Assembly (NCBI RefSeq): GCF_040807025.1 | Contig: NC_090945.1 | Coordinates: 73,419,088 to 73,483,087, forward strand | Source of the DNA: Struthio camelus | Lineage: Eukaryota; Chordata; Aves; Struthioniformes; Struthionidae | Direction: 5' to 3' | Length of the DNA: 64,000 bases | Shown: positions 1-64,000 of the stretch, in pieces | Position numbering within the stretch: the stretch's first letter is position 1 | How the letters are laid out: every line of letters begins with the position of its first letter | Made by a program: the position numbers and the translations under genes | The notes under the pieces: generated by a model | Seen by the model: only the letters and a program-made list of their open reading frames with translations | Databases searched by the model: none | What the model was told of the DNA's origin: nothing

Positions 1-635
1 CTGCAGCATAGAGCCCAAATAGTAAACTCATGGACTGAAGTCACCTGGAAAAGGAGGATGTTGATAAGGAAGGAAGAACTGAGCCCCAAATATTTTGTGA
101 TACTAGGACAAAAATCAGAGGGAGCTTGATAACTTTTGCCGCAGGTTCTTGGAGGAGTCACTTAGAAACCCCAGTATGGCTACATACGAGTTCAATCTAA
201 GCTACAGCTGCTCTGGGCCTGTTCTCCCCACCGTATGTTACCACCCCTGTGCTTGCAGTAGCATTGGCATATCTGCAATTAAACGGTGAGCCACCTCTAG
301 ACCTCCTCTAAGGTGGAGGAGGAGGGAGGTAAGGTGGATGGGAATCAGGGTCTTGCACTAACTCACCATCTTTTCATGAAGAGCAGCACCAGGGAAGCAG
401 AAGGCTCAGGATGGTAATGATCCAGAAACTGGTTTTAAGTGTTATTTAACAACCCAGAACTTCCCATCTAAAAAGACCATCAGGTTAAGAATCAGCTCTG
501 AAATCTTGCATGGTAATTACTTAGCATTTCTCTCACTAACAGATTCCTGTGAGCTTATGTTGTGTGACAGTAGCAGATGGCTACATTTTTCCTGTGGAAT
601 TACAGCATCTGATCACTGGTAGTTTTATGTTCCAG
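1..635 (+). other. EVC intron (partial), upstream of the first exon seen
   Basis: No coding exon is visible. The first exon in the window enters in phase 1, so an upstream EVC exon must lie beyond the left edge. Nothing else is recognisable here. Confidence 0.6.
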
Positions 636-784
636 AATGTATCCAGCAGAGTAAAGACCTGATCCTGAAACGGCTGGAGTGCCGTGCAAAGAAGAGAGAA
701 GAGTTCAAACACAGACAGAAAGCTGAACAAGGGAATCTCCTCAGTAAAACTTTTCGTACTGAAGACCTTCATGATTTTCTTAAG
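636..784 (+). CDS. EVC: EVC exon (about human exon 10)
   Basis: 149 nt between a TTCCAG acceptor and an AAG|GTAAGC donor. The first two bases complete a split codon, then the frame reads [13 protein letters not shown], matching human EVC FVQRGKDLVTASL. The exon ends HDFLK in phase 0. It is rich in Lys, Glu and Arg and probably helical. A reverse-strand reading frame over the same bases is a shadow. Confidence 0.9.
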
Positions 785-3700
785 GTAAGCACATAAAGAC
801 TTATTTTCACTGTTCAACAAGTTTAGTTTGTAAGGCCAAACTTGCTGTGGATTTCTCCCAATCCTATGAAATTATTATTTTGATTCCTCCCAAGGGTCAT
901 ATGCAGTAGCATAGGGAAGAAAGGGGCAGAGATCCTATTACCTACGCTTGCCTAGAGACTTCTCCTCCAGTGTTGCAACTGTGATGCTGGAACCAGATGC
1001 CAAAGGGCATTTGTTAACTGTAGATTGGATCTTTCACAGAAAACATCCTTTACTCACATGCTGCATGTTTGGTTTAATATAGGAAATCTGTGGCCTGTGC
1101 TACAGAAAAGAGCAGACTGTGCTGGTCTGATTGCCTTTTTATGAGTGAGGTTACTGAGGCTCAGAAGACTATTAAGTGTCACATAAGCAGAGGGGAAAAC
1201 TCATTTTGAGTGCTGGCAGGATACCTTAGAGACAGTTTGCAATATATCATTCGATACAGTATCAAATGACCAATGAAATGTTTTCTTGGCCACATTTTCT
1301 CTAGAACTGTATTGTTAGTGTTCTAAATGCATATATTACAGTCAGAGTTCTGAGTTGTAAATGCTGAGAGCTGCAAAACCTGTCACAGCTGAGAGCCACA
1401 GACCCAAGTTATTAAGAAAAAAAACAACCCTCAGTTTTCATGAAAAAAATACTTTTAACCTTAAAGTGCTTGCATCCAGCAGCATTAAATTTTTGATAAA
1501 AACCTAATAGCTTAGATAAATTGTTGTATGAGAAGACTTAGGTTCCTACTGTAGGCTGATTGTCAAAGTTTGTTGATATCAACACTTCAATTTTGTATTG
1601 CAGGCCAAGTTCTTTAATTATATTGTACGAATTTGATAATGCAATTACTGTTCTTTTACTGCAACACCTGTCTGGTCTAGTTCACTTCAAAAGTCCTTTC
1701 ACTCCCATATATGAACAAACAGAAAAGATTCCAGGCACTTTAAGACAGTACTTTTTATATTTTCTTGAGATAGGCAATTTTGTCATCCATTTTTGTGTAC
1801 ACTGAGCACTTGGTGAACAGTATTTGCTTTGTACACATAACTCACAGGATCCTTGTGCACATCCCAACTTTGTTAAGAGAAAGTTGGAAATTTTGTGTCA
1901 CGCTCTCTCTCTCTCTCCCCCTACAAAGCTTAGGACACAGCTTTGTACAGGAGATGCTTTATTCTGTATAGCTGAGAAAGCGAACAAATGTGCTTAAACT
2001 GTGGAACAACAATCTGCATGTTAAAGGCTGAGTGGGAACTGGAAAAAGTGACAGTTGGCACTTTATGGTGCAGTACAGAACACAGATGACTCTTAGTGTT
2101 ATGAGATGCCTGCGTGCAAGTAAAAGACAGCCAGAGATTTAAGCCTTTTAACTGCCACAGCGGAGAAACCCTTTTGTCCTAGAACAGATGGGGCCTTGAG
2201 TCTAAAAGCTCTTTGGAGAAAGAAAAATATGCATATATGCATCTCCCATGATTTAACTTAAATAGTCAAATAATTGTTTGCAAAAAATAATTCCCTCAGC
2301 AAAGAGGAGTAGCTTTAAGTCTGGCCCCTGGTTTCATAGCTACCCCAGAAGTGGAAGAGTTGGCCTGAAGTCTCACCATTAGCCCAGAGCTTTTCCCATC
2401 TGACTTCTCCCCTATCCCTCAAAGGGCCATGGTAGCAGCCTACACAGTAACTGACCTTTCTGCTGTATATTAATCAGTTGCCAATTAGGGAGATGGCTGT
2501 TGCAATGAGCTTGCTTAACATCAGTTTTTTCTGAGCACAGGTTGGATGGTAATGATTTAATTGCTGCAATTTTGATTTTTGTATGAAAGAATGACCTAGA
2601 TAAAGGTTAGAATCCCTGTGTCATGGTATCTCCTCCATTTATGTTTCTGCTACTGGAAATTGAACTTTTTTTGTTTTTTCACTAGCAGAGAATATAGGAA
2701 TGATCCAGTAAAGCATACAAACCAAAAGGTACCAAAGTTACAGTAACCCAGTCTTGCTCAGCCCTATCCCTGGACATAGGAGTTACAGCAGTTAGGTCAA
2801 ATTCCATGTTAAACTCTGATTTCATAATAACAGCAAACTTCATGCACAAGTTATTCTTCTAGAGATGGACTTGAAGAGCTTAAGAGCACTTGTATTCTTT
2901 AGGAGTGCTCTATTCATGGCCTAGCAGTGAAAACTACAGTAATCATGCAATGCAAGAGAGCACTGGCAATTTAAGCGTCTTCAAAATACGGAATATTCAT
3001 TTACAAGACCTCTCAGTCTATAAAATGAGATATTTTTTGGTCCATGAAGTTCAGTCTTCCCTCTTAGCCCAAATATGCGCAGATTAAGGTGGTCAAAGCG
3101 AGTTTCATGCCCCTCTGAATTATGGTTCCAGATTAAGAATTAGATTATTGTGATGTTACAGTGGAATAGGAGAGGATCCCAAGAAACTGTGAAAGCAACA
3201 TTTTCAGCTGTTTATATAGGCCTTCTGTGTTTCCCTTAGGCTTACCAGGAACTGTTAGAGAAGCATCGGCAGATACAGTGGGACCTGGAAGAGGAAGACG
3301 ACTGTGAGAGCGCAGAGGCTATTGCTGATCTCTACAAGGTGCCACTTCCAGTTATGTGTTTTAATAACTAAAATGGATTCTGAAGTTCCTCTAATCCCAC
3401 TACCTAGAGTAAGGTATCTCAGGTGGAATTGCAGGACACATTGTATGCAATATTGTGGCAGTTCTAGGAAGTTAGGCTGGCAAACAGTGGGTGGAGACAA
3501 GAAGAACAGTTTCCCGTAAAGCTTGCCTTCTCCATTATCTTGCCAACACACAGCATTAGTCAGAAGACATCCACGCGATCTGCCAAAACATGCTGCCTCA
3601 GTGGCCAGCAAGGCTGCAATAACGTTGAAAGCATACTATGTCTGGCCTTACCACCAGGATAATTATGCTACATAAATGAAATTTTATCTCCTCTGCACCA

Positions 3701-6700
3701 TGCTAGGATGATACTATTCTTGAGAACTATTCTTAGAGATGTAGTGAAGTTAACCACCTCTTCTCAGGGAAATTGTTTTGATATGGGTTAGTTCCCCAAG
3801 TAAGTTCAGATCTTGGTTATAGTAACATTTTTTACACTTCCAAATCAGTAAGATTAAGAAGTTTTATAGGTGCTGCATGCTTTTGCATCATCTTTAACTA
3901 CTTTCTATATGTGCACAAAATAAGATAAATGATCTATCTGATCAAGAACAGAGCTGTAGCCACCAGTAACCTTTAATTAGGCTGGAACTAATCACTTTCA
4001 GCTCAACAGGATCTTTGTCATGATTAATTACAGCCAGGTTGGACATTATGAAAACTTGCAGTCCCCATGACCTCTGGATAAGATACCCACACAATGTTAA
4101 TTACCACAAGTAGTTTGATAGTGCATTTATTCTGCTTTATAAGAAGTTTTGCTTCCTCATGCACTTTTTCAAACTCGGTTGAAAAAACAAGAAGCAAAAG
4201 ACTGGGATCACCGTCTTTAGAAGTAAGTTTTAAAGTAGTTTTATGCAATACTGCAGGCAACTGGGTGTTTGAGAAAACTACTGTTTTAGAGAGGGAGGCA
4301 TTTGCATGGACGGCTGTGCTTGTGAATGCAAGAAGATGTTTTGTACAAAGCTATTTAATTTAAGAGAAGTCAACATGTTTGCTGATATTACTGCATGCAG
4401 TCTGTTCTCTGGAGTTCTTCTCTACCCTTTTCCTCATTTCATGTAAAGTCTATGGAGACCAAACAATTGTTTCCCCCTGCACAGCTCCACTTAATTTATG
4501 AAATTATATCACTTTCTTTATTGGGTACTCCTGCTTTACCAACACTAAGACCAGACTGAAAATCCTACTTCTTTCAGCAGCGTGTAGCTAAGTTTTCTTT
4601 TCTGTTAAGGAAAAACTGGTGTGGGCAAATTAAGTGTTTCTTCATTTGCCAAGTTACTGCAAGAGTTGCACAAACTTGAACTCTGCCAATTCACTCAACT
4701 CTAAGCCATTATATTCCATATTACAGCTGCTCCCTTATTCCTAGGCCCATACAAACACTACCAGACATGAAAAACCAACAAATTCTGTGATCGGACTGCA
4801 TCTAGTTGATGAGGGTCCACAAATCTTGATTTCCACCTGTTTTTACAGTAAATCTTTTTTACTGTGATATTTAATGCAATGAACAACTGCACTTTCTCCT
4901 TTTAGCCCTAAATACAGATACTACAGACTGTTCTAGAAGAGCAAATTGCTATTGTGTACACCTTGTAAGCAGCACAATCTAGAAAGAAGAGAAAGTACAA
5001 GTCAGCAAAGCCCCACTGTAGAGAAGTAGAGCTATTCTGACTTCCACAGCCGAGGGAAGAAGTGCAGTGGTTATAAGTTTCATCCATTACCTGCGGCATG
5101 GAAACAAAAGTAGATTTACTGTTAAGGGCAGAAATTACATCTCATTCACAGTGCCATTGCTTCTCACTCTGCTCCACCATGCTTTTGGAGACAAAGTGCA
5201 CTGTAGTAAACCAGGAGCCTTTCCCTGGACAGCAGGGCTGCACCTCTTCACTTGTTTTCCCCAGGGAGAAAGGGAGAAGCTGCTGCTACCAATGGTGAAA
5301 GCAAGGTATCGGTGGATAAGAGAGAAGATACCCCACACTGCCAGCAGAGGTGTGATTACAGCTCAGGTAGACCAGAGCAACCAACATTAGAGCAGCCGGC
5401 AGATACCAGCAACACTCCCAAGGCTACGTTCGGTCCTGTGCTGCCAGAGCCATGCCCCAATCAGCTCTGAACCACCTAGTTGGTGAAGCCAGCTGATTTG
5501 GGCACATTGGCAAATACTGCAACCTTGAGAGAGTCTGTAGCATCCATAGCTTAACTGATGCAGCCATTTTTTTTGCACTCATTTGAAGTGTTTGGATGCT
5601 GCTGTTTCTCTTTTACCGTGAGCAAGGTCGCGAATAATTGAAAGATTTGGTTAAACATTCCGCTGTTAGTTAATCTCCACGTTTTCCTAATTGCAAACAT
5701 ATGTTGCTGAAGAGGTTAGAAGGCAAGAAAAAGCCCCTGTCAGGTAATATGTAGAGAATTCTGTTAAGTTGTTTTTTTACCATTTCACTGGAAGTTGAAG
5801 CCTAGCAACATTACTGAAAATTTGAGTGAAACTCTATAGTCGCTCTAGCATACTCCTCAGGTATTTAAATAAATATTCCCCACCGTATGGTCCACAAAAC
5901 TTCCAGATTACAAGACAATTTCAAAAAGATATGTTAGTACTTTTATAAACAGAGAGACAGAGGAACTAGAAATAGTGAAATATTTAGAGTTAAGCTTAGT
6001 TTTCATTCTGTTGCAAATGAAAACTAGCGTGGCAAGACTGTACAAAGCGATTATGCATTTTTATTTCCCCCCTCCCCTTTCTACAAGTTAAATGTCCCTT
6101 AGATTTAAGGGAAATAAAACTGAGGTGTCTTAGTAGGAGCTAATTGCCCAAATCCAAGAGGAGACAGTGTGGTCTAACAGTTTTTCCATAACCAAGATTT
6201 AAGCAACATTATTCCATATGCCCTCTCTACCAAGCAGAGGTTGCTAGAGACTTTCCTACTGTCTGCAGGCCCAGGATTAAAGGCAATCTATGACATTTCA
6301 TCTGGACAAAACAACCTAATTTTGTCCCACATCCATAGGATTTACGGTCCCAAATTCCTGCGTGTCTGCAAGGTGCCACCTTGACTTTAGCTAGAAACCT
6401 CCCAAATTTGAATAAATCACAGCACACCATTCAGATTAATGGCATTAGAAACTGAATCATGCTTTTAACACATCCAAACATTCTGTTTTCTTAAGTTACT
6501 TTTACAGTCTTTCTGAAGCCCTAGGAGCTCTATCAATACTGCAATTTATCGGGTAAAACAGCCCTATCCTGGAGAAAAACAGCTATATTGGTTCAGACAG
6601 AAGACCGTTTGATGTAACATCCAATAGTTTGTGTACTGTTACAGCACCAGTTGTTTTAGAGCAGTTATATAGAATTATGTCACTTTCTAATAGATCTATA

Positions 6701-9700
6701 TCTTCAGCTAAAAGCAGTTACTGGACTCTTTCAAACCAGCTGCCATAGGCAGCTGTAATTGAAATGGACAGGCCAAATTTAATCAATATTAAAAAACAGA
6801 ACTAGACCACGCTCACCTGGTAAGAAGTCAAAAACTTAATCCATTAGATTAGAGTGTCTTTCAACCACCTGCCACACAGGTGCCTCCCTCCCATATTAAC
6901 TTTTTAAGTCATCCACCCTCATTTAAGTACCATATCTAAACTTGTACTGCAAGTTACTTGAACCTGAGTAAATCCTCAAGGGAGGTAGCATAACACTACT
7001 GTTTTGTTGTGTCCCTTGTGATAAGTTCACTGCCTTCAGTACTCAGCAGGTGTGCACCTTTAACACCTCTCTGCCACCACAAGCAGAGCAGCCCTTTGCT
7101 CTGCCCAGCAAAGGCACAAAGTTCTCAAAAACCTAAACTTGGTCAAATTCACTCCACCAACTGCAGAAGCCCAAGTGCCCAGCCACAGCCCTAACTTCAT
7201 GGTCCTTAACCACTGTGTTCAAAAGGCCATTGCACCTTTTTCCCCACCGAGAGAAAGGGATGTAGCAAGCCTACCTTCTCCTCCAAGATCCAGCTCAGCT
7301 CCCCCAGAAGCACTCTGTTCTGCTACAGTGTCCTTCACCTCCCCCCCACCCCCTTACCACCACCACTTCTAAACACCTTTACTCACTCTATAATTACCCC
7401 CTTTATTCTACCTGACCTGCAGGCATTTATAGCAGCTGTTTCTATGTAGGTTATTTTTTCCTTTGGGACAGCTGGAGGAGAAGATCAGAGCTCTTATTAA
7501 CTCTTTCAAGGACAATCCAATGAGGGGTATATTGTATATAGTACCCTATATACACGGTGTATATGATATACATTGTATATATACATTGTATGTATGTATA
7601 TAATAATTGTGTATTTAATGTATATGCATTATCACAGTCACTAAAATGCTAGCTGGTTGTAGTTTAAAAGCAGCTCACCAAAGCCTTAACTCCCTTTAAT
7701 GAATGAGAAAAGGATTTGGCCTTTAAGCTATAGGCTGTCCAGCTATACTTAATAAAAAGTTTATGACCTCCTTTTCCCCTTCATTTGTACAGTGGTATGG
7801 CTTGATTTATTTCAGCAGATTTATCTTGGTTTGTTTTAGTATAGGCCAGCAGAGAAGCAAAGCTGGTGGACTCGAGTACATGCTCAAGTAGAAAGATAAC
7901 CTCAGTGCAAGGGCTGGTATCAGGAAAAGGTGATCATGTGATGGAACAGGGGACCAGTGAATATCCTGGGGACTGAAAGAAAAGATGTCACTTCACTGTG
8001 ATTTCCACTCACCTGTGGGAGACTGTTCTTCACTGTGTTCTTCTAAGCTTTTCTCAGATTCCTCTGCTTATTTTTTGTCCATTTTTTGCATCTTCTAAAC
8101 AGTTCGTAAGTTCACCAACAGAGTTATACAACCGTCTAGCGCTACGGTAGCCTGTAGTGCTATAGTACATCAAATAATTATCCAATTTGATGAATAAATA
8201 TATAACAAATGCAATGATCTGGAGGTTGACTGTGAAAATAGCAATTGAATAGGCTTGTTTGGGGTACACATGAATAAATCAATTAAAATGGTTTAACCAA
8301 GATCAGTGAAACCTGTTGACATGACGCCTGAAGTGAATGTATGAGTTTATATTTGGAGGATAGTATAGGACTTTTCAACCATACTAGTGGATTAAAATAC
8401 TGCATTATGGGTGAATAGTCTGTGTCTAGTGTGTCTAGACTTTTGATCTCTTACCAGGCAAGCTCGATCTAATTCTGTTGCTTACTATTGATTACATTTT
8501 TTCTGTTCATTCCAATCAAGCTTTGAGGTCTTTATCGCTACTGCTGTTTGTACATTCAGTAACAGTTCTGTGAAACTTTTCCCTGATATTGCTACAATCA
8601 TATCACAGCTAAAGCTAATTTTTGAAGTGCAAGCTGAGCAATGGGTGCAAGTGATTTTCATTCTAACACTAACTCATAACTGAAGGAGTAGTAGTGTAAG
8701 AGGTAATTGAAAGCTCAGCCCAATATTTTCGTAAACATAAATCTTTAGAGTTATCCCGTACACAAGGGATACTGTGCTGCAACAATGGTTTTGCGTTGCT
8801 TTGGGTAGTTTTTGAATTGCAGTGTTTTTACACTGCAAGCTTGTATTTTTTTGTGTATGTGGCAGTAAAAGTACCCACCTCCTCCAATTATCTCCTATTT
8901 TGTTTCTTGTGTTCTCTTAAAAAGTTTAGTGACTGGCTCCTTGCAAGTCTGTTTCAAGTTTAGCATATTGGATGTTACCTAGCCTTTAATCTTTCCTTTC
9001 TCCTTTTTTTTTTTTTTGTGAACTACCTGTTTATTTCAGCAGGGAAAGGAGAAGTGTGACAAGAGGTTGGTGGTTAACAATTCATTATTAAGAAAACACG
9101 CATGCAGGTTGCACAAAAAGAAATCAATTAACAGCTGAGAATTACATAGTCACTAGTAAGATAAGTATTCTTCCTCAACCTTAACATCAAAAACATGGAA
9201 ACACACAATTTACTGTAATTTATAATTCCTCTACTGATAGCAGTTCAACAGAATTTTGCTACATTTGGCTTGACAGGACATAGAAATGCACAGGAATTTA
9301 GATGAGTAGGCATTAACTAATAAGTATTATCAACAGGCAAGGCAATAAACATTTTATGAATGGTAAACGTGAATGTGAGATTGCAGTATAGTGTTTGATT
9401 TTTTCCTCAGTTAATAAAAAGGGAAAAATTAGATTTGTCAAAATATGAACTACAGATTCTTAGACATTTACTCTTTCATTACTTTCCTTAGGTAACCTCA
9501 TTAACATGAGATGCTTAGGGATGTTTTATGGAGACTGGACTACATTTGTGGGTATCCAGAGCTAGCTGGTTTTCAAGATGAGTCACCCACAGCTTGTCTC
9601 AACTGGCAGACCACGCTCAAGGGACGTCTCCCCCCCCCCCCTCCAATTCTGAAGGTCACTTTCAGAAATTTTGACCTGGAATGTAACCCAAAAAGGTTGA

Positions 9701-12700
9701 AAGATACTCTAATCTAAGGGATTAAGTTTTTGACTTCTTACCAGGCAAGCTTGGTCTAGTTCTGTTTTTTGATGTTGATCAAATTTGGTCTATCCACTTC
9801 AATGAAAGCTTTGAGGTCTTTATCTCCACCACTATGTTTGCACGTTCTGTTACAGTTCTGTGAAACTGTATTTCCATACAATACATTATATTTGTATACA
9901 ATACATTTCCATAGTATTGCTACAATCATATCTAAATTTTTCCTGCAGTAGCCACTGCTAAAGCTTCTATGAAGTTCATGATTTTGTAGTTGCATGCCGC
10001 ATCTTGCTAGAAGTCCCAATGTCCTTCTTTGGCCTTTCCTATCTTATCACCAAACAACTTGGCTCCTTCTGTATGCCCAAAATGATTGATTACCTACATG
10101 TCTAACATCAATCAAGAGTCAGCAGTAAGCTGCAGAAGTTCAGCCAGTTTGTATATTTTCATAGTCACTATGGATGTATGGATGTGTTGATGTGAAATAC
10201 AAGATACTTAATATGGCTAGGCTTAATTCCGAAGTTTGCTTCCTGCCTTTTTGCATAGGAACACCTCTGCATGGATTCATAAAATGTTAATAGTTAGATC
10301 TAGTGCAACCCATAACCTTTTCTGCAAAGGGACATTTCTAAGAAAGGGTGGAGTCCAAAAGAGAAGGTTTAAACTGTGTCCTGAATAAATCAAGGACCAG
10401 GTGGCAAAACTGGAATTTCAGTGAACCTCCATTTTTAATACATGTAAACTAAATGTTTTATTTTATTGATTAGCTTGAACACAGGATGACTTCAGTATCA
10501 CCTGCCTAGAAGCAAGGTATTGTGTTTTGCTGGTAGGGTAGTTTATGCATTTTAGCAATTAACATGCCATTATTCTTCACATAGAGGAGGGGAGGAAGGG
10601 CTTTTCCCAATTCAGCATGAGCTGATAATGCAAGCTATCTTCTATTGGCCAGTGCTGTCAAGAGAGCTTGGAGTATCCGTGGGATGTATGATGTGTGTAT
10701 TGAGTTCCTGCCATTAATCAGCTACAATACAGCTTGGGAGACAAATCTCTTGGCATTTAGCTTACAGTACAACCAACCTTTCTAAATATGTTTTCCTGCT
10801 TCACAATTTCATTATTCGCTTTATGCTCATCTACATGTAGGAGCCTTCTCATCATTTGAGGTGGGGAGGGGGAAAGCACTAATGCGGATCTTTTATTTTG
10901 TAGTGAAATCTTATAAGCTGTCTATTTCCCTGGTTTTTGATAAAATTATATATCTATTGCCTTGTTTGAAATTCAGAGGCACTCAGCATTTAAATCTGAG
11001 CCCATTTTGTTTCTGCACGTACCCTGTGGTATTTCTTTACGCTTGATGAGTTCCTCTGGAGATTATTTGAAAAGCTTTAAGATTGACTGTCAGATACTAC
11101 AGACAGGTTCATTCAGCATTGCAATCAGCTATTCTATTAATAGAATCAATTTGAATACATTGCATTTAGTAAAAGTTCTGAAACCAAGAAGATGGCATAT
11201 CAGGAAGTTTATTAGAACTATTTCATAGGGCTTCTCGTCCAAAAATAAGACAGTGGAAGCAGTAGGATTTCTTAATTGTTCTTTTTTTGTTGTTTTTTCC
11301 TGTAGACGATAAACTTTATCATGTGTATGTAGTGCACTGTCCCCATTCACAGCCTGACTCTATTGCCGTTTCATATTCACAGTACAGATAATTTCAAACT
11401 ATTTTGCTAGCTTGAATCACTCTGGTAGAATTCAATCACATTTGCATTTTTTTCCTAAATCTAGTTCCTTACCATATTCTACAAGGCCATTCTACTACAT
11501 TTCTACAAGCACTGCATTAAACAACGTAACCATCATACTGTATTTGTGGTACAATTCTCTGTATAGAACATGCTAGCATGGTAGGGCCTGAGTTGCAAGG
11601 ACTGCGTTGAGGCTAATGTCCATATTATTAAGTGCTGAGATTAAAGAAGCCAGTGACCAATTGTTCCTTGAACATTGACAAAAAGTTAGTAAATATTTTG
11701 ATGGCCGTCACTGATGGTAATTTATTTTGTGATCATGGACTACACTTGAGACAAGAAAGTACAGGATATGTATCCTACGGAGAACAGAACTTGTAGCAGA
11801 ATTTTGAGGAAATAGTACAGTTAAATATCACTCTCTCTGAGGGGCTTGCAGCACCAGAACGGTCCTCCTGCTTCTTACATGCCACTTTTCATCATACAAG
11901 AAATGTAAAATGCTTAACTCTTTAGTCCTGCTTGTCCATTCAGGCACCCAGTGTTTTCATTTCTGAAGAAAAAGAAGTTTGGGGACTGCTGATACCACCA
12001 ATCCAACTTTCTTGTCTTTTCACACCACTTTAAGCAGAGAGCCATGAAGTACTTTGCAAACAAATATTAAAGCATCTTTAATGTAAAGATCTAAAGATCA
12101 CTATGCCCATCACACTTGTGACATTAACCAGTTATGTAATTGTGTGGGACGAGGACCTAGTCACATTTTTCCTGGGTAACTAGGTACCACACTGGAAGTG
12201 CTGCAGTTAAGTATACAATATAATTTGAAGCTGCAGAATGCTATTCAGTTGGTCTTTAAACAAAATGGCATGTCTACAAGTAACAAAATACCTTCTTTAT
12301 GTTCTGTGCAGAAGATTTCCTAGTAAATAATAATGCAGGGCTGTCAGCATGCCAAAGAAAGATGTGTTACAAGTTACATAGTTGCCATAGTGGGAACTCC
12401 GTTTCTTTCAGAAACGGTGTTGGCAAGCTAAGCCAGGTCCACAGCTACACAGTTTATTAAAATGGTTTAAATACTGCCTTTTGTTGCAACAGGAACTGGT
12501 AACTACAATAATTAAGGAGTGGGGGAGATCCTTTCTTCAGCGCAGGCTATATTGTCGTTGCTCTGATATGTACAGTCAGGTCCGAGAATACTTCGGTGCT
12601 CTCTGGGGCACCTCGCAGCCAATAACTTGCTCCTGAATGGAGTAGTAGGTTTCATTCTACTTTTCAGTGTTTCCCAATATCTAGTCTAGATACTTAATCT

Positions 12701-15700
12701 GGGAAAAGCTTGGCAGAGCAGAAATAACTATAGTCAGTTGCTGCGTAGGATGCATTTGTGGGCATGTCCAAAATTCTTTGGTCTGTAATTTCCCATAAAA
12801 CCGTTTTTAGTTTAATTGCAGAATGGTTCCTTACGTTGCCTCTCCACTGCCCTGTTCCAGTGCTGCCAGAATTCTGATACTTACGTCCAGTGCCTAAATT
12901 CAGAAACCTGTAGCCCAATTTACAAAAATTGAGAACATTTTGAGATTGAACAAAATCAGTGTGACCTGTATCCTGAAAATGTTGCGTGCTTTAAACAGCT
13001 AAAAGAGTGGGAAAAAAATCAAGACACCTCATCTTGAAGGTGTAGTGAACGCTTTTGATAGCATTGTGTCTTGATTTTATCCATAAAATGGGGTTAGTGC
13101 AGGGAGCTGTTAAGGTAAACTATTTTTCATTAGTGAAACAGTTCATTAATATGATGATTAGCATCCTAGAGGGATCCCAGGAGGAAAATAATAATTTCAT
13201 ATTCAGTGCACAGCTTGATAATGATCCTGAACACTGAACAGGAGAAAGGTCCTGTGGAAATTGTACAAGAACCCAAAATTTGTCAGTATGGAGTCATGCA
13301 CAGGGCCAAGAATTCACATGCAACCTAAATTCTGCTTGCTCATTATTTCTGAGACCTGGACTTTGCAAATGTAACTTCCTTTTTTTGTTGTTGTTTTATT
13401 GGGTTTTTTTATAATACTGTATGTAGGAGTTGGTATGGGCTTTTACAAGTACATTTTGCCAGCATGTCTCTGAACAACGGACAACTCCACTAGAACTTTT
13501 CATATGTATGAGCTGCAAACAAATGTTTTTGACATTTAGATAAGTATGTCTGTGTTTCTAGAGAGGGAGTCTTGTTTTGCATCACTTAAGAGATTGTGGT
13601 TAAATCCATAGTTAAGGGAAGACAACAGCTAGAAAGACTTGAGTTACTTGTTTTTGCAACAGGAAAGCTGAAAAAATTTTTAAAAATATTAGCTGTATTT
13701 TAGAGGAAAAGAAATAAATTGAAGTGGTTTCAAGAGGACTAACAGGGATTTACAGTAAAAGCAAAAAAAGGCAGGCAATAAAGCTTTTTAGGTTGGTAAA
13801 AACATGTGGAACTCGCACAAAAATAGCTCTTCATACTGCTGGAGTGTCGCAGTATCTGTATGACTTTTCTGAGGTGTCTTTGTTTTCTCTCTAGGGAAAG
13901 CCACCTGCACTCAAGGCATTCTCCTCAGGGATGATCTCAGGTTTCTAGCAAGTTTGCAAACATAGCTCGTATCATCACCGTATATTTGACAGTGAAATTA
14001 TGTGTTTTGAAAAGACTTAGTAGCTTGGATGGCATATGACTAAATCACCCAAATGCTTCTTGCAAGTGAAACAGCCTCAGCAATGAAAATCGTTCATAGG
14101 GGACTAGTTTAATAGTAACACCAAAACATATTTGTTTTCCTAGTCTTGCACCTGCTCTGCATCAGGATGGATTTGAACGATTGACTAGTGTCAGTCTCGT
14201 CTAACTAAATGCCATGCTGTCCCTTTTAACTCTTCCTCATCTCTTGCCTTCATTCATTTCGTAGGAGTACCTTGTAAAATATGTCAATGAGGTGCTGTGC
14301 TATGCAGGATTGTTTCCACAGTAACATTCAAAACAAGTGGGGTTTTTGTAACACATCACCGTAGCCAGTAAAACAAGAAATTATTTGTATTGCAGTAGCA
14401 TGTGGGCAACAGTTAAGATTCTAGATCTCATATTGCAGTATGCAACTACAATGCAACCACTTGCCTTATAGGCACAACTGTAATGCAACTACTGCATTAT
14501 AAATAACTCTTGTATGCCTTAAACCAAAACACTGAAGTTGTTGCAGGTTCCATCTATAAATTCTGGTCTTTTTAACTCAAGCGTTTGTGGCATTGGCTTG
14601 TAGCTCTGGAGGTCACCGGCTAAGTGTGTTAATTGAGACATGGACATGCAGTCAAACAGCAACACAGGTCCTGGGGTTTCACATTCTTACCTGTGCCACT
14701 CTGTCCTTCCTTGTCCTCCTGTTAGGAGCTGCACTCTAAAGCTTCCCATGCTTTAGCGGAGTTGGTGAAGGAGCTGTTTCTTCAGACCCTTCCAATTGTG
14801 ACCGGCCTCTCTGTAAGAGAATGTGAACTTTTGAAAGAGGAATGGCAGGCGAATTTGGTCCCTCAGCTGGAGAAATGGGACGCCCACTGCCAGAGACGCT
14901 GGAAGCTTTTCCAGGAACAGCTGCTGCAAGAGAAAAAGGTAGGGCCAGTATCACGTTCTGGAATCCTTGTTTCTAAAAACAGCAGTATGGAAAGAAATTA
15001 TCAAGCTATTCATCTGTGGGGAATATTTTATAGGCAAATATAATGTCCATTCAGGTCTAGACTCAGGATGGGCAGTTTGAACTGCAGTATGGAGTGAATG
15101 TGTATACTGTGCACGTAGGCTGGCACAGTAGAGCCAGAGAGTAACTACTGAACATCTGTCCACAGCGTTTGACAACTTTGCCAAGACAGAAGCTTTTTTT
15201 GGCAAGGCTTCTGTCTGATTTCCACCATGTCCTCAACTCTTGAGGACACAGGTCACAGGTCTTGAACACACGCACATCAGAAAAACTTCAGCTGGTCTAC
15301 TCACAGCAAGTAAAATGCTACATATAAGTACAGTTTACAGGACAGGAGGCCTTACAATAATCAATACTTCTTAAGCATGTCTAATGGCCAATACTATAAT
15401 AAGCGCAAATATATGATACACATGCTATATAAAACTGATTGTTTACTCTGAGAGGGTGCTGAAACACGCAGCCTGCTCTTCTGTTCTGCTTGTACCCAGC
15501 ATAGAGGCATTGAGGTTGGAGAAGAAAAGCAACAACAATAAATTGAGGGGCAGGTATCTTTAGTATTAGGCAGGAACTCAAATAAACCTTCAATTTATCC
15601 ATGAAATGCTATCTCTTTATTAACACTGCTTTGAAGGCTTGTATGGCTTATGACCTTTCCTATATGGAGGTGTGCCCCTTCCCAAATTTCAAGTGTGTAC

Positions 15701-18700
15701 TGAAATATGTGGAGTAACTGGAGTTTTTCAAGGGAAAGGTAGACAGAGTTCTTTAACATTGGCAAAATCATGCTTTTCCCTAACCTCTTCTCCATCATGT
15801 CTGGACAATGCAAGATGACATATGCTGTGCAAGGTGACATATGCTGGAAAAAAATCTTCCTGGGAGATTGCAGGCCAAATATTTAAAGTTTGGCAGACTT
15901 TATGAGACCTTATTTATCAGTCTCTTATAATGGGAAAACCTGAGCAACCTCAGACACAGGTGCTGCTGGCACACGTGTATAATATGCCTGCTGTTCTGTT
16001 TAATCTATCTCATATTAGAGTCTCATATAGCAACTTCAGGATATTCTCAGCTTAATGACATCTTACCATATGCTTTGTGCTGTGTTGTATATGTGTTTGT
16101 ACATATACATATACATATAGCCTTGATTGCTCAGGACTTCTCTGTTTAATCTGCATGCGCAGTATTTTTGCGGTATTCGCTTGTCATGGGCCTGTCAGTG
16201 ATTAAATACATGTGAACCAGTATAATTATTTTTGCAGGTTAAGTACATGGTTGATAAGGTATTAATTGAGTCGCTAACTATTACAAACTGCAAAATGTTT
16301 TGCCTACTCATCTTGTGGGTTCCCCCATAAACCCGTGTGATCTGGGAAACGTTGGGCTTCCTACTAAATCTGGTAGAGTAGTTTACTCACCAGTGGTTTT
16401 AGAACACTCTGGGGTATTTAAAAGCTCAATAATTTATTGGACATTCTGAACTGCCACATTTGTTTTCCATTGGTTATTGGTTATTTTGGAATTATACAAC
16501 AGCTCTCCATTAATTTTACCTTTACTGCATTGTGACTCACCTGTTATTTCAACTGTTTTGAAAAATAAGTCTGCTTACCCCTTCTGTTTTTGTGTCACAG
16601 GAATATCTGACAAACTAAAACTAAAATATCCTTGGGTCTCTAAGTAACACTGAAGACAATGAGTCTGCTCATGTGCTTTAAGTTAAGAATGGGCACGAGT
16701 ATTTTGTAGGACTGTTGGCTAATATTTAGTGTTGGAATTTAGCGTACCTATACGTACTGTGATTAACAAATGTGTGACCTCAAGATTTTTTTATTTTACC
16801 CCTGTTCATCAGAGATTATATTCAATAGCTTTCTTGACCAAGCCAAGCATCTAGGTGCCTGTTTGTCATTAAGTTCACATAGGGTTCATGAAATGCCTGT
16901 CCTTACATGTGAAGGACCTGAACAGCCCAGTCCTGTAGGAGCCCTCCAAGTACACACATACCCCACAGTGCAAGGGCCACAAAGCACCACGGTAGTATCC
17001 ACTATCATTGGAAATCACATCCAAAAAAGGAGGAGGTTCTGGTGTGCAATTTATGATTAGTCTAAAAGTTAGACTGGGTGTTTGAGCACCTTTGCTCTGG
17101 TCCTTCCGCTCTCCTGTTGAATCTCAGCCATTGTTCAAAAATTAATACAACATTTCCGGGGCCGGAGAGGGTATAGTTTAATAGCTCCCATAGCGGGGGA
17201 CATCTCAGTTCTAAAGTTTTGTTCCCGACACAGTTTATGCATTTGCTGTTACTGTGATTGGACTCAGTATATAAGAGTGGTTGAGCAGGGAGATCAGCAC
17301 CTCGATATTGTTTCTCAAGAGATTAAAAGGATTTGTTCATCAAAGGGCTAATCACCAGCACCCAGCTGCTGGATGAGAGCTCCCTGGACAGCACTGTATG
17401 GTGAATTCATTGTGCATGGATTCAGATGTTCAGGTCATGCCCAAGCATAGGATATTTAAATTAGAAATTCCTTCACTTTCAGTATGTCGTAGCATTCATA
17501 ACATAAAGTAGATGGCTTTCTGGCTGAAGAAAAAGAATAAAGGATTTGCTGACATCATTAACAATAATTACTGAGCTATCAAATGAGGTATTCACTGAGC
17601 AATAACAGAACTCCCATGTTGTGCTCTGGGTCACCAGCACCTGCAGTTGGGCCTTATTCAACATAAAAGTTGCCTGAACAGCAGACAGAGCTTTCCTAAG
17701 GATGACTGATACTGCAGAATAAATTTCTAGAGGAGACCTCTTTATGGGAAAATGTATGTTTCCTCAAGATGATATTCTTTGCAGGAGTTTAGAAGTGGCT
17801 TTTTCACTTTAGCCTGTGGCTTTTTACAAGTAGCTTGAACTAAACTGGAAAAAAAGTCTACTATATCTCCAAAGAGAGCATGCAGAAGGATAGCTATTCC
17901 AGCTAGACTGGAGATTTTCCTGTATAAACAAGTCTGAAAAACATCACACAGCACAGCATGTTATATTCAAATGCAAAGTGCTTTTCTTGGACCTTCCCTA
18001 GTGTAAGCACAGCAGCCTGTACTTTAAACAATAAATAGATGCTTGTACCCTGCAAAAGGGACAACTTGGTTTCCCCCTTTGGGAAAGAAGGAGAAGAGAG
18101 ATTAAACACTTGTGATGGGTGTTCATGTCATTTGGGAGATCCCGCAGAAGTTACAGTGTTGAGTATGACAGAAGAGCCCATAAATCTACATTCATATCAA
18201 CGGGCCTTTTAGTTTACCAGGCATTTTCCTATAGGAGATATATCTGTCATTTACCTTTTGATAAACACGCTGCGCTAAGAGTTACATAGTCATCTGCTCT
18301 ACAGCACTGGGAAGACTGTCTAAGACCAGAACGCTTTTCACCTGGGTATTTAAGTGTGCTTACCAAGGTAAGCAAGGTAAGCACAAAGACATTTTTCCCA
18401 TTAACCTGAAGTGTATTTGTTTTGAGTTTATCTTTCATAGCATTTAAAACCTGTCTAGGGTATGAGGTCCTTTGAGGGAACAGAATCTGCTTGAAAAGAA
18501 AAACTCTATTTCTTATTTCACTTTTGCCTTACAAGCTTGAGGATATATATGAGTAGTGCAAATAGGAATAAATCACTAATCAGATCAGGAGGATGCCCTC
18601 CTTCACCATCCTTCCCTCCACTCACAATGACAACAGGTCCTCAGCTGGTGTAAATTGCAATTGTTTTAAGTCACAATTATTTTTTTTTTTTAACCTCTTG

Positions 18701-21700
18701 ATTGCACTGGAGGCCGGTTCAAGCCCCTCATGAGCCCATGGGAGCTTCTTAAAACTTTTTGATCCTGTTATTTGTTTAAACCGTAGTGGTCTCATGATTT
18801 CTCTAGAATAGCATTCATGTCTGTGCACTAGTTACACAGGGTGGAGTGCGTGCTTGTTTAACGCATTTACTTGGCATTCAGTGTGCATCACACACCATCT
18901 ACAGGCTGTTAGAGCAAAATTGCTTTCCTTCGATTTCCTGAAAGAATCTGTGCTAAAAGTGTCAAACTGAGAGTTGCAGAAAGAGTGAGCTTACCTGGGT
19001 CTATTTTGCTGTTGCGTCTGAGGTCTAACTCAAAAAAAAAAAAAAAAGGTTTTCATTACTTACCAAAGGTGTACTCGACTCCTTTATTGCAAAAGAGTAA
19101 TATTCAGTGTTAGCTATGCTCCAGAAGATCTTATAATTGACTTGTTGCCAGGAAACCAGACATCAAGAAATGTACAGAGACACAGGGAGATGAGGAGATG
19201 TCCATCTATTCCAACATCACTGCTTGAACCCGCGGGAGGTCAATCAGCATCTGCTTATCCCTTCTGACGTGGTGTGCTTTTTATTGCTTTCTCTCACTTA
19301 CATAGAGATGCTTTTTTTCATGGTGATTGGAATGACTCTTCAAGTAGCCTAACACTCCTTGGAGTTCCATGTCTTCCAGCCCAAACAGTCCGTCTCTTAT
19401 AATGATTTTGTCTGTTATTTTAATGGTTAAAAGAGGTGAGGAATCGGAGATCACATGCTCCATTGCAGCCACCGAGTCTGCGCAGAACAGAGTCAGTTTC
19501 TCAGTCCTGTTCACACTGATCTGGCAATATTTAGCAATATTTTGGTGACGTTGTATTGGACAAGTGCTGAGATGAAAAAGAAAGTGATGTGGGGAGAGCT
19601 TGTAACTTAGTGTACAACACAGTTCCTCTTCAGGCAGCCCAGGCCCAGTCTGACCAAAGATGCAGACTTTCTGGTGGCCTCTCTCAGCCTCTTCAGTTCT
19701 CCATCCAGTGCTCCCAGCACCCTGGGCAGGAAGGTGGAGAGGCAAAACCCCAAACCATGAAATATATATAGGACTGTATATATGGCCCCCATCTTCCCTT
19801 AATGGTGTTGAGTCTCCCAACAGTGTGGGACCATCCCCAGGAAAAGGAGAGCTTTAAAAGGCTCTGGGCAACTTGGCCCAGTGGCAGAAGATCAGTGCAG
19901 CACAAAGGCCAACCTTTTCCCGTGGTTTGATGAAATAGCTGTCCCTTTTTGCTATTTTTCAGCCGTACGCCACTAGCCTCAAATTAAGACTCACAGAGAA
20001 TCTTTGATGTTGCATTTGTGCTTGTGTGTGTGAGTTCTAATATTTTGGAGGTGGAGAATATCCAGCCCCTCCAAGTCCATCCCAGTGAGCAGCTGAAATG
20101 TTACTAGCAATAAAATGTACAATATTCTGTTCTTATTCCCATTTTGTTCTTGATCATCTTCCTAATGATCTTTCTGAGACAAAATAGTAATTTATTGTTT
20201 GGTCTGAATCTAAAGCCTCCTTATTTATCACCTCATCTTAAATGCAGAGTAATCCTCCTCCTTTCCTCTTTGTTCTCTTATTATTGATATAGCTGATACA
20301 CTTCCACTATTCAGTTTAATAACTCCGCGCCAGGGTTGATTTTATACTGCGTTATATATTTTATACTGCTTCCTATTGGTGTCAGAGGGGTGAAGAGACC
20401 GTTTTTATATTTTGCATACGGTTTATGTTAGATGTAGTCTCAGTGGAAATGAGTCATTCTTTGCCTTTAAAAGAAAGTCTATGTTCACCATTCCAGAACG
20501 ATGTTATTTCTCAATAAACAATAAGAAGTAAACAGCTACGGCAATCCCTACTACAGTCCTTGTCTTTGTTATCATTCTGAGTGCCTTTTTGGACAAGCTA
20601 TACTGATAGCAGCAGAGGTGTTAAATTTTTGTTTCTTGGCTGCAATATTATAACATTTGCAATTCCAACTGTAAATCAAATAAAACTCCTGTCTTCCCTA
20701 TCTTGGCGATCTACATCAGATTTAATCCGCGTGCAATTTGAGAGTGAATGGGCAGTTAGGCACTTTAAGAACAACTTCTCAGTTAATAACCAAGTCTCCA
20801 AAAAATGATGGGAAGCCCCAACTGAGACTGTCACAGGCAGTCCGTCATTGAAAATACTCCTCTGGAAAGTAAAAGGTCATTTTCAGCCCTTCTTCTTCTA
20901 ACTGCTGAAAGAGACATTACAAGAGCCTGTGCAATGGACCGGCTTGGTAAACCAAAGCATTTACTAGGCATATGCGGAGGTGTGAAACACTAGGAAATCG
21001 TGTCCACAAACGGAGCTGCTAAAGAGAAGTGCTGGGACAGTTATTGCTTCAGGCAGGTATGTGGCACCTGTCAGGATGATAGCCTGGAGACCTGATCACC
21101 CTTACTTTGACACTGGGGATATGTGATCGGAGCGCACGCCGCGCTCCCCTGCGGTCCGTGGTTTGCCGCGTCACCCGGACACGTCAGTGCGGAGACCTGG
21201 CTGCGCGGCTCCGTCAGGAGCTCCCAGGGCCGTACGGGCTCTCCTCCCCGCTCTGCTTCCCGAGCTCGGCTCAACTCTTTCCGTCTGCCACATGCAGACC
21301 CCTTGCCCGACCTTCCCTAGGCATCCGGCTCAGGAGCATGCGTTTGGGTTTTCTCCATGGAGAGGGGTCAATATATGTATTGCTGTGTATACTAAAGAGA
21401 ATGCGCTGTCAAAAAAATAAGTACCCTTAGCTTTTGCAAGTGGTTGATGATGTGGCTTCTGATGTCGGGCACCTCCCAGGGCAGGTTATTCTGTGTTCAC
21501 GCACAAACCTCTCCCGCACAGATCACTGCTTCCCAAGGAAAAGACTAACAAATACGAAAGCCCAGTAACAGTCCTAGTACTAACAGGGGTTGCATCTTAC
21601 GCATTTGCTAGGAGGTGGGCTATATTGACCTAGTGCAGTCTTGCTATCTTCTCTGACAGAAAATTTAGTCCCTTATGTTCTGAATGAGGCCAGAATATGA

Positions 21701-24700
21701 AGTGAAACTCTTTAGAGAGCCTGAGTAGTATATTTAATTTAGGGCTCTGCTTATGTCTGCAAGCAACCTGCATTTATTGAACTGACAGTATAGCCTAAAA
21801 TATATGCTCCACCTCACAGTAATAGAGTTTAGGCCTAAAAGTCATTTCATTTATGGCTTCTTACTCATTAAATGCTGGTAATACGCTAAACAAAATCAAA
21901 GTCTGTATCTCCAAAAATTTATGATCTAAAGGAAAATCTATCAAAACATGTAAAGATTAAATTCTCTGATCTAAATATCACCCTGGAGGAGCTGTGTACT
22001 TATAATCCGTAAACCTAATCACCCAATCTCCATTTTTAACTATTAGACAGCACTGTTTACTATACCCAAAAGCATGATGGAAGATGGTATCTTTATTGTG
22101 TTCAGTGAAAATAAAACCTACATTCTCTACTTGGGAAAAAGAGTCAAACAAAAAGCCCACTGGAACATGCTGATAAGAGTCAATGCAATATTTTGTGCGT
22201 CATTGTTCTTTTTCCTTTGGTCCACTATTTGCAGAAACTACAAAATCGGTAGGAAACAGCTCAGAACTGATCCAAATCAGTGCAAAGGCTCCCATTCTTT
22301 TCAGTGAGCTTTGGGTCAGACTTTGAGACATGAGAAAAATGGGATTCTTAAGTAGAATAGCTGGAATTCAGTATAAATTTGGTATTTCAAAGAGAGGATT
22401 GATTGTTTGTAGCACTATTAACAAAAATAGTGCTGATTCATGGTATGTGATTAGAATGACTGAAAACAAACTATCTTACAACTGTAACTCTTTTCCCTGC
22501 TTTTAGCTGTGGCTGAAGGAGTATGCTCTGTCTGCTGTGATACAAAAACACCTGTCTGAGAAACAAGAGAAGATTATTCAAGGTGTGGTAAGCAGACTAG
22601 GAGGCCTCAGTGATGAGTAAGTATGGTTTATCACTAAGCACTGCTGTAAAACTGCATGCACAATAAAAAACCCAGGCGTGGTCCATTAAACAGTTTGGGA
22701 TTCTCAGCTTCTTCAGCCAAAGAGACAGTTACTGTAGGTTTTGAGTATTAATCGCCCCCTTTTTCAGCATTGATGGAGCAAAAACATCAGATATCATGAC
22801 TCCTGGTAAGTATGAAAAGTAAATTTTTCTGTGACTTGTCAAGTGGTATGTTTTCTGTATATCTACTCCCGTGTTCATGAATGATTCCTACTGTTGAACC
22901 AACCCCGCTTTGCATTCTGTTTGTTACACTGAAGTGGGCTATCCTTCAAGATAAAATGCTCAGTCCAGCATCATTTACCGCTACTTTTGCTTTCTGCCGT
23001 TAAAGTGCAGCTGACCACATCTTTGCATAGTAATAACGCCTCTGCCTTCTCTATCCCTACTCACTAAAGGAACTTTTAGCTTATCTCAGCCATGTTCAGC
23101 TAAAAGTCCAGCTAACAGAGATACTTCTCAAAACACAAAATTTTATGTTATTTGCCTTTTTTTGATTTGATAAAGATATCAAACGATATCAGTTCACCAT
23201 GGTCTTCGCGTTTCCAAATCATCTGAAGACCTATCTGTCTGGAATATTCGTATTTTTGCTATTGCACTCCATTATTTTGACGCTACTTTTCAATTCAACC
23301 GTGTTTTTTCACCTTCTCTGACTTATACATTTCCCCAGACTTTGGTATTTACAGAGGGCTCATGATGCCTTGTACATACACACAAATTCGATTCAGACAC
23401 AAACCCACCTTGAAGCATATCAAGTTTATCCCAAAATCTGCAAACAACCTATTAGTTTTTCATTTACTTTGTCCAGAATCAACTTCAAAACTTGCTCTCC
23501 TTTTTTAAAAGTGACCACAAACTTGCTCTGGCCATGTCTGCCCTGTTGGCTAGCACTAGCCTCTTCAAGGTCTCTTCACAGAGTGCCCCATTGCTAATCA
23601 AAGGCATGCTGTCCTATGCTGTCCTGCGTTTCATGCAACTGAAAATAGCTTTCCTGTAATTCTCATTCCATTCCCTCATTGTCTTATTTAAAATCTTCTA
23701 TTAAAATACCTTTTATTATGAGATAAATGATGTGAGCTATAAGAGAGATTATTTACCCCTTTCCCTCATATTTTTATTTTAACTTTGGCATGACAGAACT
23801 AGAAATCTGTCACCATGGTACTCGTACTTTATAACTGAAAAGCCTTCTAAGATAGGCTTTAGATGGGAAGATATTACACAGAATAAATAGTAATTCTGTT
23901 ATCTTTGTGCAATTGCTTTGCGGAACCTGCATGCAAAATCAGCAAGCAGCTTGGCTGATTTTTTTATGGTCCTTTTTACAGATCTGTGCACTATATATTG
24001 CAAAAACACAGGCTTCTGCTGTGTTCAGTACTCAGAAGGGTAACTCTCCGAAACATTGGGATGGCTACTCTGACCTGCATGAGGATGTCCAGGAAGAAGA
24101 GCTTGCTTCAGGAGCTAAGGGAGCAGCATGTCCTGCAGAAGAGTTCCTCCCACTGCCAAGATGAAGATCAGTGGCAGCTACAAAAAGCAGTGGTAGGTAC
24201 AACGTTCTTCTGGTTTCCCTTCTGCGTTCTCGTACGCTATGATGGCACTGGAATTAGCTGTAGGAGATCACAAGAAATAAAATGTTAAAGTTCTGAATAG
24301 ACAGGAAAATTCTCTCTGTCAAAAAATGCACCCATTCACGACAAGAGAGGTACCTAAGCGTACGTATTTTACTCTGGGCAGACACTTTAAATTCCCCAGT
24401 ACTTTATCTATTTGAAATGTGATAGGCATCATCCTTCTTCAGTGGGAAAGTCATCAGAGCAAACTGATTTAGTTATTTCATATGAAAGTACTAATTGAAA
24501 TAAGTCCTGGCAGTATGTATAAGGAAGGACTTTAACACGAGTCGGTTTAAAGTTCCCGCTGACCCTGCTAATAATCCTAACATGTACTTGAACAGTCCTT
24601 ATTTGAGGGTCATGAGAATAAATTCTTTCCTTCAGAAGACCTAGCACATTCTTTTATACCGTCACTGTTTTTTCTTTCTTCTCCGTCCTTGAGCTGGCTC

Positions 24701-27700
24701 CGCATCCATTTCTATGCCCTCCTTTCAAATAATCTGACTCCTGTAGTTCTGGGAGGCAGGAGAAAACTGGAGGGATTTTTAGACTCGATGGTCCCACAAG
24801 TCAGTCTCAAATCAGTTGGAGACTGTGTGTTTTAGGGTTAACCTCTCAGGTTAATATTAGGTTTTGTTGGTTAAAATACTTACCTGTGTTAGATACTTGC
24901 CTAGAGCAATACTGGATTTTAGATTTCCACGTCAGAGGATCCTCCAAGCAGGCATCAGTGTTAGCTGCTGCCCAGCTAAGTGTTGCTGCATGTGTGGGTT
25001 GAACCCATCAGGCACGTCGTAGCTCTGTGCTCCATTCTCCCACTGCATAATTAGCTGAGATAATACTGTGCATCCCTCTAATTCCTATTTATGTAATACA
25101 AACCCTAATTCCCCACCTGGAAGAGGAATAAGGAAGTTCTGTCTGCTGCCAGTTTTATAGGTGAGTATTCTATTGAACTAGTCCCTGTTAAGTGTAAAGA
25201 TCTTGAATAATAAAATATAAATGCATAAGACTGCATTGTTTTTATATTTATGTACTTTCCATGACTCTATCTCATGCAGTCACTTAGCTCCCACAGGGAC
25301 ATTAACTGATGCAATCACTGTGTTCCCTAACAAAAATCAAATGTCCCCAGGTATTAGTGTTCTTTTGGCCTCTCTCTTCATTACAGCCTCTTTCCAAGGC
25401 CAGCTAAAAACTGGAAAGGAAATGCCCCAAAATATATATAAGATCCCTGCTGCCAAAAAAGAAATAGGGACTGGACGTGCATTTGGGAAAGGTCAGGGAG
25501 AAAAAAAGTGTAATGAAGGTCCTCCAAAAGTAGGACTAATATATAAGGAGTTAAGGAGGCGGTTGATTTAGAGACGCTCAGCCAGAGTTTTAGACATACT
25601 GATACAGTATTGTTTTACCTAAATTTAATTTGACGTTGTGCCAATTTTAGACTGGCAGACAGCATTATGAGGGAATTAATCTATTTATTTCATATAAAAT
25701 GTAAGTTTCGTTCAGGAGAACAGAAGTACAGAATCCTAGCTGAGTCATGATGACATGGCATTTGGGTCTTTTAAAAAAAGAGAAACTGTTTTATGATGTC
25801 TAAAAAAAAAAAAAAAACTCAAAAACATATGCCTGTGCTATTAAGAAAGACATGTCAGAATAACCCAGCTTTATTAGGGATTTCATTATTTTTCACAGAT
25901 GAACGTGGGCAGAGCAGGTTCTTTTCCTACTTGCATTTCCTATTTCCAAGAAGGAATTTAGGTACTACAGAATCTCCTAGAATAATTTAATTTTATTTAG
26001 CCTTAAATGAGACTATTGATAGAAGAGGGACATCAGCAACTCAAAAGAAGACAGTCTGTGGAAAACTGTAAAACTAGGGAACAGATAAGAAAGAACAGGC
26101 CATGCTGGTGAGTGTGTACTACTGTGTGCTAAAGAGCGTATAGAGTGAAAGTGGGTTAAAAAAGTTAATTGCCAAGGCAAGTAAGGTAGAAGCTCAATGC
26201 ATTTGAAACTCTGGGTCCAAATAGAAATAATAGAGGAGAATGAGGTTCCTACACATAGACTGGGGAGTGAAGTCGCTCTGGCCCCCAAGACAGCATCATG
26301 ACTCTTTGTGAAGCAGTTGGTCAGGAGAATACCAAAATCAGACACAGCTCTTAGCCTGGTCCGGGCCAGTGCTCAGAGTCTAGTTCAAAACTGTTGCCGC
26401 AAAAAAACCACTTTATGGCAGTGGCCATAATGCAGTTGGGTTTAACATCCTAGCACAACAACCGAAACCAAAATAACCTCTGCAATGGTGCTTGATTTCC
26501 TGAAGAAGCATTGCATTAAAAAATGAGGAAGCAAGTTTAAAAAGAAAATAGAAGTGGCAGCCAAAGGGGGAAAATGTTTGCACGCTACGTACCACATACG
26601 AGTGTCACTGCCTAAGTCCATGGTCGTACTCGCACCTTCAGTTTGGTGTGTAGCTCTGCTCATTGCCGTCCTCCCCATCTCGTAGATAATAGAACTAGAA
26701 GAAGCCTAGACAATGGCGCCAAGGGTGGTCAAAGGAACTCAAGAGACTACAGCTCTTCAACCTAAAAATGGAGTGTCTTATAGGTCGTAGGTTTCAAAAT
26801 TGGCATAAAATTTCTGAATACAGAACAACTTTTCACTTGTTTCCAATTTCTTATCTTTAATACAAGAATAAGAGAGCAGAAAGCAAAGCTATCAGGTTCA
26901 AAACTAAGAAATATGTTGATGAACTGTTGAACTCACCACCACAGGATGCTGTAGATGCCAAGAGTGTAAATGGGGTTTAAGTGCTATAAAACACATTCAT
27001 GGCAGAAAACTCTATCGAAGGCCTTGGATAAAAATACACTGACCTTTTCTCAGGTAGATGCCCACAAACTGGATGAGTATTGCAGGAATCTAAAACTGTA
27101 CCCTTGTCTCATTCTTCTGCCCTTCTTTAGCCATCCACAGTTATTTCTTATGAAATCAGGATATTTGCGCTAGATTGTTCTTACTTGAAATAGAAATAAG
27201 ACCAAATTCAACGTACATAATACAAAGATGGGAATACGTTACTTGGGAATGACTGGTGGGACAGGATGCAACTATTATCCAATATATCATGAGGGAGATA
27301 AAAGCCAGGGAGGGAAAAATGATATTTGAAATAATAGTTTTGGTGCAAAGACAAATGTGCTAAGTGGCTGTACCTAAATTTACACTGGAAATTAGATGAT
27401 TTTAAGCATTAAAAGAGTGACATTCTGAATGGTTATGGGATATTTTTTTACAGTGAAGCTGAGTAGGTTTATGAATGCACTCATATGACACAGTGCCTGC
27501 TATAATTTTGTCTGACTACCAGGAGTCTCACATTGTGGAAGAGGAAGAGAAGCTCGAGGAAGAAACGCAGCAAACACATTTAGAATTTCACCAGCAGTTA
27601 GTCACTGAAATCCAAGAGGCTCTTCATTTTCTTCAGCAACACATGGAGCAAGTGATCGGGCAGACCCTGCTGCAGCATGCCCGACAGGAAGCTACAGAAA

Positions 27701-30700
27701 AGAATTCAGATGATGATCAGGACTTCAAGGTATTGAAATGATCAGTAACAGCTTTCTTAACAAAATGAGAACTGCTTCAGTAAAATGGAGGGAAACTTCA
27801 TTTATGTATTAGCCTATGCTTGGAAGTATCAGCAGGAAAACATTACAAGTAGCTTTAAAATTAAAGATACTTTACAAACTATGCACAAACTAAGACCAAT
27901 GGAGAGGTACAGTATTTTCTAAAGACTCACTCTAGCAGGCAAACCAGATTTACTTAAGCCAAACCCCAGAATATAAAATAATTGAAAGAGTCAAGAATTG
28001 AAAGAGTCCTGCATGACAAAGAGAATCAGAAAAATGAGGAAGAAATCGAGATGATTATCTGTTGATCAAGATTTTAAGGTTAATTAATAGTATTCATAGA
28101 TTAATAGCTTAATATTAATTTATAGATTTATAAATAAAACAATTCATAGATTAATAAACAAAATTCTTCCAAAGTAAATACTCAGATTTTCTGTATGATG
28201 GAAAGTGCAGTAGAGCTATACCTATGCTGCTCTATTTCCTTTGCTGCATGTAAAAGGCAAAACGGGCTGTGGATATTGAGCAGTTAGGGGAATGCTCCTT
28301 TGCCAGATGGAGGTGAGGCACATTAGAAACACTTTGTTGTAATTTTTCATGTTGAAATGTTCCTTGGGTGTATAGAAATATTTTGTTTCCAGCATGTCAG
28401 TCTGCCCCATTTATAAAGCACAAAATTCACAATCTTGCGTGCATGTACAAAATTATATTAGGCCTTCAGTTTTAGGCAGCTAAACCACTTCAGTTCTTGA
28501 CTTAGAAATTAGCTGTTACTTGTTTTGTTTAATACAGGAGAGACTGCTGGAAACAGCTGTAGAAAGTGTGTATGGGACCAGCAATAATATCAGTAGACTG
28601 GTGCAAAACTACTATCAGCAATTAGGAAAAATCACAGAAGATTATGAAGGGAAAAAACTTCAACAATTGAAATCCTTGCAAGGTGTGTATGATATTGACA
28701 ACTATGAGGTAATACCTGTTTTTTAACAAATACCATTCATTTTCTTATCCTTGTAGAGATGTCTTTTACAGGTAGCAGAAATATATTATTTAAAATAAAT
28801 GGCAAAGTAAAATGAATGAGTAGGTCCGTTTCCATCTTTGAAGGAGAGGTGGTAGAATACTGTAATTATTATTATCAATAACTAGTTGAATTACAGTCGT
28901 AGATGCAGGACCCCATTACTCTGTTTGATACAAACACACTGAAAGATGGCTCTGTGTCAAAGAGATCGTGGTATAACCACAGGCTCTTGTTCATCAAGTT
29001 AAGATCAGAGATAACCACCACAGTCGCAATTACCAACAGTTGTTTTTTGCAGTGCTGCTAAGTGTTACACTAAGCGTAGGTTGTCCTTACCATCTACCTC
29101 CACGATGAACCCTCTTCAATTTTGCAAATTAATGCATGCAAATAATATGAATCAATGAATTAAACATTCATAGGGAGAGGTTGTATGATGAGCCCATTAG
29201 CTGGATCATTCACCTGGAAGGGAAAAGATCCAGATTTGTAATCCGTGCTGCCATGTTAGAAAACACAAATAGTGTTGGCAGATGGCCTGCTTTCTCTGAG
29301 GCGCATGCTCTCAGCTTTAGGAAAGAGGTTCTTGTATCGATTCCTTTTTCGGCTCAATGAAAAGTTATTCTCTGTAAAGTAGAGGAAATTCATTAGAGTA
29401 AGGAGATAGAGAAAAGTTGGCTATTCCAGCCTGGAATAGCTTGTGAGCTACCATATTGTTTCTTAATTGTCAACCACTCAAAACTACTCATGAGGTTTAT
29501 GAACTACTGGATCCCACATAAATATGGACACTTTTTCATGGAATTATTTTTAATGGCTAGCAGAAGCTCAGTTCCTTCTGGGCAAGAGAACAAAAGCAAG
29601 CAGAGATCACTGGCTGCTTCTGTAAACACTCTCCTCTCCCTTGGATGAAGGCTATTGGCATTAAATGAAGTTAGCAAGTTAGCAGAATGGCAATAACATC
29701 AAAGACTAAGTATTTGAGACACATGAAGTGGATGAATGAAAGATGTTTTCCAAAAAGTAAACTTACCCATGTTAAATAGAATTGATTCTTGCACCACAAA
29801 AGCGAGATTTTTTGAAGAGCATTCATTCAAGGCTCAGATTCAGAAATGAGGCTGGGTGGATAATTTGCTAGGAAGGATTTGCGAACACCAGTAAGAGCTA
29901 GGCATATGCATTGGCTGTAAGATAGAACCAGTCTGTTTGGCACTGCCCTGTTATAAACCTTGAAAACGTTAATATTGCAAGCTAGGGTTAGGCAAAATAT
30001 GTGCTGGGATTTTTGACAATCTGTATTTTTATCACTGGCAGTAAGCAAGGCAGTTACCTAAATTATCGCAAAGTTGTTCTAAAGACCTCTTTTTCCGCGA
30101 TCCAGCTGAATACAAACATAGTCTTAATTGAAAAAATTTGAATTCCTTTAAGCAGGGATAAAACGGAAGCCTTTTCCAGAAGGTTGCTCTGATCTGAACT
30201 GAGATGGATGCCATTACGTGCTTGAATGTTTTGCTTTATCAGCGTTTGGATTATTGCTCTCAGCTGGTCTCCTAAAGAGGCTATGGGATCTAAAATACCA
30301 GTCACTAGAACCACAGCTAATCTTTCGGTAATTGCTCATTTAGAACGTTTTGTCTCCCAGTCTTTGTGTGGATATATTATTGTTTCAGTGTATTGCTGTT
30401 CCATGAGTTACAAGGAAAAACTTTACATGTGTAAATAGCTACTACAAGATCACATTTTCTTTTCAACAGAAGAAAAAGAAAATCTCTTTTGCTGCAGCAT
30501 AAGCCTACAGGCATGAAGGATGATGAGAGTATTTATGTTGGTAATAAAAGCAAGAGTGTTTTAGACTTTGGTGGCCAGAGAGAAACCTAGAAAGTCACAG
30601 ATCAAATGAATAGCTGCAGCAAAGAAAATTTTGGAAACTTACATGTGTGTGCTACAATCCAGCTGAGTTTTTCAGTAGTGATGGATGGCTACTTCTCCTT

Positions 30701-33700
30701 TGTTGGTGTTTTTCACATTAGGAGCAAGTACTAGATCCCATAAGGAACTTTGCTGTTTTAATATGTCCAAACCCTCCTTTAATTAAAGTCCAAATTTGTG
30801 ATGCACACCTCCTGCCTTTCTCCTTTCAGCTGCTGTGTCAGCCTAGAAGCACTTAAATGTCTCTCTGTGACACTTAACAGCCTGGAGTTGTGCCCCTGGG
30901 CTCAGCCAGGACAGCCTGAGACCTGCCGGCCGGCCAGCTGCTTCCCATCCAAGCTCAGCCTGGAGGCAGAGCATACCTATTTCTTCCTTTTTTAAAGGGG
31001 CTGATCGGTCAGGCAGTCTCCAAGCACAATTACCACACTGAGCGAATGATTCTCCTTACCAAATACACTTGTAACCTCTCTCTAAAACACAAGATGGAAA
31101 AGCAACGCTGGCAGTAGAGCCACGTGTATTGCCCAGTGGTTAGCATGTGCACTTAGGAAATTGCTTCTGTACTTCATCAAGTGACAGCTAAATAGGAAAC
31201 ACATCACAGTCTAGCAAGTAAGGACCTTAATTCCAAGCACCCCTCTCCCAGTGAGTCTGCCTAACATCAGGCAACAGGGTATTGTTTCCTTGTGCATCTG
31301 TAGCCCCTATGAATTTTAATTTATGGTCTGCCTGAAGAAAGGTGGCGAGCACCTGCACTCTCCTGGCCAGCCCAGCCCGGCCTGGCCTGGCCTGGTGGAT
31401 AGCCAGTACCCATTCTTGTGCGCGGTGTCTGGGCAGGAGAGGTGCCTGCCAGCCATTACAGGTGCTTGAAAAAGGTAGGATGAGCTTTCTCACTCCCTAT
31501 CTGTTGCATACCCATCCACCTCCCTCCCTCTATGTTTTCCAAAAAAGTAACCATTCGCAACAGTGTATGTGAAGAAACCTACCCTATGTCTGACGTTGCA
31601 ATTTTCATTCAGGTATTTCAGGTCCAGCTTGAGGCATCAATATTTTTTCATAAAATTTCTCTTTTCACTTCTACATTAATCAGTCAGCCCAGTGGGAGGA
31701 AAAAATAAAAATCAGAATTCACTGGCCATTACTGTCCGAGCTAAATGACTCAAAGTGGTGTCTGATTATGCAAGAAGTTACAATGGCAGAGCAGGTGTAC
31801 ATAAGAAGGGCTTAGTATCCCTCAAGAGCAAATAATATGGAAAGACTACCTAGAATTTATATTAATTTAATTGATTAATTTGTGCTGATGGAAAAGGTAA
31901 GTTGAAAGGTTGCCCCAGTTAAAAGCAGGGTTTGTAATTTTGAGCAGAAAATCTTACAGATGTTATTTCAGCAGAAAGAGGTGAAAGGAGCAGACTTAGA
32001 AAGAAACAAGAGAATGAACAGGTATTGAAAGAAAAACTGAACAAAGGCCTCCTGGATGCATCGTCTGCAGTCCATCAAAGGTAAGAGCAGGCAGGAATAC
32101 TACTGGCTCTATTTTAGTGTTGTGACTTGTTGTAGATCTGTATTAATGTCCAGCTTAATAAATGTCTTACTTTGGAATTTTGTGTTTTGTCTTTGAAAGA
32201 AAAGAAGTAACTATTGCCAAATTAGCCTAATCCTGGGCAATATGCTCTAGGTGACCCTGCTTGAACAGGGAGGTTGGACTAGATGATCTCCAGAGGTCCC
32301 TTCCAACCTAAACGATTCTGTGTGATTCTGTGAATTATATCTACTCTTTGATCACAGAAAATTACGTTCTTATTAAACTTTTTGATGCTCGTTAATTAAA
32401 GACTGAAGAACTATGTATAGACAGTTAGAGAACAAAAAACGATTCCAAAACATACGTCAATTTTTAAAAGAAATTTAAAATAAATGAAGGATGGGAACTG
32501 ATGCCGTTCATTTCATTACATTTTATCTTTTCTGCTTTGAATTATCAAAGTATGTGTTAGTTTGCTGTTGAATAAGTGTAAATGCATGAATAATATTCGA
32601 AATGCCAAGATTTCAATGAATGCTTAGGCAGTCAAGCTTATTTCCATTAAATTTAGGGCTGAATCCCTCAAATATTAATTAAATAAAAAGCAGTAATGAA
32701 TTAAATATGATTTTGCAAAAATTAGAATCCAAACAAAAAAAAAGCACTGCAAACTCAAAGGAATAACGTATCACCGTAAAAAGCTATATTCTGTGCATTT
32801 GCAGGACTTGGCAAACATGATATTTTTGTAATTTTTTTTTTACTTTTTGCTTTTTATCCAAAACAACTTAGCATCTCCAGTTTTGACATAGTAAAAAGTT
32901 TAATAGTTTTTTAGATGCTCTGCTCCTTCTAAATTGAAAGAAATCATTACCCATTTTCTGTTTTTCATTCTTGTTTGAAATAGTTCAGAAATGGATTCAT
33001 GTAATGAAGGGCTTCAGAAAAGATCTGTTAGTCATTCAATATCAACTTCATTATTTACCCTCATATACAAATTCAGTTCTAGCTGTTGTCTCGTTTTTTT
33101 TTCCTCCCATAATATGTTCTGATATTTTAAAATAAAATCCAGTTAAAATGGCCTTCATGCAAGCAGAAGATGCGGTAATAAGGAAAGTTATTTTGTATTT
33201 ATGTTGATCTCACTTAGTCAGCAATAAAGCCCCATTTCCTGTTGCTGTTAGGATTTCTTCTAGGGTCAAATCCCAGACCTGTGTAAATCAATGGCAAAAT
33301 TTCCATTAGTTTATCTCACTCTTATTAAACCCAATAGAAATTCTTTTATGTGTTTTGGCCTTTGGTGCAAGGTTATGAGTACAAGTTCAAAGAGCAAATT
33401 TTGAAAGGTCAGGTTCTGCAAGCATTGACCGTGACAATAGCAATTTAATAAAGTGTAGCTGCCAAGAACAGTTTGTGGTACCTCCTTCCCTGAAGGACTG
33501 CGGTGGGTGACTGACAGTATTACTTCAAGTTAGATCAGGAAAGAGAAAAGAAAAATTAAAGATTGCAACAAAGTTGCAATCATTCAGGTTCTGCTATATT
33601 AATATGAATCTTTAACTAGCAAAATAAGATAATCAAATAATATAGACGTCAATGCTCCAGATGCCAAGTTTTCAGTTGTCAATTTTTTGACTCCATCTCA

Positions 33701-36700
33701 ACCTGGTACGGAAGAGCCTTAAATGAAATAGGTACTTCTTAATCCTGTATCCTTACACCTGATCCTCCAGCAGCTTGTCTTTTTGGCAGTTAGACAGAAC
33801 TGACCTGACGATTCAGTGCAGAAAGTGCACCATGGTTTTTGAAGGCAGACTTTATCATTACAGCACTAAATTCCAACTCCCAAAGTCCAGGGATGGACAA
33901 CCCAAACTCCTACTGCAATTCCTTCCTCAGAGAGGAACCTGTATTCCATGGACAGCCAATGCAGGCTGTTAAAATAAAAATCTACAGCAAAATTAGTTGT
34001 CCCAGCAGGAGCTGGATGAGCTGATATTGTTAATGAGCCTTTCTTTCCATAAAATCTTCTAAATATGCTTTGCCAGCACTGTATTCCTTCCTTGAACTGA
34101 ACAAATGGGTACTCTCAAATTTCCCTTTACCAGAATGGCGCTGCAGCAAAAGAAGGTTTTGGCTCAGTTTGAACTGCAGCAGCAGATTCGTCTGGACTGC
34201 CTGAAACAGAAGATGCTGGGATTGCATCAGCTAGAAACTGAGTTGGAGACTCAGCTCCAGGTAAATCCGGGTAGAATGACTCATGGATCTGAAGCAGTCT
34301 ACAGCAAAACCTCTGAGAGGTTGTATCAGTCTTTTCTGTGGTCCAGTTGAAATCAGTGCTAAGACTCCCCACTGTCTTTACCATTGAAGCTATTGCTCAA
34401 AACCCAGTAACGCACACAGACAAGTTCACGGTTTGAAACAGTTTCCCCCAAAGAATACTGATTAGGTTAAAGAAGATCACTAGGATGTGAGGGAGGCATT
34501 ATATTCTTTGCCTTACTTGTTGACAGTTTTGTACTGAGTCTATGACAAGTACAGACTCACTCCTTGGTTACTTGGACATCTCTTTCCATGTAGTCAGGTG
34601 GAGGATACACAGCCTCCTTACCTCAGGGCACTTGAGTTCACAGTCACAGCAAAGGCAACCAGGGCCAAACTCAGTGTGCATGTGATCAGCACAGTTGCAT
34701 GGCAGATCTCCTGCTCCTCATCACACACATGTTCATGTTGAGTGAGGTTAACGGGAAGCTATAGTTAGTTCTCCTCACTGAATCTTTTTGCACTAGGAAA
34801 CACATCCCTGATGCTCACTATTATTTTCTATGTTTCCACAATGACATATGACAGGCTCCTTTTTTGTCATGCCCTGTATAGAATGGCATAATGCAGAAGC
34901 AAGCTGATTTTTGTTAATTTGCTTCTGTTTTATCTCTGTGGGCAGGAAGCAGAGCAGGACTTTGTCACAGAACTAGCTACGCTGGCCCGCGTTCCACTCC
35001 CCATGAAGCAGCAGCTTTCCAAAAGGAGCAAGCCAACAGGTTGGTACAATGCCAAATTGTTTTAAATGCTTTATTCCTGGTCTGATGTCAGTGAATTGCT
35101 TGCACTTGCGCCATATTTTAATGACGGGGCACAGAAAAGAGGCAGTATGAACAGGCAATTAATATTTTAATTAACGCTGATATGGACCATCTGATATTTG
35201 GGCCAGAATATGTTACCCATCATAGCCTCCTTAGCTCAGTATAGCAAATGGGAAGACAAGGCACAAACATTTAGAAGTAAATAGTCTTCTGGGCCTTGTT
35301 GTAAAGTGCTTAATTCTTTTTTCAAACAGAAAAAAATCTGGTACTATTCTACTGATTATATTCTGCCCTGCCCATATTACAGCAATTTTCCATGTCACTG
35401 ATATTAGCCAGATACCATGCCCCAATAAGCTAAAGCTCCAATTTATTCTCATGAAAAATCTCCTCTGTCAACTGTGTCCAAGGACAATTATCCATTAATT
35501 AGCATTGAAGTAGCAGCGCTTACCTGCTGGAGTACACTAAGTGGAAGCTAAATAATGTTGCCAGGGAAGTTACTGCATCATTCCACATCTGACTGCATGT
35601 CTTACAGTATAACACAATGTAATTTTAGGAGAGATTTTTTTTTGTCCATGCCTTTTCCTTAGTAGATGGGAGAATTGGGACATAGAGAAGTAAGGTGACT
35701 TTCTAAGGTCACCTAGCTCACCGATAGCAGAATCACATGTAAGTGTCACGTTTCCTCACTCCAGAGCAGTTCTTTAGCCAATCGATGATATTATGTCCAC
35801 TGAGATAAGTATTTGACTTAATTTTTCAAACCAGAATTATTGTTTTCGTCTTTATCATCTTCTTTCAAAAGGACTCTCTTCAGCTTGACCACTACATTTT
35901 TGGGAGGACAGCAGAGCTGACTCATGGTCAACTCATGGCCAACTTTCTCATGGTAGAATGCAAGAATCAATCTTCCCCCACACATACTCAAAAGTAAAAC
36001 CTTATTGAATCAGGAAATCTTAAATAATTGTATAATTTCCTGCTGTTTTAACAAATTAGGCTAATTCATTAGTTCAACAGATGCTTAGGGACAAATCGTC
36101 AGAATAGCAGTTGTGTTCCCTAATCCACATCTGGCATGATTTGAGTGTGCAAATTTTCATCATTTGTCCTGTGGAATTTCTCTGTCAATATCTAAATGAA
36201 ACATTTTGCGTTACATTTGAAAGATGAGACAAGTTCCTGAAAGAGAAAAGTAGCTCACTCACCTGGACAATTTTGAAGTCTCTTTCCCCAGTCGATCATT
36301 TTCCAAGCGCGCAGAGCTGTTTCTCCTGCTGTGCGTGTTAACCCCAGAGAGGCACACGGAAACTTAGCTTAAGGTCCTACAAGCCATGACTTTTTAACAT
36401 CGGGTTGTTCTGTCTCAAATCACATAAAATTATGAAGCAACTTTTCTTCTATTTGCTGCTAGTTAAGAACCACGTGCAATTATTTGCTAAGAAAACACTT
36501 GATAGTGCTTTCAGCTGTTATATTTCACAAACTCCCTTCAATATCTGGCAAGTATGCAAGCTCAAGATCCACTCTGTGGATAGTCTAATGGATAGTCAAA
36601 AAACAATACTCTGTACTAATGTAAAATTGGAATCATCCCTTGGAATAGCAACATAGATGTGTGTGTTACTATGCTAGAAATGAGAGTATATTTTTCTGCT

Positions 36701-37993
36701 TTAGATTAATCAGAAAGAAACAAGCTATAATATCTGTGGGGGTTTTAAACTCGCATATCTGTGTCTATTCAGGGGTAAAAATGAACTCAAAAAGAAAGAC
36801 CTTTCAGTCTCCAGAATCAGAAGACAAAGGCGATTCTCATGAAAATATTCGGGAGCCCCCTGGACAGGCTTCTGGCTTATGCAGGTATGGTAGAAGGTAA
36901 AAAACAATGTCCCATGAAAAAGCTTCTTACAAAAAGCAGTACAAAACCTATTTCCTAAGCAGGTATGTCAGTCAAAACCAAAATATAACACCTACATTAG
37001 CTGATCATCTTCCTTAGTATTTACTTCTCACATGTACCTCACCTTTTTGTCCCCCATACTTTCTTTTTAAGTTTACAGAAGTCATCTGAGTTGGCTCATC
37101 TGTGCTGTTACATATTTTATAAGTAACTTTGTTTTATGTAGAGAAATGAGAAATACTATGTTTCCAAATTTCTTCTAAGTAGGTTTTTAAAACCTGGGTC
37201 ACAGAGAGCATAAATCAGCACAGACAATTGAATCCAGTGGAACTAGGCTGACTTATAGCAACCAAAATATGGTCTGTGGTATTTAGGCTTTCAAGTACCA
37301 CCTTTATTTCACAAACAAAGGCAAGCGCCGGTCTTTGGCTGATGAGAGCAGCGGCTCTAACAGTGATTTTTCTTGATAGATGTTTCGATTGGCTTATGCT
37401 GGGGTGCTAACTACAGGAGGAAAAATAGCTACAAACCTGAAAGATGCCAGCTGATTACTACGGGCAGATCAAACCAGCCAGCTGGTCGCTGGGGCTTGAT
37501 ATATTGAGCAGAGAAAATCCTGTTGACAGGCAAGGCAAACAGTTGGTTCTCAGGAGCCGCAGGCCTTTGGGGAAAAGTATTTATCCCCTGAGTGACCTCA
37601 GCCTGGGACTGACTTCAGAAGATGGCTCCTTTCCCTGATGGCATCAACCCTTTTCACACACTCCTTTCCCACAGCCAGCAAGGGATACAGGCGTAGGGAA
37701 CGGGGACACAACAAAGGAACATTTATCTTTATGGAACTTTGTTTTGGCAGGCTAAACAGTGGCAGCTGAAACCTGCAAGTGCAAAAAATTATAATCAAAT
37801 AACAAGCTCCTTTCTCCACATATAAAAATGAATTTACTTAAAGAGCGAATCATAGCCTTTGAAAAACTTGGTCTACAATTTTGTTTTATTGTTCTTATTT
37901 CTTTCTTTCAGAGATAAATTGCAGAGTTCACATGAAGGGGAGACTGAGCCAAGGAAAAACTCAAAGATGCTAAAGAAAAGAGGCAACAGGTAG
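636..37993 (+). CDS. EVC: EVC ciliary complex protein, C-terminal part (12 exons)
   Basis: Joined coding exons: 636-784, 3240-3338, 14726-14938, 22507-22616, 23982-24192, 27523-27729, 28538-28682, 31972-32080, 34134-34260, 34946-35039, 36773-36884, 37912-37993. They give about 552 codons with consistent phases, and the product aligns with vertebrate EVC from mid-protein to the stop. Human EVC is 992 residues in 21 exons, so these are inferred to be exons 10-21. The N-terminal membrane anchor and first exons lie upstream of the window. EVC is known to pair with EVC2 at the base of the primary cilium and to promote Smoothened-dependent Hedgehog signalling. The retained part is charged, Gln/Glu/Leu-rich and probably largely helical or coiled-coil. 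No stop or frameshift interrupts it. Identification rests on family recognition by eye; a protein search would settle it. Confidence 0.95.
785..3239 (+). other. EVC intron
   Basis: 2.5 kb of AT-rich intron. It holds a short CT dinucleotide run at 1903-1917 and no recognisable gene or element. Short open frames at 1560-1971 and 2890-3087 have no splice context or homology that I recognise. Confidence 0.6.
3240..3338 (+). CDS. EVC: EVC exon (about human exon 11)
   Basis: 99 nt, phase 0 to 0, between CCCTTAG and AAG|GTGCCA. Reads [20 protein letters not shown], which aligns with human [20 protein letters not shown]. A short acidic helix (DLEEEDD) sits in the middle. The donor is weaker than average at +3 to +6. 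Confidence 0.92.
6757..6866 (-). repeat. Unclassified dispersed repeat, copy A (inverted)
   Basis: The reverse complement matches 9695-9805. Over a core of about 76 bases I count 5 differences (about 93% identity), including the shared run TGGTAAGAAGTCAAAAAC. It is oriented opposite to copies B and C. No family is recognised. Confidence 0.7.
7528..7625. repeat. AT-rich TATA/TGTA microsatellite
   Basis: About 100 bases made almost entirely of TATA, TGTA and TACA steps, imperfect throughout. It sits inside the long EVC intron. Confidence 0.75.
8434..8616 (+). repeat. Unclassified dispersed repeat, copy B
   Basis: Shares ordered blocks with 9706-9965: TTACCAGGCAAGCT, CTTTGAGGTCTTTATC, ACAGTTCTGTGAAACT, ATTGCTACAATCATATC and a terminal GCTAAAGCT. 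It is more diverged and shorter than copy C, which carries extra bases in the middle. Confidence 0.6.
9695..9965 (+). repeat. Unclassified dispersed repeat, copy C (longest)
   Basis: The left third is near-identical to inverted copy A, and the whole length is alignable in blocks with copy B. It has no obvious terminal inverted repeats, target-site duplications or poly-A tail, so its class is unknown. An 87-codon open frame on the reverse strand overlaps it but resembles no protein I know. Confidence 0.65.
14726..14938 (+). CDS. EVC: EVC exon (about human exon 12)
   Basis: 213 nt, phase 0 to 0, between CTGTTAG and AAG|GTAGGG. It holds two strongly conserved EVC blocks: [12 protein letters not shown] (human LFLQTLPGMTGL) and [12 protein letters not shown] (human QQWKLFQELLEQ). 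The exon starts [16 protein letters not shown]. This is one of the clearest orthology matches in the window. Confidence 0.95.
14939..22506 (+). other. EVC intron with CpG-dense cluster
   Basis: 7.6 kb. It contains a (TATACA)n-like run at 16101-16119, a 16-A run at 19032-19047, a reverse-strand 179-codon open frame at 19281-19820 that I do not recognise, and a CpG-rich stretch at about 21120-21345. The rest is ordinary AT-rich intron. Confidence 0.6.
21120..21345. promoter_or_regulatory. Intronic CpG-dense cluster (possible small CpG island)
   Basis: About 23 CpG dinucleotides by eye in some 225 bases, with several CGCG steps and high G+C. The flanking intron is AT-rich and nearly CpG-free. 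A 107-codon open frame (21107-21430) crosses it but shows no recognised homology. It could be an internal promoter or enhancer, or an inserted GC-rich element. No TATA box or initiator is clear. Confidence 0.4.
22507..22616 (+). CDS. EVC: EVC exon (about human exon 13)
   Basis: 110 nt, phase 0 to 2, between TTTTAG and GATGA|GTAAGT. Reads [16 protein letters not shown] and then [12 protein letters not shown]; human has VWMEECALSSVLQTHL and GVLGRLGGLTEE. Joining the last two bases to the A at 23982 gives a Glu codon and [11 protein letters not shown], which fits human EESTRCVLQGH. This shows that the 38-nt exon-like segment at 22768 is skipped in the conserved transcript. Confidence 0.93.
22617..23981 (+). 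other. EVC intron with pseudo-exon
   Basis: 1.4 kb. The only notable content is the exon-like 38-nt segment at 22768-22805 with good splice signals. Otherwise no feature was seen. Confidence 0.6.
22768..22805 (+). other. Candidate cryptic or poison exon in EVC
   Basis: 38 nt preceded by a pyrimidine-rich CCCCCTTTTTTCAG and followed by CTG|GTAAGT, both close to consensus. The length is not a multiple of three. Inclusion would shift the frame and reach a TAA at 24041-24043 within the next exon. The segment has no counterpart in human EVC. It may be unused or may act as a regulated decoy. Confidence 0.35.
23982..24192 (+). CDS. EVC: EVC exon (about human exon 14)
   Basis: 211 nt, phase 2 to 0, between TTTTTACAG and GTG|GTAGGT. 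Contains [20 protein letters not shown], matching human [20 protein letters not shown], followed by [13 protein letters not shown] (human CLDEHQWQLLRAL). The frame is fixed by this alignment; the other two frames hit stops or have no similarity. Confidence 0.95.
24193..27522 (+). other. EVC intron
   Basis: 3.3 kb. A 16-A run lies at 25802-25817. The open frames at 25221-25571 (+) and 26013-26345 (-) have no recognised homology or splice context. Nothing else is evident. Confidence 0.6.
27523..27729 (+). CDS. EVC: EVC exon (about human exon 15)
   Basis: 207 nt, phase 0 to 0, between CTACCAG and AAG|GTATTG. Reads [20 protein letters not shown] and [18 protein letters not shown]; human has LQQHMECAIGQALLVHAR. 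It is Glu/Gln-rich and strongly helical, probably coiled-coil. It ends in an acidic DDDQDFK, against human DRDDFK. Confidence 0.95.
27730..28537 (+). other. EVC intron
   Basis: 0.8 kb, AT-rich. It has a short direct repeat of ATTGAAAGAGTC near 27990-28010 and reiterated TTCATAGATTAATA units at 28090-28160. No gene content. Confidence 0.6.
28538..28682 (+). CDS. EVC: EVC exon (about human exon 16)
   Basis: 145 nt, phase 0 to 1, between AATACAG and CAAG|GTGTGT. Contains [19 protein letters not shown] and [13 protein letters not shown]; human has EAAVESVYVTSAGVSRLVQ and YYQQIGRIMEDHE. A second donor, GAG|GTAATA, lies 26 nt downstream. Only the first donor keeps the following exon in the conserved RLRKKQE frame. 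Reading through would stop at 28724-28726. Confidence 0.93.
28683..31971 (+). other. EVC intron
   Basis: 3.3 kb. GC-richer patches occur at 30895-30965 and 31340-31460, the latter with a short GGCCT pentamer run at about 31377-31393. No exon or known element was found. The reverse-strand open frame at 31227-31493 is not recognised. Confidence 0.6.
31972..32080 (+). CDS. EVC: EVC exon (about human exon 17)
   Basis: 109 nt, phase 1 to 2, ending AAAG|GTAAGA. The frame reads [16 protein letters not shown] through to SSAVHQR; human has ERMENYKLRKKQE and TSQAVHQR. The acceptor is a tandem TTTCAGCAG. The first AG (exon from 31972) adds one Ala and keeps human length (LQAER against human LQGER). The second AG (from 31975) gives LQER. 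Confidence 0.9.
32081..34133 (+). other. EVC intron with CR1 tail
   Basis: 2 kb. It holds the CR1 3' fragment at 32226-32332 near its start. The rest is AT-rich and featureless, apart from a possible old repeat remnant around 33220-33330. Confidence 0.6.
32226..32332 (+). mobile_element. CR1 LINE 3'-end fragment
   Basis: Shows the CR1 3'-terminal signature GGTTGGACTAGATGATCTCC then GGTCCCTTCCAACC, closing with two copies of GATTCTGTG. CR1 is the dominant bird LINE and ends in short 8-mer repeats rather than poly-A. Only about 107 bases remain, strongly 5'-truncated, in the EVC sense orientation just after the 31972-32080 exon. No reverse-transcriptase coding sequence is present. Confidence 0.9.
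34134..34260 (+). CDS. EVC: EVC exon (about human exon 18)
   Basis: 127 nt, phase 2 to 0, between CCCTTTACCAG and CAG|GTAAAT. Reads [20 protein letters not shown], then [13 protein letters not shown]; human has [20 protein letters not shown] and LLEAQLETQLQ. It is Gln-rich and helical. An upstream in-frame start at 34105 is intronic and not relevant. Confidence 0.94.
34261..34945 (+). other. EVC intron
   Basis: 0.7 kb with no recognisable feature. Confidence 0.6.
34946..35039 (+). CDS. EVC: EVC exon (about human exon 19)
   Basis: 94 nt, phase 0 to 1, between GTGGGCAG and ACAG|GTTGGT (a weak donor after the GT). Reads [19 protein letters not shown]; human has EAEQNFISELAALARVPLA. Basic residues follow (KRSKPT). 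Confidence 0.93.
35040..36772 (+). other. EVC intron
   Basis: 1.7 kb, AT-rich. No gene or recognised element. Confidence 0.6.
36773..36884 (+). CDS. EVC: EVC exon (about human exon 20)
   Basis: 112 nt, phase 1 to 2, between TATTCAG and GCAG|GTATGG. Encodes a low-complexity polar stretch ([17 protein letters not shown], then PGQASGLC). It aligns only loosely with the human basic and Ser-rich tail segment. Phase continuity on both sides and the conserved last exon support it. Confidence 0.85.
36885..37911 (+). other. EVC last intron
   Basis: 1 kb. Nothing recognisable inside. Confidence 0.6.
37912..37993 (+). CDS. EVC: EVC terminal coding exon and stop
   Basis: Begins after TTCTTTCAG; one base completes an Arg codon. 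The C-terminus is [12 protein letters not shown] followed by TAG, matching human GNSKKMLKRRSNL-stop. The conserved basic KMLK tail fixes both frame and end. The stop codon lies inside a donor-like CAG|GTAGTA, but the orthologue terminates at this position too, so a stop is the better reading. The 3' UTR follows. Confidence 0.94.
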
Positions 37994-38807
37994 TAAAAAT
38001 ATTTACATGAGCTGTCTGAACACAGAGTACCAGAGCGTTCTTCTGGCTGATCTCAGCAGCTGTAAATACTTACTGAGCTGGTTTACTGAGGAACAATGAA
38101 GAACGTCAGTAATAACCGAGAAATCTTCTTTAGCTACAGACCAAAAAATCAATCATGTGTGCCTTTGGCCGTTAATGAAACATTCTCACTTGATTTTGGT
38201 AAGGAGGAACAAGGAAACCTTTCATATAAGCTCTTCCAGATTACTGAGGGAACACGGAGGTAGTTTTAGATGAGGAATATACCTGAGGAAAGGGTGCTTG
38301 TAGCAATACAGATCTACACTAGACTCGTTGCCAATGTTGGTATATCCCAGGAAGGTTTCTTTGCAATAGTGATGTACCATATGCTTTTGAGCCCAAATGT
38401 GGTAGGTCTGGTCTTAATATATTGATCACTGCTTTGGACTTAAAAAAAGAGTGAGAAAGGTAAAGAATATTTAAATAGACTTCGGAAGTCAGTGGTGCAA
38501 CAAAACTGAAACTGAATTTGGTCTCTCTATTCTATTTTAATGCTTCTCAGGCTATACATGCTTTTTTAAAATTTGTACAAAGATTTTGTCAATGTATTTC
38601 CCTATGCTTGTCTCGAATTGCAAGTTATTGTTAGAGAGAATGAGACAAAACCTGTTTACTGTTTCTTTTTTTACACTTTGCTTCCTATTCTTCCTAAACT
38701 CTTTGTTTTCATATATTTTGTTATGCTCATTGTGTTTCTTATGGGTAATTTTGTTGTTATGCAAAGCAGCTCATTCTTACTGGCTGTACAGAATGTCTGC
38801 ATAAAGT

Positions 38808-38813
38808 AATAAA
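38808..38813 (+). terminator. Candidate EVC poly(A) signal
   Basis: The first AATAAA after the EVC stop, giving a 3' UTR of about 0.8 kb. The downstream GU-rich element is not strong. RNA 3' ends are needed to confirm it. Confidence 0.4.
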
Positions 38814-39569
38814 TTACATCACTTAAGCAACCTTACAGCTTTCATGAAATTAAAGCTTTCTGTCAATTTAAAATGAGCATACATTTTTGCTAACTAAAAG
38901 GCTGTCCATTGGCACATGTTGTAAAATGCTACATGACTCACAAAACTTACCTCTGATTAAAGAACAGTCACACAAATGACTTCACTAAACGTATTTCACA
39001 CAATTATTTAAACATTGCCTTTAATGTCAATCGTTATCAAAATAACTTGTGCTTTTTCCCTAAGTTGTACCATTTTGAGCATTTGGCTGTCAATGGCCTT
39101 TCTACCTTACTGGTCTAGACATTTTAGTTGCCTGTTTAATGTGTTTTTTTCTACATGGATGAGACCTATATACTTCTATATGAACATCTTCTGCAGCGCA
39201 CCCTAGACAGCTAACAGGAAGGAAGCTTTTAAAATCAGAGTTGAATATGTTGTTAATACACTGTTTTAAACTATGCAGTACCATGGAGGCTCCAGTCGCA
39301 ATTAGGATGTTGCATACTCACTAGAACAGTTTCACTGGATGCACTGTGATTCGTTTCATTAGGCAGGTCTTAAATGGCTTTTTATCTCCCTTAAAAATGT
39401 AGACATGTTCAGGTTATCACAAAAGCAAGGCAGCAGTGCCCTCTCCTGGGGAACAAGCGTGGGTGCCCTGTTTCGCCGTTTGAAATCACTCAGACAGGGT
39501 TTCTGATGGCCCCAGCTGCATTTGATAAAGGCTTTGGCAGCAGCCCGTGGTCCCTGGAGTGCGAGCGCT

Positions 39570-39805
39570 GTCCCCGTGAGCACCATCCCCACAAGCGCTT
39601 CTCCACGAGTGCCGTTCCCCCAGCCCCACAGGAGCGTGAGTGCTGTCTCCACAAGTGCCATCCCCATGGTCCTGAAGAAGCACGAGTGCCATTCCCACAA
39701 GTGCCATCGCCATGGCCCCACAGGAACCCAAGTGGCTGTCCCTGCAAGTGCCATCCCCGTAGCCCTGCAGGAGCACAAGTGGCCATCCCAGCAAGCACCA
39801 TCTGA
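39570..39805. repeat. 46-47 bp GC-rich minisatellite
   Basis: Degenerate tandem units start at 39609, 39655, 39701, 39748 and 39795, giving spacings of 46, 46, 47 and 47. Units open with GTGCCATCCCCATGGCC-like sequence and have an internal AAGTGG/GAGTGC half. The GC-rich repeat keeps several frames open on both strands (up to 174 codons), which mimics coding sequence. Confidence 0.8.
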
Positions 39806-41062
39806 AGTCACTGTCTGCCTGCTGTAGAAACCTGTGGAAGGCCTTGTCATGCAGAAGGCCTTCTGAAAGGCAACCTGCTCCACATTGAAGAGTAGCGTGA
39901 CTTCAAAGACTTCTGCCTGGATTATTCAGCCTGGTCCTAGCTCCTGTGCCAAGCAGCCGGTTTCATTTTTAGAGGAAACAAGCACTCCTGAGGACACGTA
40001 AGTGGTCAGAATTATTTGTTGAGGACAAACGTTGTACTGTCTGAGGTCTTGGACTAAAATTTCTAGTTATATTCTGAAACTGACAACCTGTAAAGATCCT
40101 TTGATCTAGCCTGTACACACACTGAACAGAAACCTGAGCAAGCAGCCAGGTAGCACCCGCACTTACTCCATCAGGTAATCTGCAGCTGTCTTTGCGAGCC
40201 GTTGCACTATCCAGAGATCATTACATACAACACCTTTTGGCTGTGTTTCTTTCATCTGAAAGAATGCATCTTCCATTTGAACACTCGAAGCTGTGAAGGG
40301 CTTGGTGTGCAGCTGCCTGTGCTGCATAGGAATTCCTGCAGCCTTGGGAAAAGGCTTTTGGTCTTACAGCCCAACAGCTATGACCACTGTTGTGCTGCAG
40401 AGCACCAGGAGAGGGCACGAGGATCTGGACCCTATGAAGACCTTCAGAAATAGCATTGTAGTCGCTGATGTAACTGCAGGCTGGCTTACCACCTGTTGCG
40501 AGGAAGAAGTTGCCAGGGCTTGCAGCTTTTTAAAGCAGTATTTCTGTCTGTATACTTTAAAGATAGCATTGCACATTCATCTTATTTTTCAAGAAAATTA
40601 CAGAATATGCAATAGGAGGTGGGGAACGAGGGTGGTGAGACCTAGGTACCTCATCCATATCACTCCAGATACTTCATGAGGCATACACTATTTAAAGAAA
40701 CAGTATCCCACACTGCACATTTGCTGAATTATAAGATATTATTCTCTGTCCTACACAAGATTTATTTTTAATTGAATGCCCGTCATTATCCTCACTGAAA
40801 CATATCTAGAAAGTTTGTATGAAGTTCACCAAAATCACAATGAAAAAAAAATTTTTTTCAAATAATTTCACTTAGACCAGTAACATTTAGTATTGGCTAG
40901 TTCTAAATGGCAAGAACTAGCTGGTGCCAAGTAAACTAGCACGTGGCAGGTTTGAAAGGAGGCTCTTTGTCACAGTGCATTAAGCTGTGCAACTCCTCAC
41001 TCCAAAAATTTATATATGCTTAGATTTTTACATGGGTTCTAGAAGTGCCTGGACACATTCAT

Positions 41063-41091
41063 GGTAAAAACCTCCAGGGTTTTTACCCTGG
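41063..41091. other. Overlapping alternative stem-loops
   Basis: GGTAAAAACC at 41063-41072 pairs perfectly with GGTTTTTACC at 41078-41087 (5-base loop). CCAGGGT at 41074-41080 pairs with ACCCTGG at 41085-41091 (4-base loop). The two stems share bases and exclude each other. Function unknown. Confidence 0.5.
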
Positions 41092-42547
41092 GTAAAAGGA
41101 TAAAAAGGGTTATTAAATACAAAGATGCTACTTCTCACTCAGGAAGTTACAAATCACTGGAAATTAGGGGAGTATGAGCATTATCTGTTTGCTTTTTTCC
41201 TAATACCCTTCCTTAGGCTTATGCTGTTGGCCACTGGAACCCAGAGTAGGTGGATATCTGGTCTGGTCCAGGCCTGTTCTTTTAATTCTTAATGATAAGG
41301 CTCAGGATATTGCTTTGAGAAGCATTTAATGGCGGGTACAGATATCAGTTTTGGGACAATTTTAGCATGCTCATTAACAGGCTTTGCTACAAACTATAAA
41401 TAACATGCAACTGCATTGCTCCAGTAGCAGACAATGGTTCAAACTGTGACTCAGGAAACACTCCGTGGGTCCAGCCTTCTCTTCCACCTCCCTTGATTGA
41501 AGGAAATAGACCTCAGACTGTTTGGGCCATAGGGACCAATTTTAGTGGGTTGGTAAATGGCAATAAAGAAGAGTTAATCTCACATCATTAGGGTTGTATG
41601 AGCTATTAAAACCTCATGCTGAATATTTTTAGAAGCTTGATAATTGAGAAAGCATGAAAGACTTCTCAAACTATGAGCAGAAAGCAGGGAAATAACGGCT
41701 GCTTCCCATGCAGGTGCACACAAATAGATCTGCCTGCTTGGGATTCTTCCATGGAGGTGTACTCGGGATCACAAGCTAATCCACTATTTATTTATTGTTA
41801 TTTTATTTATTTAATGACAGGTTAATGATGCAAGGGCAGCAGGCATTGCTGTGAAATAGTCCTCCATGTGGCAAGAAAAGCACCACTTTGCTTACTTTGT
41901 TTAAAACACTCGTAAGAAAGGCATGCACCAGCTCTCTGCATGGTGACCTGTGCTGAGAAACAGAGAGGTGTGTAAATCACATCCGTGTGCTGCTGCTTGT
42001 CCACAGCCGAGAGACCCAGGCACAGCACAGACTCCACGTTTGCAAGCTGCCCTGAGCAGCAGCTGGGCTTCAGGGGCATCTGAGCATCACAGGCACGTCT
42101 GAGCATCACAGGCACATCAGCATATTTCTCCGTAGAGAAAACATAACCGAGTTACACTCACCTGACAAGCACAGTCTTGTTAGCGCAGAACCACGAGGCT
42201 GTGAAATGCCTCACAAGCACCCAGTACGTGTATCCGCAGGCACTTCAGCATGAAAAAAAGAAAAAACGTTAACAACAATGTTGACTGGTTTGTAGGCAAA
42301 GGGATTTATTAGGATTTTATTTGTCATGTAGGAAAAGTGGGATCTGTGAGTACTAGTTACACAACAGTTATTTCTATCTATTGGTTCAAGCATGGAAAGC
42401 CTCATAGATGGAGCAGAACTGTTACATGGAAGCAATCATTGCTATTAGCACAAGCACCCACAAAAGAGTGTCACTATTGTCACGAGCAGTTCCAGAATTC
42501 TCACACTATAGCAAATTTGCCTGATAGTTTCACAAGCCAGCTTCATT

Positions 42548-42568
42548 GGGGGGGGGGGGGGGGGGGGG
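42548..42568. repeat. 21-base G homopolymer
   Basis: An uninterrupted run of 21 G on the + strand (poly-C on the CRMP1 sense strand). It is prone to length variation and sequencing error and could fold as a G-quadruplex. Confidence 0.9.
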
Positions 42569-43564
42569 AGATTACCAAACCTATCGGTTGCACTGTCAAT
42601 CCTCTTAGCATTGGAGAAGGAGTAGGGCAGTGGAGGTGGAGAGCTTGGTGCTTCAGAATTGCCTTATCTGCTAGGCTGTTGGTTCTTCCTGAGCAACTTG
42701 TCCTCAGGCTTCTCTGTTAGCAATGTTTTACTTCACATAAAATACCTGAATCACTGCTGACAATGAGACAGCAAGGCCAGCCATTAGGACAGGCAATTGA
42801 CTCAATCTCAGGTGTAGATCATCCAAATCAGTGCATACAATAAGCTGTGTAACACCTGAGCTACAGATGGAGAGAGATCCCCACCAGTTTCTCCTCTCTC
42901 CCCTTCATGAATCCAGGCCCAAGCTTTTTTTCATTTCCCCCCCCCGCCTTCCCTCACAAGCACCAGAAACAAAATACTTGAATTTGTTGTTAAGGAAAAG
43001 CTTTATTTTGGAGACAGATTCAATTCAATTCATTTTTATCAATTGGAGTTTTTCTTGAATGGTTCAGATCAATGCCAAAGCCAAAAAAAAAAGTTGGTTA
43101 CTCAGCCAGTTCTGCTGTCACTTTTCAGACCAAGCTAACACAAATGGATTTTTCTAGGACAGTTGTTCCTTTCCCAGGTAAGCTGAAGAGAAGCATACTG
43201 GCTTCAGAATAAGATGATAGGCTTCAAGCAGGTTATTTCCAAAACGTGTATGTCCCTCATGCCCATGTGGTATGCACCACATGCTTTCTGTCAACACAAT
43301 TTATTGCTGTGTGGAAAGGCCAGACCAGTGCTAAGTGGGCAAGCATGAATGCTACTAGACAAAAATCAGTCCACTGGCACTGCTCTGCTACAGGACTTTT
43401 CCTGACGCAGCTTTGTGGCACAGACAAGGATGAAGCAGCACAAGGCTGATGGGAGCTGTTTTGCTAACCTGCTTAATTTCTTAGCACCCTGCCCTCCACT
43501 CTAGCCCACGCTTCCCAGAACATCTGCCACACAAACAGGCGAGTAAAAAGTGATAGAAAAAAAG

Positions 43565-43570
43565 TTTATT
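43565..43570 (-). terminator. Candidate CRMP1 poly(A) signal
   Basis: TTTATT on the + strand reads AATAAA on the CRMP1 strand, about 1.5 kb after the stop. It is followed on that strand by a GT-rich stretch (TGTTTGTGTGG). Other AATAAA candidates lie at 44975-44980, 44185-44190 and 43002-43007, so the choice is uncertain. Confidence 0.35.
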
Positions 43571-45086
43571 TTATGCAGCTTGTGAGAGAGTGAAAAAAAT
43601 GAGGGGAAAGTATTTCCTTTACTCTCACAGAAAGACAACGCAGTCCACTTTCTCTCACCCTTCCTGCATCACATCTTGCTCATGGTGTTTCTAGACACCA
43701 TCCCATTTCAGAGCAGCAGAGAACACACCAAGATGGGTCCAAACAACCAACACTAAGTGGAGTAGAGCTTAGGTGAAACTGGAGCATTGCATACTGGTTC
43801 TTGGCTGTTTTTAGTGCTTCTTCTTGTGTGTACTAAAGATGAAGAGGATGGCACTGAGCTCCATTTCAAGCAAATTAGATGCAGACTTGAAGGTCTTGGC
43901 AGATGGTTTAGGTCTTACATGGCCAAAATCAAGGCAGCTGCAATGCAACAGGCGAGCATATTTTTTACTGTGACATGTATGTAATTAGCCACATTATGGC
44001 ATGCTATAAAATTAATGTGCAATTAGGTATATATTAATACTCCCTGTGATCTAAGGAGATTCATTCTTTCACATGGTGTCAACCTAAAATACACTTTCTC
44101 TTGAGTACCTCCATGCTAAATTTTCAACCACTGAGCAACAGTACTGGAAAACAGAGGAAGACGCTTACCCATCAATTCATTTCCTTTATTTCACAAGCTT
44201 TGAATTCAGAAATAGAACCACGACTAGTAGATCTGATACGGTAGAGTAAGTAAAAATGCATGTGATTACAAAGGAAAAACTTTGTACAAAAAACTTTAAA
44301 AATCCAACGGCAACTTGGATTACCTGTAAGTACCAAAAAACTCATGCAGAAGGAGAGCACTACTGCCCAGGTGGAGAAATCCCTGCAGGGGTGGCAATGG
44401 CATTGCTATGTATAAATTATGGCTCTGTCTAAAATGGAAACAACAAAGACACCAACTTGGAATGTACTGAGTGGATACAGACAGGTGCTACAGAGACCAT
44501 TTGTCATTATGTGTCTTGATGATTTTCTGTGCCTGAGAGGAGTGCTTCTTGGGTTTATAATAAATTAAAGATAAAAACAGAAGCTGACTATATTACTCTA
44601 CTGCATACTTTCAAGATGGCCATTTTCTTCCTCCATAAGTAGTTCAGTGGCATTTATCAAATATGGACATTAATCTTGGCATTGTGTCTAGTCAATTGTT
44701 GGCAACGTGTTCTAAAGGGACTCACTCACAGAATGTAACTTGCATAAATAACTCAGTAACATGCATTAACTACGCTAATACAGCTAAAGGGTGCAAAGGA
44801 ACCATCATTCAGTTACAAGACAAAGCTAAAACCTGTAGTCACTAAAGGGGCAATGGAAGCACCACGCTTTAAGGTGACTATGGCATGAAAGCACAATTGT
44901 GAGGCAAGTAGTTCCAAGCAAACACACCACACTATTATCACCTCTTCCTATACAAAAAAGAAAGACATTTCATTTTTATTTCCGTTAGTACCAAATAAAA
45001 CTGTGGGTTCAGTAATGTGGACACTGAAGGGAATGGACATTATTCCCACAATCCTTCATCCTTGTGTTTCTGTCCATCAGCATTTT

Positions 45087-45178
45087 TCAGCCAAGACTGG
45101 TAATATTAGAGCGACCACCAGGAGGTGCAACGATGCGGTGTCCAGTACGGCGTGGGTTATTATCATCGATTTGAGCTC
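45087..45178 (-). CDS. CRMP1: CRMP1 exon 14, C-terminus and stop
   Basis: 92 coding nt after the acceptor CTTGTTACAG. Completes a Gly codon, then reads [20 protein letters not shown] and ends GRSNITSLG with a TGA at 45087-45089. This tail is essentially identical to mammalian CRMP1; [10 protein letters not shown] distinguishes it from DPYSL2 (DNIPRRTTQR). Confidence 0.97.
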
Positions 45179-48100
45179 CTGTAACAAGAGGAATTCAGGA
45201 AACACAGCTATGAAAAGGCAAAGAAATATCAGCAGTGATATTTTACCTGGCTAGTTCCAGCCACGCTTCTTTAACATTATCATCATCAGCTGGTTTCTCT
45301 TGAGCCAGAACTCTGACTGAAGTGCTAAACCAACCTTAAAGGAAAACACTTGTGTGCCTAGCCTGAATTGTCTTCAATAAGAAGTATAGGCTTAAGTGTG
45401 TGGGACCTGACCAATGCTTGTCCTACAAGGGGAATTGCCTTCCACTGACTTGAAGAAGAATCCATGCAAGGATGGCAGCCTGCAGAGGGTATCCCCTTTG
45501 TGCGATCAGACCCTGAGAGAACGTGTTACCATAAGAAAAAGAAAAATTTAAAGCATGCATGTACAGAGTGGATTTTTCAAACCTGCCTCACTGATTTAGA
45601 AAAACAAGTCCTCATTTAGTCCATGGGTTAACAATACAGTAAATCTGACTTTAGGGATCATAAATCCAAGTGAAAAGGGAGCATTGATCTGGTGTAAACT
45701 CACAGCCACTTCACACTGTATTCAAAAATGTGGCAAGGTTAAGTTTGTGACAGCAGTTTAAATATCTGATCACACTCATCAAGTATCACATATCTCCCCA
45801 AAAGGCAACATAAGACTACCATAAAAGCTTGTTATAAATGCTATCATAAGTTCCAATTCTGGTTAATTCCGTAAGAATGCAATTGCGTGCATTTGCCTGA
45901 TTCCCATCAAATTCATACCACTAGCTATGTTGATAATATACAGATCTAGGAGTGGACTGGGAAACCATAGCCTCAGATACATACGAAAATCCCACTCATC
46001 ATTTATTATTGTCAGAGATCAAATTTGTAAGCAGTTTTGCTTTATATGCTTTTTCATATTTTGTATATGCTCACCTTGGCCCCAAAGCGGATGGGTAAAA
46101 ATATATCTCAGCTCATCAGAAGGGTGTTTAAATTACTTGCTTTCCTTGGACTTTATTTAGAAGTTTTATTTAAGAAGTTTCTTAAGGCAGGATCTGCCAG
46201 GGATGACTGACTCCCATAGGGGAGTCAGTGACGTTCATTGCAACATCGTAAGGAGCCACTTGTTTACCCATTGCGCTATTGACTTTTGGAAGGTAAGGAT
46301 TTGACACATTAGTAATTAACTTCTAGTGACAAAAATTATTTCCAGTGACCACACAGGATGATTTTCCAGTCTATTTCTTATGTAACGTGGAAAAAAATTT
46401 GGGGCAACAAGAGCAAAGAGGACAAGAATTTGTACATTAATAGATCCTGCACGTGGCTTGCCAACCATGGACAAGGAAAGCTGAGGCTTCCAGATCTTGC
46501 AATTTCTTGTGAGGCAGCAAGAAATGTGAGACGTGTGAGCCATGAAAGTCACACAGGGCACATGTCCCATGAGCCATACAGATCACCAAAGGGCCCCAGT
46601 TACATCAACCACAGACCTCAGCTAACTGTAACATGAAGGGTAAATAATACTAAAAATGGTGCATGCAGAGAAATATTTTAGATTGCAGACATTCTGAACA
46701 TTTGGCAGATTTGTAAAATATTCATAGGGAGTGAGGATATAAGAATATAAAACTAAGTATATGTATTTCTTTCATTTTTGATAAAAGCAGTAGTTAATTC
46801 TTTATAACTGAAATTTACCACAAATATTTTGTGAGCACCAGGCATAATCCATACTCAAGGCTTTCAAGACATTTGTAATGAGTCAGGCTGACTTACCCGA
46901 TAAGCTAAAATTGGACTGATGTAGGTTTCTGATTGGTGGGGGCTGGTTTTTGGCAGGAGAGGATTTAGTTGAGGGTGCAGGAGTTGCATATTTTGGCGTA
47001 GCTGGGATTTCATACACAGGCCCATCATACATTCCTCTGGACACTCCTTGCAGTCCTCCCACCTACGTCAAGAGAAGAATAAAAATACAGTTGCTCAATG
47101 CTCTGTTAATGCTCCCTAATGATACTCCAATCTATACACTGAGACCACGGAGCACAGAGCTATGTTCTGCACTAGCTGAAGTAAAAACACATGTATTCTC
47201 ATCAAAGCTACAGTCTGCTTTATGTTTAAAGGAAATTATAAAGCCTCCCCCCCCATGTATAAATATAAATTTTATATTGTTTATATAGCTATATGAGAAA
47301 TCCTTTCAATTCCTCTATACCAACTACTCAGATTCCTGCTTTTAGCACTGTTCATACAAACAATTGATCTAACGAGGACCCCCATGGTGTGGCTGCTGGA
47401 GCCAAAGCAGGAGGCTGGAATTTGTGTTCTCCGCTCTCCGATGGCTGCAGGGCTAACTTTGCCCATCTACCAAGCAAAGCGCATTGGTAACGTGTAGAGG
47501 TTATACTTCACCAAAAGAACATAGATCTTTGTGAGGAAGGCATGCCTAAAAATTAGCTCTGGTGACACCCACAGAAAAATGAAAGGAGATAGCAATGGGA
47601 CTGGGTTTCCTCTCTCCAAACTCCAGACATCTAAAACCAAGCAAACCATACGAGGCTTCCTGCTCAGTCCATGGGGAGAAATGGGATCTCAAAAGAACAG
47701 TAGGTCTGACCTAAGATGTCTATTTTAGGTAAAATCAGCACTGACACCTTTTTTCTCTCCATTCAGAGGGTGTTCAGAGCAGCTGGTGCAAGCTAATCTA
47801 ACACCTAGACAATCCTGAGTTGCTGAATCCCCTTTCGGTTGTTGCAAGACTATAGTAATCCACTATAGTAATTGTAACAATTGTAACAATTTCACTCCTA
47901 TCTGTATTCTCGCTTCCTCCCCTTCAAATCTCCCATTATCTTCACTAGAACTCAATAAAAAGTGGTGGACCTTTTTTTTAAATTAAAATTTCGAAACTTT
48001 CCACTGCTTTTCATGAATTAAAAAAACAATTATATGAGAGACTGTGAGATGGGGCCCATCTTTCATTATTTATCAGTAGAATATCTGTCACGAGCTCTTG

Positions 48101-51100
48101 AGGTGTCTAGGTTTTCTCCCTGCACAACTGCTATGAAGAATGTGAGAAAAAACAATCATAGCAGCCTCATTGACCTTACAATCCCAGGAATCTAGGAAGT
48201 AGTATTTTAAAAAGCAGTTCGATTTTTCTGCTTGAGTCTGAAGAGGTTGAACTGTATAATCCAAATCTCATTTTAAAAAGGTTAAAAAAACTAAGGCTTA
48301 CAAGGATATTATTTCAAAATCATTTCCTTGATATGTTGACAGTGAAATTAAAATTCTGTGTAGGAAAGGCACACTATTCACAGGGGTTCGATCCAGCTCT
48401 TACAGAAATCAATGCATTTTCCTTGATTTCCGTGAGCAGGCCATCAGGCTGAGAAGAGACATCCCAGGCAGGGATGAACCAAAGCTAATGCCTAGATGGA
48501 GGCAGCTGCCGATCGCAGCAATGAATCTAATCGACCAGGGACCCACAAAAGCATGAGTTTATCCTGCTGTCCCCATTCCAGGAGGTTTTCCTGTGCCAGT
48601 TACAGCTTTGCAGATCCTCGTATGATATCCCTTCCTTGTGTAATGACATTCACATGAAGAAATGGTTGCTCATAGGACCATCACCGAGTTTTCTAATGTT
48701 TTCAATTAATAAAATTTGATAGAGGGGAGAGAAACGCAGAGTGAAAAACGGTCTCACTTCCTTTAGGAAGGCAGCAGAGGGAGCTCTAAGAGCAAAAATG
48801 TTAGTACCTTCCTTCATGCCTTTGGAGACCTTTTCCTCAGTATCTAAAATCAAAGGCCTCTCCCAAAATCCAGGCCCACTTTCAAGACACAAGCTATTTG
48901 GCCCAGGCTTTTGTGCAGACTTCCAGCACAAGACACAAGTTTCTTGGTATTTGTTTTTAAAGTGTTGTCTTCACTATTTAATAACATTGTCGCTCTAATT
49001 TATATAATACTTCCACGTCCTGAACGTTTGAGAGGAAGGTGTGAAGAGTCTGTCATCTAAGTGGAAACATGAAAAAATAAAACTGATTTATCTTTTGCAA
49101 AACTTTTTTGCAGATGCATTTACTATTTTGACAGTGCCTTTTCTCCTTAGGAGAGCAGACATTTTGTACCCCACAGCTTGACAGAAGTTGTATAAAAAAT
49201 GATGGAACGTAAAACCTAACAACTTGTTTGTAGACCTAATTTCAGCTGCTGTCCTTATAAGCAGTTATATATGTTTTGTTGAGGAAAATATGTTTCTTTA
49301 GTCAATCTGTCTTTGCTACATACGGTCACACAGTAACTTTCTTGCTCAGAACCAAAAAGGAATTCCCAGACAAGCCCAAACTAGTGCCAAGGCAACTGGT
49401 TTTCAACAGAAAGGAACTGATATAATTCAGAAACAGAGCTGACCCAGTCTTAATCTCGGTCACTTCCCAAGCTACTTACTAATCACAAGAGAAAAGTTTT
49501 CTTTTGGTGGTGTTTTGATGCCACATATATAGTCCGTCTGATATGGACTCATGTTAGCACAATAATAAAGAAAACGTTTGCTAATGTGGTTCCAAGATAG
49601 CATGGCTAGAAAGAAGATTAACTAATATCTGTCACTACCTTATTCCTGATTTTGATGCGCTGGTAAAGATATTCAGGGAAAGGTTTGCGAGGGATGAAGC
49701 GGCCCATTCCCTTATTGACGTGCAGATTTCCATCTTCAAATACAATCTTCCCTTGGCTTATGACCACTAGCGGGGCACCGTGGCACTCCATTCCTTCGAA
49801 GATGTTGTACTCAACAGCCTGAGGATCAACCAACACATACACTGCAAGTTTAGTACAAAATCTCTTTCAGCTAGTAACTTACAATTAATATTTGTGGCCA
49901 TGTTTTTAGATAGCTTCCATTAATAGACCTATAAATCTGTTTTGTCTGAAGGAAAAATAGTGCATTTCTATGTGCTCCTGTGGATTCCCCCCAGCTGAAG
50001 GTTACATGAACAACAGAGTTCTGACAAATCAAAAGTTTCAAATCATATTGACTTCCTAGGTGTGGGAGTTAGGAAAAGATCCTGTGGAACTGTGGGAGTC
50101 CCAGCTGACCCACCAAACACATACAATAGAGCTCAAAGTACATGCTCTGGCTCTGCATTTATCCAGAACCTCTAAAGTGTGATAATCTAAACAGGAAGGA
50201 GAATTCTTACTCAGCTGCCAAATATCCAGAAGCACAGCCGTGGCCGCGCTATGCACGTGCTGTGGCTGTGCGAGGTGACTTCAAAGGCACAGTAATACAG
50301 ATAGCAAGGCACATGGAGTTCTCTGCTGTGCAGCTCAGCAGAGTACACTTCAGACTGGCAGTAAGCCCTGAGCTTTCAGGAGCAGCACAGATGTTTCTGT
50401 CTGAAAAAGTCCAGAAAGGACCATGAAACCCTGAGTCTAAATGAGAGGGACTGTCAAAGGGCAGGTGTTTATCACTTTCTAGAAAATGTTGAGATATCTC
50501 AAGAGAGAGAAATAAAAACTGAATCACCTAAACTTAATTTTTAAAGATTCATATCTCTTTAATATAAACCACATTACTCAATCTCCAGTGAAAATTTTTG
50601 GAAGAATTCCCCAATGTAAAAGACTAAAGCATTGAACAACTAAGATATAACAACTCTGAGATAGATAACACAAAAGATAAACATATGAGACCTGTTGCAG
50701 TCAAAATCAAAGCAACTGTGAGTCACTGGTACTCTGTGCTAAGGGCAGAGAAATTGACTTCAAAGCTTTGGAATTAAGTAGAAAATCTCAGCCATGAAGC
50801 TGATTGGAGCTGGTTTATCAAAATATATAATCATCTATAGTACATTAGAATATTGTTGAATTAATCATGCAATTTATAATATTAGGTGCTTTTCAGATAA
50901 ACAGAAGAAGTGAGCTGGCTTCAAATTTATATTCACAGCTTTATTAACCTCAGGTTCAGACCTGCTGATTCACACCTGTTGCAGATCTGGCACAAGGACA
51001 CAAAAAAATAGTGCAATTGTGTATGCAGACAGAAAGGAAATCCTTCCTGAATCCAGGATCCCCAATGCAAGACTTCGTTGCTTTCAACTTTGAAAGAACA

Positions 51101-54100
51101 TTTACATATTTCAGAATAGGAGTAAGGAGTTACCCTGCTCCTCCATATCCAGGCATTTGGGGTTCACATGAATTAGATCAACATTTCAAAAGCAGTGGTG
51201 GCATTTCTGTTTTGCTGCTGGTTTTCTATTTGTTCTTACCGATTTATGGCTTTTAGCTGTTATAGTCTTCACCTTATCAGGGTCCCAAATAACAACATCA
51301 GCATCTGATCCCACAGCAATCCGGCCTTTTCTCGGATACAGATTAAAGATTTTGGCAGCATTGGTGCTGGTGACAGCTACAAACTGGCTCTCGTCCATCT
51401 TACCTGTGGCCTAAAAAAAATTTCACTTGAGCAAAACACGCTTACAAAATGGAGATTGACTATTCAGAGTGCTGAAAGGTCCAGGAGATATGGGAAGGTA
51501 TATAGTGCATATATATGGTGATGCTGCATGAAGTAGAGGCTTTATCAGCAGGAGTTTATTCAAAGCACATTACTCAGGAGTTTCAAATAAGTGAATGAGT
51601 TATTTCAGACATACCAAAGAACAGATAGTAAAATCTTAATCCAGATGATACCATCAAGTTGTTCAGTTATCAAGGGTCCCTTTACCACACACTAGCATAA
51701 AAGAGCGCTTTGTTGCCAGCCTAAGTCTTTGCTATTCAACCACTTTAACCATTTTAAAGTAGAGAAATGTACATGAGTATTACTAGATGAATTAGAAGAT
51801 CAAGTCTAAAATATGTTCAGGCACTTTTAGAAACTTTTCTTGGAAATTAAGTCTGTTCTACTATTAGTATTACCAAATCTATAAATCTAAGCAATGGAGC
51901 CCCAATTATAAAGCCCTTGCCGGAAGAAATGTCGCCACCAACTGAACTTTTTATGCAGTCTGTGATGGCTTAATACCAGCTGTACACAGCAGCATGTTGA
52001 TTTTTCAGTATTTTGGGGTCTTCCTTGGTAACAAATGAGAGCAGTATTCCAAGGAAGAACACAAATGCCAAGTTTTTCAATGTTAAATAAGCATCTAGTT
52101 CCTGCCTGGCAAAACACAAGAAGCCCAAAATATAAACTTCCCAATGGCACAGGGCTGAATATTATCACCCATAAATCTGATTTTGCCACCTTTGCTCTAG
52201 CTTTTCCCCTTTTGGGGAGTAAACAAAAGGAAATATCCCTGGCCAGTTGGGTTTGCTTGTTTCTTTGCTTTGCTTCTACACAGCAGATATGTAAAGTTGT
52301 TTCTGTGCTTGGAAGCTCTATAGCGGTTCCTGAAGAAAGAGGTTATTAAACAGTCTGGGAGAGGGGCTCACAAGAGCGTTCTAAATATTCCCACTTTCCA
52401 GTTCGCAATATGCCTTCCAGGGCAATGCAATGGAATGAGTGTGCGTGTGAGTGTGAGCGTGAGTGTGAGTGTGTGTGTGTGTGTGAGACCGCGTGTGCAT
52501 GAGAAGACAGACAAGGGAGGGAGGATATCGTTATATATTAGGATCCATAGAACCATCAAAAAATTGCTAACTTATACCAGCACCCCACAGCAAAATACAT
52601 CATTATGATTTATATGCAGTGTTCTCCTTCAAAGCATTTCATAGTCTAGCCTCAGGCTCAGTTGCCATCCATTTGCAATTCCTCAAAAACAATGCGACAC
52701 TTCTCAAATTCAAACAATCCATTCATCAGGTTTATATGAGGTCCATTTCAAAATCATTAAACTGCCTCAGTTCCTACATCTATGAGAAACATTCTTTCTG
52801 ACACAACTGCAAAATTACAGCGAAGTCTGTGAAGCCTCAGGTCTAATAAAGCACTATGGTGTTGCACTGTCAAAAGCAAAACACAGCCCAGAGTGTATAA
52901 AACTGCAGAAGATTTTTGAAATAAGCAATTCCCCTCATAGTAGCTCTCTGGAAATTCCCAGAAATATATTAAGAGATTCACTACTGGCCACTTTCAGGGA
53001 ATACTTTCAGTATTCAGCCAACAGCAAATTTTAATTTAGTCCATAAAAGTAAGTAATTACTTACTACAGCCTTGTCCCAGACAACAGTCATTCTTTCCTC
53101 AATTCCATTGACCCCTTCGGGAATCATAGTGAAGTTGTCCTTTCCAATGGCTTTCTGGGCAGTGCTATACGGGCAATGTCCACTTCCTGTCACCTGCAGG
53201 TCCCCACTGTGGAGTTAACACACAGAAGGTTTAGACCACACATCACCAAGGTAGCCTTGGTCACACACTAATTGTGAACGGTCCTATCTAGTCTTCATAT
53301 TAGAGGTATAGGCCCTAAATCATGTCAACAGCCTTTAATGTTGGCTACAGATTACTGAAGATCAATAATGGTATCAGAAATCTCCACTTTCCCCCAAGAA
53401 TACCCTAAATTCCCAGATTATAGCCCCCTTTGGTTTAAGACTGCTTATGGACAGAGATCAGGCACAAACTCACTCACCAGGACAAAAGATTATTATAGGA
53501 TAAAGGAAATGATCAAAAGCCTGTACAAGATGCTTGTCACTTTCAAGATAAATTCATAACCATGTTGAAAAATAATGGCAAATTTTGCAATGCAAAGTAA
53601 TGAGCATCAAGCTTGCTTCCCTGCATTTCTCCCCTGCACATATATTTTCCTTGCAATTCTCACAAGAATATTCAATATATCGCTTTCCAGCAAATTAAAG
53701 CCTGACCTTCTGAAACAAAAAACATATACTGTAGAAAAACAGAAGAGGGAGGAATATTTGTACCAGGTAGTCTTCTAATCAAACAAAGAAAGAGAAAGGG
53801 CAAGTCAAACAAATACACTGGACTTATCTAACTTAACAGTCTTACACAGAAAAAGGAGTAAAAGAAAAAGAGCATCCCTTCTGTTTAGATGTACTCCACT
53901 GTCAGATGGGGGACAAGCATCAGAACAGCTAAAAAGTTGACAGGCAAGAAGGCATCACCAAGGAAGACATTTCAGAGAGAGAGTGGTGGGAACTAACAGC
54001 TGACACACATATATTCTTAAATGCCACCTCAATACCTCATGATCATACCCTTCCCTGCAAATCAGGCTCCCAAGGCAAATTATGTCTGACATGAAGCACC

Positions 54101-57100
54101 AAGATCTCTAGTTAAGAGGAGATGGCAGCAATAGCACAGCAGTGCACCATGGAGGATAAAAGCAACCTGAAGTGCATGGCTCACAGACGAAACAAGGATG
54201 CAAATCCCATGAGGCAAATCCAAACTGCAAACCCCATGAGACATCCTAGATTTTCATACATTCAGCTTTTTAGTGAAAAATCAACATTTTCTGTGAAAAA
54301 TAGAATAACAAGTATGCTCAGTTGCACAGCAAGAATGTTGTGAGGACTCTTTAATGGCTATAAAACATTGGTCTCCTGATGACCAGTGCAATAGAAAAGT
54401 GAAATATTATCTTTAGTATCATCCTTGCATAATTTCTCCACAAATACATTGCAGAGTGATGACAGACAGTTTTCTTCTTTTAGTTTCACGTGTAGATTTA
54501 AAGTATTAAAACTGAAAACAGGCTAAGCTGCTGTTACTTAAGATCTAGGGCTTTAAGTCACAAGGAAAGAAGAGCCATTTTTGGATGCTTGGAGGATGAT
54601 GAAAATTTCCCTGACTCTTCACTTTGTCCTTCCGATGTTAGTGTTAAAAATGTCATTATTTGGATTCCAGTTCTACAAATTCTATTGCTATTTTAACTAA
54701 TCTCTTTTGACCAGATAATGTTATTCTGGGACCCTTTTTTTGAAAGCTTACAGCTGTTTCTGTTAAAGTAAAAAGCCAAACATTCCCATGTGCTGGACAG
54801 GAGCCTGACCGTCACACAATGAGCATCACTCTTTATAGCGCATCACTCTTCATAGTGAAACCTGATTTCAGACTCTGTGTTCACTAGATATGACCAGGGG
54901 CTTAAAGCCGAGTCTGTCCTCACAGACAGTGCTTTACCCATCAGGCTATTTCTTACTCCTGACTGAGTATGTGGTATCCAATTATATATTAACAATTCAG
55001 CTGGAGAAACTGGAGAAGTAGGGAGAAAGACTGTTCGAAGTCCTGTGCTAGAGACTGCTTATTTCACTGTACAGATAGGAATCACTTGAAAAGCAGAGAG
55101 AAAAAGAAATCATCCTGGAATAACAAGCTGCTGGATCTTCAGCATGCTAACTGGGAACATGAAAGGTCCAGGCCTGCTCACCTGACGGGTGAACTAACCA
55201 CAGGGGCATAACTAGCCTTGTTTTTTTACCATTGCTTCTCTGCCATTTTGTTTATGAGACACCAAAGGAGACTACTGCTTTAAAGAAAACTCTGAGTTGA
55301 TCGCTAGGTACTCCAAACCACGTGGCTTTTGCACTCGCCTGACCATCACCCTGTGAAGAAAGGAAGGCCTTACCATGCTAAGAGAGAATTTAAGTGATCT
55401 GGAGTGGTAGGATCAGGGCTCAGAGGTGGCGAGGTCACAAAAGCTGCAGCTTTGGCCCAGTTTTTGCTCCAGTAATGTGTCCCATCTGTCCCCAAGCTGG
55501 CAGTGATCGGCTCTCCAAAAACAAGGGGACCTTGGGGAAAGCAAGGATATACAGGCACAGATTAGAATCCACTCTCTTTTCAACACGTTATTCTGCTTAC
55601 TGCATGCAGCCGTGTATAATTTATGCATTGCTACATGGTCAGCATAGCTCCCAGAAAATTAAACAGCCCTGGCTTTGTTTGCATGATAAAAAATTAATCA
55701 GGAGGCCTTCTGAGCCACGCAGGCTTTTGATCAGGATATTTACAAAGTTCTCTTTCTAATCCAGAAGGAGACAGTTCAGGCCTGCTTTTAATTTGTACCA
55801 TTTTAATCACAGCCATGTTCTCGCTATGGCTCTGCTTGATGCAGAGGAGGGCCCAAGCTGACATATCTTTTTATTGTTGTCAGGTTGGGCATAGCACCAG
55901 CAGACAAGAACACAGAGGTCCCCAACTCCATGCTTCAAGTCTCCAAGGACACAAAAATCAAGAAGAGAATTTTCTCTCTCGCTTTTCCACGTTGCTCGGA
56001 AGTGACCCCCCCCGAGCATCTGTGTCTGGTGATGGTGTGCTCTGTAACGCTGGCCAGCAGAACAGTTCTGGCTCCTCTCCCTGCAGCCTTCAGTCTCAAA
56101 TGAAACACAAAGAAAATAAAATTTGAGAAAAAGATGCAAAAAGTATGAATCAGCTCTTTTTTGGCCTAACCTTTGCCTTCACTATCTTTTTAAACAGGGC
56201 CAAGTAGAAGAAGAGGAAAGGCATTGTGGAAATGGCCACTGGGAAAAATGAACCAGAAAAAGAGAAAGTGAGAGAAGGAAAGTAAAAGGAGTGAGAAAGA
56301 AAAAAATGACAATTTAAGAGAAAAGAAGGGAGGTGTGGAGAGGAATAAAGTACAGTTTGAGGCAGAAAGTGGGGACTGGAAAAGAAAGACTGGTTGCAGA
56401 GGAGCAAAGCTTTTCAACCCAAGAGGGAACGCTGTCCCTCCTACTGGGCCCTGAGCTTGTGCTCTGTCTTGTCCCGCTCTGCGAGGTGCAGACCTTCAAA
56501 GAAAGAGCTGCGTTTACCTGTATGTCTGAGAGGCAGCACCTCCAATGCTGCTTTTACAATACACTAGTTCCCGCCATCAAAGTGGCCTTAAAAAATTGCT
56601 GCCTCCAGGCTCACAATTCCATTCTGGATTATTTTTAACCTGGATCACTCCATGGACCCCAAGCACAGTGTGGACCCACAGAAGCTCCCAGTGGCACATC
56701 TGATGGGATGAGCCTCTAGCAACAAGGCACCAGCAACCTCTAACACTGGCTTCACTGCCCAGAACACTGTAACGTGGAAGTAATCCTTCAGAGGTTAATA
56801 CCCTCAAGTGCCCTCAAAACCATGTGCTAGGTCTTGCCAGAAGAAAATATCTCCCTGCCATGTGCAGAGAGACAGCAGTCTAAGTTACAGGTGAAAGGAA
56901 ACACAGGTGAAAGAAGACTTACAACACAATCTTTGAAAGGCAAGAGGTTGCTTATAGTTTGTGAGGCGAATTTCTCAGCTGAACAAAGTGGAAGGGTCTC
57001 CCTTCAGTTTTCCCAGTTCTAAACATTTAGTGCCTGTGCTGGGATTACTGTTCTTTGGTAATCTCTCCCTGTGTCTTGCGATGTGGGTCAAGTTGTACAG

Positions 57101-60100
57101 ATCAGTCTCCCAGCAACAATTTTTTTTTCTCTGAGCTGCTATTCAACACAAAATCCAAGTTTTCAGGGGAGAAAGAGGTAGTGTCTCACCTTTCTTTCTA
57201 GCCAGCGCAATGATATCAGCTGCGCTCTTACTCATCACTTTGGTGATATACACTGGGCAGTTTATTCGACTAGCAATGGTAATGGCACGGAAAACTGCTT
57301 CTGCTTCGAGCTGGGGAAAAGAGGAAGAAAAAGGTTAGCTACAAAAGCAGAGAGAGAAGGGAAAGGGAACTGGCAGAATGGGTCATATCTCTCAGTGTTT
57401 AGCAACAGTTCTCCAAGGGTTGATTCTGTTTTTTCCAGAGATATGCAGTGCTGGGAAGAGGGAGCTAACCCATTCTCAGACACTTCACGTTGGGGTAAAC
57501 CCACCTGCAGCCTCTCTCCTCCTGCCGAAGGACACAAGGGGGCTTACTCCCCACAGCATGCTCCCTTTAGCGAGCACCAAGCCTTGCTCAGCTGCGCTCG
57601 CTAAAGGGACACGGCTCCCTGCCCAGCAAGAAAGGCTACATCCAAATGGCTGCTGGGCACCTTCTTACTTCCCTCCCTCCTTTCTACTTCAAATCTCTCC
57701 CTCTTCCCTGCAAGCAAAAGGAGAAGGGAGCAAGGTGCCCTAGCACTGAGCCAGTCTCTGAGCTCTCTCTGAGAGCTTATCCTATGCGATCTTTACGTCG
57801 GACAGTGAATGTAAAGTATTCTCAAAGAGCAGCTTCGGCATTATGGACCGAATGTAGCCTGTAATCCATAAAAGCCTTTGGAACATCCCCCAGTAAGTCC
57901 CCTCTGTCAGCAAGGGTAATTGCAATCTCCTTCCGGAGAGCCATCTGGGATGTACAAGCCACGCATTTGTCTGCAGGCAGAGGAGCAGTGTTTCCAGTGG
58001 AGACTCCCCTCCTCAGTCATTAGGCTTATAACTCCTTTCCAGACAAACTCACGATGTCGGCCTTTGAATACCTATGAATCTGTCGTGACTGAAAATACTG
58101 AGGTGACAGTACAGAAAATTCTCTCCAAATGCTGTGCTGGAAAGATTTAGTAACATAACCTCTTCAAAAACACATGGCTTAATTTGTCACAGTTTTGTAA
58201 AATATTTTTTCTTAAAATCAGAGTGCTTGTTTCCAGCACTGTCACTTCAAGTTTTCTTAGGACTTATATTGCAAAATTTACGCCAAAATCCCCAAAGGCA
58301 CTCACAAACAGCTGAGGAAGAAAAGTGGGACCCTTGTTACCTCAGCACTGGGACTTAGACAATCAGACATCAAAGTCAGAAAGATGTACAATTTCTTTCT
58401 GCAAACTGCAAAGGCAGATTTTCCTTAGGCCCTTGCTCTCATTAAAAGGAAAAAACTCAATTCTTTTAGAACAACTTAGGTGGAAGTTAAACAGAACAAT
58501 GAAAAAATACGTAAACAATTCAATAGGACAATGCAATCAATTAAGTTCATTCCTTTTGCCTTGGGGAAGGGTTATAAAAAGAGCTGAAAACCACAACAAT
58601 CTCTTTGAGTTTAGCCTCAGATCCTCAGGGCCTTGTCTCTTTGGTCTTCAAGGAAAGCAATCACTTCCCACTACTGTCCCCGATCGTGCCACTAACTGTC
58701 TGAACTGAGTACATGAAGAGATATTTACATATTGCCACCTTTTTCTTCTTACTAAAAAAAAAAAAAGTACACTTTCCAGATGCCTGGGATGATCCTTGCA
58801 AGAGGCTGGCTTTATTATAAAGAGAATTGCATAAATTGAGCTGCCTTGAAGTATTTTCACATTCTCACATATTTGCATTTCTACAGTCAGCATTTCTACT
58901 ACAAATATATCTGCTGGCATCAGTGTAGATTTATATGTGGGAGTACGTATATGCATGGTGTACGTGAACACATGCATCTTATAGAAGGCTTTTTCAGTCA
59001 AAACTAATTAATGAATCAAGATACAGTATCTCCAAAGCCTAACCCACAGGTTGTGTTACTGACTTCTTGCCTGTTACCCTACGTACAACACTAGAGGTCA
59101 CAATCCTGAGTGAGATCACAACTGAAGTGGGATTAGAAAATGGAAAGAAATCTGAAATTCATTCTGGTACTTGCAGTTGCAAATCAAATTGCAAGGATCA
59201 CAGTCAAAAATGTTTGCACGTCTGTGCTGTAAAACTAAAACACTCCGCAGATAATGACATTCTCAGGGCACAGCAATGTCTTTCAAAGTGGCAGTCACAC
59301 TAGGGATCCAAGATGATTGCAAAGTGCTAGAAAAACTTGACCAGGGAAATGGTGACATTTCACAACCCCGTGGGCCTACTCCTCCGGGCAAGGTGGTGAG
59401 AAGGAGTTTTTTCTCCTGGGCACATGGGCAGCCACTCATCTCCCACCCCAAAGCAACGTGCTGCTACCAGCAGCAAGGGCAAACCAGCTGAAGGCATCTC
59501 AGACTTTTTAAAACTCTGTATAATACTGGAAGAGGCCACAGGACACACAGATTGCCACCTTCCCTCGCATGCCTGTCATCTGCACATAGCAGAAGCCAAA
59601 TTCTGATATTACGTACTCGACAGAAAATATTTCCATGAACTACAAAATGAGTGCAGTCTCTTACCTCCTCGGGTCTGCTCAGGGCATGTCCCTCAGGCCC
59701 TGTGATTCCCATTTCCAGGATACGTTTTTGTTCCTGAAACATAACAGACAAATGCGGACAACTGCTACAACATGAGAGGCTTCTATCCAACGTCCTCTGG
59801 TGGATTAACAGCTGTATTTTCTGACTGCTCCATGTTTTTGTGTGCAAAAGCAGCTGAGTAAGCCTGCTGCTGGGGCAGGAGGACTGAAAACCTAGGCTCT
59901 AAATATACTGTTCCCATGCTCCCGTGGCTTCTGTGCCGTACAGCCAGCCCAGATTTCAGAGGAGGCTTTGTGACTGCAGTTTGATAGAGCATATTTGTGC
60001 CTCAGGCCATTGTGATTGAACCATCTGATATCTCCTCTGACCACCAGAAAGTCTTATTTGACACCAAGATACCAGGCTAGGGAACAGGTATCAATATTTT

Positions 60101-63100
60101 AAATTGTAGTTATGGATGTTTCCATACTGCAATTCTTTCTTTACACACAAAAGTTCTCCGTCTTCAAACTATGAAGCATTGCTACCTTCTTTAAACTTTC
60201 AGCATTGTTTACTTTTATCAGATGGAGCCTCTCCTTTGTCACCCAATTTTCTGTACCACTTTTCTCCTACAGACTGAATCACTAAAATTATGTTTTCTTG
60301 AAAGTAAAAAAATCCCTTCCTCTGTCCTCTGGTTACTGTGGCACTGTGTCCACCTCAACAGGACCTACTGAGAGCCAATGGAGGGTTGTCAGACAAAATT
60401 TTTGCTATCAAGCTTCGCACCAGTGAGAGCAATTCTTAAAAACAGACAAGGGGTTTTAATTATCTTTTAATTTAAGGTCAAGCAGCAGCACTGGAATAAA
60501 TTTCCTTGTCCATAAAAAGTGATAACTATTTCTGATCTGAGGTTAGACACAGGTCCACCAACAGAGCAGAGGTGCAAACACTGAGCTATCGATGTCCCTC
60601 AACTCCCAGCCTTCCATGCCCACAGGTCTCTAATGAATAGAGTAAAACAAATGCAATAACTCTGTGATACAGACAAATGTCCCCTAGAGACTAGGATGAA
60701 GTTACCTAACATACTTTACTGCGTAACCTAATAAATATTTGATCCCAGGTCCCTGAGGGTGAAAAGCTAACTCATTACTTATATACTTCAACAAAACCTG
60801 GGCAACTTAATATTCACATAGACTTTTGCCTTCACTGCAATCAATCAAGGCTGTAGAGGATCCTATTAATCTGTCCGTGTAATTAAGATTATTTTGGGTT
60901 AGAAAATCACAGTATTTCATGGGTATTATTAAAAATAGATGTTCTAAAACCATAACGCATCAGCTCTGAACAGTGAAATTTAAAGACGTCAAATAATTAA
61001 AATACAATAATAAATAAGCAATTAAAACTAAGTAATACAAAAAATATCAAAATGGTAAAGAATGGCAAAACTTAAAACATGGTAGATTTGCGTCCTGAAG
61101 GATGTCGTAAAATCAGATTATATGATAAAATTATTAACTGTAAGAGGATTTGATAGTGATAGGTAAACGAGAAAATTTGTCTGATAAGATCAAATTTAGG
61201 TTTTTCACACTGGATAGTCCCTCAAAACATCCCTATAGGCAGCTTTCCTTTCACCATCCAAACAATCCTTCTAAATATCGGCATAAGGAAGAAACTGATT
61301 TTATGAGACATGGAAATGTTAGAGAATATGCTGTTGTATATATAATTCACATTTCTTTACAACTTCCTCCTTCTTTTCTTAATCACTTTGCTTTCCTTTA
61401 TGCTCATGTTCTATGGCTGTATATTAAAACTGATTAAAGAAAAACATAGTTGGAACAGATTTCTATCGAAAATGCAATTGCCCAAGTGCTTGTTGATTTT
61501 AATGGGGGACCCATCAAAACATCACGGGTGCCATGTGATTTCTTTCATTTTGCCATTTCTACAGTAACATTGACTTACGTTCATTTTTACCTCTTTTGGT
61601 TCTTTTGGATATTTTATGTTGTGCTAAAACTGTAAATGATATATTTTGGTAGTTTCAAATCAGGCTAATCTTGCTGGGAAATTCCAGCTTTTTTTCTCTT
61701 GAATCCAAATGATAGTTTTCACCTGGTTCCAAAGTGGGATGAATACAGCTGCACCATATGTGCCTGTTGATTCCTCACTAGTACCTTTTGCGTCCAGTGA
61801 TTATTTTGGCCAAACATGACAGAGGGAAAGAAGGTTCTCAAAGGTGTTAAGTTCCTACCAGATTCTGTTCCTTAGAGAACAGAACCCATCTAAGGGGAAA
61901 AAAATAATAGTTTAAAAAAAAAAAAACACTTATGGGCAAGAGCCTGTATGCACTGCCATATGAAACATTCACTTGAAATTCTGGCTCAGCCACGAGACAA
62001 TGTGGCTTCTCTAGTCCAGAGCTGACAGACAACACGTTTTTATCTACCGTAATTTCCTTGTCAGCTCTGCAGCCTAGTCCTGAGCAGATAAGCCAGCAGA
62101 TGAAGAGCTCAGCAGATAAAGCAGTCCGCTCGCTCAGAGCCTCACAGACTTCCGAGGGGCTCTACCCTGCTGCCAGCACACGTACGAGGGATCAGAGGAG
62201 TAAGACATTTCTGCAACAGTCTTAAAATACTCAGCTGCTACAGATTTATACAATCATAACAATATCCCCCCCATAACCTGCCCTTTCTATTTTATAGGGG
62301 AATGCTGGCCTCTGAAAGACCAGTGGGAGGTCCGCTATTGACTATAGTCCTCGGGATATCTCTTTCGATCTGCTGTTGCACAGGTCACAGCTAAAACATG
62401 CTTCAGTGTGAGGACTGTACCTATCAGCTCAGCTCACCCGCAAAGTGTACACTGAGGAACTGGCATACACCATATGTCCCTCAGGCCCTGTGATTCCCAT
62501 TTCCAGGATACGTTTTTGTTCCTGAAACATAACAGACAAATGCCGACAACTGCTACAACATGAGAGGCTTCTATCCAACATCCTCTGGCGGATTAACAGC
62601 TGTATTAACATAACCAGTTTGAGTCCAACTTCCTGCTTCTGAGAATTCTCTTCTAAGAGCAAGACTTATACTTTAATGCACATTTCTAACATGTTTTAGA
62701 AGATCATGGTGGTTTATACTCAAATTTCAGAAACTTCGAAGTGTCTTCTAAAAAATAAATAGGTCTGAGAGCTCTGCCACCCGTTCTAAACTCACTAGGC
62801 CTCCTATGCTGGTAATTGCAGCAGCAACGTTAGCATAAAGCTTCCCAGCATCACATTGCGTCCCGCAGATCTGCAAGCAAGGCTTTACTATGTTTGTTCT
62901 GCTTCACCTGCCTCTGTTGGATTTAGAAGACGTCTCCTTGCTTCCTTTTGCCCCCCTTACCCAGAACGCATCCGCTGCCAAAGCAGGAGCTGCTTGGATC
63001 ACTACTCCATCTCGGGGGTGCTATGCCAAAGCACCCAGGAGGAACTCCATCCTGCCATCCCACAGTTTGTACCAGTGGTGTATAAGACATCAGAATCAAC

Positions 63101-63288
63101 AAAGATGAGTTACTAGCTAGTTCCTTTTTTCCCACCTATACCCTAATTGGAGGGATTTACTCATGTGACTCTTCTCACAAAGTGAAAGAAAACCACAGTT
63201 CACTCACCTGAGCTATCAAGTCTCCATTTTCAGCATGCACCAGGATAACAGCCCCAAGACTTTTTAGAAAGGTAAAGGCTTCATAAAG
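45087..63288 (-). CDS. CRMP1: CRMP1 collapsin response mediator protein 1, C-terminal part (9 exons)
   Basis: Joined reverse-strand exons in transcript order: 63208-63288, 59665-59733, 57190-57310, 55374-55530, 53065-53206, 51240-51410, 49639-49818, 46897-47062, 45087-45178. They encode 392 residues against 572 in human, so about 180 N-terminal residues lie beyond the right edge. Counting back from the last exon of the family's 14-exon plan gives exons 6-14. CRMPs are cytosolic tetrameric phosphoproteins with a dihydropyrimidinase fold that act in semaphorin-3A signalling and growth-cone cytoskeleton control. Catalytic metal ligands are missing, as expected: TKVMSKSA replaces the enzyme's HVMSKSA, and TGSGHC replaces TGTDNC. 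The CRMP1-type tail and the EVC neighbour separate it from DPYSL2-5. Confidence 0.96.
45179..46896 (-). other. CRMP1 intron 13
   Basis: 1.7 kb. A perfect 10-bp hairpin (ACTGACTCCC, loop ATAG) lies at 46206-46229. Around 45420-45510 is sequence that may be an old repeat remnant. No exon. Confidence 0.55.
46897..47062 (-). CDS. CRMP1: CRMP1 exon 13, phosphorylated tail
   Basis: 166 nt, phase 0 to 1, acceptor GACGTAG and donor CGG|GTAAGT. Reads [20 protein letters not shown], then [18 protein letters not shown], then [15 protein letters not shown]. In mammals this tail carries the GSK3/CDK5/Rho-kinase sites (Thr509, Thr514, Ser522). The equivalent ATPK, ATPAP and SSPAK motifs are all kept. The second residue is Gly where human has Phe (VFGLQG). 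Confidence 0.96.
47063..49638 (-). other. CRMP1 intron 12
   Basis: 2.6 kb. A possible old palindromic repeat remnant lies at about 48385-48445. The open frames at 47467-47728 and 48650-48998 are not recognised. No exon. Confidence 0.55.
48385..48445. repeat. Possible ancient palindromic repeat remnant
   Basis: AAATCAA and TTGATTT form inverted arms around a short spacer, flanked by GATCCAGC-like and GGCCATCAGG-like ends. This resembles the old short palindromic repeats common in bird and reptile genomes. Heavily diverged, so the assignment is weak. Confidence 0.3.
49639..49818 (-). CDS. CRMP1: CRMP1 exon 12
   Basis: 180 nt, phase 0 to 0, acceptor GATCCTCAG and donor AAG|GTAGTG. Reads [20 protein letters not shown], then [19 protein letters not shown], then [19 protein letters not shown]. 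It forms the end of the dihydropyrimidinase-like fold and matches human CRMP1 at nearly every position. Confidence 0.97.
49819..51239 (-). other. CRMP1 intron 11
   Basis: 1.4 kb with no recognised feature. Overlapping short open frames at 50056-50527 on both strands show no homology that I recognise. Confidence 0.55.
51240..51410 (-). CDS. CRMP1: CRMP1 exon 11
   Basis: 171 nt, phase 0 to 0, acceptor TTTTTTTTAG and donor TCG|GTAAGA. Reads [20 protein letters not shown], then [20 protein letters not shown], then [16 protein letters not shown]. The [16 protein letters not shown] block is a hallmark of the dihydropyrimidinase/CRMP superfamily. Confidence 0.98.
51411..53064 (-). other. CRMP1 intron 10
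   Basis: 1.65 kb. It contains the GT-rich microsatellite at 52438-52500 and no exon. Confidence 0.6.
52438..52500. repeat. GT/GTGAGT microsatellite
   Basis: About 60 bases of alternating GT with interspersed GTGA and GTGC units, including an uninterrupted GT run of about 8 units. CA-repeat on the CRMP1 sense strand. Confidence 0.9.
53065..53206 (-). CDS. CRMP1: CRMP1 exon 10
   Basis: 142 nt; its first base completes the Cys codon split from exon 9 (LLAC), and it ends in phase 0 at GTA|GTAAGT. Reads [20 protein letters not shown], then [20 protein letters not shown], then VVWDKAV. TGSGHC sits where the active enzymes carry the catalytic Asp, consistent with a non-enzymatic CRMP. Confidence 0.97.
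53207..55373 (-). other. CRMP1 intron 9
   Basis: 2.2 kb. Minor tandem duplications near 54190-54245 and 54822-54860. Nothing else seen. Confidence 0.55.
55374..55530 (-). CDS. CRMP1: CRMP1 exon 9
   Basis: 157 nt, acceptor TTTCCCCAAG and donor CATG|GTAAGG. Completes a Gly codon and reads [40 protein letters not shown] and [11 protein letters not shown]. The [15 protein letters not shown] block is diagnostic of the superfamily. Small differences from human (ITAS for IAAS, HLN for YLT) are conservative. Confidence 0.97.
55531..57189 (-). other. CRMP1 intron 8
   Basis: 1.7 kb. Contains a purine-rich tract at about 56195-56345 (pyrimidine on the sense strand), which produces several proline/serine/phenylalanine-rich reverse open frames of no significance. 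Confidence 0.55.
57190..57310 (-). CDS. CRMP1: CRMP1 exon 8
   Basis: 121 nt, phase 0 to 1, acceptor CTTTTCCCCAG and donor AAAG|GTGAGA. Reads [20 protein letters not shown], then [20 protein letters not shown]. Lys in ITKVMSK replaces the metal-binding His of active dihydropyrimidinases, a known CRMP feature. Confidence 0.97.
57311..59664 (-). other. CRMP1 intron 7
   Basis: 2.4 kb, with no recognised element. Pyrimidine- and CT-rich sequence lies near 57640-57720. No exon. Confidence 0.55.
59665..59733 (-). CDS. CRMP1: CRMP1 exon 7
   Basis: 69 nt, phase 0 to 0, acceptor TTATGTTTCAG and donor GAG|GTAAGA. Reads [20 protein letters not shown] then PEE, identical to human CRMP1. Its first 48 nt plus 85 nt of upstream intron are duplicated at 62474-62606. 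This copy is the ancestral exon because it keeps the conserved ALSRPEE end and donor. Confidence 0.97.
59686..59818 (-). repeat. Direct repeat, source copy (CRMP1 exon 7 and its acceptor)
   Basis: 133 bases matching 62474-62606 at a constant offset of 2788 with no indels and 3 mismatches, all in the intronic part. Same orientation as the second copy. Confidence 0.95.
62438..62521 (-). other. Candidate alternative exon 7' of CRMP1
   Basis: From the duplicated acceptor, the reading runs [16 protein letters not shown] and continues [12 protein letters not shown] to a donor-like CGG|GTGAGC. That is 84 nt, 28 codons, phase 0 to 0, with no stop. It could replace exon 7 or be added before it without breaking the frame. 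No transcript evidence is available here. The new 12 residues break the conserved ALSRPEE segment, so it may also be a non-functional duplicate. Confidence 0.4.
62474..62606 (-). repeat. Direct repeat, second copy of CRMP1 exon 7 region
   Basis: 130 of 133 bases are identical to 59686-59818. It carries the complete acceptor (TTATGTTTCAG) and the first 48 nt of exon 7 without change. It lacks the last 21 nt of the exon (ALSRPEE) and the original donor. Flanking sequences are unrelated. Confidence 0.95.
63208..63288 (-). CDS. CRMP1: CRMP1 exon 6
   Basis: 81 nt, phase 0 to 0, acceptor CTACCTGCAG and donor CAG|GTGAGT. Reads [20 protein letters not shown] then NGDLIAQ, with one substitution from human (KSLG for KGLG). 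This is the most 5' CRMP1 exon in the window. Confidence 0.96.
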
Positions 63289-64000
63289 CTGCAGGTAGTA
63301 CAAAGAAGGAAACACTGCTGAATAAGGAAAACACATTACTTAACACTCAGACCTCTTTGTTCATCTGTTTTTCTCCTTTTATACTGGTAATTAGCTCAGT
63401 GAATAGGAAATTACCTCCCTCTTCCACTCTTCACCTCTACAAAGAGCCAGGGGCTTCACTAGCAGGCATCCACCTTACATATCACTGAACTTATATACCC
63501 TTATATGCCGGCCAGACATAGGATGAGATTGTGCCCTTGCACACCAAGACAGTGTCAGAAGTCCCAAGTGGCATTGCGTCTCCCTTAGATTTAGTGCCTC
63601 CCTGAGTTCCTCTTATTGTATGGCTAGCTCTTAATGCCCTCCCACACAGGCCTTAGGTTTACTGAGTACTCGCCTGTCTGTAGTTTCAGCAAATGTAGTG
63701 GATGCATTATAAAGATATCTTGCCTGAATAAACAAAAAATAGATCAACTGAAATGCACCCATAACGAATGGGAATAATCAATAGACTGTAGTCATTTTTA
63801 GTACAGCTAAAACATCTTTTTTTGAAGTGCACCATTTTGTTAAAGCAGAGTGTCAAGCTTTTGTCAACACTTTGCTTCTACAACTAAAGTTTTAACATTT
63901 TCCCTAGAGCATCCTGCTATTTGCTACTTTTTAACATTAAAAACCCGTTCATACAAAAGGCAAATGGTTGATCCTTTTCGTTCTAATGAAAATTTCTGAA
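63289..64000 (-). other. CRMP1 intron 5 (partial)
   Basis: The sequence expected for the preceding exon (ending MSDSQ) is not found up to the window edge. No other feature seen. Confidence 0.6.

Follow-up and report, generated by a model that had tools for sequence, protein, structure and literature searches.

A young partial copy of CRMP1 exon 7 in intron 6 of the ostrich gene, with a chance in-frame donor

A truncated copy of exon 7 of the neuronal gene CRMP1 lies within intron 6 of the ostrich gene, where sequence outside the copy supplies a donor-like site and the frame between the two splice sites is open. The locus raises the question of whether such a copy is a new alternative exon or an intronic by-product of a local duplication. 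Copies of exons within their own gene are common: PMC9013439 puts about 2% of human exonic nucleotides, UTR exons included, in this class at an identity of at least 80%; within UTR exons the share is almost 15%. Tandem duplication of exons is common as well, whereas mutually exclusive use of the duplicates is not (PMC9741552). Literature searches on CRMP1 alternative splicing with exon duplication, and on DPYSL exon duplication, returned nothing, and one on CRMP1 in ostrich gave a single paper, which to judge from its title concerns PDE6 genes; the accessible portions of the CRMP1 splice-variant literature report the LCRMP-1 form and make no mention of an exon corresponding to the one considered here (hereafter exon 7b).

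The duplicated block and its place in CRMP1

The gene is assigned to CRMP1 (DPYSL1), on the minus strand, from its encoded peptides. The peptide of exon 7 is identical to human CRMP1 chains 1kcx (E 2.6e-9) and 4b3z (E 3e-9) and is matched less well by DPYSL2–5 chains; exons 6 and 8–14 match human CRMP1 in order at 88–96%, CRMP1 being the only family member used in this comparison. The exon map was built with a human CRMP1 sequence, and its further exons run down to position 45087 of the window (the whole stretch of 64,000 nt that was analysed; Table 1).

Table 1. Features of the CRMP1 exon 6 to exon 8 region, in window coordinates.
Feature	Position	Strand	Description	Evidence
CRMP1 exon 6	63288-63208	-		exon map
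Copy	62474..62606	-	130/133 identical to source block, within CRMP1 intron 6	repeat search, alignment, genome search
Hypothetical exon 7b	62521-62438	-	84 nt, phase 0/0, open, peptide of 28 residues	alignment, exon map
Non-copied intron sequence	62438..62473	-	36 nt, would encode 12 residues	alignment
Donor-like site	62437-62432	-	GTGAGC (CGG/GTGAGC), in frame	alignment
Source block	59686..59818	-	last 85 nt of CRMP1 intron 6 with acceptor, first 48 nt of exon 7	repeat search, alignment
CRMP1 exon 7	59733-59665	-	69 nt, phase 0/0, donor GAG/GTAAGA, peptide of 23 residues	PDB match, exon map
CRMP1 exon 8	57310-57190	-		exon map

Self-comparison and alignment identify a direct repeat of 133 nt whose copies lie 2788 nt apart and agree at 98% of positions, a match of a quality that is not due to chance. 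Read on the minus strand, the block runs from intron through the AG acceptor into the start of exon 7. The three mismatches fall at −68, −59, and −23 from the exon start, leaving three differences in the intronic part and none in the exonic part; two of them, one per copy, are consistent with CpG transitions, and C/G is the remaining one. An earlier note on this DNA had described the recurring block, its spacing, and its three non-exonic mismatches, all of which the repeat search and alignment confirm, and the junctions that it had predicted for the use of the copy (63208/62521, 62438/59733, and 62438/57310) agree throughout with the exon map. When the source genome (1.45 Gb) was searched with the 169-nt region that holds the copy and the adjoining sequence, at least two matches were obtained, the region itself and exon 7; the 324 nt at 62150-62473, which end where the copy starts on the plus strand, were matched by themselves alone among the genome matches, and these genome copy counts may be lower bounds. 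A larger, gapped duplication was not seen in a self-comparison of 57000-64000, which yielded, besides the 133-nt pair, one 26-nt pair of 81% that is out of register.

An assembly error, in which a single locus has been written twice, is very improbable. The observation rests on one assembly, but the copies differ at three sites, their flanks are unrelated on both sides, and 2.8 kb of a single 88-Mb contig separates them. Errors of haplotype handling or stitching tend to repeat long segments, flanks included.

A blastn comparison of each of 26 stretches with itself (the window plus 25 others of 10 kb; 314 kb in total, a sample too small for a rate) showed no other dispersed duplicate of at least 95%. 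Other pairs of at least 60 nt and at least 80% were confined to one inverted pair of 89% in the window and one tandem pair of 86% in stretch L011. Dispersed duplications of the CRMP1 kind are not everyday in the sampled DNA, a point that counts against regarding the copy as the product of an everyday repair-type event. The inverted pair of the window (6751-6866 / 9695-9810) and a set of direct pieces of 76–88% (8441-8604 / 9728-9932) are probably interspersed repeat copies, and 39590-39802 holds a minisatellite of about four copies that match at 69–78%, the repeat unit being about 46 nt long. Mitochondrial ND2 from the source assembly is 99% identical to that of Struthio camelus and at most 86% identical to any of the other 119 proteins among the best 120 of at least 7998 scored, and the source is accordingly taken to be an ostrich. 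Elsewhere in this genome, ND2-domain matches occur on several small contigs (C84, C86, C96, C222, and C238) and are repeated about 18.3 kb apart in C84, C86, C96, and C238; these four contigs resemble mitochondrial genomes joined head to tail that the assembly has retained, and C41:30828022, where ND2 matches with a lower score, may represent a nuclear insertion.

Origin and age of the copy

The block spans an intron–exon border, so its template was DNA or RNA before splicing rather than mRNA. Since the complete conserved exon is found only at the exon 7 locus, that locus is regarded as the source. The flanks of source and copy share no base, insert and target overlap by 1 nt at either end, and a target-site duplication is lacking. 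A retrocopy or transposon was considered and rejected on the intron content, the lack of a target-site duplication, the finding of two copies, and a 3′ flank that matches itself only. Templated insertions at repaired double-strand breaks are short copies of nearby sequence with near-blunt junctions and no target-site duplication. The CRMP1 copy resembles them in each of these respects, and its 1-nt overlap at either junction falls within the microhomology of no or few nucleotides that characterizes end joining; judged from the junctions, templated insertion during end-joining repair is the most likely route.

The three changes were dated over 170 intronic sites and 48 sites of the copied exon that were assumed to change freely. 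A bird rate of 1.9e-9 per site per year corresponds to an age of 7.2 My (1.5–21). The slower rate of 0.91e-9 per site per year, from the PRM data set (PMC12368558), gives 15 My (3.1–44), which is likely too high, since PRM sites probably evolve more slowly than introns. Ostriches form the earliest branch of the living palaeognaths (PMC12368558), and a copy of about 7–15 My should accordingly be confined to them.

The perfect identity of the exonic part had been read in the earlier note as a hint of constraint or recent origin. If three differences are placed at random among 133 sites, all of them land in the 85 intronic sites with P = 0.26, and the placement of the mismatches does not point to constraint; that the 48 exonic nucleotides are identical is thus evidence of the youth of the copy and of nothing more. 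Of the two readings, recent origin fits the small number of differences, and constraint is not supported.

Splice sites and reading frame of hypothetical exon 7b

Exon 7b would consist of the 48 copied nucleotides followed by 36 nt of unrelated sequence. The proposal that the truncated copy, which lacks the exon 7 donor, is completed by an in-frame CGG/GTGAGC into an open 84-nt exon of phase 0/0 is borne out by the alignment; read past this donor, the frame reaches a stop after two further codons. The copied acceptor is identical to that of exon 7 over its last 22 nt, a branch-point-like CTCAT at −40 is retained, and the acceptor lies 686 nt from exon 6, compared with 3474 nt for that of exon 7. 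On a donor matrix of human type, which is neither MaxEntScan nor derived from birds, the new donor scores 4.41, higher than six of the eleven genuine CRMP1 donors scored (exons 3–13, with exons 1 and 2 left out; range 0.8–8.2).

How often such a donor arises was estimated by setting the 48-nt fragment before every seventh position of 114 kb of the locus, exons and the true site included. Among the 16229 junctions sampled, 220 (1.4%) had an in-frame, stop-free donor scoring at least 4.41; the proportion was 3.1% for a score of at least 3 and 8.4% for at least 0.8, the score of the weakest genuine donor. An open in-frame donor is thus mildly unlikely, but the repeat was picked from 64 kb partly for that donor, post hoc.

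Leakage of the candidate exon into some mRNA is plausible because its acceptor is identical over 22 nt and its donor outscores most of the genuine donors compared. A stronger version holds that the copy is spliced appreciably and amounts to noise or to a mild burden, in that its acceptor would compete with that of exon 7 and send part of the output into non-functional CRMP1 mRNA, possibly including transcripts that end within the intron. The retained branch-point-like site, the proximity to exon 6, the identity of the acceptor, and the strength of the donor agree with this account, but high inclusion would change a conserved protein and should have been purged, and for intron-ending transcripts no AATAAA is present between the copy and exon 7, where the weaker variants ATTAAA, AGTAAA, and TATAAA occur. 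We consider appreciable splicing unlikely. The copy is probably a short, dispersed, repair-type duplication that is now a neutral intronic pseudo-exon, perhaps leaking into some transcripts.

Protein consequences and comparison with known exon duplications

Use of exon 7b in place of exon 7 would leave 16 of the 23 residues of exon 7 intact and replace ALSRPEE by 12 non-homologous residues; with tandem inclusion, 28 residues would be added there. Of the seven residues lost in the swap, six (LSRPEE) do not vary across an alignment of 23 CRMP1 proteins, from sharks to birds, drawn from the best 120 of 1849 homologue matches. Within the same best 120, SRPEE follows the GPEGH motif in 117 of its 120 occurrences, which are spread over 119 proteins; in the remaining three the sequence is ELCRPEE, found two times in the frog protein P0001, or PLSHPEE, found once, and protein P0044 has no match to GPEGH. 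Because of this conservation, from which the importance of the LSRPEE residues is judged, the swapped isoform would probably be damaged. The idea that the swap is harmless on the ground that it preserves the frame is at odds with the replacement of invariant residues by non-homologous ones. In P0001 (Ranitomeya imitator), the top-scoring homologue and predicted to be dihydropyrimidinase-like, the GPEGH stretch is present twice, possibly through a tandem duplication or a gene-model artefact.

Profile scores do not show a wrecked domain in the swapped isoform. The TIGR02033 score falls from 634.5 to 613.0 bits (a loss of 21.5) and that of Amidohydro_1 (Pfam) from 97.9 to 95.1 bits (a loss of 2.8), and Amidohydro_3 is practically unchanged (38.9 and 39.0). 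An AlphaFold model of turtle CRMP1 (P0014), made with 23 sequences, had a mean pLDDT of 40.6 and was set aside. Words of the new peptide (VYASS, MVYA, and SVYTLR) are absent from the best 120 of 1849 homologues, among which clustering at 90% could hide an isoform.

These results bear on the proposal that exon 7b is a functional alternative exon of the ostrich lineage, used either mutually exclusively or in tandem with exon 7 and giving CRMP1 an altered loop or a 28-residue insertion. The copy would then be a young exon at birth, a truncated duplicate that, completed by a chance donor, already provides a second neuronal isoform. The open 84-nt frame between phase-compatible exons, the identical acceptor, and the adequate donor are what such an exon would need. 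The obvious parallel is with tandem duplicated exon substitution events (Kondrashov and Koonin, 2001; Letunic, 2002; via PMC9741552), in which a phase-compatible duplicate likewise lies beside the original. The known pairs retain the residues that matter most and change mostly conservatively, and orthologues in bony fish exist for more than 90% of the human pairs, although their two versions often agree at no more than 37–53% of positions, below the proportion of exon 7 residues kept here (PMC9741552). In CRMP1, by contrast, the homology does not extend along the full exon: 48 of 69 nt were copied, the donor is non-homologous, the remaining peptide is unrelated, LSRPEE is lost, and the copy is recent. 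The phase, the open frame, and the AG acceptor and GTGAGC donor do agree with a substitution event. With invariant residues replaced, no sign of constraint, and the peptide absent from the homologues compared, we think it very improbable that exon 7b is already a functional isoform.

Two other classes are comparable. Unannotated intronic exon copies likewise resemble an exon of their own gene; those of PMC9013439 come from human, fly, and worm, with human RNA-seq as support for expression, whereas the CRMP1 copy is known from DNA. Pseudo-exons or cryptic exons are intronic stretches between acceptor-like and donor-like sites (PMC8819188), as is exon 7b, with the difference that its acceptor derives from duplication.

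The neutral pseudo-exon is the reading that we prefer, and its history may be set out as follows. In the ostrich lineage, some 7–15 million years ago (95% range 1.5–44 under the two assumed rates), 133 bp across the 3′ splice site of exon 7 would have been copied 2.8 kb upstream into intron 6, by templated insertion in the end-joining repair of a break. The copy would have kept the acceptor, the CTCAT branch-point-like site, and 48 exonic bases and lost the donor; a chance in-frame donor 36 nt downstream could then define a cryptic exon that enters a minority of transcripts and has no selected function. Against this reading stand the identical copied acceptor, the strength of the new donor, the low frequency of such donors among the sampled junctions, the small loss in the Amidohydro_1 score, and the number of exon 7 residues kept.

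The partial duplication of exon 7 is genuine and young, and events of this sort are ordinary; its interest lies in the donor supplied by chance. A functional alternative exon is very improbable and unsupported. It offers an example of how exon copies originate, in which a short repair-type duplication brings a complete acceptor and the donor must come by chance. If transcripts use the copy, it would show, in minimal form and with a date attached, how partial duplication can give rise to an exon in a neuronal protein that is otherwise highly conserved.
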